DNA from: Ewingella americana ATCC 33852
Lineage (GTDB): Bacteria; Pseudomonadota; Gammaproteobacteria; Enterobacterales; Enterobacteriaceae
Assembly: GCF_000735345.1 (NCBI RefSeq)
Contig: NZ_JMPJ01000053.1
Coordinates: 1 to 64,000 of the forward strand
Direction of reading: 5' to 3'
Length of the DNA stretch: 64,000 bases
In this document: in pieces, positions 1-64,000 of the stretch
Position numbering within the stretch: the stretch's first letter is position 1
Layout: every line of letters begins with the position of its first letter
The notes under the pieces: generated by a model
Database searches by the model: none
Seen by the model: the letters and a program-made list of their open reading frames with translations, nothing else
Told to the model about the DNA's origin: nothing
Position numbers and translations under genes: made by a program

Positions 1-4
1 TTTT

Positions 5-116
5 GCTCCTTCCCCTTTCAGGAGGGGAAGGCTGGGATGGGGTGTGGGGTTGGCTGCATTGAGCGCTGATTAAACCACTCCTCATCCCAGCCTTCTCCTC
101 TGAGAGGAGAAGGAGT
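5..116. repeat. REPIN-like palindromic repeat pair downstream of ast operon
   Basis: Two arms (about 5-46 and 76-116) are imperfect inverted copies of each other and share the exact 12-base core AAGGCTGGGATG (28-39, complement at 83-94). Each arm also folds on itself: CTTCCCC/GGGGAAG in the left and CCTTCTCCTC/GAGGAGAAGG in the right. Two REP-type hairpins in opposite orientation separated by a short spacer is the architecture of a REPIN. It starts 10 bases past the astE stop, so it may also act as a 3' end or mRNA-stabilising structure for the ast transcript. Confidence 0.7.
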
Positions 117-125
117 AACCGCAAT

Positions 126-1106
126 TCAAAAGCGCTCCAACATCAGCCCCGCTCTTAACCCCATCGCTACTGACGGATTCGGAAACAACACGAACTCCTC
201 ATTCTTTTCGACTTGATAAACCTTCCCACTCTCCTCCGCTATCAAAAATCCCTTCGGGTACGGGGTGAAGTTTAGGGCTGCGGCGGGGACGTGGAGCTGG
301 AAATCCTCTTTCGAGCGGATGATATCCTGCGTGACGCGGTAGCTCTCCAGCGGTTGGTCGGCGTGCCTTGAGGGCAGCTGGGTTGCGCTAACCAAAGACT
401 GCAACGCCAGACGAATTCCGGTGAACTGCTGGTGATCGTTGCTGCCAAACGGCAACGCCTTACCTAGCTCTAGCGTGCAGCTATCCGCACCAAAAACTTC
501 GCTGCTGAAATGGGTAAAGGTGCCGCCGGGGGAACGGTGGTAAACCAGTGCGTCGAGGCCCGCGGCGTCGAGCCATTTCAGCATGTCGGGGCTGTAGGGC
601 CGGTCCTGCAATGGCAACATGCCGAAGCGCACGTGCAGTGAGCCGCGAATGGCGGTGTGCAGATCATAGTGATAACGATAAGTGGCTCCCGCCGCCGTCG
701 AGGTGCGATAGAACAGCGCCATCGCCTGCTCTAACTCGTGGGCGCGGCGGGTTTCTCCGGTGGGGCAATAGCGGGTGTGCCTGCCGCCGAACATCCGGTT
801 CATATCAGCATCGACAAAACGCTTATTGATGCGCATTGAGGCCGGGTTGCCGAGCAGCACCAGCAGCCTAACGTGCAGCGGCCGGTGGCCACTCAACAGC
901 TCGCTCACCAGTTGATTGAGCAGCTCGATGGGCGCGGTTTCATTGCCGTGAATGCCCGCCGAAATCACCACCGCGCTGTGGCAGGTCTGGTGCGGCGACA
1001 GCTCTAGAATCCCCTCCTCGCGCCAGATCCAGTCGAGATTGGGTGTCTGCCCGGTGATGGCTGCCGGGGCTTCGGCGCTGAGGGTCTGCGCCAGAAAATC
1101 AAACAT
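126..1106 (-). CDS. astE: Succinylglutamate desuccinylase AstE
   Basis: Last enzyme of the arginine succinyltransferase (AST) pathway; it hydrolyses N-succinylglutamate to glutamate and succinate in the cytoplasm. At 326 residues it is close to the family's usual length. It belongs to the zinc carboxypeptidase-like AstE/aspartoacylase family. The zinc ligands are visible as HGNET (His53, Glu56) and YDLH (His150), and the likely catalytic Glu213 lies in TLELGK. It is the last gene of astCADBE, starting 24 bases after astB ends. No truncation is seen. Confidence 0.96.
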   Translation of the reverse strand: MFDFLAQTLSAEAPAAITGQTPNLDWIWREEGILELSPHQTCHSAVVISAGIHGNETAPIELLNQLVSELLSGHRPLHVRLLVLLGNPASMRINKRFVDADMNRMFGGRHTRYCPTGETRRAHELEQAMALFYRTSTAAGATYRYHYDLHTAIRGSLHVRFGMLPLQDRPYSPDMLKWLDAAGLDALVYHRSPGGTFTHFSSEVFGADSCTLELGKALPFGSNDHQQFTGIRLALQSLVSATQLPSRHADQPLESYRVTQDIIRSKEDFQLHVPAAALNFTPYPKGFLIAEESGKVYQVEKNEEFVLFPNPSVAMGLRAGLMLERF

Positions 1107-1130
1107 ATTTCGCTCCTTGATGGCGGCAAT

Positions 1131-2474
1131 TTAGCGCTGGAAGGGGTAAATCACTCCAAGGCCCAAAATTTGCGTCAGTTCATCTAAAGCATAGCGAACT
1201 TCGGTCAGCAGCTGTGGGTCAGCGAGATCTTCAGCGTGCATTCGGTCGCGATAATGGCTGTCGACCCACTGGTTGAGACGGGCAAAAAGCGCGTCATTCA
1301 TCAGCGAACCATCATTGACCGCCGCCAGCTCGGCGCGGTTAAGCGCCACGCGCAGGCGCAGGCAGGCCGGGCCACCGCCGTTACGCATACTTTCGCGCAG
1401 GTCGAACACTTCCACCTGATTAATCGGCCCGCCGCTGTCTTGCAGCTCGCACAAGTAGTCCCACACGCCGCTGTGCTGGCGCGACTCCTCGGGCACCACA
1501 ATCATCATCTTGCCGTCGTTCTTACTCAGCAACTGGCTGTTGAACAGGTAAGTCGCTACCGCATCGTCAATGGAGACCTTGGCCTGCGGCACTTCAATGG
1601 GATGGAAATCCAGCTCTAGCGCGGCCATTTTGCGGCGGATTTCATCGAGCGCGGCGTCGCTATTGGCAAAGGCCTGCTGATGGTGGAACAGCACGTTGCG
1701 GTTGCTGACCGAGATCACGTCATTGTGAAACACGCCGCGATCGATAGCTTCTGGGTTCTGCTGCACAAACACCGTTCTGTCAGCGGAAAGCTGGTGCAGA
1801 CGGGCCACCGCGTCGCTGGCCAGACGGGTTTGCCGCGCCGGGTAGCGCACTGGCTCATTTTCCCCGGTGACTAACCCGTCGCGGCCATAGACAAAGACCT
1901 GCACGCCCGGCTTGTCGTAATCGCCGCACAGTCGGTTATGGTTGGCCGCCCCTTCGTCTCCCAGTGCCGCCACCTGTGGCAGCGCGTCGTGGTGGGCGAA
2001 ATGGCCGTCATGCTTGAAAGTCGCGCGCAAAATCGCCGAGGTGGTGTCCGCCTCAATAGCACGGTGAAACTTATTATTAAGGTTAGCCACGGTGAAATGG
2101 GTGCGGCAGTCGGCGCTGTCGGCCGATGGCGACACCGTCGCGGCGTTGGCGACCCACATAGAAGAGGCCGAACTTAGAGAAGACAGCAGGCGCGGCGAGT
2201 AAGCCTGCGCCTGTGCCAGCACCTCGCGGTCACTGCCGCCAAAGCCCATCTGGCGCAGCGTGGCAAGGTGCGGACGCTCGTGCGGCGGCAGCACGCCCTG
2301 CGCGAAACCTAAATCCGCCAGCGCCTTCATCTTGAGCAATCCCTGCTTGGCGGCCAGCTTCGGGTTGGCCGCCGCGTTCTGATTGCGGGTGGACGCTTCA
2401 TTACCAAAAGAGAGCCCGGCGTAGTGGTGGGTCGGCCCAACCAAACCATCAAAATTCGCTTCACTTCCCGACAT
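1131..2474 (-). CDS. astB: N-succinylarginine dihydrolase AstB
   Basis: Second step of the AST pathway: it splits N2-succinylarginine into N2-succinylornithine, ammonia and CO2. The reading frame is open further upstream, but I place the start at 2474. A strong GGAGAGG ribosome site precedes that ATG, and the protein then begins [17 protein letters not shown] and has 447 residues, the length of E. coli AstB. The amidinotransferase-fold catalytic residues are recognisable: Glu174 (GDEGAANH), His250 (GVFHNDV) and Cys371 (GGPACLRLR). The gene is separated from astD by about 30 bases. Confidence 0.96.
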
Positions 2475-2505
2475 AAACCTCTCCTCTCGCCGTCTGCAAT
2501 GCGGC

Positions 2506-5066
<2,561 letters not shown>

Positions 5067-5098
5067 ATTGTCTACCTCGCTAATAGGGGGAGCTTAAC

Positions 5099-6310
5099 TT
5101 AGGCGCAAAGGCGTTTTACGGCACGCTCAAGTCGGTTCAAGCCTTCTTCAATATCCGCCCCGGAAATAATCAGGGATGGCGCAAAACGCAGCACGTTTGG
5201 TCCGGCAATCAGCGCGATCAGCCCCTCTTCCGCCGCCAAGGTGTTGAGCTGCTTGGCCTGACCGTTGAAGCGTTCGCTCATCACCGCGCCGAGCAGCAGG
5301 CCCGCGCCGCGCACTTCGGAGAACACCTGATACTGCTCGTTGATGCGTTTCAGGCCATCGATAAACCACTGGTGGCGCTTCTGCACGCCGTTGAGCACCT
5401 CTGGCGTGTTAATCATCGACAGCACGGTGCCCGCCACCGCCGTTGCCAGCGGGTTACCGCCGTAAGTGGTGCCGTGAGTGCCCGGCTGGAACAGCACGCC
5501 GTACTTGTCGAGCGTCAGCATCGCGCCAATCGGGAAGCCGCCGCCCAGCGCCTTGGCGGTGGTCAAAATGTCTGGCACCACGCCGTAACCCTGATAGGCG
5601 TACAGCTCGCCGGTACGGCCAACGCCGGTTTGTACTTCGTCGAAAATCAGCAGCGCGCCGTGCTTGTCGCACAGTTCACGCAGCCCTTGCAGGAAGCTGG
5701 CGTCGGCAGGCACCACGCCGCCCTCGCCCTGAATTGGCTCGACGATCACCGCGCAGGTGCGGTCAGAAATATGGTCAGCCACTGCGGCTAAATCGTTAAA
5801 CGGCAGATGGGTGATGTCTTGCGGCAGCGGCGCGAAATCTTCTGAATATTTCGGCTGACCGCCCGCGGTCACGGTAAACAGCGTGCGGCCGTGGAACGCG
5901 TTTTTGAAGGCGATGATTTCGCTCTTGTTGCCGCCCTGCTTGTGGCCATAAAGGCGAGCCAGTTTCAGCGCGGCTTCGTTGGCTTCAGCCCCTGAGTTAC
6001 AGAAGAAGACTTTTTCGGCGAAGGTGGCGTCAATCAGCTGTTTCGCCAAGCGCAGCACGGGTTCGTTGGTGTAGCCGTTGCCCAGATGCCAGACTTTATC
6101 GGCCTGCTCCACCAGCGTTTTTTTCACTTGTGGATGCGCGTGGCCCAGTGCGTTAACCGCGATACCTCCGGCGAAATCGACATAGTCTTTGCCCTCTTGA
6201 TCCCACAGCCATGAGCCCTCTCCGCGTACCAACACGAAGGAGGCTGGCGCGTAGGTCGGTACCAGCCAGTCATCAAAGTTTTCACGGCTAACGTTGAGTT
6301 GTTGTTGCAT
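5099..6310 (-). CDS. astC: Succinylornithine transaminase AstC
   Basis: First gene of the operon and third step of the pathway: PLP-dependent transfer of the delta-amino group of N-succinylornithine to 2-oxoglutarate. Close relatives (ArgD) also use acetylornithine. I start it at 6310, giving [15 protein letters not shown] and 403 residues, because a GAGGTAGAT ribosome site precedes that ATG; a longer frame to 6337 lacks one. Fold-type I aminotransferase motifs are present: NSGAEANE near 105-112, DEVQTGVGR near 224-232 and the PLP lysine Lys253 (TTAKALGGG). Confidence 0.96.
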
Positions 6311-6397
6311 ATCTACCTCAGAGTCAAAGGGGACCAAACTGCTGTGAAGTTGTTACATTTAAGTTAAAAATTTTACTCTCTTTGGTTGATGATAGAT

Positions 6398-6413
6398 TGC
6401 AGTCTTCGTGCCA
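6398..6413 (-). promoter_or_regulatory. Sigma-54 promoter of astCADBE
   Basis: On the minus strand the sequence reads TGGCACGAAGACTGCA. This matches the sigma-54 consensus with GG and GC exactly 10 bases apart, in the -24/-12 arrangement. Transcription would begin near 6388, about 78 bases before astC. In E. coli the ast operon is transcribed by sigma-54 RNA polymerase with NtrC under nitrogen limitation, so both position and type agree with known regulation. Confidence 0.8.
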
Positions 6414-6477
6414 GCAAAGGTAATAAATGCATAAAATCGGCTGCGTCACGAAAAAACAACCACTTAATAACTGCACT

Positions 6478-6510
6478 TATTCACTTTAAATGAATAAAAA
6501 GTGAATAATA
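6478..6510. promoter_or_regulatory. Candidate ArgR-binding cluster
   Basis: An AT-rich block with TATTCA...TGAATA (6478-6496) followed by GTGAATAATA (6501-6510) resembles clustered ARG half-boxes (TGAAT/ATTCA). It lies 65-110 bases upstream of the sigma-54 promoter. E. coli ArgR assists astC activation from upstream sites. The individual boxes here are degenerate, so this is a weak call. Confidence 0.35.
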
Positions 6511-6526
6511 GAAAATCAAACCCTTT

Positions 6527-6543
6527 TGCGCCTTGAAGGTGTT
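6527..6543. promoter_or_regulatory. Candidate NtrC-binding site
   Basis: GCGCC-TTGAA-GGTGT (6528-6542) matches the NtrC dyad GCACC-N5-GGTGC at 8 of 10 positions, with the right spacing. It lies about 115 bases upstream of the sigma-54 promoter, a normal enhancer distance. A weaker GCGCC half-site is near 6674. Confidence 0.45.
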
Positions 6544-7043
6544 CCGACTGAATATGCAGCAAGATTTGGAGGAATATTTCGCTCAGGATTGTGATCGAAG
6601 GCATGTTGACGGTGTGGGCAACAGAGGGGGTTGCTCAATATTGGTGAAAATGGCGCACCCTTTTGGGGAGACTGCGCCTTGCTGGGTCAAGGGCAATTCG
6701 TGATAGCTCTCACAATCTGTGCATTATGTTGCCAGTGCCGACTCTGTAGGCGCGATTTAAGCCAATTCCTCAATTTTTGATGTTATTTTTATGTTAATTA
6801 AATGATGCCAATTTGATCCAAAAACGCACTTATTCATCTTTCAAACTTCTCAATTCTTCCACCTTCGAACTTTATTTAACCTAAAATTAACAAATAAATT
6901 CATATAAATTAACACCACTGGGCTTTGATCACATTTTGTTTACTTTGTGGCGAGAAGCGCATGGCGGCTTGTTAATCTCAATCCGTGGAAAAAATAACCA
7001 CTACCCCACGCCCTACACATAAGATCATAAGAAGGTACCAGCC
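6544..7043. other. AT-rich intergenic region between ast and the sugar operon
   Basis: About 500 bases with no plausible gene. It must hold the promoter of the sugar operon starting at 7044. TTTGATCACATTTTG near 6926 contains one good CRP half-site (TCACA) with a poor partner. A ribosome site (AAGAAGGTACC) lies just before 7044. I could not fix the -35/-10 elements with confidence. Confidence 0.5.
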
Positions 7044-8033
7044 ATGAAATTTAACCTCGCATTAGTCAGTGCATGTGTGGTTTCTGCATGCATGTTGATC
7101 TCAACACCAAGCTTTGCTGCCGATAAACCCTACGACATCGCTCTGGTGGCCAAAGTCACCGGTATTCCTTGGTTCACTCGCATGGAAGTGGGGGTGAAAG
7201 ACGCCGCCGAGAAGTTGCACGTCAATGCCTACCAAGTGGGTGCTTCTACTCCAGACCCGGCGGCACAGGTTAAAGTCATCGAAGATTTAATCGCCAAGAA
7301 AGTTGACGCCATCATTGTGGTCCCTAATGACGCCAAAGTATTAGAGCCGGTGCTTAAAAAAGCCCGCGACGCCGGTATCGTGGTATTAACCCACGAATCT
7401 CCAGACCAGCAAATTGGTCAATGGGATATTGAAACCATCGACAGCCAGAAATATGCCGAAGCGAACATGGATGAATTAGCCAAAGATATGGGCGGCAAAG
7501 GCGGTTACGCTATTTATGTCGGCTCATTAACGGTGCCATTACATAATGCCTGGGCCGACGCGGCCATTAAGTATCAAAAACAAAAATACCCGGATATGCA
7601 TGAAGTCACTTCTCGCCTGCCAGTTGCCGAAAATATTGATAAGTCATATTCCACCACGCTGGATTTAATGAAAACCTACCCTGAAATGAAAGGGATTATC
7701 GGTTTCGGTTCATTAGGCCCAATTGGTGCAGGCCAAGCCGTTCAGCAAAAACGCGCCAAGAATAAAATCGCAGTAGTAGGTATCGCGATGCCGGGTCAGG
7801 CCGCACCTTACCTGATGCGCGGTGATATCAAGAAAGTCCTGCTGTGGGATCCTAAAGATGCCGGTTACGCCTTGGTCTCCGTGGCTGACCAGATGCTGCA
7901 AGGCAAGCCTGTCACCAAAGATTTAACCATCGATGGTCTGGGAAAAGCCGACGTAGATATGGATAAACACGTGATTCGCTTTAATAAGATTCTGGAAGTT
8001 ACACCAGACAACGCGAAATCGCTGGGCTTCTAA
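7044..8033 (+). CDS. Periplasmic sugar-binding protein of an ABC importer
   Basis: A 329-residue solute-binding protein with a clear signal peptide (residues 1-25, hydrophobic core then SFAA-D cleavage region). The mature part has the layout of the periplasmic-binding-protein type 1 sugar family (RbsB/LsrB/RhaS-like): KVTGIPWFTRMEVGVKDAA at the front, DAIIVVPNDAKVLEPVLKKA, then GIVVLTHESP and a hinge segment LLWDPKDAGYALVSVADQ. It would deliver its ligand to the permeases encoded downstream. The ligand cannot be read from the sequence. It is first in the operon and is separated from the ATPase gene by an ERIC element and a hairpin. Confidence 0.9.
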   Translation: MKFNLALVSACVVSACMLISTPSFAADKPYDIALVAKVTGIPWFTRMEVGVKDAAEKLHVNAYQVGASTPDPAAQVKVIEDLIAKKVDAIIVVPNDAKVLEPVLKKARDAGIVVLTHESPDQQIGQWDIETIDSQKYAEANMDELAKDMGGKGGYAIYVGSLTVPLHNAWADAAIKYQKQKYPDMHEVTSRLPVAENIDKSYSTTLDLMKTYPEMKGIIGFGSLGPIGAGQAVQQKRAKNKIAVVGIAMPGQAAPYLMRGDIKKVLLWDPKDAGYALVSVADQMLQGKPVTKDLTIDGLGKADVDMDKHVIRFNKILEVTPDNAKSLGF

Positions 8034-8058
8034 TAGATCAGTATTTACTCATTTTTTA

Positions 8059-8180
8059 AACCCTGAATTATTTAAGTTGCATCAAGGCGGCAACGGAATG
8101 AATCCCAGGAGCTTACTCAAGTAAGTGACTGGGATGAATGAAGACAGCCAACGCAGAGGCACCTTAAAGAATGACGGGTT
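8059..8180. repeat. ERIC element (enterobacterial repetitive intergenic consensus)
   Basis: About 122 bases bounded by imperfect inverted ends (AACCCTGAATTATTTAAG and CTTAAAGAATGACGGGTT). The interior has the ERIC hallmarks AATCCCAGGAGCTTACT and AAGTAAGTGACTGGGATGA and the tail CAGCCAACGCAGAGG. It lies between the binding-protein stop and the ATPase gene, inside the operon transcript, where it can fold into a long hairpin. Confidence 0.9.
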
Positions 8181-8207
8181 ATTAGCCACACCAGAGAAAT
8201 AGGAAGG

Positions 8208-8235
8208 GATACGGCGTAGTTTGTTGTGCCGTATC
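8208..8235 (+). terminator. Intra-operon hairpin, possible attenuating terminator
   Basis: A perfect 8-base stem, GATACGGC (8208-8215) with GCCGTATC (8228-8235), and a 12-base loop, followed by only a broken T-tract (TGCTTTCTT). Together with the ERIC element it could make expression of the binding protein exceed that of the transporter core, as is common in ABC importers. Confidence 0.45.
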
Positions 8236-8279
8236 TGCTTTCTTAACTGACCAGTTTGAACGCAGTAAGGATTCAGTCG

Positions 8280-9809
8280 ATGACGATTAATTCCAGTTCA
8301 CCTACCTCCCCTCATTCCGCCGAGGCATTTATTAGCCTTGAGGGAATAAGCAAAAAATTCCCCGGTGTACTTGCACTGGATAATGTCACGCTGACATTAA
8401 ATAAAGGTGAAGTGCATTGTCTTGCCGGCCAAAACGGCTGCGGCAAAAGTACCATTATTAAAGTGATTTCCGGCGTCTATCAGCCTGAAAAAGGCGCGGC
8501 TATCACCATTGATGGCAAATTGTTCCACTCTTTAACGCCACAACTCTCTTCTTATTACGGCATTCAGGTTATTTATCAGGACTTGTCGTTATTCCCCAAT
8601 TTATCCGTGGCCGAGAATATTGCCATTCACCGCTATTTGCCGGGCGGCGATTTCTGGGTACATCGCGAGGCAATGCGCAAAAAAGCCGTCGCTGCAATGC
8701 AACGCGTAGGGGTTTCTCTCGATCCGGATCGTAAGGTAGAAAAGTTGTCGATCGCCGACCGCCAATTGGTGGCAATATGCCGGGCAATCGCTGCTGACGC
8801 GAGTCTGGTCATCATGGACGAACCCACCGCCTCCCTGACCCGCACCGAGGTTAATGGCCTGCTGCGGGTGGTCAATGAGCTGAAAGCCGCCGGGATTTGC
8901 GTGGTGTTCGTTAGCCACCGTCTGGACGAAGTGATGGAAGTGGCCGACCGCATCAGCGTGATGCGCGACGGCAAACTGGTGGGCACATACCCTGCCAGCC
9001 AACTCGACAGCAATGAGCTGGCCTTCCTGATGACCGGCCAGCGTTTTAGCTACAGCCACCTGCCGCACCGCGCACCGGCTGACGTCACGCCGTTGCTGGA
9101 AGTGAGCCATCTCAGCCGCGCCGGGCAGTATCAGGATATCTCCCTGTCTCTGCGCCAAGGGGAGATCACCTCGATTATTGGCCTGTTAGGCTCCGGGCGC
9201 ACCGAGCTGTGCATGAGCCTGTTTGGTATGAGCCAGCCGGACAGCGGCGACATCAAAGTGAACGGCAAGAAGGTCACTTTGCGCAGCAACCGCGACGCCA
9301 TTCGCCACGGCATTGCCTATGTGTCGGAAGACCGCCTGACGCAGGGCTTAATCATGGAACAGTCGATTTACGACAACACGCTGGTGTCGATTTTCAACAA
9401 GCTGCACACCCGCACGGGCTTGATGGATCACCGCAAAGCTGCGTCAGTGGTTAAAGACCTGATCCGTGATTTGAACATTAAAGTCTCGGACAGCGGCCTG
9501 CCGGTGAAGACCCTCTCGGGCGGTAATGCGCAGCGTATTGCCATTGCCAAGTGGGTGGCGACGCATCCGCACATCCTGATTTTGGATTCGCCAACCGTGG
9601 GCGTTGATATCGCCAACAAAGAGGGGATCTACCGAATTGCCCGCGATCTTGCTGAGTCCGGCATGGCGGTTTTGATGATTTGTGACGAGATCCCCGAAGC
9701 CTATTACAACAGTCACCGCGTGCTGGTGATGCGTAAAGGCGAACTGATTGCTGAATTCGCCCCGCACCAGTGCAGCGAAGCGCAGATTGCGGAGGCGATT
9801 AATGGGTAG
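8280..9809 (+). CDS. Sugar ABC transporter ATP-binding protein (double ABC domain)
   Basis: A 509-residue cytoplasmic ATPase of the RbsA/MglA/XylG type with two fused nucleotide-binding domains. Domain 1 has Walker A GQNGCGKST, a degenerate signature (LSIADRQ) and Walker B VIMDEPTAS. Domain 2 has the usual degenerate P-loop GLLGSGRTEL, the signature LSGGNAQR and ILDSPTVGVD. I chose the ATG at 8280 because GTAAGG lies nine bases before it; an in-frame TTG at 8256 has no such site. Its end overlaps the first permease gene by eight bases. Confidence 0.92.
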   Translation: MTINSSSPTSPHSAEAFISLEGISKKFPGVLALDNVTLTLNKGEVHCLAGQNGCGKSTIIKVISGVYQPEKGAAITIDGKLFHSLTPQLSSYYGIQVIYQDLSLFPNLSVAENIAIHRYLPGGDFWVHREAMRKKAVAAMQRVGVSLDPDRKVEKLSIADRQLVAICRAIAADASLVIMDEPTASLTRTEVNGLLRVVNELKAAGICVVFVSHRLDEVMEVADRISVMRDGKLVGTYPASQLDSNELAFLMTGQRFSYSHLPHRAPADVTPLLEVSHLSRAGQYQDISLSLRQGEITSIIGLLGSGRTELCMSLFGMSQPDSGDIKVNGKKVTLRSNRDAIRHGIAYVSEDRLTQGLIMEQSIYDNTLVSIFNKLHTRTGLMDHRKAASVVKDLIRDLNIKVSDSGLPVKTLSGGNAQRIAIAKWVATHPHILILDSPTVGVDIANKEGIYRIARDLAESGMAVLMICDEIPEAYYNSHRVLVMRKGELIAEFAPHQCSEAQIAEAING

Positions 9810-10806
9810 TTCAAAAATGGAAAAAAGTTGGCTGAGTAAAGCCATCGGCCAGCATGAGTTTTGGCTGGGTTTACTGGTGTTGGTTCTGGCAGTTGGCCTG
9901 AGCATTAGTACCAAAGAGTTCTTAACCCTCGGCAACCTGACTGACGTCGCCACCAGCTACGCCATCCTCGGCATTCTGGCCTGTGGCCTGTTTGTGGTGC
10001 TGATTGCGGGCGGTATCGACATCTCTTTCCCGGCCATGACCTCAATTGGTCAATACGTGATGGCGAGTTACATCATCCACCACGGCGGCAGCTTCCCGCT
10101 GGCCTTTGGCATGGCAATGGGCGTCGGCCTGCTGCTCGGACTGGTTAACGGCTTCTTGGTTTACTGGCTGCGCGTTCCGGCAATTATCATCACTATCGCC
10201 ACCCTGAACCTGTTCTACGGCCTGCTGGTGTATCTGACTAACGGCACTTGGCTGTATGGCTTCCCGGACTGGTTTATGACCGGCATCAACTGGTTCTCCT
10301 TTACCGCCGCCGACGGCTACGACTATGGCCTGACGCTGCCGCTGCTCAGCCTGCTGGGAGTGATTATCGCCACCGGCGTGCTAATGAATCGTACCCGCGT
10401 CGGGCGTCAAATCTACGCCATGGGCAGCAACCGCGACGCGGCCTCGCGCCTTGGGCTGAACATCCTGCGCCTGCACTTCTATGTTTATGGCTTTATGGGG
10501 CTGTTGGCGGGCATCGCCGCAGTGGTACAAGCACAGATAACCCAGTCGGTGGCCCCTAACTCGCTGCTGGGCTATGAGCTGACGGTGCTGGCGGCGGTGG
10601 TCTTGGGCGGCACCAGTATGACCGGCGGGCGCGGTTCACTCACCGGCACCGTGCTGGGCGTGATGCTGCTGGCCTTCCTGCAAAACGGCCTGACTCTGCT
10701 GAGTATCTCCTCATATTGGCACCAAGTTTTCAGCGGCGTGATCATTCTGGTCAGCATCAGTAGCACCGCATGGAACGAAAAACGCAAACTGGCGAAGGGA
10801 ATGTAA
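9802..10806 (+). CDS. Sugar ABC transporter permease 1 (BPD_transp_2 family)
   Basis: A 334-residue inner-membrane permease of the RbsC/LsrC-like family. It has a short cytoplasmic N-terminus, then about eight to ten hydrophobic segments, and the conserved loops GGIDISFPAMTSIGQY near 75-90 and VVLGGTSMTGGRGSLTGT near 265-282. I start it at 9802, eight bases inside the ATPase gene, where GCGGAGG gives a ribosome site. A longer upstream frame would add an arginine-rich stretch that reads out of the ATPase gene. It ends one base before the second permease gene. Confidence 0.9.
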   Translation: MGSSKMEKSWLSKAIGQHEFWLGLLVLVLAVGLSISTKEFLTLGNLTDVATSYAILGILACGLFVVLIAGGIDISFPAMTSIGQYVMASYIIHHGGSFPLAFGMAMGVGLLLGLVNGFLVYWLRVPAIIITIATLNLFYGLLVYLTNGTWLYGFPDWFMTGINWFSFTAADGYDYGLTLPLLSLLGVIIATGVLMNRTRVGRQIYAMGSNRDAASRLGLNILRLHFYVYGFMGLLAGIAAVVQAQITQSVAPNSLLGYELTVLAAVVLGGTSMTGGRGSLTGTVLGVMLLAFLQNGLTLLSISSYWHQVFSGVIILVSISSTAWNEKRKLAKGM

Positions 10807-10807
10807 C

Positions 10808-11761
10808 ATGACAACCTTAACCCGATTTTTCCCCGGTGACCGCATCATCCGTTTGCAGTTGCTGATCATTCTGGCCGTCGCCGTGCTGTTCTCTTTCACG
10901 CTCGGTGGACGCTTCTTTAGTCTGGGTAACTTCCAGTCAATCTCCTCCCAGTTGCCTATCTTGGGCATGCTTGCGCTGGGAATGGGTATCACCATGCTGA
11001 CTGGCGGGATCAACCTGTCGGTGATCGCCGGAGCCAACGCCTGTTCGCTGGTGATGGCGGCGATTCTGGTCGCTCATCCCGACCAGCCAGCCTTCTTCCT
11101 GCTGGCAATGCTGGCCGGTTTGGCGGTGGCGCTGGTGATTGGCTCACTGAACGGCGTGCTGATTGCTTATATCGGCGTGTCGCCAATCCTTGCCACCCTC
11201 GGCACCATGACGCTGATTTCCGGGCTGAACATTCTGCTGACCAACGGCACGGTTATCTCCGGTTTCCCGAAAGCCATTCAGTATTTAAGCAACGGCAGCC
11301 TGCTGGGCATTCCTGTCGCCCTGCTGCTGTTCCTGCTGGTCGCGCTACTGCTGTGGGTGCTGCTGGAGCACACCACGCTTGGCCGCAGCCTGTATCTGAT
11401 GGGATCTAACGAACAGGCCACGCGCTTTAGCGGCGTGAACACCCATAAAGTCACTATCGCGGTTTATGTGCTCTCCGCCCTGCTGGGCTGGGGCGCCGCG
11501 CTGCTGATGATGTCGAAATTCAACTCGGCCAAGGCCGGTTATGGCGACTCCTATTTACTGGTGACGATTTTGGCTTCGGTCCTCGGCGGTATTAACCCGG
11601 ATGGCGGCTTTGGTCGCGTGTTGGGGCTGGTTCTGGCATTGGTGGTACTGCAAATGCTGGAAAGTGGTCTGAACCTAATGGGCGTGAGCAGCTACTTAAC
11701 TATGGCGTTATGGGGCGGAGTATTGATCCTGTTTATCGCTTTACAGAATCGTAAGTCCTGA
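10808..11761 (+). CDS. Sugar ABC transporter permease 2 (BPD_transp_2 family)
   Basis: A 317-residue partner permease, homologous to the preceding one, presumably forming a heterodimeric channel as LsrC/LsrD does. Visible are hydrophobic segments from residue 14 on, GMGITMLTGGINLSVIAGAN (a family hallmark), VSPILATLGTMTLISGLNI and VLGGINPDGGFGRVLG. It begins one base after the previous stop, so translational coupling is likely. The kinase gene follows after 30 bases. Confidence 0.9.
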   Translation: MTTLTRFFPGDRIIRLQLLIILAVAVLFSFTLGGRFFSLGNFQSISSQLPILGMLALGMGITMLTGGINLSVIAGANACSLVMAAILVAHPDQPAFFLLAMLAGLAVALVIGSLNGVLIAYIGVSPILATLGTMTLISGLNILLTNGTVISGFPKAIQYLSNGSLLGIPVALLLFLLVALLLWVLLEHTTLGRSLYLMGSNEQATRFSGVNTHKVTIAVYVLSALLGWGAALLMMSKFNSAKAGYGDSYLLVTILASVLGGINPDGGFGRVLGLVLALVVLQMLESGLNLMGVSSYLTMALWGGVLILFIALQNRKS

Positions 11762-11791
11762 CAGACTTTTAGAACATTAAGGGAAAGAAAC

Positions 11792-13429
11792 ATGGCGAGT
11801 TATTTTATTGGCGTTGACGTCGGGACAGGCAGTGCTCGCGCAGGCGTGTTTGATATGACAGGACGCCGGGTGGGTCAGGCCAGCCGCGATATTACCTTAT
11901 TCCGCCCTAAAGCTGATTTTGTCGAGCAATCTTCCGACGAGATCTGGCAAGCAGTGTGTAACGCGGTAAAAGACGCGATGAGTCAGGCCGATATCAACCC
12001 AATTCAGGTGAAAGGCTTGGGCTTCGACGCCACCTGCTCACTGGTGGTGCTGGATAAAGAAGGCAAACCGCTGACCGTCAGCCCTTCCGGGCGCAACGAG
12101 CAGAACATTATTGTATGGATGGACCACCGCGCCATCACGCAGGCCGAGCGCATCAACGCCACCGGCCACCGCGTGCTGGAGTTCGTCGGCGGCATCATCT
12201 CCCCTGAGATGCAAACCCCAAAACTGCTGTGGCTGAAGCAGCACATGCCGAGCACTTGGAACAACGTCGGTCATCTGTTTGACCTGCCGGACTTCCTGAC
12301 TTGGCGCGCCACGCAGGACCCGACCCGCTCTCTCTGCTCCACCGTCTGTAAGTGGACCTATATCGGCCACGAAGACCGCTGGGATCCGAGCTACTTCAAG
12401 CAGATTGGGCTGGAAGATTTGCTGGAAAACAACGCGGCGAAAATCGGCAGCGAAGTGAAAACCATGGGCCAGCCGCTGGGCCACGGGCTGACTCAACGCG
12501 CCGCCAGCGAAATGGGCCTGATGCCCGGCACGGCGGTGAGCGTGTCAATCATTGACGCCCACGCGGGCAGCTTGGGGATTTTAGGGGCCAGCGGCGCGTC
12601 TGGCGAAACGGCCGACTTCGACCATCGCATTGCGCTGATTGGCGGCACCTCGACAGCACATATGGCGATGTCACGCAGCGCGCGCTATATCAGCGGCATC
12701 TGGGGGCCATACTACTCGGCGATCTTGCCGGATTACTGGCTGAACGAGGGTGGGCAGTCCACCACCGGCGCGCTTATTGATCACGTGATCCAGTCGCACC
12801 CTTGCTATCAGGATCTGCTGAAACAGGGCAAAGACAGCGGCAAAACCATTTATGAAGTGCTGAACGCCATTCTGCGCAAAATGGCGGGCGAGCCAGAAAA
12901 TATCGCCTTCCTGACCAAAGACATTCATATGCTGCCCTACTTCCACGGCAACCGTTCGCCGCGCGCCAACCCAACGCTGACCGGCACTCTGACCGGCCTC
13001 AAGCTGTCGCGTACTCCAGAAGATATGGCGCTGCACTATTTGGCGACCATTCAGGCGCTGGCGTTAGGCACTCGCCATATCATTGAAACCATGAATCAGA
13101 GCGGCTACTCCATCGACACTATGATGGCCAGCGGCGGCGGCACCAAGAACCCGGTGTTTGTGCAAGAACACTCCAACGCCACGGGTTGCGCGATGTTACT
13201 GCCGGAAGAGAGCGAAGCCATGCTGTTGGGCAGCGCCATGATGGGCACGGTGGCCGCAGGAGCCTATGACTCCCTGCCGGAAGCGATGGCGGCGATGAGC
13301 CGCATTGGTAAAACCGTGACGCCGCAAACCAACAAAATCAAAGAGTATTACGACCGCAAATATAAGGTGTTCCATGAGATGTACCACGACCACATGAAAT
13401 ACCGCCGCCTAATGCAGGAGGATGTTTGA
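11792..13429 (+). CDS. FGGY-family carbohydrate kinase, D-ribulokinase-like
   Basis: A 545-residue cytoplasmic sugar kinase. The phosphate-1 motif GVDVGTGSARAG (residues 7-18), the GGTST adenosine-side loop, the SGGGTKNPVF segment and the C-terminal AMLLGSAMMGTVAAG mark the FGGY family. Details such as GFDATCSLVVLD, IIVWMDHRA and LPYFHGNRSPRANP fit the subgroup of human FGGY and yeast Ydr109c, which phosphorylate D-ribulose, rather than LsrK, XylB or GlpK. The role here, phosphorylating the imported sugar, is inferred from the operon. It is preceded by AAGGGAAAG and overlaps the upstream region of the isomerase gene. Confidence 0.85.
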   Translation: MASYFIGVDVGTGSARAGVFDMTGRRVGQASRDITLFRPKADFVEQSSDEIWQAVCNAVKDAMSQADINPIQVKGLGFDATCSLVVLDKEGKPLTVSPSGRNEQNIIVWMDHRAITQAERINATGHRVLEFVGGIISPEMQTPKLLWLKQHMPSTWNNVGHLFDLPDFLTWRATQDPTRSLCSTVCKWTYIGHEDRWDPSYFKQIGLEDLLENNAAKIGSEVKTMGQPLGHGLTQRAASEMGLMPGTAVSVSIIDAHAGSLGILGASGASGETADFDHRIALIGGTSTAHMAMSRSARYISGIWGPYYSAILPDYWLNEGGQSTTGALIDHVIQSHPCYQDLLKQGKDSGKTIYEVLNAILRKMAGEPENIAFLTKDIHMLPYFHGNRSPRANPTLTGTLTGLKLSRTPEDMALHYLATIQALALGTRHIIETMNQSGYSIDTMMASGGGTKNPVFVQEHSNATGCAMLLPEESEAMLLGSAMMGTVAAGAYDSLPEAMAAMSRIGKTVTPQTNKIKEYYDRKYKVFHEMYHDHMKYRRLMQEDV

Positions 13430-13430
13430 T

Positions 13431-14048
13431 ATGTCGCCAGCCCTTGATGTCAATGAGTGGCAGCTAGCCTGTGCGGGCTGGCAGACCTACAGCCAAGAGA
13501 TTCTGGCCTTGCAGCAGAATATCGACCAGCAGGTCTGGCAGCGGGTGCTCAATACCCTTGCCGAGTGCAAAGGCAAGATAGCCGTGACCGGCGTCGGCAC
13601 CTCGGGCATCGCGGCGCGCAAGGTGGCGCACATGCTGGCCTGTGTCGAACAACCGGCGATTTACCTCAACCCGACTGATGCCGCCCACGGCGACCTCGGT
13701 TTCCTGCGCAGCGACGACGTGGTTATCATGATTTCGCGCGGCGGGAATTCGGACGAGCTGACTCGCCTGCTGCCGACGCTTGCCAGCAAAGGCGTGACGC
13801 TGATTAGCGTGACGGAGAATTTGGACTCGGCCATTGCGCTGGCCTCCAAGCTGGTGTTGAAGACCCATATCCAGCGGGAGATCGATCCGCTGGACATGCT
13901 CGCCACCACCTCGATTATGCTGGTGCTGGCTATCTTCGACGCTATCTGTGGCTGCATCATGCTGCGCAACGGTTTTGACAAACAGACGCTGCTGGCGGTT
14001 CACCCCGGCGGCAACGTTGGTAAAACTCTGCGCGAGAATGAAGCCTAG
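13431..14048 (+). CDS. SIS-domain phosphosugar isomerase, KdsD/GutQ-like without CBS domains
   Basis: A 205-residue single-domain protein resembling the catalytic half of D-arabinose-5-phosphate isomerases: GVGTSGIAARKVAHMLA, PTDAAHGDLGFL, VIMISRGGNSDELTRLLP and the terminal HPGGNVGKTL. The CBS pair that regulates KdsD and GutQ is absent. I place the start at 13431, nine bases after AGGAGG; an in-frame ATG at 13422 touches that ribosome site. It begins directly after the kinase stop and probably converts the kinase product between aldose and ketose phosphates. 6-phospho-3-hexuloisomerase is an alternative. Confidence 0.8.
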   Translation: MSPALDVNEWQLACAGWQTYSQEILALQQNIDQQVWQRVLNTLAECKGKIAVTGVGTSGIAARKVAHMLACVEQPAIYLNPTDAAHGDLGFLRSDDVVIMISRGGNSDELTRLLPTLASKGVTLISVTENLDSAIALASKLVLKTHIQREIDPLDMLATTSIMLVLAIFDAICGCIMLRNGFDKQTLLAVHPGGNVGKTLRENEA

Positions 14049-14060
14049 ACGTCAGTCAGA

Positions 14061-15494
14061 TCAGTGTTTCAGCTCGTCAGCCACAATATTGGCAATAATC
14101 TGGATGGCCCGCGCGGTGTGCGGGCCCCATTCAAACGACGTATTGATACGAATGCAGTGCCGATAGCGGTCATCCACCGCGAACATAGTGCCGGGCGCAA
14201 TGCTCACCCCCTGCGCCAGCGCGCGCTGATAGACCTTCGCCGCATCCACCTTCTCGCCTAAATCCAACCACAGGAAATATCCGCCCTGCGGCTGATTCAC
14301 CGACACGCTCGGCGGGAATGTCTCGGTGATGGCATTGAACATCGCCATCTGCCGCTGCTCTAGCTGGCGGCGCAATCGGCGCAGATGGGTGTCGTAACCG
14401 CCCTGCTGCATATAGTCGGCCAACGCCAGTTGAACCGGCACGCTGGCTGACAAGGTGCTCATCAGCTGTAGACGCTGAATTCGCGCGGCGTAGGCCCCCG
14501 CCGCCACCCAGCCAACGCGGAAACCGGGCGCCAGACATTTAGAGAACGAGGAGCAGTGCAGAATTTCACTGCGATTTTCCGACGCCTTCAGCGGCATAGG
14601 TCGCTCACCGCCGAAGTACAGCTCGCCATAAACATCATCTTCAATCAGCGCCACGCCGTGGGCCTGCAAAATCGCCACCAGCCGGGCTTTCTTCTCTACC
14701 GACAACGTGCAGCCGAGCGGGTTCTGGAAGTTGGACATCAGCCAGCAGGCTTTGATCGGATAGGTCTCCAACGCCTGCTCTAGCGCGTCGAGATCCATCC
14801 CGGTGCGCACGTCGGTGGGGATCGCCACGGCTTTTAGCTTGCGGCGCTCGATGGCCTGCAGCACGCCGTAAAACGCCGGGGATTCAATCGCCACCCAGTC
14901 TCCCGGCTCGGTGACGGCTTGCAGGCTGAGGCCCAGAGACTCCATCGCCCCCGAGGTAATGACGATTTCGTCCGGCGGCACTTCCATGCCGTTCTGCGCA
15001 TAGCGCTGGGCAATGTTGCGGCGCAGCTCTTCGTTGCCCGGCGGCAGGTTCGCCATGGCGCTGTGTGGCGACATGCGGCGCACCGCGCTGGCAAGGGAGC
15101 GGGCAAGGCGCGGCTGCGGGAACAGCGTGGGGTCTGGGAATGCCGAGCCTAGAGGCACGACCGACGGGTCTTGGCCGCCTTTGAGAATGTCGAAGATGGC
15201 GTCATTAACATCCACCTGCTCGGCGGCGTGCAGGGTTTGATTGGCGCGGCGGTTTAGCTCACGCACCTTGCGCGGCGCAACGTAATAGCCCGACTGCGGG
15301 CGAGCGACAATCACCCCCTGACTCTCCAGCAGCTGGTATGCCTGCAAGACGGTCATCAAGCTCAGGCCGGACTGCTTACAGCTATCTCGCAGCGACGGCA
15401 GCTTGTCGCCGGGGAGCCACACCTGTGAATCAATCTGCCGACGCAGGGTCTGCGCCAGATTTTCATAACGAGAAAGTGCCATAGAGTCATTCAC
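14061..15494 (-). CDS. MocR-type transcriptional regulator (GntR HTH fused to aminotransferase-like domain), YdcR-like
   Basis: A 477-residue two-domain regulator. Residues 8-75 form a GntR winged helix (PGDKLPSLRDSCKQSGLSLMTVLQAYQLLESQG and the wing ARPQSGYYV). From about 110 to the end lies a fold-type I aminotransferase-like effector domain with SNFQNPLGCTLS and HCSSFSKCLAPGFRVGWV, the Lys there being the expected PLP lysine. The N-terminus strongly resembles E. coli YdcR. It converges on the sugar operon, with only 12 bases between the two stops, so it is a candidate regulator of it but not a proven one. The start is a GTG at 15494 or an ATG at 15482; neither has a strong ribosome site. 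Confidence 0.88.
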   Translation of the reverse strand: MNDSMALSRYENLAQTLRRQIDSQVWLPGDKLPSLRDSCKQSGLSLMTVLQAYQLLESQGVIVARPQSGYYVAPRKVRELNRRANQTLHAAEQVDVNDAIFDILKGGQDPSVVPLGSAFPDPTLFPQPRLARSLASAVRRMSPHSAMANLPPGNEELRRNIAQRYAQNGMEVPPDEIVITSGAMESLGLSLQAVTEPGDWVAIESPAFYGVLQAIERRKLKAVAIPTDVRTGMDLDALEQALETYPIKACWLMSNFQNPLGCTLSVEKKARLVAILQAHGVALIEDDVYGELYFGGERPMPLKASENRSEILHCSSFSKCLAPGFRVGWVAAGAYAARIQRLQLMSTLSASVPVQLALADYMQQGGYDTHLRRLRRQLEQRQMAMFNAITETFPPSVSVNQPQGGYFLWLDLGEKVDAAKVYQRALAQGVSIAPGTMFAVDDRYRHCIRINTSFEWGPHTARAIQIIANIVADELKH

Positions 15495-15849
15495 TGTTAT
15501 AGATAATGTTAATGAAATGCCAACTATTATAGGCAGATTGGTTAATTCAAGGCGAACGAAACCGCTGTTAAACGGCGAATGATTAGTTTGAGTGTCGTCT
15601 AGCGACCAAACATTAACCGTGATAATGTTTTTGCAACCCGCTTTGCGGTCGGATAATTCCGAGCTAGTGCTAAGGGATCGTTTGCAACCTTACGCTTTCT
15701 AAACGTTTTCTCCACTTTCGGCGGAAAAACGTTAGCGCGCCTTTCACTCTTTTACATCTTCCTCGTATTACTATTCATTCATAGGTTTAGACTTTCCTTC
15801 GTCAACACAAAACGGGCAACGTGCCTGAAACCCTATGAGGAATCTAATA
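15495..15849. promoter_or_regulatory. Divergent control region of the MocR gene and spy, with candidate CpxR box
   Basis: No gene fits here. On the minus strand GTAAA-AGAGT-GAAAG (15741-15755) resembles the CpxR tandem box GTAAA-N5-GTAAA with one good and one degenerate half. E. coli spy is induced by Cpx and Bae envelope stress, so a box about 95 bases ahead of spy is plausible. The remainder is AT-rich and should hold the regulator's own promoter. Confidence 0.4.
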
Positions 15850-16350
15850 ATGCGTAAACTTACCGCAATGATTGTGGCTTCAACTCTGGCTCTTAGCTCG
15901 GCTTCTTTCGCTTTCGCCGCTGACACTACGCCAGCACCTGATGCACCTGCCACCCAAGGCAAAATGATGCACCATAAAGGCCCGCATCATATGAATCCGT
16001 TCGCCGGTTTGAACCTGACTGAGCAGCAAAAAACTCAGATGAAAGAGATCATGAAAGACAGCGGCGCGCGCCCTGACCGCGCAGCAATGAAAGCGCAGAT
16101 GGACACCATGCACGGTCTGGTTGCCTCTGACAGCTTCGACGAAGCCAAAGTGAAGTCGCAGATTGACACTATCACGCAGGCACAGTCCCAGCGTATGCTG
16201 GACCGCGCTCGCGCTGAGAACAAAATGTACAACCTGCTGACGCCAGAGCAGAAGAAACAGTTCAACGAGAACTACCAGAAACGCGCTGAGAAAATGGAAA
16301 AAATGCGCGACCACAAACCAGGCCAGCCAAAACCGGCTGCTGCTGAATAA
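15850..16350 (+). CDS. spy: Spy/CpxP-family periplasmic chaperone
   Basis: A 166-residue exported protein that should form the alpha-helical cradle dimer protecting unfolded proteins in the periplasm. A signal peptide occupies residues 1-24 (ALSSASFAFAA-D). The family motif LTxxQ appears twice (LTEQQKTQMKEIM and LTPEQKKQFNENY), and a His/Met-rich segment (KMMHHKGPHHMNPF) follows the signal peptide. I start at 15850, where GAGG precedes by nine bases; an ATG at 15835 has no such site. A Lys/Pro/Ala-rich tail ends the protein. Spy rather than CpxP is favoured by overall appearance. Confidence 0.85.
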   Translation: MRKLTAMIVASTLALSSASFAFAADTTPAPDAPATQGKMMHHKGPHHMNPFAGLNLTEQQKTQMKEIMKDSGARPDRAAMKAQMDTMHGLVASDSFDEAKVKSQIDTITQAQSQRMLDRARAENKMYNLLTPEQKKQFNENYQKRAEKMEKMRDHKPGQPKPAAAE

Positions 16351-16378
16351 TCGCTTAAACGCCAACATCAACGCTCAA

Positions 16379-16407
16379 CCGGTCAGCCCTGCTGGCCGGT
16401 TTTTTTA
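16379..16407 (+). terminator. Rho-independent terminator after spy
   Basis: CCGGTCAG (16379-16386) pairs with CTGGCCGG (16392-16399) with one G-T wobble and is followed by seven Ts. It lies 29 bases past the spy stop. Confidence 0.85.
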
Positions 16408-16689
16408 TGTCTGCTTTTATATGTTTGTAATAGCCCAAACCGCGCTTTTCACCGCTTTTTGCTGTTCTTCCGCCCGGCTTCTTAAGTTAAATCCCAAGCC
16501 ATATCACAATTCTGTTGTTCTCATTTCACCTGTCGCCGCCAAGCCACTACCTTAAAACTGGGATTTAAGCTGATCGTTCAGGAATTTCTGCGCTGCGGTT
16601 GAGCATGTTCCATTCATACCTCACCCAAACTCTGCACCTATAAAACATAAAACGGGCCTACAGGACCCGTGACACAAGGAGTAGTACAC

Positions 16690-18756
16690 ATGAAAAGCGT
16701 CAAGTCCGGGATAACCTGGCTGGTGGTGGCGTTAATCGGCGCCTTTGCCTTTGGCATGTTGGCCCTCAGCCGCGGAGAGCACGTCAACGCGGTGTGGCTG
16801 GTGATCGCAGCCATCGCCTGTTACAGCATCGCCTACCGTTTCTACAGTCTGTTTATCGCCAAGAAAGTGTTTGAGCTGGATGACCGTCGCATGACACCCG
16901 CCGAGCGCCACAATGACGGTCTGGACTATGTTCCGACCAATAAATGGGTGCTGTTCGGCCACCACTTTGCAGCGATTGCCGGTGCAGGCCCGCTGGTCGG
17001 CCCGATCCTTGCCGCGCAGATGGGCTTCTTGCCGGGCACTATCTGGATTCTGGTCGGAGTGATGCTGGCGGGCGCGGTGCAAGACTTCCTTATTCTGTTT
17101 ATCTCAACCCGCCGCGATGGTCGCTCGCTGGGTGAAATGGCCAAGCAGGAGCTGGGGCAATTCGCCGGAGTGATCACCATGCTCGGCGCGCTGGGCGTGA
17201 TGATTATTATCCTGTCCGCGCTGGCTCTGGTGGTGGTTAAAGCACTGGCAGACAGCCCGTGGGGGCTGTTCACCATCGCCGCAACCATTCCTATCGCGCT
17301 GTTTATGGGCGTTTATATGCGCTTCCTGCGTCCGGGTAAAATCGCCGAAGTGTCGATTATTGGCTTTGTGCTGATGATGCTGGCGATTGTTTATGGCGGC
17401 AACGTGGCGGCGGATCCTTACTGGGGGCCGTTCTTCACGCTGCACGGCACTACGCTGACGTGGGTACTGGTGATTTACGGCTTTATCGCCTCGGTACTGC
17501 CAGTTTGGCTGCTGCTGGCTCCGCGTGATTACCTCTCCACCTTCCTGAAAATCGGCGTCATTGCCGGGCTGGCGGTGGGTATCGTGTTCGCTATGCCAGA
17601 AATGAAAATGCCTGCGGTGACGAAGTTTATCGACGGCAGCGGCCCGGTATTCTCCGGCGGCCTGTTCCCGTTCCTGTTTATCACCATCGCCTGCGGCTCA
17701 ATTTCGGGCTTCCACGCGCTGGTTTCCAGCGGCACCACGCCTAAGCTGGTCGAGCGTGAAAGCCACATCCGCTTTATCGGCTACGGCGCGATGCTGATGG
17801 AGTCCTTCGTGGCGATTATGGCGATGATTTGCGCCTCGGTTATCGATCCGGGCGTCTATTTCGCCATGAACTCCCCGGCGGCGCTGATTGGCACCACGGT
17901 AGAGAGTGCTTCGCAGGTGATTAACAGCTGGGGCTTTGTGGTGACACCGGACACGCTGGCGCTGATTGCCAAAGACGTGGGTGAGAACTCGATTCTTTCC
18001 CGTGCCGGTGGCGCACCGACCTTCGCCGTGGGCATGGCGCACATTATCACCGAAGTGTTTAACAGCCGCGCCATGATGGCGTTCTGGTATCACTTCGCGA
18101 TTCTGTTCGAAGCCCTGTTTATTTTAACTGCGGTAGATGCCGGTACCCGTGCCTGCCGTTTTATGGTGCAGGATTTGGTCGGCGTCGCCGTGCCTTCGCT
18201 GGCCAATAACCGCTCTTGGGTAGGCACTATTGCCGGGACCACCGTGGCGGTCGCTGGCTGGGGCTTCTTCGTCTATCAAGGCGTGGTCGACCCACTGGGC
18301 GGCATCAACACGCTGTGGCCGCTGTTCGGTATCGGTAACCAGATGCTGGCGTCAATGGCGCTGATCCTCGGCACCGTGGTGCTGTTCAAAATGAAGAAGC
18401 AGCGCTATGCGTGGGTGACCATTCTGCCGACCGTGTGGCTGTTTGTGACCTCCATGACCGCGGGCTGGCAGAAGATTTTCCACGAGAAGCCGTCGATTGG
18501 TTTCCTCGCTCAGGCGAAGAAATTCTCGGCGGGCATCGACAGTGGTGAAATCATTAAACCGGCCAAAACGATTGCCGATATGCACACCATCGTGATTAAC
18601 AATCAGATCAACGCCGCGCTGTGCGCCTTCTTCATGCTGGTCGCCGTCACCATGCTGGTGTCGTCATTCTTCGTGATCCGCCGCGCGCTGAACTCCTCCA
18701 CCCCGACCGTGCATGAAACCGCCGTGGTACAACGCCGGGAGGCCCGCAATGTCTGA
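16690..18756 (+). CDS. cstA: CstA-family pyruvate/peptide transporter (carbon starvation protein)
   Basis: A 688-residue polytopic inner-membrane protein. CstA and its paralogue BtsT take up pyruvate, and CstA has also been linked to peptide uptake under carbon starvation. The signature GHHFAAIAGAGPLVGPILAAQMG, the STRRDGRSLGE loop and the HDGLDYVPT-type motif (HNDGLDYVPTNK) are intact. Details such as ALSRGEHVNAVW and AGWQKIF are closer to E. coli CstA than to BtsT. I use the ATG at 16690 because AAGGAG lies nine bases before it; an in-frame GTG at 16669 precedes that site. A small ybdD-like gene overlaps its end. Confidence 0.9.
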   Translation: MKSVKSGITWLVVALIGAFAFGMLALSRGEHVNAVWLVIAAIACYSIAYRFYSLFIAKKVFELDDRRMTPAERHNDGLDYVPTNKWVLFGHHFAAIAGAGPLVGPILAAQMGFLPGTIWILVGVMLAGAVQDFLILFISTRRDGRSLGEMAKQELGQFAGVITMLGALGVMIIILSALALVVVKALADSPWGLFTIAATIPIALFMGVYMRFLRPGKIAEVSIIGFVLMMLAIVYGGNVAADPYWGPFFTLHGTTLTWVLVIYGFIASVLPVWLLLAPRDYLSTFLKIGVIAGLAVGIVFAMPEMKMPAVTKFIDGSGPVFSGGLFPFLFITIACGSISGFHALVSSGTTPKLVERESHIRFIGYGAMLMESFVAIMAMICASVIDPGVYFAMNSPAALIGTTVESASQVINSWGFVVTPDTLALIAKDVGENSILSRAGGAPTFAVGMAHIITEVFNSRAMMAFWYHFAILFEALFILTAVDAGTRACRFMVQDLVGVAVPSLANNRSWVGTIAGTTVAVAGWGFFVYQGVVDPLGGINTLWPLFGIGNQMLASMALILGTVVLFKMKKQRYAWVTILPTVWLFVTSMTAGWQKIFHEKPSIGFLAQAKKFSAGIDSGEIIKPAKTIADMHTIVINNQINAALCAFFMLVAVTMLVSSFFVIRRALNSSTPTVHETAVVQRREARNV

Positions 18757-19054
18757 AAACGCTCTACTGTTTAAAGCGCCGCGGCCCGCGGCGTTCGTCA
18801 TCCACCGCTGCCAGCCGCTGTTCGTGGTCGAGCCTCGCCCCAAGAACGCTTTGCAGTGGCTAAGACTCGCCGGACGCCGCGTCGCCCAAAGCTTCCGGCT
18901 GATGGTTGGCGTGCAGGATTACGGCAATTACGTGGCGCATTTTCGGGTGCGGCACCCAAGAGGCACCCCGCTGTCAGAACGTGAGTTTCATCGCAGATGT
19001 CTGGAGGCGAGATTCCCGAGCGAAGGTGGGAAGATGGGGAAATGCCCATGTTAG
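18749..19054 (+). CDS. YbdD/YjiX-family small protein partner of CstA
   Basis: 101 residues. The C-terminal 65 (ALQWLRLAGRRVAQSFRLMV... to the end) match the short YbdD/YjiX family (DUF466-type), including GVQDYGNYVAHFRVRHP and a final cysteine pair (CPC here, CC in E. coli). E. coli cstA and btsT are each followed by such a gene, so a role in transporter assembly or function is inferred. The first 33 residues are an extension not present in E. coli YbdD. The ATG at 18749 overlaps the cstA end by eight bases and has a GGGAGG site. Confidence 0.85.
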   Translation: MSENALLFKAPRPAAFVIHRCQPLFVVEPRPKNALQWLRLAGRRVAQSFRLMVGVQDYGNYVAHFRVRHPRGTPLSEREFHRRCLEARFPSEGGKMGKCPC

Positions 19055-19063
19055 GGGCAGGTG

Positions 19064-19086
19064 GGTGAACTGCTGTTCACCTTTTA
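19064..19086 (+). terminator. Hairpin after cstA-ybdD, likely terminator
   Basis: GGTGAAC (19064-19070) pairs perfectly with GTTCACC (19075-19081) around a 4-base loop, followed by TTTT. The T-tract is short, so termination may be partial. Confidence 0.6.
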
Positions 19087-19091
19087 TAGGT

Positions 19092-19740
19092 CACGGTTGT
19101 GGGCTGCCGCCACACCGGCCTTAAGGTCAAAACCGTGGGCTCGCCGCCCACACTGGCCCAAAGGGTTTTAAACGAAACCCTTTGGAATCCTGCGTTTTTT
19201 TGCTGCTGAAAGATCGAGGCTGCGCAGGGTTGGAATGGACATGTTCCAGCGGCCATTGTGTTCGTCGCGAAGTGCCGCCGCTTAGGCGGTTCCCTCGCGG
19301 CGGGATTACAACCCGCGCAAACTAACGCGCGGTTTTCCACCTCTTGCTCGGCGTCACTTCTGAACGCGACTTACTGGCATCTATACCGTGCCGTTTCAGT
19401 GGATTTTTTTTCTGCTCCTCTCCTGAATAGCAGAGAAGCAAAGCAAAATCACTGAAACGGCACGGCTGAGATGCCTCAAAACCGCAGTCAAAAATGGCGC
19501 TGAGCGAACGGTTCGAGACCTATGGCTCGAAGCCTGAAGCGAAGGCACCGCCTAAGCGGCGACATTTTGCGGTGAATAACGGAAGCCCCTGAAACACGTC
19601 CATCCAGCGAGCGGAGCGCGCAGTAAAGAGCCGGGGATTCTTAAGGGGCGCGGCGATAGGCGCCCCTTAAGGCCGGTGTGGCGGCAGCGCACGACCTTGA
19701 CCTTTGGGTCAGTGTGGGCGGCGAGCCCACGGTTTTGAAT
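19092..19740. repeat. 640-base foldback: two divergent copies of a ~310-base repeat, head to head
   Basis: The whole stretch is a nested imperfect palindrome. Exact inverted pairs are 19103-19126 with 19665-19688 (24/24), 19129-19154 with 19711-19736 (26/26), 19277-19290 with 19547-19560 (14/14) and 19386-19401 with 19450-19465 (16/16); the spacers between them also align. The two outermost modules are permuted, so the arms are two copies of a mosaic element rather than a plain inverted repeat. Each arm carries an 11-bp hairpin at the same place but of different sequence: 19158-19168/19175-19185 and 19640-19650/19661-19671. No convincing gene is present. Short open frames share only the peptide PPKRRHFA. 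Confidence 0.85.
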
Positions 19741-19783
19741 TTGAATTTGAATTTAAAAAGCGCCCCCGGGCAGCAGCCCCTAC

Positions 19784-20782
19784 TTACTTAATTCTCGCCA
19801 TTTGGTCATCCAAATTCACTTTCCCCTTGATGGCTTTGTTCTTCACTCTGCGCGACCACATCGCGGTAATAATCGGTACCAGAATCGAGGTCACGATGAC
19901 TGAGGTGGCGACCAGCGCGGTGGCTGCTGGGGCGGCGGCTTTGAACTGGGGGACCATCTCGGCGATTAACACGGGGGTGGCGACTGCGGCACCAGCGGAG
20001 CTGGATGCAGCGATGCCTGCGGTGCCGTCACCGCCGCCGATAAACTTGTCGGCCAGAATCAGTGGGATGCCGGTGACGATAATGACCGCGATACCCAGCG
20101 CAATACCCAACAGGCCGGTTTGAGCAATCACCGCCAGATTGATGGTATTACCCAAGGCGAAGGCGAAGAATGGGATCAGCGTCTGCACGGCTTTGCCGAA
20201 GAACTCGCGCAGTTCAGGGTCGAGGTTACCCAGCGCGAAGCCAATCAGGAAAGGGAGTACCGCGCCGACGAACACATGAGGCTCGAAAGAGGCGATACCG
20301 GCGGTGCCGAGGATGATCATGGTCATCAACGGGCCGGATTCCAGAGACATCAGCACGAACGCGCCCGCCTCTTCTTTGGTGCCGTATTGCTGCATCACCG
20401 AGGCGTACAGGCCGCCATTGGTCATATCCATCGACGCCACTAAGGCCAGTGTCGAAAGCCCGGCGAAGAAGCCGAACTCGACGCCGTTCTCCGGAATGAA
20501 GTGCGACGCCAGCGCAGCGACCACCCATGCCACGGCGATTTTAGTGACCACCAGCGTGCCGGATTTACGCAGCACGGTGCCGGTGGCGCTCAGCTTGATT
20601 GACGCGCCCATACAGAAGAACCATACCGCCAGAATCGGCACGGTGCCGGAAATCAATCCGTTGGTGAATGACCCGAAATATTTACCTGCATCCGGCGCAA
20701 AGGTGTGACAAAGCGCACCGAGAAACAGCGGCACCAGCATCATTCCACCGGGAATTTTTTCAATAGCACGTTTGATTTGCAT
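19784..20782 (-). CDS. kdgT: 2-keto-3-deoxygluconate permease KdgT
   Basis: A 332-residue inner-membrane proton symporter that takes up 2-keto-3-deoxygluconate, an intermediate of pectin and hexuronate breakdown. Length and sequence fit the KdgT family: [20 protein letters not shown] at the start, [12 protein letters not shown] in the middle, and a glycine/alanine-rich segment [21 protein letters not shown]. About ten hydrophobic segments can be traced. It is a single-gene unit with a KdgR-type operator upstream. The foldback repeat lies just past its end. Confidence 0.93.
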
Positions 20783-20958
20783 GTTGTTTCCACCTGATCG
20801 TTTTGTTCGCTCACGGTGCGGGTTAGCCAGCGCCGGGCGGTGTTGTAGTGAAAGCTGTTGTTATGGTTGTGACGTGCCATTCCGGTTGGCCTGACTGCGC
20901 GGTTCTCTCATATGCCCTTTCAATGATCGCTAAGGTATCTATTTCTCGGTTCTATAAA

Positions 20959-20974
20959 AGTGATCAAACACATA
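20959..20974 (-). promoter_or_regulatory. Candidate CRP site upstream of kdgT
   Basis: AGTGA-TCAAAC-ACATA resembles the CRP consensus TGTGA-N6-TCACA at 7 of 10 positions. It abuts the KdgR-like palindrome. kdgT in E. coli is catabolite-controlled, which makes it plausible but not certain. Confidence 0.3.
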
Positions 20975-20975
20975 T

Positions 20976-20996
20976 TTTTGAAACGACGTTTCTTTT
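20976..20996 (-). promoter_or_regulatory. KdgR-type operator
   Basis: TTTTTGAAACGACGTTTCTTTT contains the dyad GAAAC-GAC-GTTTC with the five-base centre expected between the AAA and TTT arms of the KdgR consensus. KdgR is the IclR-family repressor of 2-keto-3-deoxygluconate uptake and pectinolysis genes. It is about 195 bases ahead of kdgT. Confidence 0.6.
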
Positions 20997-21042
20997 TTAT
21001 AGATCAATGGTTTCATTTAAATGTCATGCGGATTTTCAGGCA

Positions 21043-21078
21043 TAAAAAAACCCGCGTCGGGGATGCCGAGGCGGGTTG
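21043..21078 (-). terminator. Rho-independent terminator of fsaA
   Basis: Read on the minus strand, AACCCGC pairs with GCGGGTT around an inner partly paired loop and is followed by seven Ts. It lies 27 bases past the fsaA stop and isolates it from kdgT. Confidence 0.85.
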
Positions 21079-21104
21079 AAGAGGTCGGTGGGAAGAGTGC
21101 GGGG

Positions 21105-21770
21105 TTAGTCCAGCGTGCTGCGTCCGAAAGCTTGTTGCCAGTCATTGTCGAACTGCATCACGGCGGCAGTCACGGCAGGTGCGGTCAGCAATTGCTCGGC
21201 GACGTCGACCGGCAAGGTGATTGACTGGCAGCCCGCCAGCAGGCAGTCCATCGCCTGACGCGGCGTGCGGAAACTGGCGGCCAGCACTTTAGCGCCCGGC
21301 GCGTGCAGGCTAAGCAGCTGTTGCAGCTCGGTCACCATCGCGATGCCATCACCGCCCTGCGCATCCAAACGATTAACGTAAGGCGCGACATATTCTGCCC
21401 CGGCCAGTGCGGAAAGCAGCCCCTGACCTGCGCCATAGACCGCCGTTCCCAGCGTCGGGATATTCATCAGCTTGAGCTTTTTAATTGCCGCCAAGCCCTC
21501 GGCCGTCACCGGGACTTTGACCACCAGGCCAGGCACGCGTTGGGTCATGCTCACGGCTTCGGCGACCATCTGCTCGGCGTCGGAGGCCAGCACCTGCGCA
21601 AAGAGTTTGCCGGTTCCGCCCAGCGCGTCACGCAGCGCGGGCAGCACTTCCCACAGCGATTTACGCTCTTTCGCCACAATGCTCGGGTTGGTCGTGACAC
21701 CCTGCAACGGCAGGATGCGTGAAAGTCGTTTTACCGCGCCAACGTCGGCGGTATCCAGATAAAGCTCCAT
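21105..21770 (-). CDS. fsaA: Fructose-6-phosphate aldolase / transaldolase-like FsaA
   Basis: A 221-residue class I aldolase of the small transaldolase family ([27 protein letters not shown]), very close to E. coli FsaA (220 residues). The Schiff-base lysine is Lys85 ([10 protein letters not shown]). E. coli FsaA cleaves fructose 6-phosphate and 1-deoxy sugar phosphates to glyceraldehyde 3-phosphate and a C3 ketone. I start at 21770 because GGAGAGAG precedes that ATG; a longer frame to 21797 is open. It is divergent from ybiY-ybiW, as expected if it works on the product of the glycyl-radical enzyme. Confidence 0.93.
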
Positions 21771-21839
21771 CACTCTCTCCTTAAACTTGTGAACCAAAAC
21801 AAAGTATCGATGAGTCTACTCTTTCAAACGCCTATTTTG

Positions 21840-21853
21840 TTGATCGCAGTCAA
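21840..21853. promoter_or_regulatory. FNR-like site between fsaA and ybiY
   Basis: TTGAT-CGCA-GTCAA differs from the FNR consensus TTGAT-N4-ATCAA at a single position. It sits in the 153-base divergent region, 70-84 bases from both start codons. Control by the anaerobic activator suits an oxygen-sensitive glycyl-radical enzyme. Confidence 0.6.
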
Positions 21854-21857
21854 AATC

Positions 21858-21889
21858 ACTTTCGAATGAAAGTAGCTTAATTGCGAAAG
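21858..21889. promoter_or_regulatory. Repeated CTTTCGA-type motifs, candidate regulator operator
   Basis: ACTTTC-GAAT-GAAAGT (21858-21873) is a near-perfect dyad. CGAAAG recurs at 21884-21889 and CTTTCAAA at 21821-21828. Repeats of this kind flanking a promoter are typical of DeoR-family operators, and the yciT gene follows the downstream operon. The assignment to YciT is inference. Confidence 0.35.
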
Positions 21890-21923
21890 AAAATAAATAG
21901 GCCGTTTTAAGTGGAGTGCCCCG

Positions 21924-22823
21924 ATGATTTTTAACCTTCAACGCTATTCAACCCACGACGGGCCGGGAGTGCGTACCGTGGTGTTCCTGAAAGGCTGCTC
22001 GCTGGGCTGCACGTGGTGCCAAAACCCGGAGAGCCGCTCGGCCGAGCCGGACGTTTTGTTTGACCCGCGTTTATGCAGTGAAGGCTGCACCTACTGCGCC
22101 AGCGCCTTTCCTCACGCCATAAAGGTTGAAGACGGAAAGTTGGTTATCCGCCGCGAAAATTTCAGCGCCGCCGACCGAGCCGCCATTGAGCACACCTGCC
22201 CCGCCGGAGCCTTGAGCCTGTGCGGCGAATCAGTGAGTTTTGACCATTTGATGCAGCAGATCCTACGCGACAAGCCGTTTTACCAGCGCACCGGCGGCGG
22301 AGTGACTCTTTCCGGCGGCGAGCCGTTTATGCAGCCGCAGGTGACTCATCGGCTGCTGCAACGCTGCCGCCAAGAGGGGCTGCACACGGCGATTGAAAGC
22401 TGCCTGCACGTGCCGTGGAAATACATCGAACCCTCGCTGGACGTGCTGGTTCTGCTGCTGGCCGACTTAAAACACGTGGATGAAACCGCGTTTAAACGCC
22501 TGACCGGCGGCTCGGCCAAGCGGGTGCTGGATAATTTCCGCCGACTAGCACATGCCGGGCAATCACTGATTGTTCGCGTGCCGCTGATCCCCGAATTCAA
22601 CGCCGACCGCGCCTCGGTACGGGCGATTGTCGACTTCGCTGCCGGAGAAACCGGCAGCCGGGAGATCCATTTTCTGCCTTACCACACGCTGGGCATCAAT
22701 AAATACGCCCTGCTCGACCAACCCTATCTGGCCCCGCGCCAACCGCTGAATGACCCCGATCTGCTGACGTTTGCCCAAGATTACGCCGCCGAAAAGGGGC
22801 TGACTGCCCTACTAAGAGGATAA
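21924..22823 (+). CDS. ybiY: Glycyl-radical enzyme activase (radical SAM), YbiY/PflE
   Basis: A 299-residue radical S-adenosylmethionine protein that should install the glycyl radical on the downstream YbiW. The SAM cluster motif CxxxCxxC is present as CSLGCTWC (about residues 26-33) after [18 protein letters not shown] ferredoxin-like insert supplies further cysteines (CSEGCTYC and CPAGAL). LSGGEPF and the ending [15 protein letters not shown] match E. coli YbiY closely. Its stop lies five bases before ybiW, so the two are cotranscribed. Confidence 0.92.
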
Positions 22824-22828
22824 TAATA

Positions 22829-25261
22829 ATGACTCAACTGAAGCTGGAACAGCTGTCTGACCGCATCAAAGCACACAAAGAGGCGCTGATTCATATCGTC
22901 AAACCGCCGATTTGTACCGAACGCGCACAGCACTATACTCAGGTTTATCAGCAACATGCCGACAAGCCGCTGGCCGTGCGTCGCGCACTGGCGCTGGCCG
23001 AGCATCTGCAAAAGCGCACTATCTGGATTAAGCACGACGAGCTGATTGTCGGCAACCAAGCCAGCGAAGTCCGCGCCGCGCCGATTTTCCCCGAGTACAC
23101 CGTCGGCTGGATTGAAAGTGAAATCGACGCGCTAGGCGACAGGCCGGGAGCCGGTTTCTCGGTCAGCGAAGCCAATAAAGCCATCCTGCACGAACTTTGC
23201 CCGTGGTGGCGCGGCCAGACGGTGCAGGACCGCTGCTACGGCATGTTTACCGATGAGCAGAAAGCCCTGCTCGACAGCGGTATCGTCAAAGCTGAAGGCA
23301 ACATGACCTCCGGCGACGCGCACTTGGCGGTCAATTTCCCCCTGCTGCTCGATCTAGGTCTGGACGGGTTGCGCAATAAAGTGGCGGAGCGCCGCGAGCG
23401 TCTGCAACTTACCGACTGGGAAGATCTGCATAAAGAGCAGTTGCTGAAAGCGATTGATATCACGCTGGCGGCGGTGAGCGAGCACATCCTGCGTTTTGCT
23501 GTTCTGGCACGGGAAATGGCGGCAACTGAAAGCCGCGAAGCGCGCCGCAGCGAGCTGCTGAGCATGGCTGAAAACTGCGAGCTTATTGCCCACCAGCCGC
23601 CGCAGACCTTCTGGCAGGCGTTGCAGTTGTGCTACTTCATCCAGCTGACTCTGCAAATCGAGTCCAACGGCCACTCCGTCTCCTTCGGCCGCCTCGACCA
23701 ATATCTCTATCCTTATTTTCGCCGCGATGTGGAAGTGGCTGAGTCCCTGAGCCGCGACGCCGCCATCGAGCTGCTGCAAAGCTGCTGGTTGAAGCTGCTG
23801 GAGGTCAATAAAATCCGCTCAGGCACTCACTCCAAAGCCTCGGCGGGCAGCCCGCTGTACCAAAATGTCACCATTGGCGGCCAGCAGTGGCGCGACGGCC
23901 AGGTCAGTGACGCCGTCAACCCGCTCTCTTACGCCATTTTGGAATCTTGCGGCCAATTGCGCTCCACCCAGCCCAATCTCAGCGTGCGCTATCACGCCGG
24001 GATCAGCGATGACTTCCTTGACGCCTGCGTGCAGGTGATCCGCTGCGGCTTCGGCATGCCGGCCTTCAATAATGATGAAATCGTTATTCCTGAGTTCATT
24101 AAGCTCGGCGTTGAACCACAGGACGCCTATGACTACGCGGCGATTGGTTGTATCGAAACCGCCGTCGGCGGCAAGTGGGGCTATCGCTGTACCGGCATGA
24201 GCTTCATCAACTTCGCCCGCGTGATGCTGGCAGCGCTGGAGCAAGGCAAAGACGCCAAAAGCGGCCGCTGCTTCCTGCCCCAGCAGCGCGGGCTGTCGCT
24301 GGGTAACTTCGACAATTTCGAGCAGGCATTCGCCCAGTGGGATGAGCAGATCCGCTACTACACCCGCAAATCGATTGAAGTCGAGTGCGTGGTAGACACG
24401 GTGCTGGAAGAAAATGCTCACGACATCTTATGCTCGGCGCTGGTTGATGACTGCATCGAGCGCGGCAAAACCATCAAACAGGGTGGCGCGAAATATGACT
24501 GGGTGTCGGGCTTACAGGTGGGGATCGCCAATCTGGGCAACAGTTTGGCGGCAGTGAAAAAGCTGGTGTTCGAACAAGGCCAGATTGGGCAGCAAGAGCT
24601 GGCGGCGGCGCTGGCCTCCGACTATGACGGGCTGGACGGCGAACGCCTGCGCCAGCGGCTCATCAACGGCGCGGACAAATACGGCAATGACAGCGACGAG
24701 GTGGACGACCTGCTGGTGCGCGCCTATCAGTGCTATATCGACGAGCTGTCGAATTATCACAATACCCGTTTTGGCCGCGGCCCGATTGGCGGCACCTATT
24801 ATGCGGGCACCTCTTCGATTTCCGCCAACGTGCCTTTTGGCGCCGCCACCACCGCCACGCCGGACGGCCGCAAAGCCTTTACCCCGCTGGCCGAGGGTGC
24901 CAGCCCCTCTTCCGGTACTGACCACCTTGGGCCTACAGCGGTGTTCAACTCCCTTGGCAAGCTGCCGACCGAGGCGATCCTCGGCGGCGTGTTGCTCAAT
25001 CAGAAGTTGAACCCGGCTTCGCTGGAAAACCCTCATGACCGGCAAACCTTAATGCTCATGCTGCGCACTTTCTTTGAAGAGCATCGCGGCTGGCACGTGC
25101 AGTACAACATCGTGTCGCGCGAAACCTTGCTGAAAGCCAAAGAGACGCCGCAGAATTACCGGGATTTAGTGGTGCGCGTCGCGGGATATTCGGCATTTTT
25201 CACAGCCTTATCACCTGAAGCGCAGGATGATATCATCGCCCGTACCGAGCACTCGCTCTAA
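22829..25261 (+). CDS. ybiW: Glycyl-radical enzyme YbiW/PflF, probable 1,5-anhydroglucitol-6-phosphate lyase
   Basis: An 810-residue glycyl-radical enzyme. The active-site cysteine lies in IGCIETAVGGKWGYRC (near 438), and the radical glycine is Gly786 in VVRVAGYSAFF. Sequence and partnership with YbiY and FsaA identify the E. coli YbiW group, not pyruvate formate-lyase or glycerol/choline lyases. From memory, recent work assigned YbiW as 1,5-anhydroglucitol 6-phosphate lyase giving 1-deoxyfructose 6-phosphate, which FsaA-type aldolases cleave; I could not verify that here. Function requires anoxia. No frame defect is seen. Confidence 0.9.
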   Translation: MTQLKLEQLSDRIKAHKEALIHIVKPPICTERAQHYTQVYQQHADKPLAVRRALALAEHLQKRTIWIKHDELIVGNQASEVRAAPIFPEYTVGWIESEIDALGDRPGAGFSVSEANKAILHELCPWWRGQTVQDRCYGMFTDEQKALLDSGIVKAEGNMTSGDAHLAVNFPLLLDLGLDGLRNKVAERRERLQLTDWEDLHKEQLLKAIDITLAAVSEHILRFAVLAREMAATESREARRSELLSMAENCELIAHQPPQTFWQALQLCYFIQLTLQIESNGHSVSFGRLDQYLYPYFRRDVEVAESLSRDAAIELLQSCWLKLLEVNKIRSGTHSKASAGSPLYQNVTIGGQQWRDGQVSDAVNPLSYAILESCGQLRSTQPNLSVRYHAGISDDFLDACVQVIRCGFGMPAFNNDEIVIPEFIKLGVEPQDAYDYAAIGCIETAVGGKWGYRCTGMSFINFARVMLAALEQGKDAKSGRCFLPQQRGLSLGNFDNFEQAFAQWDEQIRYYTRKSIEVECVVDTVLEENAHDILCSALVDDCIERGKTIKQGGAKYDWVSGLQVGIANLGNSLAAVKKLVFEQGQIGQQELAAALASDYDGLDGERLRQRLINGADKYGNDSDEVDDLLVRAYQCYIDELSNYHNTRFGRGPIGGTYYAGTSSISANVPFGAATTATPDGRKAFTPLAEGASPSSGTDHLGPTAVFNSLGKLPTEAILGGVLLNQKLNPASLENPHDRQTLMLMLRTFFEEHRGWHVQYNIVSRETLLKAKETPQNYRDLVVRVAGYSAFFTALSPEAQDDIIARTEHSL

Positions 25262-25317
25262 CCCTTCCCTTACCACAGTGCGGGCAATCAACACCTTGCC
25301 CGCCGTTTCGGAATCGC

Positions 25318-26064
25318 ATGAACGACAGACAGCAAATTATTTTGCAATGGGTGAATGATAAACAGCGGGTCAGCGTCAATACGCTGGCGCAGGTGTGTCA
25401 GGTGTCGGAAGTGACCATTCGCCATGATCTGACTTTGCTCGAAAGACGCAACTATCTGCGTCGCGAGCACGGGTTTGCCGTGGCGGTGCAGACCGACGAT
25501 GTCGACCAGCGCATGATGTCCAACTTTGGCCGCAAGCAGAAGCTGGCGCAGTACGCGGCGTCACTGATCCACGAAGGCGAAACGGTGTTTTTCGAAAGTG
25601 GCAGCAGCGTCGCGCTGTTGGCGCAATACCTGAGTGATAAGCGCAGCCTGACGGTGGTCACGGTCAGCAGCTATATCGCCACTCTCCTGAAGAGCATGCC
25701 GTGCGAAGTGATCCTGCTCGGCGGCATGTATCAAAAAGCCAGCCAGACGCTGGTCGGCCCCTTGACCAAGCTCTGCTTGCAGCAAGTCAACTTCAGCAAA
25801 GCCTTTATTGGTATCGACGGCTATACCCCTGAAACCGGCTTCACTGGCCGCGATATGCTGCGCGCCGATATCGTCAACGCCGTGCTGGCGAAAGGCGTCG
25901 AAAATATCGTGCTAACCGACTCCAGCAAGTTCGGCCAGATAACCGGCCACTCCCTCGGCCCTATGGGCCTCGTCAGCCGGGTAATCACTGACGATCAGCT
26001 GGCCGAGCCTATCAAAGCGCACCTGAGCAGTTCCGGCATCGTGGTGGATTGCATCAGCCAGTGA
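25318..26064 (+). CDS. yciT: DeoR-family transcriptional regulator YciT
   Basis: A 248-residue repressor-type protein. A DeoR HTH occupies residues 3-57 (VSVNTLAQVCQVSEVTIRHDL). A sugar-phosphate-sensing DeoRC domain follows, with ETVFFESGSSVALLAQYL, EVILLGGMYQKASQTLVGPL, FSKAFIGIDGYTPETGFTGRD and ENIVLTDSSKFG. The resemblance to E. coli YciT (249 residues) is close throughout. As in E. coli it precedes osmB, but here ybiY-ybiW lies directly upstream, 56 bases away on the same strand, so it is a candidate regulator of that pathway. The binding ligand is unknown. Confidence 0.9.
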   Translation: MNDRQQIILQWVNDKQRVSVNTLAQVCQVSEVTIRHDLTLLERRNYLRREHGFAVAVQTDDVDQRMMSNFGRKQKLAQYAASLIHEGETVFFESGSSVALLAQYLSDKRSLTVVTVSSYIATLLKSMPCEVILLGGMYQKASQTLVGPLTKLCLQQVNFSKAFIGIDGYTPETGFTGRDMLRADIVNAVLAKGVENIVLTDSSKFGQITGHSLGPMGLVSRVITDDQLAEPIKAHLSSSGIVVDCISQ

Positions 26065-26318
26065 TGAGGTTTTTGTGCTTTGAGCAAAAGACTTTGTAGT
26101 GAATTAGGACTATTCACCTAGTGCAAAAATGCCAATTTCATTAGTTTTATTCCACTGGGTCGCTATTGCGCCCGGTGAAACCAGAAATTGAGCAAGTTGA
26201 GATAACTGTTCGACCCACTCTCATTATTTTACGTTTTTCGCGGAGGTTTCGCGTTAAACACCCAGGTGATAGCGGCAATATTGCGCTGGTTAATTTTTCA
26301 GCGAAATACTGGTTATTA

Positions 26319-26329
26319 CCTATACTTAT
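26319..26329 (+). promoter_or_regulatory. Sigma-S-type -10 element of osmB
   Basis: CCTATACTTAT fits the extended -10 preferred by RpoS polymerase (KCTATACTTA). It would start transcription about 35 bases ahead of osmB, which in E. coli is an RpoS- and osmotically induced gene. No clear -35 is seen. The rest of the 26065-26368 gap shows nothing I recognise. Confidence 0.5.
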
Positions 26330-26368
26330 GAGTGTGTCTGAGAGTTAATCCTTTTAAGGAGAGTTACC

Positions 26369-26599
26369 ATGATGCAATTATCAAGTCTTACCTCTAAACG
26401 TATTGCCAGCATTGCTTTAGTGATGACATTGGCAATGTCGGTCACTGCTTGTGGCAACTGGTCTAAACGCGACCGTAACACCGCCATTGGTGCGGGTGCC
26501 GGTGCATTGGGTGGTGCAGTTCTGACTGATGGCAGTACCTTAGGGACATTAGGTGGTGCGGCAGTCGGCGGGATCGTAGGTCATCAGGTGAGCAAATAG
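26369..26599 (+). CDS. osmB: Osmotically inducible lipoprotein OsmB
   Basis: A 76-residue small lipoprotein. A signal peptide with lipobox VTAC (Cys27 or 28) is followed by a mature part of about 49 residues with a glycine-zipper (NTAIGAGAGALGGAVL, GTLGGAAVGGIVGHQ). It is anchored in the outer membrane by family knowledge; the physiological function is unclear. AAGGAGAG precedes the start. The second Met codon (26372) is an alternative start. Confidence 0.93.
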   Translation: MMQLSSLTSKRIASIALVMTLAMSVTACGNWSKRDRNTAIGAGAGALGGAVLTDGSTLGTLGGAAVGGIVGHQVSK

Positions 26600-26707
26600 C
26601 AGTTGAGAATGGTTAAAGCAGAATAAAGGATTAAAACAAAAATAGGTTGTTTGCTTTTTTCAGGTCTTTTTCATTGGTCTTCTGGTTAGAAGGCAATCCG
26701 GTATTTT

Positions 26708-26741
26708 CAAGATGCTGCTTTGATGAGAGAGCAGCATCTTG
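26708..26741 (+). terminator. Perfect 12-bp hairpin downstream of osmB
   Basis: CAAGATGCTGCT (26708-26719) pairs without mismatch with AGCAGCATCTTG (26730-26741), loop of ten. The T-run (CTTTTTT) begins about ten bases further on, so it is a terminator-like or mRNA-stabilising structure. Confidence 0.6.
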
Positions 26742-26778
26742 GCAATAACTCTTTTTTATTTTCACTCGGGATAACCAT

Positions 26779-26802
26779 CGGCAAAAAAATTAATTTTTGC
26801 CG
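26779..26802. terminator. Bidirectional hairpin between osmB and yciH
   Basis: CGGCAAAAA pairs with TTTTTGCCG across AATTAA. A-rich and T-rich arms on both strands allow it to end osmB transcription and yciH/pyrF transcription. It lies 32 bases past the yciH stop. Confidence 0.55.
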
Positions 26803-26833
26803 ATTTAAAGCCACGCCTTAAATGCAGCCAATA

Positions 26834-27163
26834 TCAGCCACCGGCTAATTTCACCTTCATGCCTTTGGCTTCCAGCAGTTGTTTGAGTAAATCCCGCTTG
26901 TCCCCTTGGATCTCAATCACGCCCTCTTTGACCGAACCGCCGCAGCCACACTTCTTCTTAAGCTCGGCAGCCAGTTTCTCCAGTGTTGCATCGTCAGCAT
27001 CTACGCCAGTGATCAAACAGACGCCCTTGCCCTTGCGCCCGCTGGTCTGGCGCTGAATGCGCACCACGCCGTCACCTTTCGGGCGTTCGACTTTGGCTTT
27101 TGGCTCATCAATGCGGCCTGTCTCGGTGGAGTAAACCAGACGGCTGTTGTCATCATTTTTCAT
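26834..27163 (-). CDS. yciH: SUI1/eIF1-like protein YciH
   Basis: A 109-residue homologue of eukaryotic initiation factor 1. The SUI1 domain spans about residues 30-108 ([47 protein letters not shown]). In E. coli YciH affects start-site fidelity or represses translation under stress; its exact role is debated. It follows pyrF by nine bases and is evidently cotranscribed with it, as in E. coli. Confidence 0.95.
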
Positions 27164-27172
27164 CGGCTGGCC

Positions 27173-27901
27173 TTATCGCAGTGAAGCGCGGATATCACGC
27201 AGGGTCTGAGCAGGATCGGCGGATTGGGTGATCGGACGCCCAATCACCATATAGTCGACGCCCGCCGCCAGTGCTTCGACCGGCGTCATGACGCGGCGTT
27301 GGTCATCGGCCTTGCTGCCCGCAGGGCGGATACCCGGCGTCACCAGCTTGAACTCTTGGCCCAGCGCGGCTTTGAAGCGGCTGGCTTCCTGCGCCGAGCA
27401 CACCACGCCGTCTAAGCCGCAGTCGCGAGTCAGGCGCGCCAGACGCTCGGCGTAGTCCGCCGGAGAGAGTTGAATGCCTAAATCGGCCAAGTCGCTGCCT
27501 TCCATGCTGGTCAGCACGGTGACGGCAATCAGCAGCGGCGCGTCGGCACCGAATGAGCTTAACGCCTCTTTGGCGGCGGTCATCATGCGCGTACCGCCAC
27601 TGGCGTGAACGTTGACCATCCATACGCCGAGGTCGGCCGCAGCGGCCACCGCGTGGGCCGTGGTGTTAGGAATGTCGTGGAATTTCAAATCAAGAAACAC
27701 GTCAAAGCCGCGAGACTGCAGGTCTTTAACGATTTGCGGGCCGAAGTGAGTAAACATCTCTTTACCCACTTTTAGACGGCAATCGCGCGGGTCGATGCGG
27801 TCGGCAAAGGCCAGCGCCGCTGATTTATCAGCGTAGTCGAGAGCAACGACAATGGGAGAGGAGTTTAAGTCATTGTTATGGATATTATTTTCAGACTTCA
27901 T
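27173..27901 (-). CDS. pyrF: Orotidine 5'-phosphate decarboxylase PyrF
   Basis: Last step of UMP synthesis. 242 residues, close to the E. coli 245. The catalytic tetrad is visible as Lys44 (RLKVGKEMF) and Asp71-Lys73-Asp76 ([12 protein letters not shown]). The phosphate-binding loop [14 protein letters not shown] lies near 193-206, and DYMVIGRPI closes the barrel. The first 16 residues are polar and variable. In E. coli pyrF sits downstream of lapAB. Here a small gene on the opposite strand and an ERIC element come in between. Confidence 0.96.
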
Positions 27902-28103
27902 GTCGTCAACCTCTTGTCAGTTTTTAAGGATATCGGGCTTGGGCAAATTCTTCAGTGGAAAAAGCCGCCCGCATTTTACCTGTCATCTCCCCTAAATCCC
28001 AGTCGCGCGTTGTGTTACATTTTTATGAATTATTTGTTACACACTAGACAGCTTAATCTAGCTGACATAGCGTAAAGCTTTAGGCTGAAGGAAATAGAAT
28101 AAA

Positions 28104-28385
28104 ATGAGCGAGATATCGACCCTGACCATCAAGATACCTGTGGAATTAAAAGAGTTAATTCGTGCCGCAGCGGCTGAATCAGAGCGTTCATTAAGTGCCG
28201 AAGTGTGCGAGCGCCTTGAGGAAAGCTTTGCACCGAAGGGGAAAAAGGCCGCCAAAAACCCAGAACATGAAATCGACAGCCAGCACACCAGCGAAAACAC
28301 CGAACCAGCCCTGACCCAAAAAGAGATCAAAAAACTCCGCACCCTGCTGGTCTCCGTCCGCAAGACCATCAGTAAGAAGAAGTAA
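28104..28385 (+). CDS. Small ribbon-helix-helix (Arc/MetJ-like) DNA-binding protein
   Basis: 93 residues. The first 45 form a ribbon-helix-helix fold: strand STLTIKIPVELKELI, helix RAAAAESERSLSAEVCERLEESF. A charged linker and a Lys-rich helical tail (TQKEIKKLRTLLVSVRKTISKKK) follow. Such proteins are dimeric DNA binders, often autoregulators or antitoxins. No toxin gene is adjacent: lapB is convergent after an ERIC and pyrF is divergent. A CTAGA...TCTAG dyad near 28044-28061 ahead of it could be its own operator. It is not part of the E. coli backbone here. Function not known. Confidence 0.7.
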   Translation: MSEISTLTIKIPVELKELIRAAAAESERSLSAEVCERLEESFAPKGKKAAKNPEHEIDSQHTSENTEPALTQKEIKKLRTLLVSVRKTISKKK

Positions 28386-28413
28386 GCGAAGTTTTTCTCG
28401 CCCCGATCACCGG

Positions 28414-28543
28414 AAATCCTCTAAGTCATTCGTGTTGGGTCAAGGCGGCAACGATGTGAATCCCCAGGAGCTGACAAAAGTCAGTGACTGGGGTGAGCAG
28501 AGGAAGCCAACGCAGAAGCAGCGCGAAGGACGACGAGGATTTT
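28414..28543. repeat. Second ERIC element, at the 3' end of lapB
   Basis: About 130 bases with inverted ends (AAATCCTC and GAGGATTT) and the ERIC core GTGAATCCCCAGGAGCTGAC, GTCAGTGACTGGGGTGAGC and GCCAACGCAGAAGC. It runs up to the lapB stop codon and fills the space between lapB and the convergent ribbon-helix-helix gene, where its long hairpin would end up in both 3' untranslated regions. Confidence 0.9.
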
Positions 28544-29712
28544 TATTGGCCGTCGAGGCCGCGGATCGGCTTGATGGTCGACCACGCCCGGCAAGACGGA
28601 CAATGCCAATACAACGAATGCGCAGTAAACCCACACTTATGGCAGCGATAGCGCGGTTTGGTGCGGATCTGCTCGCCGACCATGTCACGCAGTAAGACCA
28701 GACTCTCCTTGGCACGCCCCTCTTCTGCATCCGCCAGATGGTAATCCATCAGGTGATGGAACACGCGCATAGTCGGATGGCGCTGAAGCTGGCGGTTGAT
28801 GTACAACTGCGCCACTTCACGGCCTTCAGCTTGCTGGATGATCTCGGCCAGAATCAGCTCGGCGCTGGCTCCGGTATTTTCATCCACGCAGCGTTTGAGG
28901 AATTCGGCCCACGCCTGCTGCTGACCTAGGTGCTGATAGCACTCTTGCAGCATCGGCAAGGTTTCGCTCACCAGCTCTTTATCCTGCTCCAGCACGCGTT
29001 TTAAGGCGTCGGCGGCTTTGGCGTACTCGCCCTGAGCCATCAGGATACGGCCCTGCATGATAGAGACGCGGGCGCAGAGTTTGTCAGCCGAGGCGGCTTT
29101 CTTCAGCAGGCCAGTGGCTTTATCTAGGTCATCGCTGGACATGGCTTGCAGCGCCAGCTCACACCAGAAATGGGCAATCTCTTTGCGACGATTGTCTTTA
29201 CCCAGCTTAACCAGACGCTCGGCCACCTCGATGGCGCTTTGCCAGTCGCTGGTCGCCTGATGAATGACCAACAGCTGCTCGAGAGCAAAGAGTTGGTAAT
29301 CCTGCTCTTTCACCAGCTGGTTGAACATGTCTTCGGCGCGGTCATACAGCCCGGCAGCCATATAGTCACGGCCCAGTTGCTGCACGGCAAGCAGACGTTG
29401 TTCGAAGGTCAGCGAGGCGCTCTCCATCAATGACTGATGGATGCGGATGGCGCGGTCAACTTCACCACGCGAACGGAACAGGTTGCCCAACGTTAAGTGA
29501 GCCTCGACGGTACTGCTGTCCTCTTTAAGCATTTCGAGGAACAGGTCGACGGCTTTATCTTGTTGGTTGGACAGCAAAAAGTTAACGCCCGCCACGTACT
29601 CACGCGACAGGCGGTTAGCATTTTCCTGTTTATCCTGCTGAGAACTTCTGCGCCCCATGTACCAGCCATAGGCGGCCGCAACGGGCAACAACAGAAACAG
29701 CAGCTCTAACAT
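28543..29712 (-). CDS. lapB: Lipopolysaccharide assembly protein LapB (YciM)
   Basis: A 389-residue inner-membrane-anchored tetratricopeptide protein. With FtsH it controls degradation of LpxC and so LPS synthesis; it responds to the PbgA/YejM signal. An N-terminal membrane helix (residues 1-17) precedes a chain of TPR helices (about 35-340). The C-terminus is a rubredoxin-like metal knuckle with two CxxC pairs, CHKC and CPSC. It lies six bases downstream of lapA in the usual lapAB arrangement. Length equals the E. coli protein. Confidence 0.96.
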   Translation of the reverse strand: MLELLFLLLPVAAAYGWYMGRRSSQQDKQENANRLSREYVAGVNFLLSNQQDKAVDLFLEMLKEDSSTVEAHLTLGNLFRSRGEVDRAIRIHQSLMESASLTFEQRLLAVQQLGRDYMAAGLYDRAEDMFNQLVKEQDYQLFALEQLLVIHQATSDWQSAIEVAERLVKLGKDNRRKEIAHFWCELALQAMSSDDLDKATGLLKKAASADKLCARVSIMQGRILMAQGEYAKAADALKRVLEQDKELVSETLPMLQECYQHLGQQQAWAEFLKRCVDENTGASAELILAEIIQQAEGREVAQLYINRQLQRHPTMRVFHHLMDYHLADAEEGRAKESLVLLRDMVGEQIRTKPRYRCHKCGFTAHSLYWHCPSCRAWSTIKPIRGLDGQ

Positions 29713-29718
29713 AAAGGA

Positions 29719-30030
29719 TTATTCCTTACTGATAGCAGTAGGCGTGACAGTGGGAACAACCACTGGCTCAGGCTCGATCTGCTGTTCCAGGCGCTTGATT
29801 TTGCGCTGAGCGCGGCCCAGTGACAGGCGAACGCGCAGATAGAACAGACCACAGATCACCCAACCCAGCACGAAGCCAGTCGCAAATAGTACAGCCAGCA
29901 GCGTGGAGACACGGTAGTCGCCCTGCGCCAGCAGATAATTGAAGGTTACAACCTGATCGTTGTGCGCGCCGAGGGTGATGGAAATCACCAACACGACCAG
30001 CACAACTAAAAATATCAGCAAATATTTCAC
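29719..30030 (-). CDS. lapA: Lipopolysaccharide assembly protein LapA (YciS)
   Basis: A 103-residue inner-membrane protein with two hydrophobic segments (residues 3-20 and 42-68) and a basic cytoplasmic helix LGRAQRKIKRLEQQIE, as in E. coli YciS. It is encoded with LapB and takes part in LPS assembly. A C-terminal proline/valine-rich tail is slightly extended. The 272 bases upstream, to the pgpB stop, should hold the lapAB promoter; E. coli has a heat-shock promoter there, which I could not place. Confidence 0.94.
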   Translation of the reverse strand: MKYLLIFLVVLVVLVISITLGAHNDQVVTFNYLLAQGDYRVSTLLAVLFATGFVLGWVICGLFYLRVRLSLGRAQRKIKRLEQQIEPEPVVVPTVTPTAISKE

Positions 30031-30302
30031 ATTCAGTCCTGTAATGCCGGATGTACCGGATGAATTATGCCAAAAATACGCGTCCTAACCTAATAAGTTA
30101 GCATTTCCAAACAAAGCAGGGAAATGCTCAGAAGGGATAAACCCTACTTAGGATAAACTTCAGACAAAAGCGTGGCATAACTCCCTATTTAGCTTATCGC
30201 CCACGCAGTTTCGCGGGCGTGATAGATAATATATGGGGACGCCAATCCCCGGTTAAAAGGGTAAACGGCGAGTTGATGCTCCGCGCCGCCTACCCTGACG
30301 GG

Positions 30303-31073
30303 CTATTTTGCCTCGTCGGCCTCGCGCTCGGCTATCTCGCGCTGCTCTGCCGGAGGCGGCTTGAGTGGCCCGATAAACCTTTCGGTCAGCCAACAGGCGA
30401 TGATCACCAGCACCGCGCTGATGGCGGTAGACGCCATCAGGTCACGCGGCCAGTGCATGCCGAGCACCAGACGGCTGCCCATAACAATCACCGCCCACGC
30501 CATCATAAAGGTCACGGTTTTGAAGTGACGACGCGGCCAGAGAATGCCCAGCGCCAAGAGTGCCCAAGTCGCGGCGAACATGGTGTGGCCAGACGGGAAG
30601 GCGTAGCCGGTGTCACTCTGCCAGCTCTTTTTCAGCCATTTTGGCAGGTCGCTGTCATCACCCAGCAAGGCTTTCACCTCTTTTCCCCGCTCCTTGCCTT
30701 TCATGGCGTAGAACTCCAGCACGTCCATCTCATGAGAAGTGCCCAGCCATGCCACATAAGGGCGCGGCTCCTTGACCTCTGCCTTGATGAAATCCTTCAC
30801 ATATTGGCCGATAACAATAGAAGCGCAGAGGATGACCACCAGCACCACCGCCGCCTTGAGCCGAAAACGCAGGCACCAGAGGAACCAAGCGCAGAGCACG
30901 ATAGTGGTGAGAATGCCCCAAGGCTCACTCACGGTTTCAGTTACCCAGAACAGCGGGCGCAAAATGTCCGGGTTCATGCCCGGCGTCCATAACCATCCCG
31001 AAGCCCACACGACGGCGGGCATGGCTAATAGAATCACTGTGCCTAGCAAGACACGTCTGACGATGTGATACAT
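30303..31073 (-). CDS. pgpB: Phosphatidylglycerophosphatase B / undecaprenyl-pyrophosphate phosphatase PgpB
   Basis: A membrane PAP2-family phosphatase acting on phosphatidylglycerophosphate and recycling undecaprenyl pyrophosphate on the periplasmic side. The three PAP2 motifs are intact: KAEVKEPRPY, FPSGHTMF and SRLVLGMHWPRDL. I start at 31073 (MYHIVRRVLLG..., 256 residues, E. coli 254) because AAGG lies six bases before that ATG. The frame is open to 31130 but the extra residues have no counterpart. Six hydrophobic segments can be traced. Confidence 0.93.
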   Translation of the reverse strand: MYHIVRRVLLGTVILLAMPAVVWASGWLWTPGMNPDILRPLFWVTETVSEPWGILTTIVLCAWFLWCLRFRLKAAVVLVVILCASIVIGQYVKDFIKAEVKEPRPYVAWLGTSHEMDVLEFYAMKGKERGKEVKALLGDDSDLPKWLKKSWQSDTGYAFPSGHTMFAATWALLALGILWPRRHFKTVTFMMAWAVIVMGSRLVLGMHWPRDLMASTAISAVLVIIACWLTERFIGPLKPPPAEQREIAEREADEAK

Positions 31074-31449
31074 AAGCATCCTTAAACAGCCAAAGAATCG
31101 CAGTGTAACAATCTTGTTACTGCTTAACATCTAATTAGAAATTCTGCTTTTGCTGCGACCGTTAATTCATATCTTATGACGTAATCATTCAAATATTCGC
31201 GCTAAGCGCCGCTGCGATTTGTGGCAGAATATTCATAGGATTGTTGCAATCTCTGCTGTCGCCGAGATTTTTTCTGGTCAATCCGCGCATTGGAACGTAG
31301 CATGCGCAACAATAAATAAAATACTGAACGTTAATAAACACTCTATCACCCTCACCTGCGACCCCGCGCTAAGATTGCGATGAAATGACGCAACCGAAAG
31401 GCAGCTAACGCAGCCCCAGCGTGAAGGATGAAGAGTATTGGAGTATAAA
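31074..31449. other. Divergent promoter region between pgpB and ribA
   Basis: 376 bases, AT-rich, with no plausible gene on either strand. It should hold the two divergent promoters. E. coli ribA is SoxRS-responsive, but I cannot identify a soxbox by eye. A ribosome site TTGGAG precedes ribA. Confidence 0.6.
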
Positions 31450-32040
31450 ATGCAGCTGAAACGTGTGGCAGAAGCCAAATTACCTACCCCATGGGGTGAT
31501 TTCCTGATGGTGGGTTTCGAAGAACTGGCGACCGGTCACGACCATCTGGCACTGGTTTTTGGTGATATTACTGGCGACGCGCCGGTACTGGCTCGCGTTC
31601 ATTCCGAATGCCTGACGGGAGACGCGCTGTTCAGCCTGCGCTGTGATTGTGGTTTCCAACTCGAAGCCGCGCTAAATCATATCGCCGAAGAGGGGCGTGG
31701 CATTCTGATGTATCACCGTCAGGAAGGCCGTAACATCGGTTTGCTGAATAAAATCCGCGCCTACGCCTTGCAAGATAAAGGCTACGACACCGTAGAAGCC
31801 AACCACCAGCTCGGCTTTGCCGCCGACGAGCGTGACTTCACCCTGTGTGCCGATATGTTCAAGCTGCTGGGCGTCCCTGCCGTTCGCCTGTTGACCAACA
31901 ACCCGAAAAAGGTCGAAATCCTGACCGAAGCCGGGATCAACATCGTCGAGCGCGTGCCGCTGATCGTCGGCAAGAACCCGAAAAATGAACACTATCTGGC
32001 AACCAAAGCCGCCAAGATGGGCCATCTGTTAGAGAAGTAA
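31450..32040 (+). CDS. ribA: GTP cyclohydrolase II RibA
   Basis: First step of riboflavin synthesis: it opens GTP to 2,5-diamino-6-ribosylamino-pyrimidinone phosphate, formate and pyrophosphate. 196 residues, as in E. coli. The zinc cysteines are Cys54, Cys65 and Cys67 ([18 protein letters not shown]). The catalytic segment [14 protein letters not shown] and the ending [12 protein letters not shown] are intact. I use the ATG at 31450; an in-frame TTG at 31438 precedes the ribosome site. Confidence 0.97.
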
Positions 32041-32060
32041 TCTTGGTTTAGGTTGAATGC

Positions 32061-32087
32061 AAAAAAAGCCCCTCGCGGGGCTTTTTT
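32061..32087. terminator. Bidirectional terminator between ribA and acnA
   Basis: AAAAAAAGCCCC-TCGC-GGGGCTTTTTT: a strong GC stem flanked by an A-run and a T-run, 20 bases past the ribA stop and 24 past the acnA stop. It serves both convergent genes. Confidence 0.93.
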
Positions 32088-32110
32088 CATTTCATCACCA
32101 AACACACCAC

Positions 32111-34786
<2,676 letters not shown>

Positions 34787-35131
34787 AGCTTCTCCTTTTT
34801 ATAACGCTTATCTTTCAGACTTCTGTTCTTTCTCAATGCTTTTCAAGGGCTTTTTGCCTCAAAAAGTGCAAAGCGGGTGAAAGACCAATAACCGGACGGT
34901 CAATAAGTCCACTTATAAAGATAACACAAATTCTGGTTAACATTTTGATAACAACACGAAGTGTTCATCACTCTGGCCTTTTATTCATAGAGGCAAAACC
35001 GGTGAGCCTTGGGTTATCTACCGCCAGAACGGCAAAAAATTGGCAGTTAATCGACACTTTTTGGCGAAAAGCATAAATTAAAGGCGCAGGCGGACGGGCA
35101 AAATACCCCTCATTCACTTTGCGAGGCGTCT
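34787..35131. other. Divergent region between acnA and an MFS gene
   Basis: 345 bases without a gene. GGAGAAGC just before acnA is its ribosome site. The region carries AT-rich stretches suitable for promoters. E. coli acnA is under SoxRS, FNR/ArcA, CRP and RpoS control, but no individual site is clear enough to call. Confidence 0.5.
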
Positions 35132-36316
35132 ATGTTGTCGAAATCTTTTGTGATGTGGCTGATGTTATTTATGGGCGGGATCTGCCTGCGAACCGGCATC
35201 TCCTCTGTCGCGCCTGTGTTAGAGGCAATTCAGTCCAGCTTACAGGTCAGCACCACATGGCTGGGGATGCTCACCGCAATCCCGGTTATCTGCATGGGGG
35301 TACTGTCGCCTCTCGGCCATCGGCTGGAGCAGCGCTTCGGCATGAAAAAAAGCATGTTGATGGCTTTTGTTATCCTGATTATTGGACTTTTGCTGCGTCT
35401 GTACAGCCGCAGTTTTGGCCTGCTGATGCTGACCGCAGGCTGCGTCGGGGTAGCTGACGCCATCATTCGCCCGCTGCTGTCAGGCTTTATCAAGGATAAA
35501 TTCCCCGAGCGAGTGGCGCTGGCGATGAGCGTCTATTCCGCCAGCATGGGCACAGGGTCGGCGCTGGCCGCCTATGGCACGCCGCTGCTAAGTCAGTTGA
35601 CAACGGGCAGCTGGCGCGCGGGTTTAGCTTTTTGGGCACTGCCCGCGCTGATTGCCCTGCTGGTCTGGTGGTTCGGCCCGAGCGAGCAGCCGCACGCGGC
35701 GCAGCAGGCACAAAATTCCATTAAGAATCCCGTCAGTCGCGGCATCACGCTGACCTTCACCCTGTTCTTTGGGCTACAGGCGGGGATTAATTACGCGCTG
35801 CTGGCGTGGATGCCAAGCTTCTACATTCAGCAAGGTTTTGCTGAGCACGCGGCGGGCACGCTGGTTGCGATGCTGATTGTCAGCCAAACCCTCACCGGTC
35901 TGTTGTTTAGCCTGATCACCCGGCAACTGAGGATAAGCCACCGCGCGGCGGCGGGTGTGTTTTCCCTCATCACCCTGCTGGGCATTATTGCGCTCTTCAG
36001 CCTGCAAAATCTGCCGTGGGTCGCTCCGCTCATTCTTGGCGTTGGTACCGGCGGGCTGTTCCCGATGGCACTGATCCTGCCGTTGGATTTCACCGAAAAC
36101 CGCGTTCAGGCCACCCGACTGTCGGGCATTACTCAATCCGGCGGCTACCTGCTGGGCGGGGCGATCCCTTGGCTGACCGGCCTTGCCGCCAGCACCTTCG
36201 GCATGACCCACGGGCTGAAGATTTTTATGGGCCTTTGCGTGCTGCTGATACTGCTGATGTCTTTGCTGATCGCCCGCGCCTATCGCAGCCAGCAGGTTGC
36301 AAATTCTGCTCGCTAA
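35132..36316 (+). CDS. Major facilitator transporter, CynX/NimT family
   Basis: A 394-residue inner-membrane MFS protein with about 12 hydrophobic segments and the cytoplasmic loop GHRLEQRFGMKKSM between helices 2 and 3. MGGICLRTGISSVAPVLEAI and the overall length fit the cyanate-transporter-like group that includes E. coli NimT (YeaN), a 2-nitroimidazole exporter. E. coli nimT is paired with the AraC-type repressor gene nimR. Here an AraC-type gene follows on the same strand 62 bases later, supporting the NimT-like reading. The substrate is unproven. Confidence 0.8.
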   Translation: MLSKSFVMWLMLFMGGICLRTGISSVAPVLEAIQSSLQVSTTWLGMLTAIPVICMGVLSPLGHRLEQRFGMKKSMLMAFVILIIGLLLRLYSRSFGLLMLTAGCVGVADAIIRPLLSGFIKDKFPERVALAMSVYSASMGTGSALAAYGTPLLSQLTTGSWRAGLAFWALPALIALLVWWFGPSEQPHAAQQAQNSIKNPVSRGITLTFTLFFGLQAGINYALLAWMPSFYIQQGFAEHAAGTLVAMLIVSQTLTGLLFSLITRQLRISHRAAAGVFSLITLLGIIALFSLQNLPWVAPLILGVGTGGLFPMALILPLDFTENRVQATRLSGITQSGGYLLGGAIPWLTGLAASTFGMTHGLKIFMGLCVLLILLMSLLIARAYRSQQVANSAR

Positions 36317-36378
36317 GATAAAAGATAGAAATAAAGATAAAGTATCGATTTGATTTTGCCGTCAGTCTGGGAGGTGCC

Positions 36379-37185
36379 GTGAAGAACAAAAAGGCGCAGT
36401 TAGTGGAACCTGAATCCGTGTTGGGCATTCCCCTCTCCAGCGGCGAGTATTGGATGTCGGAGCTGGAGCACGGCGGCGGCACCAACATTGCGCGCCACAG
36501 CCACGCCGACTTCGTGCAGCTAATTTTCATCACCGAGGGCTGTGCCAGCTTCTGCTTTGAAGACCGGATCATCATTGGCGCTAAGGGCAGCGCGGTGTTT
36601 ATTCCAAAGCGCGCCGAGCACTGGATCCAGATGTCGCGCAAGACCGTGCTGCGCACCCTGAGCCTATTCTCTTATGACAAGTATCTGGCTCGCAGCGACA
36701 CGCCTTATCAGTTCAGCATCAGCCCGCTGCTCAAGGCGCTGAGTGATGAAATCGTCAAAATGGAGAACCGAACCCCGGTCAGCGAGGAGCAGAAAAGGCT
36801 GTATCAGGTGTTTATCGACCAGCTCAACGGCGCGGTGCATCAGGAGAAGGCCGTGATGCTGCCGCAGGATCCGCGAGTGAAAAAGGCGCTGTATATCTTG
36901 TCGGATCACGACAATTTGTCGGTCACGCTGGCTCAGATTTGCCAGAAGATTGGCGTCGGCGAGCGCACCCTGACGCGCCTATTTATTGAAACTACCGGCA
37001 TGACCTTTTCGGAAAACAAGCGCCGCCTGCAAATGGAGTATGCCACCCTGCTGATTAAGGATGGCATGCCCATTGTTCATGTCGCGCTGCAAACCGGGTA
37101 TGACACCCAGTCAGGCTTTATCCACGCCTTTAAAAATCACGTCGGCATGTCGCCGCTGCAATATAAAAAGCAGGTGTTGGCCTGA
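36379..37185 (+). CDS. AraC-family regulator, NimR-like
   Basis: 268 residues. An N-terminal cupin-like sensing domain (about 20-130, with RHSHADFVQLIFITEG) is followed by a double helix-turn-helix AraC domain (about 165-265: VTLAQICQKIGVGERTLTRLFIETTGMTFSENKRRLQM and PIVHVALQTGYDTQSGFIHAFKNHVGMSPLQYKK). It starts with GTG, preceded by GGGAGG. It probably regulates the transporter just upstream; this is inferred from position and from the NimT/NimR pairing. Confidence 0.82.
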   Translation: MKNKKAQLVEPESVLGIPLSSGEYWMSELEHGGGTNIARHSHADFVQLIFITEGCASFCFEDRIIIGAKGSAVFIPKRAEHWIQMSRKTVLRTLSLFSYDKYLARSDTPYQFSISPLLKALSDEIVKMENRTPVSEEQKRLYQVFIDQLNGAVHQEKAVMLPQDPRVKKALYILSDHDNLSVTLAQICQKIGVGERTLTRLFIETTGMTFSENKRRLQMEYATLLIKDGMPIVHVALQTGYDTQSGFIHAFKNHVGMSPLQYKKQVLA

Positions 37186-37187
37186 GT

Positions 37188-38048
37188 TTAGGCTTCCAGC
37201 AGCTTACGCAGTACTTCGTCCAGCTCAGTTTCGCCAATCACGCGCTCTGATTTTGGCCCTTCGAAGCAGATCCACTCTTGGTTAAAACCGTCGATCATCT
37301 GCATGCGCGGTGACGGGTGCTGATGCCCCTGCGCGCGGAAAACGGCTTCCCATGTGTGGCGCTCAACCACCTCAGCCACCACCGGACGGCCTAGAATCTG
37401 CGCGAAGGTGTTCGCGATGTCGTTTGGCGAAACGCGGTGCGGGCCTTCCAGCTCAACCACGCGCTGACCCTGCCAGCGCTGCTGGAGCAAGCTCGCCGCC
37501 AGCTTGCCGACGTCAGCGGTGGCAATCATCGGCACGGCTTTATCCAGCGGCTGCAAGTAGCTGTGAATAACCCCCGTGTCGCGCGCGGAAGCCACGTCCA
37601 GCGCACAGTTCTCCATAAACCAGCCGGGGCGCAGGAAAGTCACGGGCAGGGTCAATGCGTTGAGTGCCTGTTCCAGCAAGGTGCGCTGAGTCAGCAGGTT
37701 AGTTTGCGCCGCCTGAGCACCAATGGTGGAGAGGCAAACCACTTTTTCCGGCGAGGCCGCGCTGATGGCCGTGACGATAGCTTCTATGAAAATACGCGCC
37801 GCCGGGAATCCCGGAGCTGGGTCAAAATCGGAAGGCGGCAGGATGAAGACGCCAGCCGCGCCTTTGAAAGCTTCAGTCAGTGCCTCGGCGTCATCCATCT
37901 CGGCAATCGCCACGTCACAACCCAGAGCGCGCCATTTGTCGGCTTTGCTGGCATCACGCATCACGCCGCGAACAGGAAGATTGTTGCTCAATAACGTGCG
38001 GGCAACTGCGCCGCCGACTTTTCCGGTAATACCTGTGATCACATACAT
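37188..38048 (-). CDS. NmrA-like NAD(P)-binding oxidoreductase
   Basis: A 286-residue atypical short-chain dehydrogenase. The N-terminal nucleotide-binding motif TGITGKVGGAVAR (TGxxGxxG) begins at residue 4. Residues typical of NmrA/quinone reductase 2-like proteins follow, such as RGVMRDASKADKWRALGCDVAIAEMDD and LRPGWFMENCALDV. There is no classical YxxxK catalytic pair, so it may sense redox or reduce quinones. I start at 38048, where AGGAG lies nine bases before the ATG; the open frame reaches 38144. It is divergent from a LysR gene and ends two bases from the convergent AraC gene. Confidence 0.8.
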   Translation of the reverse strand: MYVITGITGKVGGAVARTLLSNNLPVRGVMRDASKADKWRALGCDVAIAEMDDAEALTEAFKGAAGVFILPPSDFDPAPGFPAARIFIEAIVTAISAASPEKVVCLSTIGAQAAQTNLLTQRTLLEQALNALTLPVTFLRPGWFMENCALDVASARDTGVIHSYLQPLDKAVPMIATADVGKLAASLLQQRWQGQRVVELEGPHRVSPNDIANTFAQILGRPVVAEVVERHTWEAVFRAQGHQHPSPRMQMIDGFNQEWICFEGPKSERVIGETELDEVLRKLLEA

Positions 38049-38191
38049 TTGATAGCTCCTGTTTGCTGAGAAATAGCCTGATGCTAAATCAGTGAACGGG
38101 AGTATAGAGAAGTGGACTGCTTGACAGAATGCACGAATACTCACTACTTTGATGACTTAAAATCACCATTCAGTCACCAAGAGAATTTACC

Positions 38192-39112
38192 ATGAGCTTT
38201 GATGGACGCCTGCTGTCGAATATCAGCGTGTTAGCCGCGATTGTCCACAGTGGCAGTTTTGCGCGTGCTGCAGAAGCCCTGAACTTGTCCCCTTCGGGCG
38301 TCAGCCGGGCAGTGACGCGGCTCGAGGGCAGCATTGGCGTGCGGCTGTTTGACCGCACTACCCGCGCCGTCACCCTGACGGATGAAGGCCGCCGACTTTA
38401 TGAGGAGATCAGCCCGCTGCTGGCGGGCATTGGCGACGCGGTGAGTCTGGCCTCGGGTGCCTCCACTGCGGTCAACGGGCGGCTGCGGGTCAATGTCGAC
38501 ACCTTCTTCTCGCGGCGCATTCTCGCTCCGCACATTAATGACTTTTTGCAGCGCTATCCGGATATCTCGCTAGAGCTGGTCGTGCGGGATCAACTGGGCG
38601 ATATGGTGTCGGAAGGCTTCGACATCGCGGTGCGTTTCGGCCATCCGCCCTCCTCTTCGCTGGTCGCGCGCAAGCTGCTGGAGACGCGCACCGCCACCGT
38701 CGCCTCGCCGGAGTATCTGCGCCTGCGCGGGGTTCCGCAAAGCCCGGATGAACTGATTCACCACGCTTGTATTCAGGTGAGAAGCTCGATGACCGGACAG
38801 CCGCTGGAGTGGGAGTATTCACGAAACGGCGAAATTGTTCCGGCCAAGATCGCCAGCCGACTAATGGTGAATGAGTCCGGCACCCTGCTCGGCGCATGCC
38901 TTGCCGGTGCTGGAATTGCGCGGCTTAAAACCAGCGGCATACAGGACTTGCTGGCCGATGGCCGTTTAGTCGAACTGCTGACCGACTGGAAAGGCGAAAG
39001 CTTCCCGCTGTACGCTCTCTACCCTTCGCGCCACCTCCCCGCCGCCAAAGTCCGCGCCTTTATCGACTTCGTAATGCACATTCTAAAAATCGACGAGGTG
39101 CTGGCTACGTAA
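38192..39112 (+). CDS. LysR-family transcriptional regulator
   Basis: 306 residues with the standard layout. The winged helix-turn-helix spans residues 5-63 (VHSGSFARAAEALNLSPSGVSRAVTRLEGSIGVRLFDRTTRAVTLTDEG), and a periplasmic-binding-like effector domain follows from 90 on. It resembles the large group annotated as DsdC/CrgA-like orphan LysR regulators. Divergent placement against the NmrA-like gene, with 143 bases between the starts, suggests that this gene is its target. The effector is unknown. Confidence 0.85.
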   Translation: MSFDGRLLSNISVLAAIVHSGSFARAAEALNLSPSGVSRAVTRLEGSIGVRLFDRTTRAVTLTDEGRRLYEEISPLLAGIGDAVSLASGASTAVNGRLRVNVDTFFSRRILAPHINDFLQRYPDISLELVVRDQLGDMVSEGFDIAVRFGHPPSSSLVARKLLETRTATVASPEYLRLRGVPQSPDELIHHACIQVRSSMTGQPLEWEYSRNGEIVPAKIASRLMVNESGTLLGACLAGAGIARLKTSGIQDLLADGRLVELLTDWKGESFPLYALYPSRHLPAAKVRAFIDFVMHILKIDEVLAT

Positions 39113-39148
39113 AGTCAGGTCCACCCACCTTTCTGGCGGGCGGTTTAT

Positions 39149-39739
39149 CTACCGGCGCAAGCCGCTGGCCATCATGGCGAAAGCCTCTTGGGCTTTTGGC
39201 AGATTTTCCTGCGGATTGTCGCTGGCGGCGACCCACAGCGCCGCGTTAAGCGCCGTGCCGCTGAGCAACCGCGCGGCGGCTTCTACATCCACCGGCTTGA
39301 GCGTGCCATTCTTCACCATCCTCGCCACCGCCGATCGCGTGCCCTCAAGGCAAGTATTCTGGCTAGGCCAAAGGGAAGGATCGCCGAGGAAAGCCGGACC
39401 GTCGAGCAGCACGATACGCTGAACCTCTGGATCGAGGGCCATTTTTATATAAGCCTCGCCTTCGGCCACCAACTGGCTCCAATCGTCTGGCGCAACACTG
39501 GCAATCTGCTTCGCCCGCTGGGCTATTTCCCCGTCCACCTGCGCCACCACCGCGGCCAACAGCCCCTTTTTATCGCCGAAGTTGTGATACAGCGCGCCAC
39601 GGGTCAAACCGACGCTGGCGGTCAGTTCATCCATCGAGGCGGCGGCAAAGCCCTTTTCAGCAAAAGCCTTGCGCGCGGCTGCGATCAGCTTCTCACGGTT
39701 CTCTTCCATTGTTTCTGCACGACGTTTCGCAGCCATCAT
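39149..39739 (-). CDS. TetR-family transcriptional repressor
   Basis: 196 residues. The TetR helix-turn-helix occupies residues 15-62 (KLIAAARKAFAEKGFAAASMDELTASVGLTRGALYHNFGDKKGLL). The C-terminal ligand domain resembles TetR_C groups with WSQLVAEGEAYIKMALDPEVQRIVLLDGP. It is divergent from a RidA-family gene, and several perfect palindromes lie between them, so it most likely represses both itself and that gene. The inducer is unknown. Confidence 0.88.
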   Translation of the reverse strand: MMAAKRRAETMEENREKLIAAARKAFAEKGFAAASMDELTASVGLTRGALYHNFGDKKGLLAAVVAQVDGEIAQRAKQIASVAPDDWSQLVAEGEAYIKMALDPEVQRIVLLDGPAFLGDPSLWPSQNTCLEGTRSAVARMVKNGTLKPVDVEAAARLLSGTALNAALWVAASDNPQENLPKAQEAFAMMASGLRR

Positions 39740-39751
39740 TCCTCAACTTAA

Positions 39752-39809
39752 CATACGGAGCGCACATGAATTGACATACGCTCCGTATGTGATTACATTC
39801 GTATACGAA
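39752..39809. promoter_or_regulatory. TetR-type operator palindromes
   Basis: ACATACG-CTC-CGTATGT (39774-39790) is a perfect 7+7 dyad. Its arm recurs inverted as CATACGGAGCG at 39752-39762. TTCGTATACGAA (39798-39809) is a perfect 12-base palindrome sharing the CGTAT core. All lie between the TetR gene and the ridA-like gene, overlapping where their promoters must be. Confidence 0.75.
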
Positions 39810-39872
39810 GTGTATATTAAATCAAGGTTGTATTTTTCGCATCCCAACATTCCCTCTAAAGAAGGTAAAACC

Positions 39873-40274
39873 ATGATGAACAATCAAGCAATCTTCCCCG
39901 CCGATCGCCACGCTCTTTATGAACAACACGGTTACTCCGCTGCCATTCGTTCCGGCGATTTGCTGTTTGTCTCTGGGCAAGTGGGCAGCCGCGCCGATGG
40001 CTCGGCGGAGCCTGACTTTACGGCTCAGGTCAGACTGGCGTTCGACAATCTAAAAGCCACGCTGAGTGCAGCAGGCTGCGGGTTGGAGGATCTGGTGGAC
40101 GTCACCACTTTCCACACGGATCCGGAAAAGCAGTTTGCCAGCGTGATGGAAGTGAAGAGTGAAGTGTTTCCAAGCGCGCCCTACCCAAACTGGACCGCAG
40201 TGGGCGTGAATTGGCTGGCTGGCTTCGATTTTGAAATCAAAGTTATTGCCCGTGTGCCGAGCAAAGTGCAATAA
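39873..40274 (+). CDS. RidA (YjgF/YER057c/UK114) family protein
   Basis: A 133-residue single-domain protein. RidA members deaminate reactive enamine/imine intermediates from PLP enzymes; side branches have other roles. Family features are SGDLLFVSGQVG, AFDNLKATLSAAGCGLEDLVDVTTFHTD and a C-terminal FEIKVIARVP. The arginine normally found near position 105 in RidA is not obvious (YPNWTAVGVNWL), which points to a paralogue group rather than housekeeping RidA. The start at 39873 follows GAAGG. It is controlled by the divergent TetR, by inference. Confidence 0.85.
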   Translation: MMNNQAIFPADRHALYEQHGYSAAIRSGDLLFVSGQVGSRADGSAEPDFTAQVRLAFDNLKATLSAAGCGLEDLVDVTTFHTDPEKQFASVMEVKSEVFPSAPYPNWTAVGVNWLAGFDFEIKVIARVPSKVQ

Positions 40275-40276
40275 AG

Positions 40277-40310
40277 CAAAAAATTCAGCCCCGCATAAGC
40301 AGGGCTGAAT
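40277..40310 (-). terminator. Terminator of cysB
   Basis: On the minus strand ATTCAGCCC pairs with GGGCTGAAT (9 bp, 10-base loop) and runs into TTTTTTG. It lies 26 bases past the cysB stop; the stem may also end ridA transcription. Confidence 0.85.
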
Positions 40311-40336
40311 CATAAGATGAATTGCCGAAGCTGAGC

Positions 40337-41608
<1,272 letters not shown>

Positions 41609-41640
41609 TAAAAAAACCAGCCCGAAAGGCTGGTTTTTTG
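41609..41640. terminator. Terminator between cysB region and topA
   Basis: AAAAAACCAGCC-CGAAA-GGCTGGTTTTTTG: strong stem with A- and T-runs on both sides, about 31 bases beyond the topA stop. It ends topA transcription on the minus strand. Confidence 0.92.
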
Positions 41641-41670
41641 CACGTTTGCTAGCGGGTTAAAACACTTTGC

Positions 41671-44268
41671 TTACTTTTTGCCTTCAACCCACTTGCCGTC
41701 AACGTAAAACGCTGACCAGCCGGTGGCTTTGCCGTCTTTCTCGGAAGAGACGTATTGCTGCTTGGTTTTGCGGCTGAAGCGAACCATGGACTTATTGCCC
41801 TCTGGGTCAGCAACCGGCGCATCAGCCAAGTAGCTCAGTTTCTCCGGCAGGCGGTCCTTGAAGCGAGCTAACTCTTCCACCAGCGGCGCACGGGTTTCGC
41901 GCGATTTAGGGAAGGTATTGGCCGCTAAGAAGACACCTGCTGCGCCATCGCGCAGAACAAAGTAGGCATCCGATTTTTCGCAAGGCAGTTCTGGCAGCGG
42001 CACCGGATCTTCTTTCGGTGGCGCGACGTCGCCGTTACGCAAAATCTTACGGGTGTTTTTACAGTCGTCGTTGGTACAGCCCATGTACTTGCCGAAACGC
42101 CCCATTTTCAGGTGCATTTCAGAACCACACTTCTCACACTCAACGATCGGGCCGTCATAGCCTTTGATGCGGAATTCGCCCTGCTCGATTTCATAGCCAT
42201 CACACTCTGGGTTGTTACCGCAGACGTGCAATTTACGCTGGTTGTCGATCAGGTAGCTGTCCATCGCCGTGCCGCACTTGCCGCAACGGCGCTTGGCGCG
42301 CAGTGCGTTAGTTTCAGCTTCGTCGCCTTCCAGCACATTCAGGATCTCAGCATCAGCAATTAGATTGATGGTGGTTTTGCAGCGCTCTTTCGGCGGCAAG
42401 GCATAACCTGAACAGCCAAGGAACACGCCGGTGCTGGCGGTGCGGATACCCATTGGGCGGCCACAGGTTGGGCACTCGATGCTGGTCAGTACCATCTGAT
42501 TCGGGCGCATACCGCCCTCTTCTGGCTCTTTCTCAGCGGTTTCCAACTGCTTGCTGAATTCGGTGAAGAACTCATCCAGCACGGCTTTCCACTCGGCCTG
42601 ATTGTTAGCAACCTGGTCAAGGCCATCTTCCATACGCGCGGTGAAGTCGTAGTTCATCAGTTCGCGGAAGTTATCTTCCAGACGATCGGTGACGATCTCG
42701 CCCATTTTTTCGGCGTAGAAGCGACGGTTTTCAACGTGAACATAGCCGCGATCCTGAATGGTCGAAATGATCGACGCATAGGTAGACGGACGCCCAATGC
42801 CGCGCTTTTCCAACTCTTTAACCAATGACGCTTCGCTGAAACGTGCTGGCGGCTTGGTGAAGTGCTGGGTTGGCAACAGCTGCTGCAGGTTAAGCTCGGT
42901 GCCCACTTCCATCACTGGCAGCACGCGGTCTTCATCGCCTTTGCGCAGCGCTGGCATGACTTTGGTCCAACCGTCAAAACGCAGAGTACGGCCTTTGGCG
43001 CGCAGCGAGTAGTCGCCCGCTTTCACCGTCAGGGTGGTGGAGTCGTACTGCGCTGGCATCATCTGGCAGGCAACGAACTGGCGCCAAATCAGCTGATACA
43101 GCTTCTGCGCGTCGTTTTCCATATCCTTCAACTGCTCGGATACGACATTGACGTCGGAAGGACGAATCGCTTCGTGCGCTTCCTGTGAATTCTCTTTGTT
43201 GCTGTAGTGGTTTGCGGCTTTTGGCAGGTATTTCGCGCCAAAGTTATCGCCGATATAACCACGCACCATTTCTACCGCGTCCTGGCTCAGGTTAGTGGAG
43301 TCGGTACGCATGTAGGTGATGTGACCGGCTTCGTACAGACGCTGCGCCATCATCATGGTTTTCTTCACGCCAAAGCCCAGACGCGTACTGGCCGCCTGTT
43401 GCAACGTGGAGGTAATAAAAGGTGCACTTGGCTTGCTGCTGGTCGGTTTGTCTTCGCGATCAACAACGGTGTAACGCGCCTTTTCTAATAAAGAGACGGC
43501 GGCATGAGTCTGCTCACGATTCACCGGTTTGAACGGCTTATCGTTGTGATGCGTCACCTGCATTTGCAGCGCGGTTTTGTCTTGCGCGTTGAGGTCAGCG
43601 TGCAGTTCCCAATACTCTTCAGGAACAAAGGCTTTGATCTCTTTTTCGCGCTCAACCACCAGACGCACGGCGACCGACTGAACGCGGCCAGCGGACAGGC
43701 CACGCGCAATTTTCTTCCACAGCAGCGGCGATACCATGTAACCCACCACGCGGTCCATAAAGCGACGCGCCTGTTGAGCATTCACGCGATCAATATTCAG
43801 CTCGCCCGGTTCTTTAAAGGCGTTCTGAATCGCGTTCTTGGTAATTTCGTTAAACACCACGCGGCTGAAACGTTTGTCATCACCACCAATCACTTCCCGC
43901 AAATGCCAGGCAATAGCCTCTCCTTCGCGGTCAAGGTCGGTTGCGAGATAGATGTGGTCGGCTTTATCCGCCAAGGCTTTTAACTCGGCAACCACTTTCT
44001 CTTTGCCGGGTAGAATTTCGTATTGCGCTTCCCAACCGTGGTATGGATCAACGCCCATGCGGTTAACTAACGCCGTTTTCTCATCCTTTTTTACTTTTTT
44101 CTTTGTTTTTTCTTCGGCTGAGGCGGCAGTTTTTTTGCTGGCGGAACCACTGGTAGGCAAATCGCGGATATGACCGACGCTGGACTTAACCACGTAGTCA
44201 TTTCCTAAATACTTATTAATCGTTTTGGCTTTTGCCGGGGACTCAACTATTACGAGAGCTTTGCCCAT
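41671..44268 (-). CDS. topA: DNA topoisomerase I TopA
   Basis: An 865-residue type IA topoisomerase relaxing negative supercoils. An N-terminal Toprim domain ([30 protein letters not shown]) is followed by the strand-passage core with the nucleophilic tyrosine in [14 protein letters not shown] (near residue 320). Three four-cysteine zinc ribbons then follow (CPTCGRPMG..., CGKCGTAM..., CEKCGSEM...), and the protein ends with zinc-ribbon-like repeats. A short insert rich in Lys/Ser/Ala ([23 protein letters not shown]) lies at residues 40-62, as in enteric TopA. It is complete. Confidence 0.98.
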
Positions 44269-44705
44269 AATTACCTTTTACCTAATTTGTTCTTCCAATC
44301 GAAGAAGATTTTAACTTGTTATGCCGCGGCACAATGTAACGTCTTTTTTTATATTGCGGCAGTGAGTCAGGAGGTCAACTAATTTTTTTAATTAGCAACA
44401 CTAACTGACTTCCAGAGGCACAATTCTCTGATTTAACGGAGGTTTAACGCTATCCCTCCCACAGACTTATAGAGCATGAAATGATAAAATTTTGTGAAGC
44501 GTAAACAAAACATTCCACCTAAAGCCACAAAATCCCACACTCTACCTGATAAAAATTGCCACGCAACTTAATTAGCACGGAAAACCGCTTTTCGCCAACA
44601 CGAACAAAAATGCAGCAATAAATTCACCCTACCCGCACGAGGTTTGCGGTTTTGTTCAGCGCGGGATTACAATATCGGCAGAAATTCTACATGGGAGTAA
44701 ATATC
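44269..44705. other. Divergent control region between topA and yciN
   Basis: 437 bases, AT-rich, no gene. E. coli topA has several promoters in the same place, one of them heat-shock dependent and others supercoiling-sensitive. Individual elements could not be assigned by eye. GGGAG (44694) is the yciN ribosome site. Confidence 0.55.
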
Positions 44706-44957
44706 ATGCAGGGAAATACAACGGCAATTAGCCGAGAAGCTTTACTGGCCGAGGCGAATAAAGTCATTCGCGAACACGAAGCTTTTCTACACGGCATGGA
44801 GGCAACAGAGGTAGAGCAGAAAGGAGATGTGTTGGTGTTTCGCGGGGAATTCTTTCTCGATGATAATGGATTGCCGACCTTAAAAACCACCGCCGTATTT
44901 AATATGTTTAAACATTTGGCACATCTTTTTTCAGAAAAATATCATCTGCAAGATTAA
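44706..44957 (+). CDS. yciN: DUF2498 family protein YciN
   Basis: An 83-residue cytoplasmic protein of unknown function, equal in length to E. coli YciN. The family pattern [36 protein letters not shown] and [17 protein letters not shown] is intact. I start at 44706 ([11 protein letters not shown]) because GGGAG lies eight bases ahead; upstream in-frame Met codons precede that site. Confidence 0.94.
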
Positions 44958-45053
44958 CCAAATTGTCACCAAAATGACCGTGTTTCCTTAACGTAATAAA
45001 GGAAGAAAATCTGGCTGTTTACTTTTAGTACGTATTAACGCGCTGCGGCCAAT

Positions 45054-45079
45054 AAAAAAGGGACCGAGGTCCCTTTTTT
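45054..45079. terminator. Bidirectional terminator between yciN and sohB
   Basis: AAAAAAGGGACC-GAGGTCCCTTTTTT: near-perfect palindrome with A- and T-runs, about 100 bases past yciN and 27 past the sohB stop. Confidence 0.9.
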
Positions 45080-45106
45080 CATTACTCAAATTCCTAATTT
45101 ATTCTA

Positions 45107-46153
45107 TTACAAAAGCGGCTTCTGGCTGCGCTGCAACCAGCGCAAGAACAGGCGATCGGCGCTTTCTGCTGCGCTGCCGGTGAATCTGTCCATCATGCGT
45201 TTGCGACGGCTATAGCGCACCGCGATCACTTCGTGATTTTGCATCTCGGCAATCAGCAAATCATCGCTGGTGCCAATGGCGTCAATCAGCCCTTTCTCGC
45301 GCGCCTGAGTACCAAACCAGTGCTCGCCGGTGGCGACGCTGTCAATGTCCAGCGATGGGCGGTGCTGGCGAACAAACTCTTTGAACAGTACGTGAGTTTC
45401 ATTCAGGTCTTCGCGGAATTTTTCGCGGCCTTCTTCAGTGTTCTCGCCGAACAGCGTCAGCGTGCGTTTGAACTCACCGGCGGTGTGCAATTCCACGTCG
45501 ATATCGTTCTTTTTCAGCAGACGGCTGAAGTTAGGGATTTGCGCCACAACGCCGATAGAACCGATGATGGCGAAAGGTGCCGCCACGATGCGGTCAGCCA
45601 CGCAGGCCATCATATAGCCGCCGCTGGCTGCGACTTTATCCACTGCCACCGTCAGGCGAATCCCGCCCTGACGTAAACGCGCCAGCTGTGAAGAAGCCAG
45701 ACCATAGCCGTGAACCACGCCGCCCGGGCTTTCCAGACGCAGCAGGACTTCATCTTCCGGCGTAGCAACTGCCAGTACTGCCGAAATCTCTTCGCGCAGC
45801 GAAGTGACTTCGTGGGCGTCCATACTGCCTTTGAAATCAAGCACGTACAGGCAAGGTTTGCTTTTTATCGTCGCGCCGCTTTTGGCCTGTAATTTCTTCT
45901 GTTTGGCGTCCGCTTTTTCCTGCTTTTTGAACGCTTTGTTCGTCAGTTTTTGCTCGATTGGATTGAGGCGAGCCGTGCGCATTTCGCGCTGCATTTCACG
46001 GTATTCTTCACCCAAATCAACCAGATGCAACTGACCTTTGCCATGAGACTTACGCTGTCTCAGGCCGATAACCAGCACCACTAACGCGCCAATGGCGATC
46101 ACCACGGTGACAACTTTGGCCAAGAACAAACCATAAAGAGATAATAGATCCAC
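45107..46153 (-). CDS. sohB: Inner-membrane S49 peptidase SohB
   Basis: 348 residues, the E. coli length. A membrane helix at residues 9-29 is followed by a basic linker with a Lys-rich coiled stretch (KQEKADAKQKKLQAKSG). The signal peptide peptidase A-type domain has LRLESPGGVVHGYG and the nucleophile serine in DKVAASGGYMMACVAD. SohB is a periplasm-facing protease first found as a multicopy suppressor of degP loss. It is monocistronic. Confidence 0.96.
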   Translation of the reverse strand: MDLLSLYGLFLAKVVTVVIAIGALVVLVIGLRQRKSHGKGQLHLVDLGEEYREMQREMRTARLNPIEQKLTNKAFKKQEKADAKQKKLQAKSGATIKSKPCLYVLDFKGSMDAHEVTSLREEISAVLAVATPEDEVLLRLESPGGVVHGYGLASSQLARLRQGGIRLTVAVDKVAASGGYMMACVADRIVAAPFAIIGSIGVVAQIPNFSRLLKKNDIDVELHTAGEFKRTLTLFGENTEEGREKFREDLNETHVLFKEFVRQHRPSLDIDSVATGEHWFGTQAREKGLIDAIGTSDDLLIAEMQNHEVIAVRYSRRKRMMDRFTGSAAESADRLFLRWLQRSQKPLL

Positions 46154-46522
46154 ACATACCGCCTTTTACGCAGTGGTAATAAGATGCTGCTTATTCTAGA
46201 CAATTGGCGCTAAAGCGTCTTGTGTGATTGTGTCCGAATACCGCCGTTTGGGCATAACCTGCCCGCTTAGGCCGCGCAGATGGCAAAAAGGGGTGCAGGC
46301 TTGTTCCATTTTTGTTACAAAAGATCCGCCGATAATCGGGGTAAACATTGAAACCGGTGGTCATTTCAGGCATATAAACCCAGTATTCATCTTCGTGATG
46401 ATCCATTTTCCAGCCAAGCGCCCGCCCGCGGTTGAGCCTTTTGCTCCTGCCAGCGCGCCGCTTTGCGCCGATGTGGCGATGCACTCCATCGCCGTGTCCT
46501 GACTCAGGTAAGAGGAATTCCC
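46154..46522. other. Divergent region between sohB and yciK
   Basis: 369 bases. Open frames on both strands here have no recognisable family and poor start signals, so I do not call them genes. The region should hold the sohB and yciK promoters. AGAGG at 46510 is the yciK ribosome site. Confidence 0.5.
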
Positions 46523-47284
46523 GTGCATTACCATCCAAAATCCGATCTGCTCAATCAACGCATTATTCTGGTCACTGGCGCAGGCGACGGCATTGGCCGC
46601 GAAGCCGCGCTGACCTACGCGCGCTTCGGCGCGCAGCTGATTTTACTTGGCCGCACCGAAAGCAAACTGGCGAAAGTTCAGCAAGAGATCGCCGAGCGCG
46701 GTTACCGTCCGGCGCACATTTATACTCTCGATCTGCTCACCGCCTCGCAGGCCGACTGCCAGCGCGTGGCTGACCAAATTGCTGAATGGGTGCCGCACCT
46801 CAACGGCGTGCTGCACAACGCGGGCCTGCTGAGCGAAATCGTGCCAATGGCCGAAATCAAGCTCGAAGACTGGCACAACGTCATGCAGGTGAATGTGAAC
46901 GCTACCTTCATGCTGACCCAGTCACTGCTGCCCTTGCTGCTAAAAGCGCCGTCTTCGTCGCTGGTGTTTACCTCATCAAGCGTTGGTCGCGAAGGCCGCA
47001 GCGGCTGGGGAGCCTACGCGGTTTCCAAGTTCGCCACCGAGGGCATGATGCAGGTGCTGGCCGAAGAGTATAAACAGACCAACTTGCGGGTTAACTGCAT
47101 CAATCCGGGCGGAACGCGCACCAGTATGCGGGCATCTGCTTTCCCGGATGAGAACAGCGCCAAGCTGAAAACTCCGGCTGATATTATGCCGCTGTACCTC
47201 TATTTGATGGGTGAAGACAGCCGCCGTAAAACCGGCATTAGCTTTGACGCTCAGCCGGGCCGCAAAGCCGGACCTGCGGAATAA
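46523..47284 (+). CDS. yciK: Short-chain dehydrogenase YciK
   Basis: 253 residues, same as E. coli YciK, an NAD(P)-dependent short-chain dehydrogenase of unknown physiological substrate. The cofactor motif TGAGDGIGRE, HNAGLL, and the catalytic Ser-Tyr-Lys (TSSSVGREGR, WGAYAVSKFA) are intact, and the ending FDAQPGRK is typical. The start is a GTG at 46523 (protein begins M/V-HYHPKSDLLNQRIIL), eight bases after AGAGG. It is cotranscribed with btuR, which starts six bases later. Confidence 0.94.
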   Translation: MHYHPKSDLLNQRIILVTGAGDGIGREAALTYARFGAQLILLGRTESKLAKVQQEIAERGYRPAHIYTLDLLTASQADCQRVADQIAEWVPHLNGVLHNAGLLSEIVPMAEIKLEDWHNVMQVNVNATFMLTQSLLPLLLKAPSSSLVFTSSSVGREGRSGWGAYAVSKFATEGMMQVLAEEYKQTNLRVNCINPGGTRTSMRASAFPDENSAKLKTPADIMPLYLYLMGEDSRRKTGISFDAQPGRKAGPAE

Positions 47285-47289
47285 TCACC

Positions 47290-47880
47290 TTGAGCGAAGA
47301 CAGACACAAGCAGCGCCAGCAGCGGCTGAAAGAGCAAGTCGATGCGCGGATTGAAGCCGCGCAGGAGCGGCGCGGCATCCTGATCGTCTTCACCGGCAAC
47401 GGCAAAGGCAAAACCACCGCCGCCTTTGGCACGGTGACACGCGCTGTCGGTCACGGTCAGCGCGCCGGGGTGATTCAGTTCATCAAGGGTGAATGGCCAA
47501 ACGGCGAGAAGAACCTGCTCGAGCCGCACGGCGTTGAGTTTCAGGTGATGGCCACCGGCTTCACTTGGGAGACGCAAAATAAAGAGACGGACACCCTCGC
47601 CTGTCAGGCCGTCTGGCAGCACGGCAAACGCATGCTGGCGGATGAGTCGCTGGATTTAGTGGTGCTCGACGAGCTGACTTATATGGTCAGTTTCGGCTAT
47701 CTTGACTTGCAGGAAGTGATTGACGCGCTGAAGGCAAGGCCGGTGCATCAAACGGTGATTATTACTGGCCGCGGGTGCCACCGCGACCTGTTAGAGCTGG
47801 CAGACACGGTGAGTGAGTTGCGCCCAGTGAAGCACGCTTTTGACGCCGGGATTATGGCCCAGCAGGGTATTGACTGGTAG
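47290..47880 (+). CDS. btuR: Cob(I)alamin adenosyltransferase BtuR/CobO
   Basis: 196 residues. Transfers adenosyl from ATP to cob(I)alamin or cobinamide, making the coenzyme form. The P-loop TGNGKGKTTAAFGT (about residues 36-49), ATGFTWETQNKE and TGRGCHRDLLELAD are the CobA/BtuR hallmarks. It begins with a TTG codon, the only start that gives the family's N-terminus (SEDRHKQRQQRLKE). Coupled to yciK as in E. coli. Confidence 0.95.
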   Translation: MSEDRHKQRQQRLKEQVDARIEAAQERRGILIVFTGNGKGKTTAAFGTVTRAVGHGQRAGVIQFIKGEWPNGEKNLLEPHGVEFQVMATGFTWETQNKETDTLACQAVWQHGKRMLADESLDLVVLDELTYMVSFGYLDLQEVIDALKARPVHQTVIITGRGCHRDLLELADTVSELRPVKHAFDAGIMAQQGIDW

Positions 47881-47923
47881 CCCATCCATCTTCTCTTCTG
47901 AGCTAATTCGCTGAATTAAAAGC

Positions 47924-47957
47924 AAAAAAAACCGCAGTCATTGGCTGCGGTTTTTCA
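47924..47957. terminator. Terminator between btuR and rluB
   Basis: AAAAAAAACCGCAG and CTGCGGTTTTT form an 8-bp GC-rich stem with flanking A- and T-runs, 43 bases past the btuR stop and 45 past the rluB stop; it serves both convergent genes. Confidence 0.9.
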
Positions 47958-48002
47958 TTTATTGGCTAAGAACTTATAAAATAAGAACTTATAAACTAAT
48001 CG

Positions 48003-49349
48003 TTAGCTGCGTTTTGACGGCGTACCGCCACGGCGAGCGGGAGCAACCTGAGTGTGGCGCTTCACGGCGCGACGGATCTGGTTAGCTTTCACGCGGCGGC
48101 GATCGCGCTCAACCGGCAGTTTGCTGACGGTCTCTTCCGGCATCTCCACCAGCGTGCGCAGGTAGTTAGTTTCCGGCAGATCCAGCTCTTTATAGCCACC
48201 GCGCGGCAAGCCTTTCGGCAAGGTCAGGTCGCCGTAGCGAACGCGGATCAGGCGGCTAACCTGCACGCCAACCGCTTCCCACAACCGGCGAACCTCGCGG
48301 TTACGGCCTTCGGTCAGGGTCACGTTGTACCACTGGTTCAGACCTTCGCCACCTTGGTATTTGATGGTGCGGAATGCCGCCGGGCCATCTTCCAACTGCA
48401 CGCCACGGCTCAGCTGTTTGATTTTTTCATCATCAATCTGGCCGAATACGCGAACGGCGTATTCACGCTCAACTTCGCGGCTTGGGTGCATCAGGCGGTT
48501 TGCCAGTTCACCGTCGGTGGTGAACAGCAGCAGGCCCGAGGTGTTAACGTCCAGACGCCCTACGGCAACCCAGCGTGAACCACGCATTTTTGGCAGACGG
48601 TCGAACACGGTCGGACGACCTTCTGGGTCGCTGCGGGTACACAACTCGCCTTCCGGCTTGTAGTAAGCCAGCACGCGGCAGACGGTGTCCTGAGACTCGA
48701 TAATCGACAGCACGTGGCCATCAAGACGGATTTTGGTGCCAGCGTGCATTTCTACACGGTCGCCCAAGGTCGCAATCTTGCCGTCAACGCTGATACGGCC
48801 AGCCTGCAACATGGCTTCCACTTCGCGGCGTGAACCGTGACCGGCGCGAGCCAAGATTTTTTGCAGCTTTTCGCTCTGACCTTCGGTGGAGTCCAGCGCG
48901 TTCTTTGGCTTTTCGTATTTTGGTTCGTCGTCTTCTACTTCTTCAGCCACATTTTTCAGCGCCGCAGGAGCCTTTGGCTTGGCTGCGTTACGTGAATTTT
49001 CAAAACGTGGCTTATCTGCACGCGCGCTGTCTGGACGGCCTTTGCCAGCCGGACGCGCTTTTTCGATACGTGATTTCTCACCGCGTGGCTTTTCAATACG
49101 CTGCTTTTCAATACGTGAGTCATCACGACTGTTGTCTGAACGTGAACGGCCGCGTGATTGGTCTGAACGGGCTTTGTCAGTCTGTGGCTTGTCGCCACCG
49201 GCTTTTTTACCACGAGAATCACTGCGCGTTGACTCAGGGCGGCCTTTGGCTGCACCGGAATTTCTGCCGTTTTTTGGTTTGTCGGTGGCCGGACGGCCTG
49301 ATTTGGATCTGTCGCCTGACGGCTTCTGGGAATTAAACTTCTCGCTCAT
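48003..49349 (-). CDS. rluB: 23S rRNA pseudouridine(2605) synthase RluB with long disordered N-terminal extension
   Basis: 448 residues, against about 290 in E. coli. Residues 159 on form the normal enzyme: an S4 RNA-binding domain ([18 protein letters not shown]), the catalytic Asp267 in [11 protein letters not shown], and a basic C-terminal tail. It makes pseudouridine 2605 in 23S rRNA. Residues 1-155 are an added low-complexity region rich in Arg, Lys, Ser and Asp, with repeats such as RIEKPRGEK and RIEKARP, followed by an acidic patch ([13 protein letters not shown]). The extension is in frame and codon use looks ordinary. A start near residue 159 is possible but no ATG is there. Confidence 0.93.
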
Positions 49350-49689
49350 TGAGCAACCTCATTTGTCGCCTTCACAGGCGTCGGGGAGAGCCAGCAGCAC
49401 AATGTGACCCATTGTCTGCCCGCCAGAATATATATCGGTAATGTTTGTCTGACCTATCCAGTGCGGGTTAATGATTAAAGCATTAACCCATAAATCGGTC
49501 AGCGGGCTGTCGCGGAATGCCTGATACACAGGAAAGTCTCGTCATCGCGTTAACAGCATTGCTCAACATAACTCAGGATTGAAAAACAAAGAGTTATGAA
49601 AAGTCAGCCCGCCATTATACACATTTACAGTGCTTTTGTATCTATTAGCCGCCCGCAGGCTGGTTTAATTATAACCAATAATCGCGCAA
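49350..49689. other. rluB upstream region
   Basis: 340 bases between the divergent-free pair rluB and yciO (both minus strand). There is no gene. It contains an AT-rich palindromic stretch near 49470-49490 (GGTTAATGATTAAAGCATTAACC-like) that may belong to the rluB leader or promoter, and the yciO 3' end. Confidence 0.5.
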
Positions 49690-50310
49690 TTATCTGAACG
49701 GCGCGGGGTCACCGGCACCTTCACGCACCACTTCTGGCGTGGACTCGGTGAGGTCAACCACGGTGGTCGGCTGTTGGCCAATCGAACCGCCGTGAATAAT
49801 CAAATCGACCACTTTCTCCAGACGGTCTTTGATGTCTTCTGGGTCTGACTCGGCAAAGTCATTGCCCGGCAGCATCAGCGTGGTGGACATCAGCGGTTCG
49901 CCCAAGACGTCCAGCAAGGCCAGTGCAATCGGGTTGGACGGCACGCGCAGGCCGATGGTTTTACGCTTCTCGCTCATCAGGCGGCGCGGCACTTCTTTAG
50001 TCGCCTTGAGGATGAAGGTGTAGTTGCCCGGCGTGTTGTTTTTAATCAGGCGGAAAGCCGTGTTATCGACATAAGCATAGGTCGACAGCTCGGACAGGTC
50101 GCGGCACACCAGAGTGAAGTTGTGATTGCCGTCGAGCTGGCGAATGCGGCAAATGCGCTCCATGGCGCTTTTGTCTTCCAGACGGCAGCCCAGCGCGTAG
50201 CCTGAATCCGTCGGGTAAACGATAACCGAGCCTTTACGCAGCATTTCTACTGCTTGGTTAATCAGGCGCGGCTGCGGGTTCTCGGGGTGAATATAGAAAA
50301 ATTGACTCAT
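49690..50310 (-). CDS. yciO: YrdC/Sua5-family protein YciO
   Basis: 206 residues with the YrdC fold that binds ATP and threonine/carbamoyl-AMP: GSVIVYPTDSGYALGC, KNNTPGNYTFILKATKEVPRR and TIGLRVPSNPIALALL. The paralogue TsaC makes threonylcarbamoyl-AMP for tRNA t6A; YciO is the less well defined member with weak or no such activity. It lies 15 bases after rnm and is likely cotranscribed, as in E. coli. Confidence 0.94.
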   Translation of the reverse strand: MSQFFYIHPENPQPRLINQAVEMLRKGSVIVYPTDSGYALGCRLEDKSAMERICRIRQLDGNHNFTLVCRDLSELSTYAYVDNTAFRLIKNNTPGNYTFILKATKEVPRRLMSEKRKTIGLRVPSNPIALALLDVLGEPLMSTTLMLPGNDFAESDPEDIKDRLEKVVDLIIHGGSIGQQPTTVVDLTESTPEVVREGAGDPAPFR

Positions 50311-50325
50311 AATTCCCTTCTTAAT

Positions 50326-51222
50326 TCATTCTGTAATGGTCGCGGTCTGGGTCCAGTCTTTCCACACAGGCTCGACGCCCGCGGGCAGCCAGAGTTTGCG
50401 TCCCAGTTCTATCCACGAGCAGGGCTGATGGAAATCAGATCCCTGCGATGCCAGTAAATTATAGTCTCTCGCGAAGGTGGCAAGCTGGGTGCGTTCGTTT
50501 GGCCCCTGCTGACACTGTGCCACTTCCATCGCGTCTCCACCCTGCTCGGCAAAGTAGGCTAGAAGCCGTTTTAGCCATTTGGTGGAGAGGTCATAGCGCC
50601 CCGGATGGGCGACAACTGCCTGACCGCCGGACTGATGAATTGCTGCAATTGCTTGTTCTATTGTACACCAGTGTGGCGGAACGTAGCCGGTCTTGCCCTT
50701 GGCGAGGTACTTTTTGAATACCTGCGCGATGGTGTCGCACTTGCCGATTTCCACCAAATAGCGGGCGAAGTGGGCGCGAGTTACGGCACCGTTTTGCGCC
50801 AGACGCAGCGCCCCTTCCCATGCCCCTTCAATGCGGGCTTTCTCTAAGCGGCGGCCCATTTCCTGAGCCCGCTCAATGCGCAATGAAGTCTGCAATGCCA
50901 GTAAATCGATCATCGCGGGATGCGTTGGGTCGATGCCCAATCCCACAATATGGATTTCGTGATTTTCCCACAGGGTGGAGATTTCGACGCCATTCACCAG
51001 ATGCAGCGGCAAATTCTGCGCCGCAATGGCCTGAGCGGCGCGAGCAAGGCCGTCAGTGGTGTCGTGGTCGGTAATAGCCAGTACGCCGACTCGCATCTCT
51101 ACAGCACGGCTGACCAGCGCCTCGGGCGTCAAATAGCCGTCAGAGGCCGTGGTGTGGCTGTGCAAGTCATAGAGAGTGAAGGCGGAACCGAGCTCTGGCG
51201 TTTCTGTGGCAAGTAAAGTCAT
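50326..51222 (-). CDS. rnm: PHP-domain 5'-3' exoribonuclease RNase AM (YciV/TrpH)
   Basis: 298 residues, cytoplasmic. The PHP metal site is visible as YDLHSHTTASDG (residues 18-29), AITDHDTTDGL (near 53-63) and later VVAHPGRYDLS and GSDFHQPC. In E. coli the enzyme finishes 5' maturation of 23S, 16S and 5S rRNAs and degrades short RNA and nucleotide 3',5'-bisphosphates. It lies divergently just upstream of the trp operon. Confidence 0.95.
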   Translation of the reverse strand: MTLLATETPELGSAFTLYDLHSHTTASDGYLTPEALVSRAVEMRVGVLAITDHDTTDGLARAAQAIAAQNLPLHLVNGVEISTLWENHEIHIVGLGIDPTHPAMIDLLALQTSLRIERAQEMGRRLEKARIEGAWEGALRLAQNGAVTRAHFARYLVEIGKCDTIAQVFKKYLAKGKTGYVPPHWCTIEQAIAAIHQSGGQAVVAHPGRYDLSTKWLKRLLAYFAEQGGDAMEVAQCQQGPNERTQLATFARDYNLLASQGSDFHQPCSWIELGRKLWLPAGVEPVWKDWTQTATITE

Positions 51223-51383
51223 AAGGTAAGGGTTGTAAACCTGTTGCTGAAAGCGACGGTTATCATAACCCGTTAACCCTTTGCGGTTAACCCTATTGGC
51301 CTGAATCAGCCGAGATACTTGGGGATAGCGGCCAAAGCTTGGCTGCCAAATGGCAATTCCTGCGAGAAAGAGTAAAAAGAGGG

Positions 51384-51420
51384 TTGACTATCGCCTCTCG
51401 AACTAGTTTACTAGTACGCA
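51384..51420 (+). promoter_or_regulatory. trp promoter and TrpR operator
   Basis: -35 TTGACT (51384-51389) and -10 TTTACT (51407-51412) are 17 bases apart. The -10 is embedded in the operator CGAACTAGTTTACTAGTACG, almost identical to the E. coli trp operator (dyad ACTAGT...ACTAGT). Transcription should begin about 51419. TrpR with tryptophan would block it. Confidence 0.95.
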
Positions 51421-51484
51421 AGTTCACGGCATAACGTGATAACCCTTTTATGCCCGATATATGAAATACGACGCAAGGTATCTG

Positions 51485-51550
51485 ATGATGAATATTTTAA
51501 TGATTTCTGTACTCAGCTGGTGGCGCCACTTCCCTTCGCGGGCGGTGTGA
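51485..51550 (+). CDS. trpL: trp operon leader peptide TrpL
   Basis: A 21-residue leader (MMNILMISVLSWWRHFPSRA-V) with two adjacent tryptophan codons (TGGTGG, 51518-51523) that sense charged tRNA-Trp. It is preceded by CAAGG. The second ATG at 51488 is an alternative start. Ribosome stalling at the Trp codons controls the attenuator hairpin downstream. Confidence 0.93.
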   Translation: MMNILMISVLSWWRHFPSRAV

Positions 51551-51587
51551 TCACGCATTTCGGTTTACAGACCATGCAGATACCCGA

Positions 51588-51612
51588 AGCCCGCTGAATG
51601 CGGGCTTTTTTA
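51588..51612 (+). terminator. trp attenuator
   Basis: AGCCCGC-TGAAT-GCGGGCT followed by T6: the 3:4 terminator hairpin of the trp leader, 37 bases past the trpL stop and 46 before trpE. GCGGGC in the leader peptide region (51538-51543) and the intervening sequence supply the competing pairings. Confidence 0.92.
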
Positions 51613-51657
51613 TGGCCGTCTTCTTCACCATTTGGTAGAAAAATTTTAGGAACTATC

Positions 51658-53220
51658 ATGACTATTCAAAAACCTCGCTTAGAACTGCTGACAGTACAAG
51701 GAAGCTACCGTGGTGACCCGACGGCCATCTTCCACCAGCTTTGCGGCGCTCGCCCGGCAACCCTGTTGCTCGAATCGGCTGACATCAGCAGCAAACAGAA
51801 TCTGAAAAGCCTGCTGGTTATCGACAGCGCGCTGCGCATCACCGCCCTTGGCAACAAAGTCTCCGTACAGGCACTGACCCCGAACGGCGCGTCCCTGCTG
51901 CCGCTGATGGACGCCGCGCTGCCAAACGACGTGCAGAATGAAGTTCGCCCGAACGGCCGCGAGCTGACCTTCCCGGCTATCGACCAGATGCAAGAAGAAG
52001 ACGCCCGTCTGCGTTCGCGTTCGGTGTTCGACGCCCTGCGCAGCATCCTTGATCTGGTGGAAACACCGGAAGAAGAGCGCGAAGCCATGCTGCTCGGCGG
52101 CCTGTTCGCTTACGACTTGGTTGCCGGTTTCGAAGACCTGCCGCAACTGCGCGCCGACCAGCGCTGCCCGGACTTCTGCTTCTATCTGTCCGAAACCTTA
52201 CTGGTTCTCGATCACCAGAATCGCAGCAGCCGCCTGCAAGCTAGCCTGTTTACGCCGGACAGCGATGAGAAACAGCGCCTGCACGGCCGTCTGGAACAGC
52301 TGCAACACCAGCTGCAACTGCCACCGCACGCTATCCCGCACCAAGACGTGACTGACATGCAACTGAGCGTGAATCAGAGCGATGAAGAGTTCGGCGCGGT
52401 GGTTGAGAAGATGAAAGAAGGCATTCGTGCCGGTGAAATCTTCCAGGTTGTGCCTTCACGCCGTTTCTCCCTGCCTTGCCCTGCTCCACTGGCGGCCTAT
52501 GAAACGCTGAAAAACAACAACCCAAGCCCGTACATGTTCTTCATGCAGGACAACGATTTCACCCTGTTCGGCGCATCGCCGGAGAGCGCGCTGAAATATG
52601 ACGCGACCAACCGCCAGATTGAAATTTACCCGATTGCCGGGACTCGCCCGCGCGGTCGCCGTGCTGACGGTTCGCTGGATAACGATTTGGATAGCCGCAT
52701 CGAGCTGGAAATGCGTACCGACCACAAAGAGCTGGCCGAGCACCTGATGCTGGTTGACTTGGCGCGTAACGACTTAGCGCGCATCTGTGAGCCGGGCAGC
52801 CGTTACGTGGCGGATTTGACCAAGGTTGACCGTTACTCCTTCGTGATGCACTTGGTTTCTCGTGTAGTAGGCACCCTGCGCGCCGATTTAGACGTGCTGC
52901 ACGCCTATCAGGCGGTCATGAACATGGGCACCCTGACTGGCGCACCAAAAGTTCGTGCTATGCAGTTGATTGCTGGTTCTGAGAAAACCCGTCGCGGCAG
53001 CTACGGCGGCGCGGTGGGCTACTTCACGGCGCAGGGTGACTTGGATACCTGCATCGTGATCCGCTCGGCCTATGTCGAAGACGGTATTGCCACCGTACAG
53101 GCTGGCGGCGGCGTGGTGCTGGACTCCGTCCCGCAAGCCGAAGCTGATGAAACTCGTAATAAAGCCCGCGCCGTGCTGCGTGCCATCGCCACTGCCCACA
53201 ATGCCAAAGAGGTGTTCTAA
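51658..53220 (+). CDS. trpE: Anthranilate synthase component I TrpE
   Basis: 520 residues, as in E. coli. With TrpG it makes anthranilate from chorismate; alone it uses ammonia. The tryptophan feedback site contains LLES (LLLESADIS near 36-44). The catalytic chorismate-binding domain has [46 protein letters not shown] and [15 protein letters not shown] start at 51658, where TAGGAA precedes the ATG; the open frame begins inside the attenuator. The trpG ATG follows its stop after one base. Confidence 0.98.
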
Positions 53221-53221
53221 G

Positions 53222-53800
53222 ATGGCCGATATCTTACTGATTGATAACGTAGATTCCTTCACCTACAACTTGGTGGACCAACTGCGCTCCAGCGGCCACA
53301 ACGTGGTGATTTACCGTAACCAAATTCCTGCTGAGGTGATCATTGAGAAACTCAGCCAGCTGGAAAAACCGGTGCTGATGCTCTCTCCGGGTCCGGGGGC
53401 GCCGTCTGAAGCAGGCTGCATGCCTGAGCTGCTGAAACGCCTGCGCGGCCAGCTGCCGATTATCGGCATCTGTCTGGGACATCAGGCGATTGTCGAAACC
53501 TACGGCGGCTACGTCGGTCAGGCTGGCGAGATCCTGCACGGTAAAGCCTCTTCTATTACTCATGACAACGAAGGCATGTTCGCCGGGATGAACAACCCGC
53601 TGCCAGTTGCCCGCTACCACTCACTGGTTGGCAGCCAGATCCCAGAAGGTCTGGTGGTCAACGCGCGCTACGGCGAGATGGTGATGGCGGTGCGTCATGA
53701 AGAAGATCGCGTGTGCGGCTTCCAGTTCCATCCAGAATCAATTTTGACCTCTCAGGGCGCGCGTCTGCTGGAACAGACGCTGGCTTGGGCGTTGGCGTAA
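53222..53800 (+). CDS. trpG: Anthranilate synthase component II TrpG (glutamine amidotransferase)
   Basis: 192 residues, a free-standing class I amidotransferase that supplies ammonia to TrpE. The nucleophile is Cys84 (GICLGHQAI), and the His-Glu pair is in [10 protein letters not shown] near the end. In E. coli and Salmonella this domain is fused to TrpD; here a stop codon and a 15-base spacer with GGTGAGGAG separate the two genes, as in Serratia and Yersinia. It begins one base after trpE, implying coupling. Confidence 0.97.
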
Positions 53801-53815
53801 GGTGAGGAGCTGATC

Positions 53816-54829
53816 ATGCAAAAACAAACTATTTCCGGCATCCTCGAAAATCTGTATCGCGCTCAGGTGATGACGCAGGAGGAGAGCCAGCAGCTGTTTA
53901 CCGCCATTGTGAATGGTGAACTTGAACCCGCGCAGTTAGCCGCAGCGCTTATCAGTATGAAAGTGCGCGGCGAGCAACCGGCAGAAATTGCCGGGGCTGC
54001 TCAAGCGCTGTTAGCCAACGCCGAGCCTTTCCCGCGCCCGGATTACGCTTTTGCTGACATCGTCGGCACCGGCGGCGACGGCACCAACAGCATCAATATT
54101 TCGACCGCCAGCGCCTTTGTGGCAGCGGCCTGTGGTATCCGCGTGGCGAAGCACGGCAACCGTAGCGTGTCGAGCCGCTCTGGCTCTTCCGACCTGCTGG
54201 CGGCCTTTGGCATCCAGTTAGATATGTCAGCAGAGAAATCCCGCGCCGCGCTGGACGACTTGGGCATCTGCTTCTTGTTCGCGCCGCAGTACCACACCGG
54301 TTTTCGCCACGCGATGCCGGTGCGCAAGGCGCTGAAAACCCGCACCCTGTTCAACGTGCTGGGGCCGCTTATCAACCCTGCGCGTCCGCCGCTGGCGCTG
54401 ATTGGTGTTTACAGCCCTGAGCTGGTTCGCCCAATAGCTGAAACCCTGCGCACCTTGGGTTATCAACGTGCCGCAGTGGTTCACGGCGCCGGGATGGATG
54501 AAGTGGCGATCCACGCAGCGACGCAAGTGGCCGAGTTGAAAGATGGCGAAATCACCACTTATGAGCTGACCCCGCAGGACTTCGGACTTGACAATTACCC
54601 TATCGAAGCCCTGCTGGGCGGCGAGCCGGAAGAAAATCGTGACATTCTGGCACGCTTGCTACAAGGTAAAGGCGACCCGGCGCACGAAGCCGCCGTGGCG
54701 GTAAATGTCGCCATGCTGCTGCGCCTTTTTGGTCAGGAAGATTTAAAGCAAAATGCGCAACAGGCGCTAGAAGTGATTCGCAGCGGAGCCGCCTATCAGC
54801 GCGTCACCGCACTGGCAGCAAGAGGATAA
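53816..54829 (+). CDS. trpD: Anthranilate phosphoribosyltransferase TrpD
   Basis: 337 residues. Transfers phosphoribose from PRPP to anthranilate. Substrate-binding motifs are [34 protein letters not shown] and [13 protein letters not shown]. It is not fused to TrpG. A GGTGAGGAG ribosome site lies eight bases upstream, and the trpC start follows after three bases. Confidence 0.98.
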
Positions 54830-54832
54830 GTC

Positions 54833-56197
54833 ATGCAGAAGGAAACCGTGCTTAACAAGATTGTTGCTGATAAAGCAATTTGGGTTGCAGCACGTAAAGA
54901 ACAGCAACCTCTGGCGAGTTTTCAAAACGAGATAAAGCCCAGCGAGCGCAACTTTTACGACGCACTGCAAGGGGCAAGAACCGCGTTCATCCTTGAGTGC
55001 AAAAAGGCGTCCCCTTCTAAGGGCACCATTCGCGACAACTTTGACCCGGTAGAGATTGCTGGCGTCTATAAAGACCACGCGTCCGCCATTTCGGTGTTGA
55101 CCGATGAGAAGTATTTTCAGGGCAGCTTTGATTTCCTGCCGCTGGTGAGCAACGCCGTGACGCAGCCGGTATTGTGCAAAGACTTCATCATCGACCCTTA
55201 TCAAATTTATCTGGCCCGCTATTATCAGGCGGATGCCATTTTGCTGATGCTTTCTGTGCTCAGCGACGAGCAGTATGTCCAGTTGTCCGCCGTGGCGCAC
55301 AGCCTGAAGCTGGGTATTCTGACCGAAGCCAGTAATGAAGAAGAGTTAGACCGCGCCGTGCAGCTGAAAGCGCGTGTGGTGGGTATCAACAACCGTGACC
55401 TGCGCGACCTGTCGATTGACCTTGATCGCACTCGCCAGCTGGCACCGCGCGTGCCGCACGGCGTGACGGTGATCAGCGAATCCGGCATTAACACTTATGG
55501 CCAAATTCGCGAGTTGAGCCGCTTCGCCAATGGCTTCCTGATTGGCAGCGCGCTGATGTCCGAACCTGACCTGAGTGCCGCGGTGCGCCGCGTGACTTTA
55601 GGCGATAATAAGGTGTGTGGCCTGACTCGTCCGCAGGACGCCTCGGTCGCCCATCAGGCAGGAGCCATTTACGGCGGATTGATCTTCGTCGAAGCCTCGC
55701 CGCGCTACGTCACGCTGGATAAAGCCCTCGACGTGCAGGCCGGCGCGCCACTGAAATATGTCGGCGTGTTCCGCGACCACGCGCCAGACAGCGTGGCCGA
55801 CATCGCTAAAAATTTACAACTCGCCGCCGTTCAACTGCACGGCAGCGAAGACCAGAGCTACATCGACAGCCTGCGCCCGCTTCTTCCGGCAGAGTGCCAG
55901 ATTTGGAAAGCGTTGAGCGTCAAAGAGACTATGCCAGCGCGCGAACTGAATCATGTCGACCGCTATGTGCTCGACAACGGCAAAGGCGGCACGGGCCAGC
56001 GTTTTGACTGGAGCAAGCTGGCCGGGCAGGACCTGAGCAACGTTTTATTAGCCGGTGGGCTAGGCGCGGATAACTGCGTTGAAGCCGCCCAGCTAGGCTG
56101 CGCGGGGCTGGATTTCAACTCCGGCGTCGAACGCGAGCCGGGCATCAAAGATGCTGACAAGATAACTGCGGTATTCCAGACGTTACGGGCTTATTAA
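54833..56197 (+). CDS. trpC: Bifunctional indole-3-glycerol-phosphate synthase / phosphoribosylanthranilate isomerase TrpC(F)
   Basis: A 454-residue fusion of two TIM barrels carrying steps 3 and 4 of the branch. The synthase half (1-255) has FILECKKASPSKGTIR, VLCKDFIIDPYQIYLARYY and VVGINNRDLRDL. The isomerase half (from 256: NKVCGLTRPQDA) has the Cys in that segment, VQLHGSED, and ends LDFNSGVEREPGIKD. Fusion of trpC with trpF is normal in enterobacteria. Confidence 0.98.
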   Translation: MQKETVLNKIVADKAIWVAARKEQQPLASFQNEIKPSERNFYDALQGARTAFILECKKASPSKGTIRDNFDPVEIAGVYKDHASAISVLTDEKYFQGSFDFLPLVSNAVTQPVLCKDFIIDPYQIYLARYYQADAILLMLSVLSDEQYVQLSAVAHSLKLGILTEASNEEELDRAVQLKARVVGINNRDLRDLSIDLDRTRQLAPRVPHGVTVISESGINTYGQIRELSRFANGFLIGSALMSEPDLSAAVRRVTLGDNKVCGLTRPQDASVAHQAGAIYGGLIFVEASPRYVTLDKALDVQAGAPLKYVGVFRDHAPDSVADIAKNLQLAAVQLHGSEDQSYIDSLRPLLPAECQIWKALSVKETMPARELNHVDRYVLDNGKGGTGQRFDWSKLAGQDLSNVLLAGGLGADNCVEAAQLGCAGLDFNSGVEREPGIKDADKITAVFQTLRAY

Positions 56198-56241
56198 TCT
56201 CCCCGTGACGATGAAAAAATTGACAGACAGGATGGAATAAC

Positions 56242-57432
56242 ATGACTTTACTAAATCCCTACTTCGGCGAATTCGGCGGTATGTACGTTCCGCAGATTTT
56301 GATGCCCGCTCTTACCCAATTAGAAGAAGCCTTTGTCAGCGCCCAGCGTGACCCGGAGTTTCAGGCCGCGTTTATCGACCTGTTGAAGAACTACGCGGGT
56401 CGCCCGACTGCCCTGACTCTGTGTAAGAACCTGACCGCCGGTACCAACACCAAGTTGTACCTCAAGCGTGAAGATTTGCTGCATGGCGGCGCGCACAAAA
56501 CTAACCAAGTGCTGGGGCAGGCTCTGCTGGCTAAGCGCATGGGCAAAACTGAGATCATCGCAGAAACCGGCGCGGGTCAACACGGCGTGGCTTCGGCGCT
56601 GGCCTGTGCCCTACTCGGCCTAAAATGCCGCATCTACATGGGTGCCAAAGACATTGAGCGCCAGTCACCAAACGTGTTCCGTATGCGTTTGATGGGTGCG
56701 GAAGTCATTCCAGTACACAGCGGCTCCTCCACGCTGAAAGATGCGTGTAACGAGGCACTGCGCGACTGGTCTGGCAGCTATGAAACCGCGCACTACATGC
56801 TCGGCACGGCGGCAGGCCCGCACCCTTACCCAACCATCGTGCGTGAATTCCAGCGCATGATTGGCGAAGAAACCAAGGCGCAGATGCTTGAGCGCGAAGG
56901 TCGCCTACCAGACGCGGTGATTGCCTGCGTGGGCGGCGGTTCCAACGCTATCGGCATGTTCGCTGACTTCATCGATGAAACCACCGTTAAGCTGATTGGC
57001 GTTGAGCCAGCGGGTCTGGGGATTGAAACCGGGCAGCACGGCGCACCGCTGAAACACGGCCACGTGGGGATCTATTTCGGCATGAAAGCCCCGATGATGC
57101 AGACTTCAGAAGGCCAAATCGAAGAGTCTTACTCGATTTCTGCCGGTCTGGACTTCCCATCCGTCGGCCCGCAGCACGCCTTCCTGAACAGCATTGGCCG
57201 TGCCGACTATGTTTCAATTACTGATGATGAAGCACTGGACGCGTTCAAAGAGCTGTCGCGCAGCGAAGGTATCATCCCAGCGCTTGAGTCTTCTCACGCT
57301 CTGGCTTATGCCCTGAAACTGATCAAAGAGACGCCGCAGAAAGAACAAATTCTGGTGGTTAACCTTTCTGGCCGTGGTGATAAAGACATCTTTACGGTTC
57401 ACGACATCCTGTCCGCGCGGGGAGAAATCTAA
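56242..57432 (+). CDS. trpB: Tryptophan synthase beta chain TrpB
   Basis: 396 residues. PLP-dependent condensation of indole with serine. The PLP lysine is Lys86 ([10 protein letters not shown]), the catalytic Glu lies in ETGAGQHG, and the phosphate-binding loop is [12 protein letters not shown]. Its stop overlaps the trpA start (TAATG), giving tight coupling for the alpha2beta2 complex. The 44-base gap after trpC contains AGGATGGAATAAC as the ribosome site. Confidence 0.98.
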
Positions 57433-58238
57433 TGGAACGTTATCAACAATTATTTAAGCGTCTGGAAAGCAAAAAAGAAGGCGCTTTCGTTCCCTTCGTG
57501 ACGCTGGGCGATCCGGGTGTAGAGCTGTCGCTGTCTATCATTGATACGCTGATTGAAGCCGGTGCCGACGCCTTAGAGTTGGGCATTCCCTTCTCTGATC
57601 CACTGGCCGACGGCCCGACCATTCAGGGCGCTAACCTGCGCGCTTTCGCCGCCGGTGTGACGCCAACGCAGTGCTTTGGCATGCTGCAACGCATCCGTGA
57701 AAAGCACCCGGATATCCCGATTGGCCTGCTGATGTACGCCAATCTGGTGTTCCACAACGGCATTGATACTTTCTATCAGCGCTGCGCCGAAGTGGGCGTG
57801 GACTCGGTGCTGGTCGCCGACGTGCCATTTGAAGAGTCAGCGCCATTCCGTGCAGCAGCCATGCGCCACGGCATTGCGCCCATCTTCATCTGCCCGCCAA
57901 ACGCTTCAGATGACCTGCTGCGCGAGATCTCTTCTCACGGCCGTGGCTACACCTATCTGCTGTCACGCGCGGGCGTTACGGGTACAGAGAAACGCGGTCT
58001 GCTGCCATTGAACCACTTGGTCGATAAGCTGCGTGAATACAACGCGGCTCCGCCACTGCAAGGCTTCGGTATCTCCGAACCTTCACAAGTGAAAGAGACG
58101 CTGGCCGCTGGCGCAGCTGGCGCTATCTCCGGCTCTGCTACCGTGCGCATCATCGAGAACAATGTCCACCAGCCGTCCGAAATGCTGGCACAGCTCTCGC
58201 GCTTCACCAGTGAAATGAAAGCCGCCACCCGCGCTTAA
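57432..58238 (+). CDS. trpA: Tryptophan synthase alpha chain TrpA
   Basis: 268 residues, E. coli length. A TIM barrel that cleaves indole-3-glycerol phosphate to indole and glyceraldehyde 3-phosphate. The catalytic pair is Glu49 ([12 protein letters not shown]) and Asp60 (ADGPTIQ). The mobile loop [12 protein letters not shown] and [12 protein letters not shown] are intact. Last gene of the operon. Confidence 0.98.
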
Positions 58239-58262
58239 GTCATTTCCCACTTTTTAGAAGCC

Positions 58263-58300
58263 CAAGGCCTTATCTGTTTGCGCGGATAAGGCCTTGTTTC
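58263..58300 (+). terminator. trp operon terminal hairpin
   Basis: CAAGGCCTTATC (58263-58274) pairs perfectly over 12 bases with GATAAGGCCTTG (58284-58295), followed by TTTCTTT. It lies 24 bases after trpA, matching the position of the trp t terminator. The T-tract is interrupted. Confidence 0.85.
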
Positions 58301-58476
58301 TTTATGGGTAAAATGAGGCGGAATGTGCTTTTTTAGCGTGGTGGATTTGTATATCCCGCGACCTTAAACCACAATCATACTACCCGCAGGATCAGTTCGG
58401 TTTTAGTGACCGCGCGGGAAGTGCGCGTTATGAATGATAAATGGTGAGTTTCAAACCTAGCATGGAGAGTTATTTT

Positions 58477-58791
58477 ATGAAGCTATTCAAGACTTTGTCG
58501 GCATTTTGCATGGCAGCGGTGGTGGTAATGTCCGTTGCGGCCTGTGCGCCAACACAGAAATCTGAAGGGACTGGCGGATATATCGACGACACCGTGGTCA
58601 CCACTAAAGTTAAGTCTGCACTGTTAGCTGACAAAAACATTAAATCTCGTGAAATCAGCGTGGAAACCTTCAAAGGCCGCGTGCAGTTGAGTGGCTTTGT
58701 GACCTCAACGGCTGAGGCGAATCGCGCAGTAGAAGTGACGCGTGGCGTGGCGGGTGTGAAATCTATCGAAAATGATACCCGGGTAAAATAA
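58477..58791 (+). CDS. BON-domain lipoprotein
   Basis: 104 residues. A lipoprotein signal peptide with lipobox VAAC (residues 20-23) is followed by one BON domain (residues 34-104: DDTVVTTKVKSALLADKNIKSREISVETFKGRVQLSGFV...VAGVKSIENDTRVK). BON domains occur in OsmY and DolP and bind phospholipid; a single-domain lipoprotein of this size is probably an envelope stress protein. The start at 58477 follows GGAGAG by eight bases; an earlier in-frame ATG at 58441 lies before that site. It is monocistronic. Confidence 0.88.
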   Translation: MKLFKTLSAFCMAAVVVMSVAACAPTQKSEGTGGYIDDTVVTTKVKSALLADKNIKSREISVETFKGRVQLSGFVTSTAEANRAVEVTRGVAGVKSIENDTRVK

Positions 58792-58823
58792 CCCGAGTTT
58801 TAATGCACCACGTCAAACATCAT

Positions 58824-58850
58824 AGAGGCGCCGAGAGCGCCTCTTTTTTT
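58824..58850. terminator. Terminator after the BON lipoprotein gene
   Basis: AGAGGCGC-CGAGA-GCGCCTCT with a T7 tail, 33 bases past the stop. It faces the convergent ompW, whose stop is 25 bases away. Confidence 0.92.
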
Positions 58851-58874
58851 GGATATTCACACCAGACCGATTGA

Positions 58875-59513
58875 TTAGAAACGATAACCCGCGGCGAACA
58901 TAAATACCCAAGGGTCGATGCGCGTATGGATTGACTGGTCTTCCCCTGCCGCTTTGAATTTGATGTCAGTGTCGATGTCCATCCACCAGACCGACATGTT
59001 CAGCAGCCAGTTGTCGTTCAGGTTGTAATCCATCCCGACCTGCGTCGCCACGCCCCACGAGTCTTTAACACTCAAATCTGACAATCCGGCATCGCGCCCG
59101 GTTTGGTTGAAATCAGCATCATAGAAAGTGGTGTAGTTGACGCCTAGACCGACATAAGGACGCAGTTTGTCCTGACGGTCGCCAAAGTAGTATTGCGCCA
59201 TTAATGAAGGAGGCAGCTGTTTCACTTCAGCAATGGTGCCGGTGCTGTTCAGGCCGACTTTGTGCTTGAAAGGCGTGGCGCCCAGTAACTCCACCCCAAT
59301 GTTGTCGGTGAACATATACCCCAGCGTTAACCCCATCTGAGTATTGTTATCAATGTTGAACGATCCCAGACCCATTACGTTGTCAGACCCTTCGGTCGGA
59401 CGTACCGTTGCGGTACCAACGCGGAAAATGATATCTCCAGCCTGATTGGCACTGGCGATTGACGGCAAAGCTGCCGCCGCGAGAAGAACCCAAGATGCTG
59501 CTTTCATATCCAT
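58875..59513 (-). CDS. ompW: Outer membrane protein OmpW
   Basis: 212 residues; an eight-stranded beta-barrel porin for small hydrophobic compounds. A signal peptide spans residues 1-22 (ALPSIASA-N). Alternating strands such as NTQMGLTLGYMFTDNIGVELLG and KLRPYVGLGVNYTTFY follow, and the C-terminal Phe (AAGYRF) is the BAM insertion signal. E. coli ompW is induced anaerobically through FNR; a perfect FNR box lies upstream here. Start is at 59513 or at the Met two codons later. Confidence 0.95.
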   Translation of the reverse strand: MDMKAASWVLLAAAALPSIASANQAGDIIFRVGTATVRPTEGSDNVMGLGSFNIDNNTQMGLTLGYMFTDNIGVELLGATPFKHKVGLNSTGTIAEVKQLPPSLMAQYYFGDRQDKLRPYVGLGVNYTTFYDADFNQTGRDAGLSDLSVKDSWGVATQVGMDYNLNDNWLLNMSVWWMDIDTDIKFKAAGEDQSIHTRIDPWVFMFAAGYRF

Positions 59514-59653
59514 TCCCTTTGTGTGGATTTATAACCAGCACGAATATACCTATTCTGGGTTAGGTATTGATCCGTGTCGGATCACATCTTTAAATGATTT
59601 ATTAAGAAAATGCATCCCTAGCAATTCATTCTAAACTATTAAAAAACAAGGAA

Positions 59654-59667
59654 TTGATCTAGATCAA
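59654..59667. promoter_or_regulatory. FNR box upstream of ompW
   Basis: TTGAT-CTAG-ATCAA is a perfect match to the FNR consensus. It lies 140-154 bases ahead of ompW and 128 ahead of the divergent YkgJ-like gene. A class II FNR promoter would start ompW mRNA near 59620. Confidence 0.8.
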
Positions 59668-59795
59668 AAACGGCCCCTCATCCGCTACCTCTCAACCTTG
59701 ATAAATATCTATTGCTTAAAAAAAATGGCCTGAGTAATTTGCTTGCTCCTAGGTTGGTTTTGGGTCAGTGCCGTAAGGAGTCGGTGGCTTCCAAG

Positions 59796-60194
59796 ATGAG
59801 CGAAATTAACAATCCCTGTGTTTCTTGTGGCGCGTGCTGCGCTTATTTCCGCGTTTCCTTTTATTGGGCTGAATCTGAAGAAGCCGGTGGCGTCGTCCCG
59901 CAAGCTTTGACGGAGCAAGTCACTCCTTTTCTAAGTTGTATGCAAGGCACCAACAGTAAATCTCCGCGCTGCGTGGCGTTGGAGGGTGAAATTGGCCAGT
60001 CTGTGTCTTGTTCTATCTATCTGAATCGCCCGACGCCCTGCCGAGAGTTCGACCAATCGGGTTTGAACGGCATCGGCAACGAATCCTGTGACCGCGCGCG
60101 GGCCAAATATGGTTTGCCGCCGCTGGAAATAGAGATCCCTATGCCACTGGTCGCCGCCGCAATGGCAACTCCCCTCACTTATCACGTCGATTGA
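59796..60194 (+). CDS. YkgJ-family cysteine-cluster protein
   Basis: 132 residues from the chosen start ([21 protein letters not shown]...). Cysteine clusters [24 protein letters not shown] and CREF are the mark of the YkgJ/Fe-S-oxidoreductase family, with eight conserved cysteines likely binding zinc or an Fe-S centre. Function is unknown. An in-frame GTG at 59784 sits close to AAGGAG and could be the real start; frames further upstream reach 59712. It is divergent from ompW. Confidence 0.85.
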
Positions 60195-60296
60195 TAAGAA
60201 ATCAGTGAGATAACCTATGGCGGGGTGCCACCTGTCCACATTACAGGGTACAATCCCCGCCTGATTGTCTTTTGATTATTTTGCCAAGGAGCGTTC

Positions 60297-61049
60297 ATGC
60301 CTATCGCGGCCAATACCTTGTACCGTGACAGTTTCAATTTCCTGCGTAATCAGTTCACCAGCATCCTGCTGTTGGCGTTGCTGACCGCGCTGATCACCGT
60401 CATTTTGAATCAGATTTTCACTCCGAGCGCTGAGCAACTCAGCCTGCTGAGTGCTAACAGCGATGATTTGTCCGGTACCGCAGGCATGAGCCTTCAGGAA
60501 CTTATCCAGAACATGTCGCCTGAGCAGCAGATGGTGCTGTTGAAAGTCTCCGGCGCGGCCACCTTCTCGGCGCTGGTCGGCAATGTGCTGTTAGTGGGCG
60601 GCATGCTGACGCTGATTCAGATGGTGTCCAGCGGGATGCGCACCAGCGCCCTGCGCTCAATTGGTGCTTCCACCCCAATCCTGCCTCGCCTGCTGGGCCT
60701 GATGCTGCTCTGTACCCTGCTGGTGCAGTTGGGTATCACCCTGTTTGTGGTGCCGGGCGTGCTGATCGCAGTGGCGGTTTCGCTGTCGCCGGTGATTAGC
60801 AGCGTCGAAAGAATGGGCGTGTTTAAGTCGATTAAAGTCAGCAGCAAGCTGGCCTTTAGCAATGCGCGTCTGGTGCTGCCAGCGATTATGTTCTGGCTGG
60901 CTGCCAAGATGCTGGTGTTGCTGGCGGTGAGCCATCTGAGCGCCCTGCCAACCATGGCAGCGACCATCGTGTTAAGTACGTTGAGCAACCTGATTTCAGC
61001 TTTCCTGCTGATCTACCTGTTCCGTCTGTACTCGAAGTTGCGTGCCTAA
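60297..61049 (+). CDS. yciC: UPF0259 membrane protein YciC
   Basis: 250 residues with five to six hydrophobic segments (about 20-40, 85-105, 118-145, 150-165, 190-215, 222-245). [26 protein letters not shown] at the start is typical of enteric YciC. Inner-membrane protein of unknown function, in the same place as in E. coli, directly ahead of yciB. CAAGGAGCG precedes the start. Confidence 0.93.
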
Positions 61050-61145
61050 TCTCGGCGATGACAAAAGGGTGCTCTGGCGCCCTTTTCTTTTGTCGAAGAA
61101 ATGATTCCGGTATAGTCAAACCCTACATTAGATATGGAATGAAGT

Positions 61146-61684
61146 ATGAAGCAGCTCCTCGATTTTCTTCCCCTGGTGGTTTTTTTGTTTTTTATAAGCT
61201 TTACGACATTTACTACGCGTCCGGTGCGCTGATTGTTGCCACCGCTCTTGCGCTGATTTTCACTTGGATTAAATACCGTAAAGTGGAGAAGATGACGCTG
61301 ATCACCTTCGCCATGGTGGCCATTTTCGGCACCCTGACATTGGTCTTCCATAATGACGAATTCATTAAATGGAAAGTGACGGTGATTTACGTTCTGTTCT
61401 CCGGCGCGCTGCTGGTTAGCCAGTTGATCCTGAAAAAGCCGCTGATTCAACGCATGCTGGGCAAAGAACTGACGCTGCCGGATCATGTCTGGAATAAGCT
61501 GAACGTCAGTTGGGCCATCTTCTTCCTGCTGTGCGGTTTAGCAAATATTTACGTTGCGTTCTGGTTACCGCAAGAAGTATGGGTTAACTTCAAAGTGTTC
61601 GGCCTGACCGTGCTCACGCTGGTCTTTACCCTGCTGAGTGGGGTCTACATCTACCGGCATATGCCGGATGAAGAAAAAAAATAA
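61146..61684 (+). pseudogene. yciB: Intracellular septation protein A YciB/IspZ, split by a one-base shift
   Basis: The normal enteric N-terminus [13 protein letters not shown] starts at the ATG 61146, but this frame stops at 61230-61232 after 28 codons. The rest of the protein ([24 protein letters not shown]... to MPDEEKK at 61684) continues in the -1 frame. The junction is a run of seven Ts (61180-61186); eight would give a single intact 179-residue protein. The downstream frame alone can start at the ATG 61139 but then has an unrelated leader ([13 protein letters not shown]). YciB is an inner-membrane protein linked to cell-envelope synthesis and division. The cause may be a read error, a mutation, or -1 ribosomal slippage. 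Confidence 0.8.
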
Positions 61685-61753
61685 GCATTCTCCTGCATGG
61701 GTCTTTCTGGTTGAAAGACCTTAATTTTGATTAATTCAGTGTGAAGCAACTCA

Positions 61754-62194
61754 ATGAACGAAAAACATAGCTTACCTAATGGTGAAATGGTGTTGCGTAC
61801 ACTGGCTATGCCAGCGGATACCAACGCTAACGGTGATATTTTTGGTGGATGGCTGATGTCACAGATGGACATGGGCGGCGCTATTCAGGCGAAGGAAATC
61901 GCTAAAGGCCGCGTGGTGACTGTCCGTGTTGACGGCATGACGTTTCTCAAGCCCGTTGCTGTAGGTGATGTCGTATGTTGCTACGCGCGTTGTATTCGAA
62001 CTGGGAACAGTTCGATCACCATCAATGTGGAAGTGTGGGTGAAGAAGGTCTCTTCTGAGCCGATTGGTCAGCGCTACCGCGCCACCGAGGCCGTGTTTAC
62101 CTACGTGGCGGTCGATGACGAAGGTAAGTCGCGCAAGCTGCCGGATGGCAGAAGCAACTTCAGCGTGGACTCTGACGGCGTGTCGCAAGACTAA
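61754..62194 (+). CDS. yciA: Acyl-CoA thioesterase YciA
   Basis: 146 residues; a hot-dog-fold hexameric hydrolase of short- to long-chain acyl-CoAs. The active-site segment TNANGDIFGGWLMSQMDMGG (Asp26 as catalytic acid region) and GDVVCCYARCIRTGNSSITINVEVW match E. coli YciA. It lies 69 bases after yciB. Confidence 0.95.
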   Translation: MNEKHSLPNGEMVLRTLAMPADTNANGDIFGGWLMSQMDMGGAIQAKEIAKGRVVTVRVDGMTFLKPVAVGDVVCCYARCIRTGNSSITINVEVWVKKVSSEPIGQRYRATEAVFTYVAVDDEGKSRKLPDGRSNFSVDSDGVSQD

Positions 62195-62223
62195 GCCGCC
62201 GGTTTTAAGCCGCGCCATAAAGC

Positions 62224-62254
62224 AAAAGGTCGCCCTCGAAGGCGACCTTTTTGT
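62224..62254. terminator. Bidirectional terminator between yciA and tonB
   Basis: AAAAGGTCGCC-CTCGA-AGGCGACCTTTTT: 10-bp stem with flanking A- and T-runs, 30 bases past yciA and 19 past the tonB stop; used by both convergent genes. Confidence 0.93.
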
Positions 62255-62272
62255 TTTCACCCAGTGAAAATC

Positions 62273-63022
62273 TTACTCGACGGATGACCCGCCGTTGATT
62301 TTGAACACCAGGTTTACCACCAGATTGTTGGCAGCTTTCGGCTCATAGCGCCATTTGCGCATCGCCTGTTTCACTTCGCGTTCAAACATATTGCGCGGCT
62401 CGGCGGACAGAATGCGGATGTTATCCACCCGACCGTCGCTGTCGACGTCAAACTGCACGCGAACGCGCCCTTCTATCTGTAACGCGAAGGCTCGGGCCGG
62501 ATACTGTGGCTTAGAGCGATCTAACGGGCGCGGCCCGCTGCTGGCACTTGGCGTGGACTGCGCTGGCGGCTGGGCCGCGGGCTTGACGTCCGGCTTGCTG
62601 TTGTTGAACGGCGACGCGTCATCAGTGACTTTCGGCTTATCAACCTTCTGCACCGGCTTCTCAACAGGTTTAACTTTTGGCTTCGGCTTCTCAACCGGCT
62701 TTTTGACCGGCTTAGGTTTTGGCTTTGGCTCAGGAAGTGCGACGGCCTCTGGCGGCGGTGGCGGCTCAGGCTTCACTTCTGGCTCGGGTTCAGGTTCGGG
62801 CTCTGGCTCCGGTTGCGGCTGAATCTGTGGTTTCGGCGGCGGAGCGAAATCCGCTGGGTTCACCATAGTGACGCTCATGACCTGCTGCTCTTGTTTGGGC
62901 AGTGTTACGGCGTCTTTCATGGTGACATAAAGCAAGGTGCCAATAACCGCGCTGTGGAAGGCGACAGAAAATACCAGTGGCAGTGTGACCTTGCGAACAA
63001 ATCTAAACTTTTTTAGCGGCAT
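62273..63022 (-). CDS. tonB: Energy transducer TonB
   Basis: 249 residues. An N-terminal membrane anchor (residues 11-34; the SxxxH motif is [10 protein letters not shown]) is followed by a periplasm-spanning Pro-rich rod with Glu-Pro repeats (near 70-85) and then Lys-Pro repeats (near 97-125). The C-terminal domain binds TonB boxes of outer-membrane receptors ([23 protein letters not shown]). It works with ExbB/ExbD. I start at 63022 ([12 protein letters not shown]); the open frame to 63070 runs through the Fur box. The E. coli protein has 239 residues. Confidence 0.96.
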
Positions 63023-63057
63023 AATGAGTCTGTTTCCCCGTGAAGCCGCAAGTTTAA

Positions 63058-63077
63058 ATGCAAATAGCAATCATATT
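63058..63077 (-). promoter_or_regulatory. Fur box of tonB
   Basis: On the minus strand AATATGATTGCTATTTGCAT is almost identical to the E. coli tonB Fur site (GAATGATTGCTATTTGCAT). It lies 36-55 bases ahead of the tonB start. Iron-bound Fur would repress here. Confidence 0.8.
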
Positions 63078-63236
63078 CAACACCGCAATGACAACTATTC
63101 TCAAATCAAAGCTGAATTGATCCAACGCAAAGCACTTTCCTACGACTACGGGTTTCGCTATGGTGTTAACACCTGCCGTGATGACAGGCATTTTCGCGTT
63201 ATTCCCTGTTAAAGCTAATGATTTTAAAGGTGATGC

Positions 63237-63533
63237 ATGCTCTATGTAATTTATTCTGAAGATGTACCCGACTCTTTGGAAAAACGTGCCGCTGCGCGTC
63301 CTGCACACGTCGAACGTCTGCAAAAGCTTCATGATGAAGGCCGTGTGATCGTCGCTGGCCCAACGCCTGCGATTGATAGCGCAGATCCGGGCGCGGCAGG
63401 TATGTCAGGTTCCGTGGTTATCATTGAATTTGAAACCCTGAAAGATGCCCAGACTTGGGCCGATGCAGACCCTTATGTCGCCGCTGGGGTCTATAAGAGC
63501 GTGACCGTGAAGCCGTTTAAGCGCGTTTTCTAA
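63237..63533 (+). CDS. yciI: YciI-family protein
   Basis: 98 residues, a dimeric alpha/beta-barrel (ferredoxin-like) protein. Family landmarks are [29 protein letters not shown] (with the conserved His) and [20 protein letters not shown] (the WxxxDPY motif). Function is not firmly known; relatives include dehydrochlorinases and SgcJ-like enzymes. It is divergent from tonB as in E. coli. Confidence 0.95.
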
Positions 63534-63582
63534 TTCCGCACTTATTTACCCGCAATTAATTCCCCGCGCTATAAATGACAAA

Positions 63583-63607
63583 GGCCACTCATGTGGCCTA
63601 TTTTTTT
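63583..63607 (+). terminator. Terminator after yciI
   Basis: GGCCAC (63583-63588) pairs with GTGGCC (63593-63598) around TCAT and is followed by TATTTTTTT. Confidence 0.88.
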
Positions 63608-63705
63608 GCGGGTACTCTGGGATATGTCATAGACGCAAAAGCAATCACAGTGCGCGAGCCGTTGCTGTGATAGACTGCTTTCCCCTACCCCAGAGGTAAG
63701 CTCTT

Positions 63706-63867
63706 ATGTCATTCTTCGACGGATTGAAGTTTCTTTCTAGCCAGAAAACCAAAGTCACCTGCCCGGAATGCAAAGCAGTGAGTGAACAGATGAGCACCAA
63801 AGTGCGCAAGAACTCAACGCTGGTCTGCCCTAAATGCGGTGCTTTATTTCAGCCGAAATCACAGTGA
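63706..63867 (+). CDS. Small zinc-ribbon protein (YnfU-like)
   Basis: 53 residues: MSFFDGLKFLSSQKTKVTCP then a zinc-ribbon with two cysteine pairs, CPEC (near 19-22) and CPKC (near 43-46), ending FQPKSQ. CAGAGG lies nine bases before the ATG. It resembles the YnfU-type zinc-binding mini-proteins; the exact orthology is from memory. Its stop abuts the convergent yciY stop. Such a short gene is easily missed by length-filtered gene finders. Confidence 0.75.
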   Translation: MSFFDGLKFLSSQKTKVTCPECKAVSEQMSTKVRKNSTLVCPKCGALFQPKSQ

Positions 63868-64000
63868 TCACGAACGCCATTCGTAAGTAACGGCATATAA
63901 AGAAAGACGTTGATGTTGCTGGTGGTGGATCTGCCGAATGCGGTAGATGTGGCGATAACGTCTTGATTGACCTTCCAGCCAGCGGCTTCTGCGGCGCTGA
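63868..64000 (-). CDS. yciY: YciY small protein, 3' part only (cut by window edge)
   Basis: 43 codons plus stop (TGA at 63868-63870), open to the right edge of the window. The readable part contains SRWLEGQSRRYRHIYRIR and ends YAVTYEWRS. SRWLEGQSRR is the hallmark of E. coli YciY (57 residues, unknown function), which also lies next to this group of genes. The protein is very basic. Confidence 0.75.
   Translation of the reverse strand, partial: QRRRSRWLEGQSRRYRHIYRIRQIHHQQHQRLSLYAVTYEWRS

Follow-up and report, generated by a model that had tools for sequence, protein, structure and literature searches.

A dispersed foldback repeat family of the Ewingella/Rahnella group: conserved pairing, bias towards dif and concerted evolution

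An intergenic foldback of Ewingella americana ATCC 33852 represents a single copy from an ancient family of non-coding repeats that occurs in the Ewingella/Rahnella group. It lies in the window, i.e. the whole stretch of 64,000 nucleotides which was analyzed. In the halves of the family, paired substitutions preserve a three-way junction together with outer hairpins; copies gather around dif in a sister species, and the insides of dispersed copies evolve in concert. Tentatively, we favor an ancient structural repeat that would be overwritten by homologous recombination and may act, and be retained, as folded DNA at the terminus. In the following, G000 denotes the window's own genome, G001 a sister species, and G002 and G004 other congeners.

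A preliminary description of this DNA had reported two divergent repeat copies facing each other at 19092–19740. The foldback was confirmed. The element is strongly folded and surpassed all 20 dinucleotide shuffles both as DNA (z −13.2) and as RNA (z −18.2); its two halves derive from a single unit and have diverged. The location was correct but the limits were slightly narrow: the element spans ~19088–19760 (~650 bases), with the right edge pushed to ~19757 by a continuing hexamer tract. Inverted blocks were found at 19088–19126/19665–19703 (39 nt, 92%), 19127–19164/19701–19738 (38 nt, 97%), 19261–19307/19530–19576 (47 nt, 77%) and, around the centre, 19339–19411/19440–19512 (73 nt, 71%). Exact inverted blocks of 14–26 bases had been described; by eye, the longest exact runs are ~28, 20, 16 and 14 nt, which is near that range. 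The parts of the element and its left border are:

19064–19085, plus strand: terminator-like hairpin with T run, belonging to the ybdD-like gene and lying just beyond the element border (GGTGAAC-TGCT-GTTCACC-TTTT, read from the sequence)
19088–19126, plus strand: outer hairpin module A (inverted-repeat search; A/B-type word count in G001)
19127–19164, plus strand: outer hairpin module B, at which one end of the G001 inversion lies (inverted-repeat search, locus comparison)
19158–19185, minus strand: second hairpin of the L half, CCAAAGGG...CCCTTTGG (sequence; other halves show alternative stem sequences)
19262–19373, minus strand: core of the L half, forming a three-way junction (R1 covariance model, 97.0 bits; pair counts)
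19386–19401, plus strand: left inner inverted arm, CCGTGCCGTTTCAGTG (sequence; within the 73-nt central inverted block)
19450–19465, plus strand: right inner inverted arm, CACTGAAACGGCACGG (sequence; within the 73-nt central inverted block)
19478–19575, plus strand: core of the R half, forming a three-way junction (R1 covariance model, 89.5 bits; pair counts)
19640–19671, plus strand: second hairpin of the R half (inverted repeat, 12 bp, 100% complementary)
19665–19703, minus strand: inverted module A' (inverted-repeat search)
19701–19738, minus strand: inverted module B', the other inversion end point (inverted-repeat search, locus comparison)
19734–19757, plus strand: hexamer tract, (TTTGAA)n, which closes the right end and is longer in G001 (direct-repeat search, locus comparison)

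Hexamer and heptamer tracts at element ends differ in copy number across species and copies (window 19734–19757, L052, L313).

Pfam assigned the left neighbor to PF04328 (ybdD-like) and the right neighbor to PF03812 (KdgT), as had been proposed. The hairpin at 19064–19085 was not listed by a consensus terminator scan. As it provides the left gene with a terminator-like structure of its own outside the element, a terminator function of the element is not favored at this site. Terminator-like sites did not exceed the shuffles (1 vs a mean of 1.7), and promoter-like sites were absent from 18950–19850. The earlier view that it encodes nothing convincing held: two internal ORFs had no Pfam match at E ≤ 0.01. 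A coding remnant was rejected on this basis, and identity to a decayed known gene was likewise not encountered. Rfam 15 at gathering scores returned nothing in the element; the sole match in the whole window was the tryptophan operon leader RF00513 (Trp_leader) at 51512–51613 (69.9 bits). Sub-threshold Rfam matches were miRNA precursor models only, and membership in a known structured RNA family was dismissed. A phage or E. coli origin was rejected for lack of any sequence match.

Copies are numerous. The element DNA had at least 160 matches in G000 (40 of 85 candidates scored) and at least 179 in G001, which merged to at least 40 chromosomal loci, a lower bound resting on 40 of 54 scored candidates. 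The G000 loci include contig ends such that one site may count as two loci. Many G000 contigs stop within a copy (e.g. C43:1, C51:1, C56:3, C44:1), and the family seems to break assemblies. A dispersed element, one of several possibilities in the preliminary description, was thus borne out; neither single-copy occurrence nor a lack of relatives in other genomes was encountered. In a genome contig collection a looser family pattern had at least 106 matches, 103 of these with a half by profile, and the strict pattern ACCGCCTAAGCGGCGNCAYTTYGCGGYGAA had none. Hosts among the matches listed were Rahnella species, E. americana E4, Hafnia psychrotolerans and two further Enterobacterales genomes; matches in one uncultured-bacterium and one Sumerlaeota record were without any half by profile. 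The family pattern was present in 14 of 14 genomes of group g44, presumably Rahnella judging from matching hit coordinates, and in six of 13 genomes of a second set, i.e. in all six of the window's genus and in none of the seven others. The reversed pattern was found in none of these 27 genomes. Partial matches were also noted in ten Rahnella plasmids of ~0.5–0.6 Mb (e.g. the megaplasmid CP032297.1, 444840–445365); copies are therefore not confined to chromosomes.

The covariance model R1, which represents the half core and was built on 41 halves, matched four of 119 genomes of the taxonomic family under strict filters: G000, G003, G247 and, distantly, G415. The latter, from a further genus, had six matches (best E 6.4e-6). 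At one G415 locus two halves are again head to head, adjoined by an AACTTC tract (read from the sequence). In G415 (C1 1,921,129–1,922,016) three diverged core matches lie on one strand ~390–405 bases apart, unlike the dimers in other places. An order-wide blastn search had matches in eight of 295 genomes at E ≤ 0.001 (two candidates scored per genome). Long matches came from the window's own genome, G003 and G247; the other five genomes had one match of 23–41 bases each (E ~4e-4 to 8e-4), which we take as chance.

Most copies are head-to-head dimers of a half-unit of ~280 bp. The half-unit profile had 526 matches across the collected loci. When matches scoring 100 bits or more were grouped within 300 bases, 232 clusters resulted: 161 head-to-head pairs, five triples (minus-plus-plus) and 66 single halves; in this count H. 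psychrotolerans and E. americana E4 loci enter twice, and five duplicate G001 loci and unassigned ones were dropped. The centre between paired halves had a median of 35 bases (n = 161). Tandem or tail-to-tail pairs were absent among the 232 clusters. A satellite remnant, also suggested previously, does not agree with this: copies are dispersed, and only the five triples end in two same-direction halves. Many single halves of G000 sit at contig ends; in G001, single halves make up 12 of 41 clusters and are inside the chromosome, two of them bracketing a gene at L096. Thus, the dimer is not obligatory. L-L instead of L-R dimers were seen at L009, L026, L058 and L061. Hairpin modules (A, B and variants) flank the halves on the outside, and in many copies an AAATTC-like hexamer tract lies beyond the halves. 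In 480 kb of G001 all 31 A/B-type module words were within 400 bp of a half. Halves and hairpin modules mix between copies, resulting in a mosaic. Genes were observed between two half-units at L096 (1412–2121), L077 (167–839) and L080 (325–1583), and halves may bracket genes. As clues to an autonomous parent these were discarded: judged by eye from translations, the P-loop kinase-like ORF of L096/L077 and the XRE-like and GNAT-like ORFs of L080 look like ordinary cell genes.

The fold of the half-unit was examined in an alignment of 41 of 290 halves, picked to be less than 80% identical to one another. A structure-free scan of all column pairs yielded 22 pairs, 13 of which belong to a single three-way junction (one stem, its inner stem and a hairpin). 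The 19 junction pairs were paired in 97.4% of cells and showed both-side changes in 109 cells compared with 25 ± 5 after shuffling and at most 19 with partners slid, values somewhat favored because the structure was derived from the alignment on which it was scored. Further pair types in the junction were less striking (28 vs 24.3 in shuffles; reached by 21 of 500). RNAalifold added two outer hairpins, with compensatory changes in 22 of 32 pairs. The preliminary description had considered a structured RNA or DNA, and paired substitutions do preserve the junction. In the core both mispairs are rare (G-T 10 and A-C 4 of 770 cells). From general experience, an RNA helix of such age is expected to carry more G-U than that. 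The scarcity of G-T in the core hints, without proving it, that pairing takes place in DNA or that template switching corrects the stems. When all 32 RNAalifold pairs are counted, G-T is more frequent than A-C (139 vs 26). For the outer hairpins this agrees better with RNA than with DNA. Quasipalindrome correction can likewise produce paired changes in the absence of selection, and this counts against our preferred reading.

Where do the copies reside? Among 60 copies (40 of G001, 20 of G002) 42 lie between convergent, 15 between co-directional and three between divergent genes, as called by a simple longest-ORF rule. A second junction table contradicts this, with four of 15 occupied junctions convergent; we think that there the gene caller took ORFs inside the elements as genes. 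In G001, with dif at 2,094,456, all 40 loci had a median distance to dif of 536 kb compared to 1,166 kb expected (KS p = 2e-7), and 15 loci were within 200 kb of dif (3.4 expected). A 240-kb stretch around dif contained 15 loci, with 47 junctions called as convergent, and twelve 20-kb control stretches contained no locus, with 42 such junctions; as all stretches were chosen after the map was known, 15 vs 0 illustrates rather than tests the bias. By these numbers, convergent junctions in themselves are no more frequent close to dif. A bias to dif was also seen with 20 exact-pattern copies on three g44 chromosomes (pooled 5e-5; one-sided KS 0.003 for G321 with 13 copies, 0.063 for G314 with four, 0.050 for G323 with three), which were picked from 14 genomes for a chromosome mostly in one contig, G313 (in pieces) and G318 being left out. 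In G002, five of 20 exact-pattern copies are on the 311-kb contig bearing dif. In G004, only one of 22 is on the 253-kb dif contig, and this counts against our preferred reading. By replichore, the L-to-R orientation in G001 was 16 plus/9 minus before dif and 6 plus/9 minus after it (a hand count).

Sites of known terminus systems were searched as words. Nine sites with the matS consensus were found in 240 kb around dif of G001 (C1 1,925,000–2,164,999, L286–L297) and none in the 240 kb of controls. This group thus probably possesses the MatP system. Inside 77 elements there was neither matS (0 vs 0 in shuffles) nor Chi (0 vs 1.5); IHF words numbered 1 (0.5 in shuffles) and KOPS words 11 (8.9 in shuffles). 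The matS, Chi and IHF counts speak against our preferred reading. In a gyrase map of E. coli, Ter is reported to have too few gyrase cleavage sites (PMC6379681); a role as a gyrase sink is therefore not favored.

The sites are mostly old. At 33 of 40 G000 loci a long flank is shared with a copy-bearing G001 locus, at 13 both flanks, although some of the 33 are two ends of one site. Fifteen of 20 G002 loci have a flank in common with G000 or G001 (flanks 72–88% identical). When six shared sites were aligned by eye, edges agreed well at A, E and F; at B and C they agreed within G002/G004, and between species pairs only partly at B, C and D. Across the deeper split re-insertion at the same junction may have occurred. 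Elements are absent at some sites. At the window site G002 lacks the element, which G003 and G004 carry, and has TTTAAATTCAA-TACA-TTGATTTTAAAT which, by eye, resembles two element ends joined. At the L050 site near dif, G002, G003 and G004 are without the element and show a plain short hairpin instead (by eye). Thus loss or absence happens, and this speaks against our preferred reading. The flanks of the L055 site (G001 C1 ~3,001,771) are on different contigs in G002, G003 and G004, perhaps a rearrangement breakpoint.

As to mobility, copies share one trait with MITEs: many end in terminal inverted repeats, i.e. the inverted hairpin modules and AAATTC-like tracts. By eye, no target-site duplication was evident at two sites with empty relatives. 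ORFs at three loci with genes between or beside halves included no transposase. The RAYT domain PF01797 was not found in G000, G001 and G321 and matched once in G004. Because three of these four genomes lack it, mobilisation of the RAYT/REP type was rejected, and RAYT-driven movement is unlikely. With sites mostly shared between species in addition, mobility of the non-autonomous element considered in the preliminary description is not borne out by these data.

Inside the copies a different history is apparent. When 290 halves were compared, none of 124 halves from G000 and G001 had its nearest relative in G002, G004 or Rahnella; halves with fewer than 170 core letters were dropped, the Rahnella halves may include overlapping loci, and the contrast may be sharpened by sampling since G000 and G001 copies were collected by likeness to the window element and most of G002 and G004 by an exact 25-base pattern. 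Even within the close pair, only 14 of 43 G000 halves at shared sites best matched the same-site half in G001, and at sites spanned on both sides it was 10 of 24 (hand count). At the L003/L050 site G000 and G001 have matching outer modules but different cores, which favors conversion in place. Gene conversion between dispersed copies would most simply account for the concerted evolution of the insides. At the window site itself both halves match those of G001 (L031) at 98.6% and 99.0%, but inverted; the flanks are 92–94% identical, lower than inside. The inverted 38-nt B modules are the switch points, and recombination between them probably generated the inversion. The inverted state may also be due to mis-assembly of the 92-contig G000. 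The preliminary description had concluded from permuted outer modules that the element was assembled from modules and not by inversion. Modules indeed mix between copies; the order here, however, follows simple inversion. As exactly that segment is reversed in L031, the permutation is at least partly due to inversion between the two 38-nt modules.

How can these data be explained? In the reading we tentatively prefer, copies would overwrite one another by homologous recombination or gene conversion between dispersed loci, and the inverted modules would let the interior flip. The folded form would be used as DNA: hairpins or cruciforms may be extruded at places where converging transcription and replication bring their supercoils together. 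In this way the element could serve the terminus region as a topological or insulating site and would be retained for it. Idle DNA is usually lost by bacteria, yet these elements of ~0.6 kb persist at many shared sites, keep a paired structure, concentrate where replication ends and have their insides rewritten in concert. Nearly as likely as a functional element is a selfish or neutral remnant whose copies are kept alike by conversion. In that case, a MITE/REP-like repeat, once or rarely still mobile, would have inserted beside terminators and survived where harmless, without a function for the cell; likeness would be due to gene conversion or re-insertion, self-complementarity to template-switch (quasipalindrome) mutation. 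We consider this serious, if short of an even chance. Insertion at convergent 3' ends does the least harm, and two halves with mosaic modules, ongoing replacement of the insides, empty sites and the apparently joined ends in G002 are in line with it, as is the location of YPAL/RU-2 targets across or next to dyad symmetry (PMC2229807). Sharing of sites across species despite diverged flanks, the absence of a transposase partner at the loci inspected and of tandem or tail-to-tail dimers argue against it, and clustering at dif requires an extra cause.

A dedicated terminus-domain element, whose paired three-way-junction arms would extrude between convergent genes around dif and organise topology, replication-transcription encounters or segregation, appears rather unlikely. 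We doubt still more that the half-units work as RNA, i.e. that run-out transcripts of convergent genes fold there, stopping transcription or protecting 3' ends. The position at gene 3' ends, the stability of the RNA fold, the G-T excess over all predicted pairs and the plain hairpin in the three element-free species at L050 are consistent with such a role. On the other hand, the core stems are nearly all Watson-Crick, the left gene at the window site has its own hairpin, terminator-like sites are not above shuffles, Rfam provided only miRNA precursors below threshold, and clustering at dif is left unexplained. A phase-variable switch operated by a site-specific recombinase at the B modules is very improbable: the segment between them is inverted between G000 and G001, but among 14 halves with a same-site best match in G001 only the window's two are inverted, a promoter-like site is missing, and ordinary recombination between inverted repeats suffices. 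The family allows a direct test of intergenic repeats as selfish leftovers vs chromosome architecture, and each genome offers dozens of natural loci at which bacterial gene conversion and mutation driven by hairpins can be measured.

Finally, the family was compared with known systems. Literature searches, covering an open collection and judged mostly on titles and abstract openings, yielded no account of such a repeat in Rahnella or Ewingella and none of a dif-clustered repeat of this kind. E. coli carries ERIC, and the window element had no blastn match at E ≤ 1e-5 in 5,426 E. coli genomes; identity with ERIC/IRU was thus excluded by sequence. REP hairpins of 20–40 bp are tagged GTAG or CGTC, are dispersed alone and have a cognate RAYT (Y1 transposase). 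In contrast, modules A and B are without a GTAG or CGTC tag by sequence reading, and in the 480 kb of G001 their words never occurred away from a core. matS sites of the Ter macrodomain accumulate in the 240 kb around dif in which the element is also concentrated; they are 13-bp protein-binding sites, and the 77 elements contain none. BIME/REP of Enterobacteriaceae are, like the element, intergenic mosaics of short hairpins; unlike these the present family has ~280-bp halves, head-to-head dimers and a three-way junction core and clusters at dif in G001. BIME-2 contain gyrase cleavage sites (PMC6379681). According to PMC2229807, ERIC/IRU/RU-1 (127 bp) is an enterobacterial intergenic palindromic repeat as well, of different size. 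The same paper presents YPAL/RU-2 of Yersinia (~168 bp) which, compared by description only, is 3–4 times shorter and is reported to show recent mobility with target duplications (PMC2229807). Similar to the element it is enterobacterial, intergenic, palindromic, not A+T-rich and located at or beside dyad symmetry, its targets spanning or adjoining such symmetry (PMC2229807). By analogy, the element would work in kind like BIMEs and YPAL, i.e. as an intergenic hairpin mosaic.
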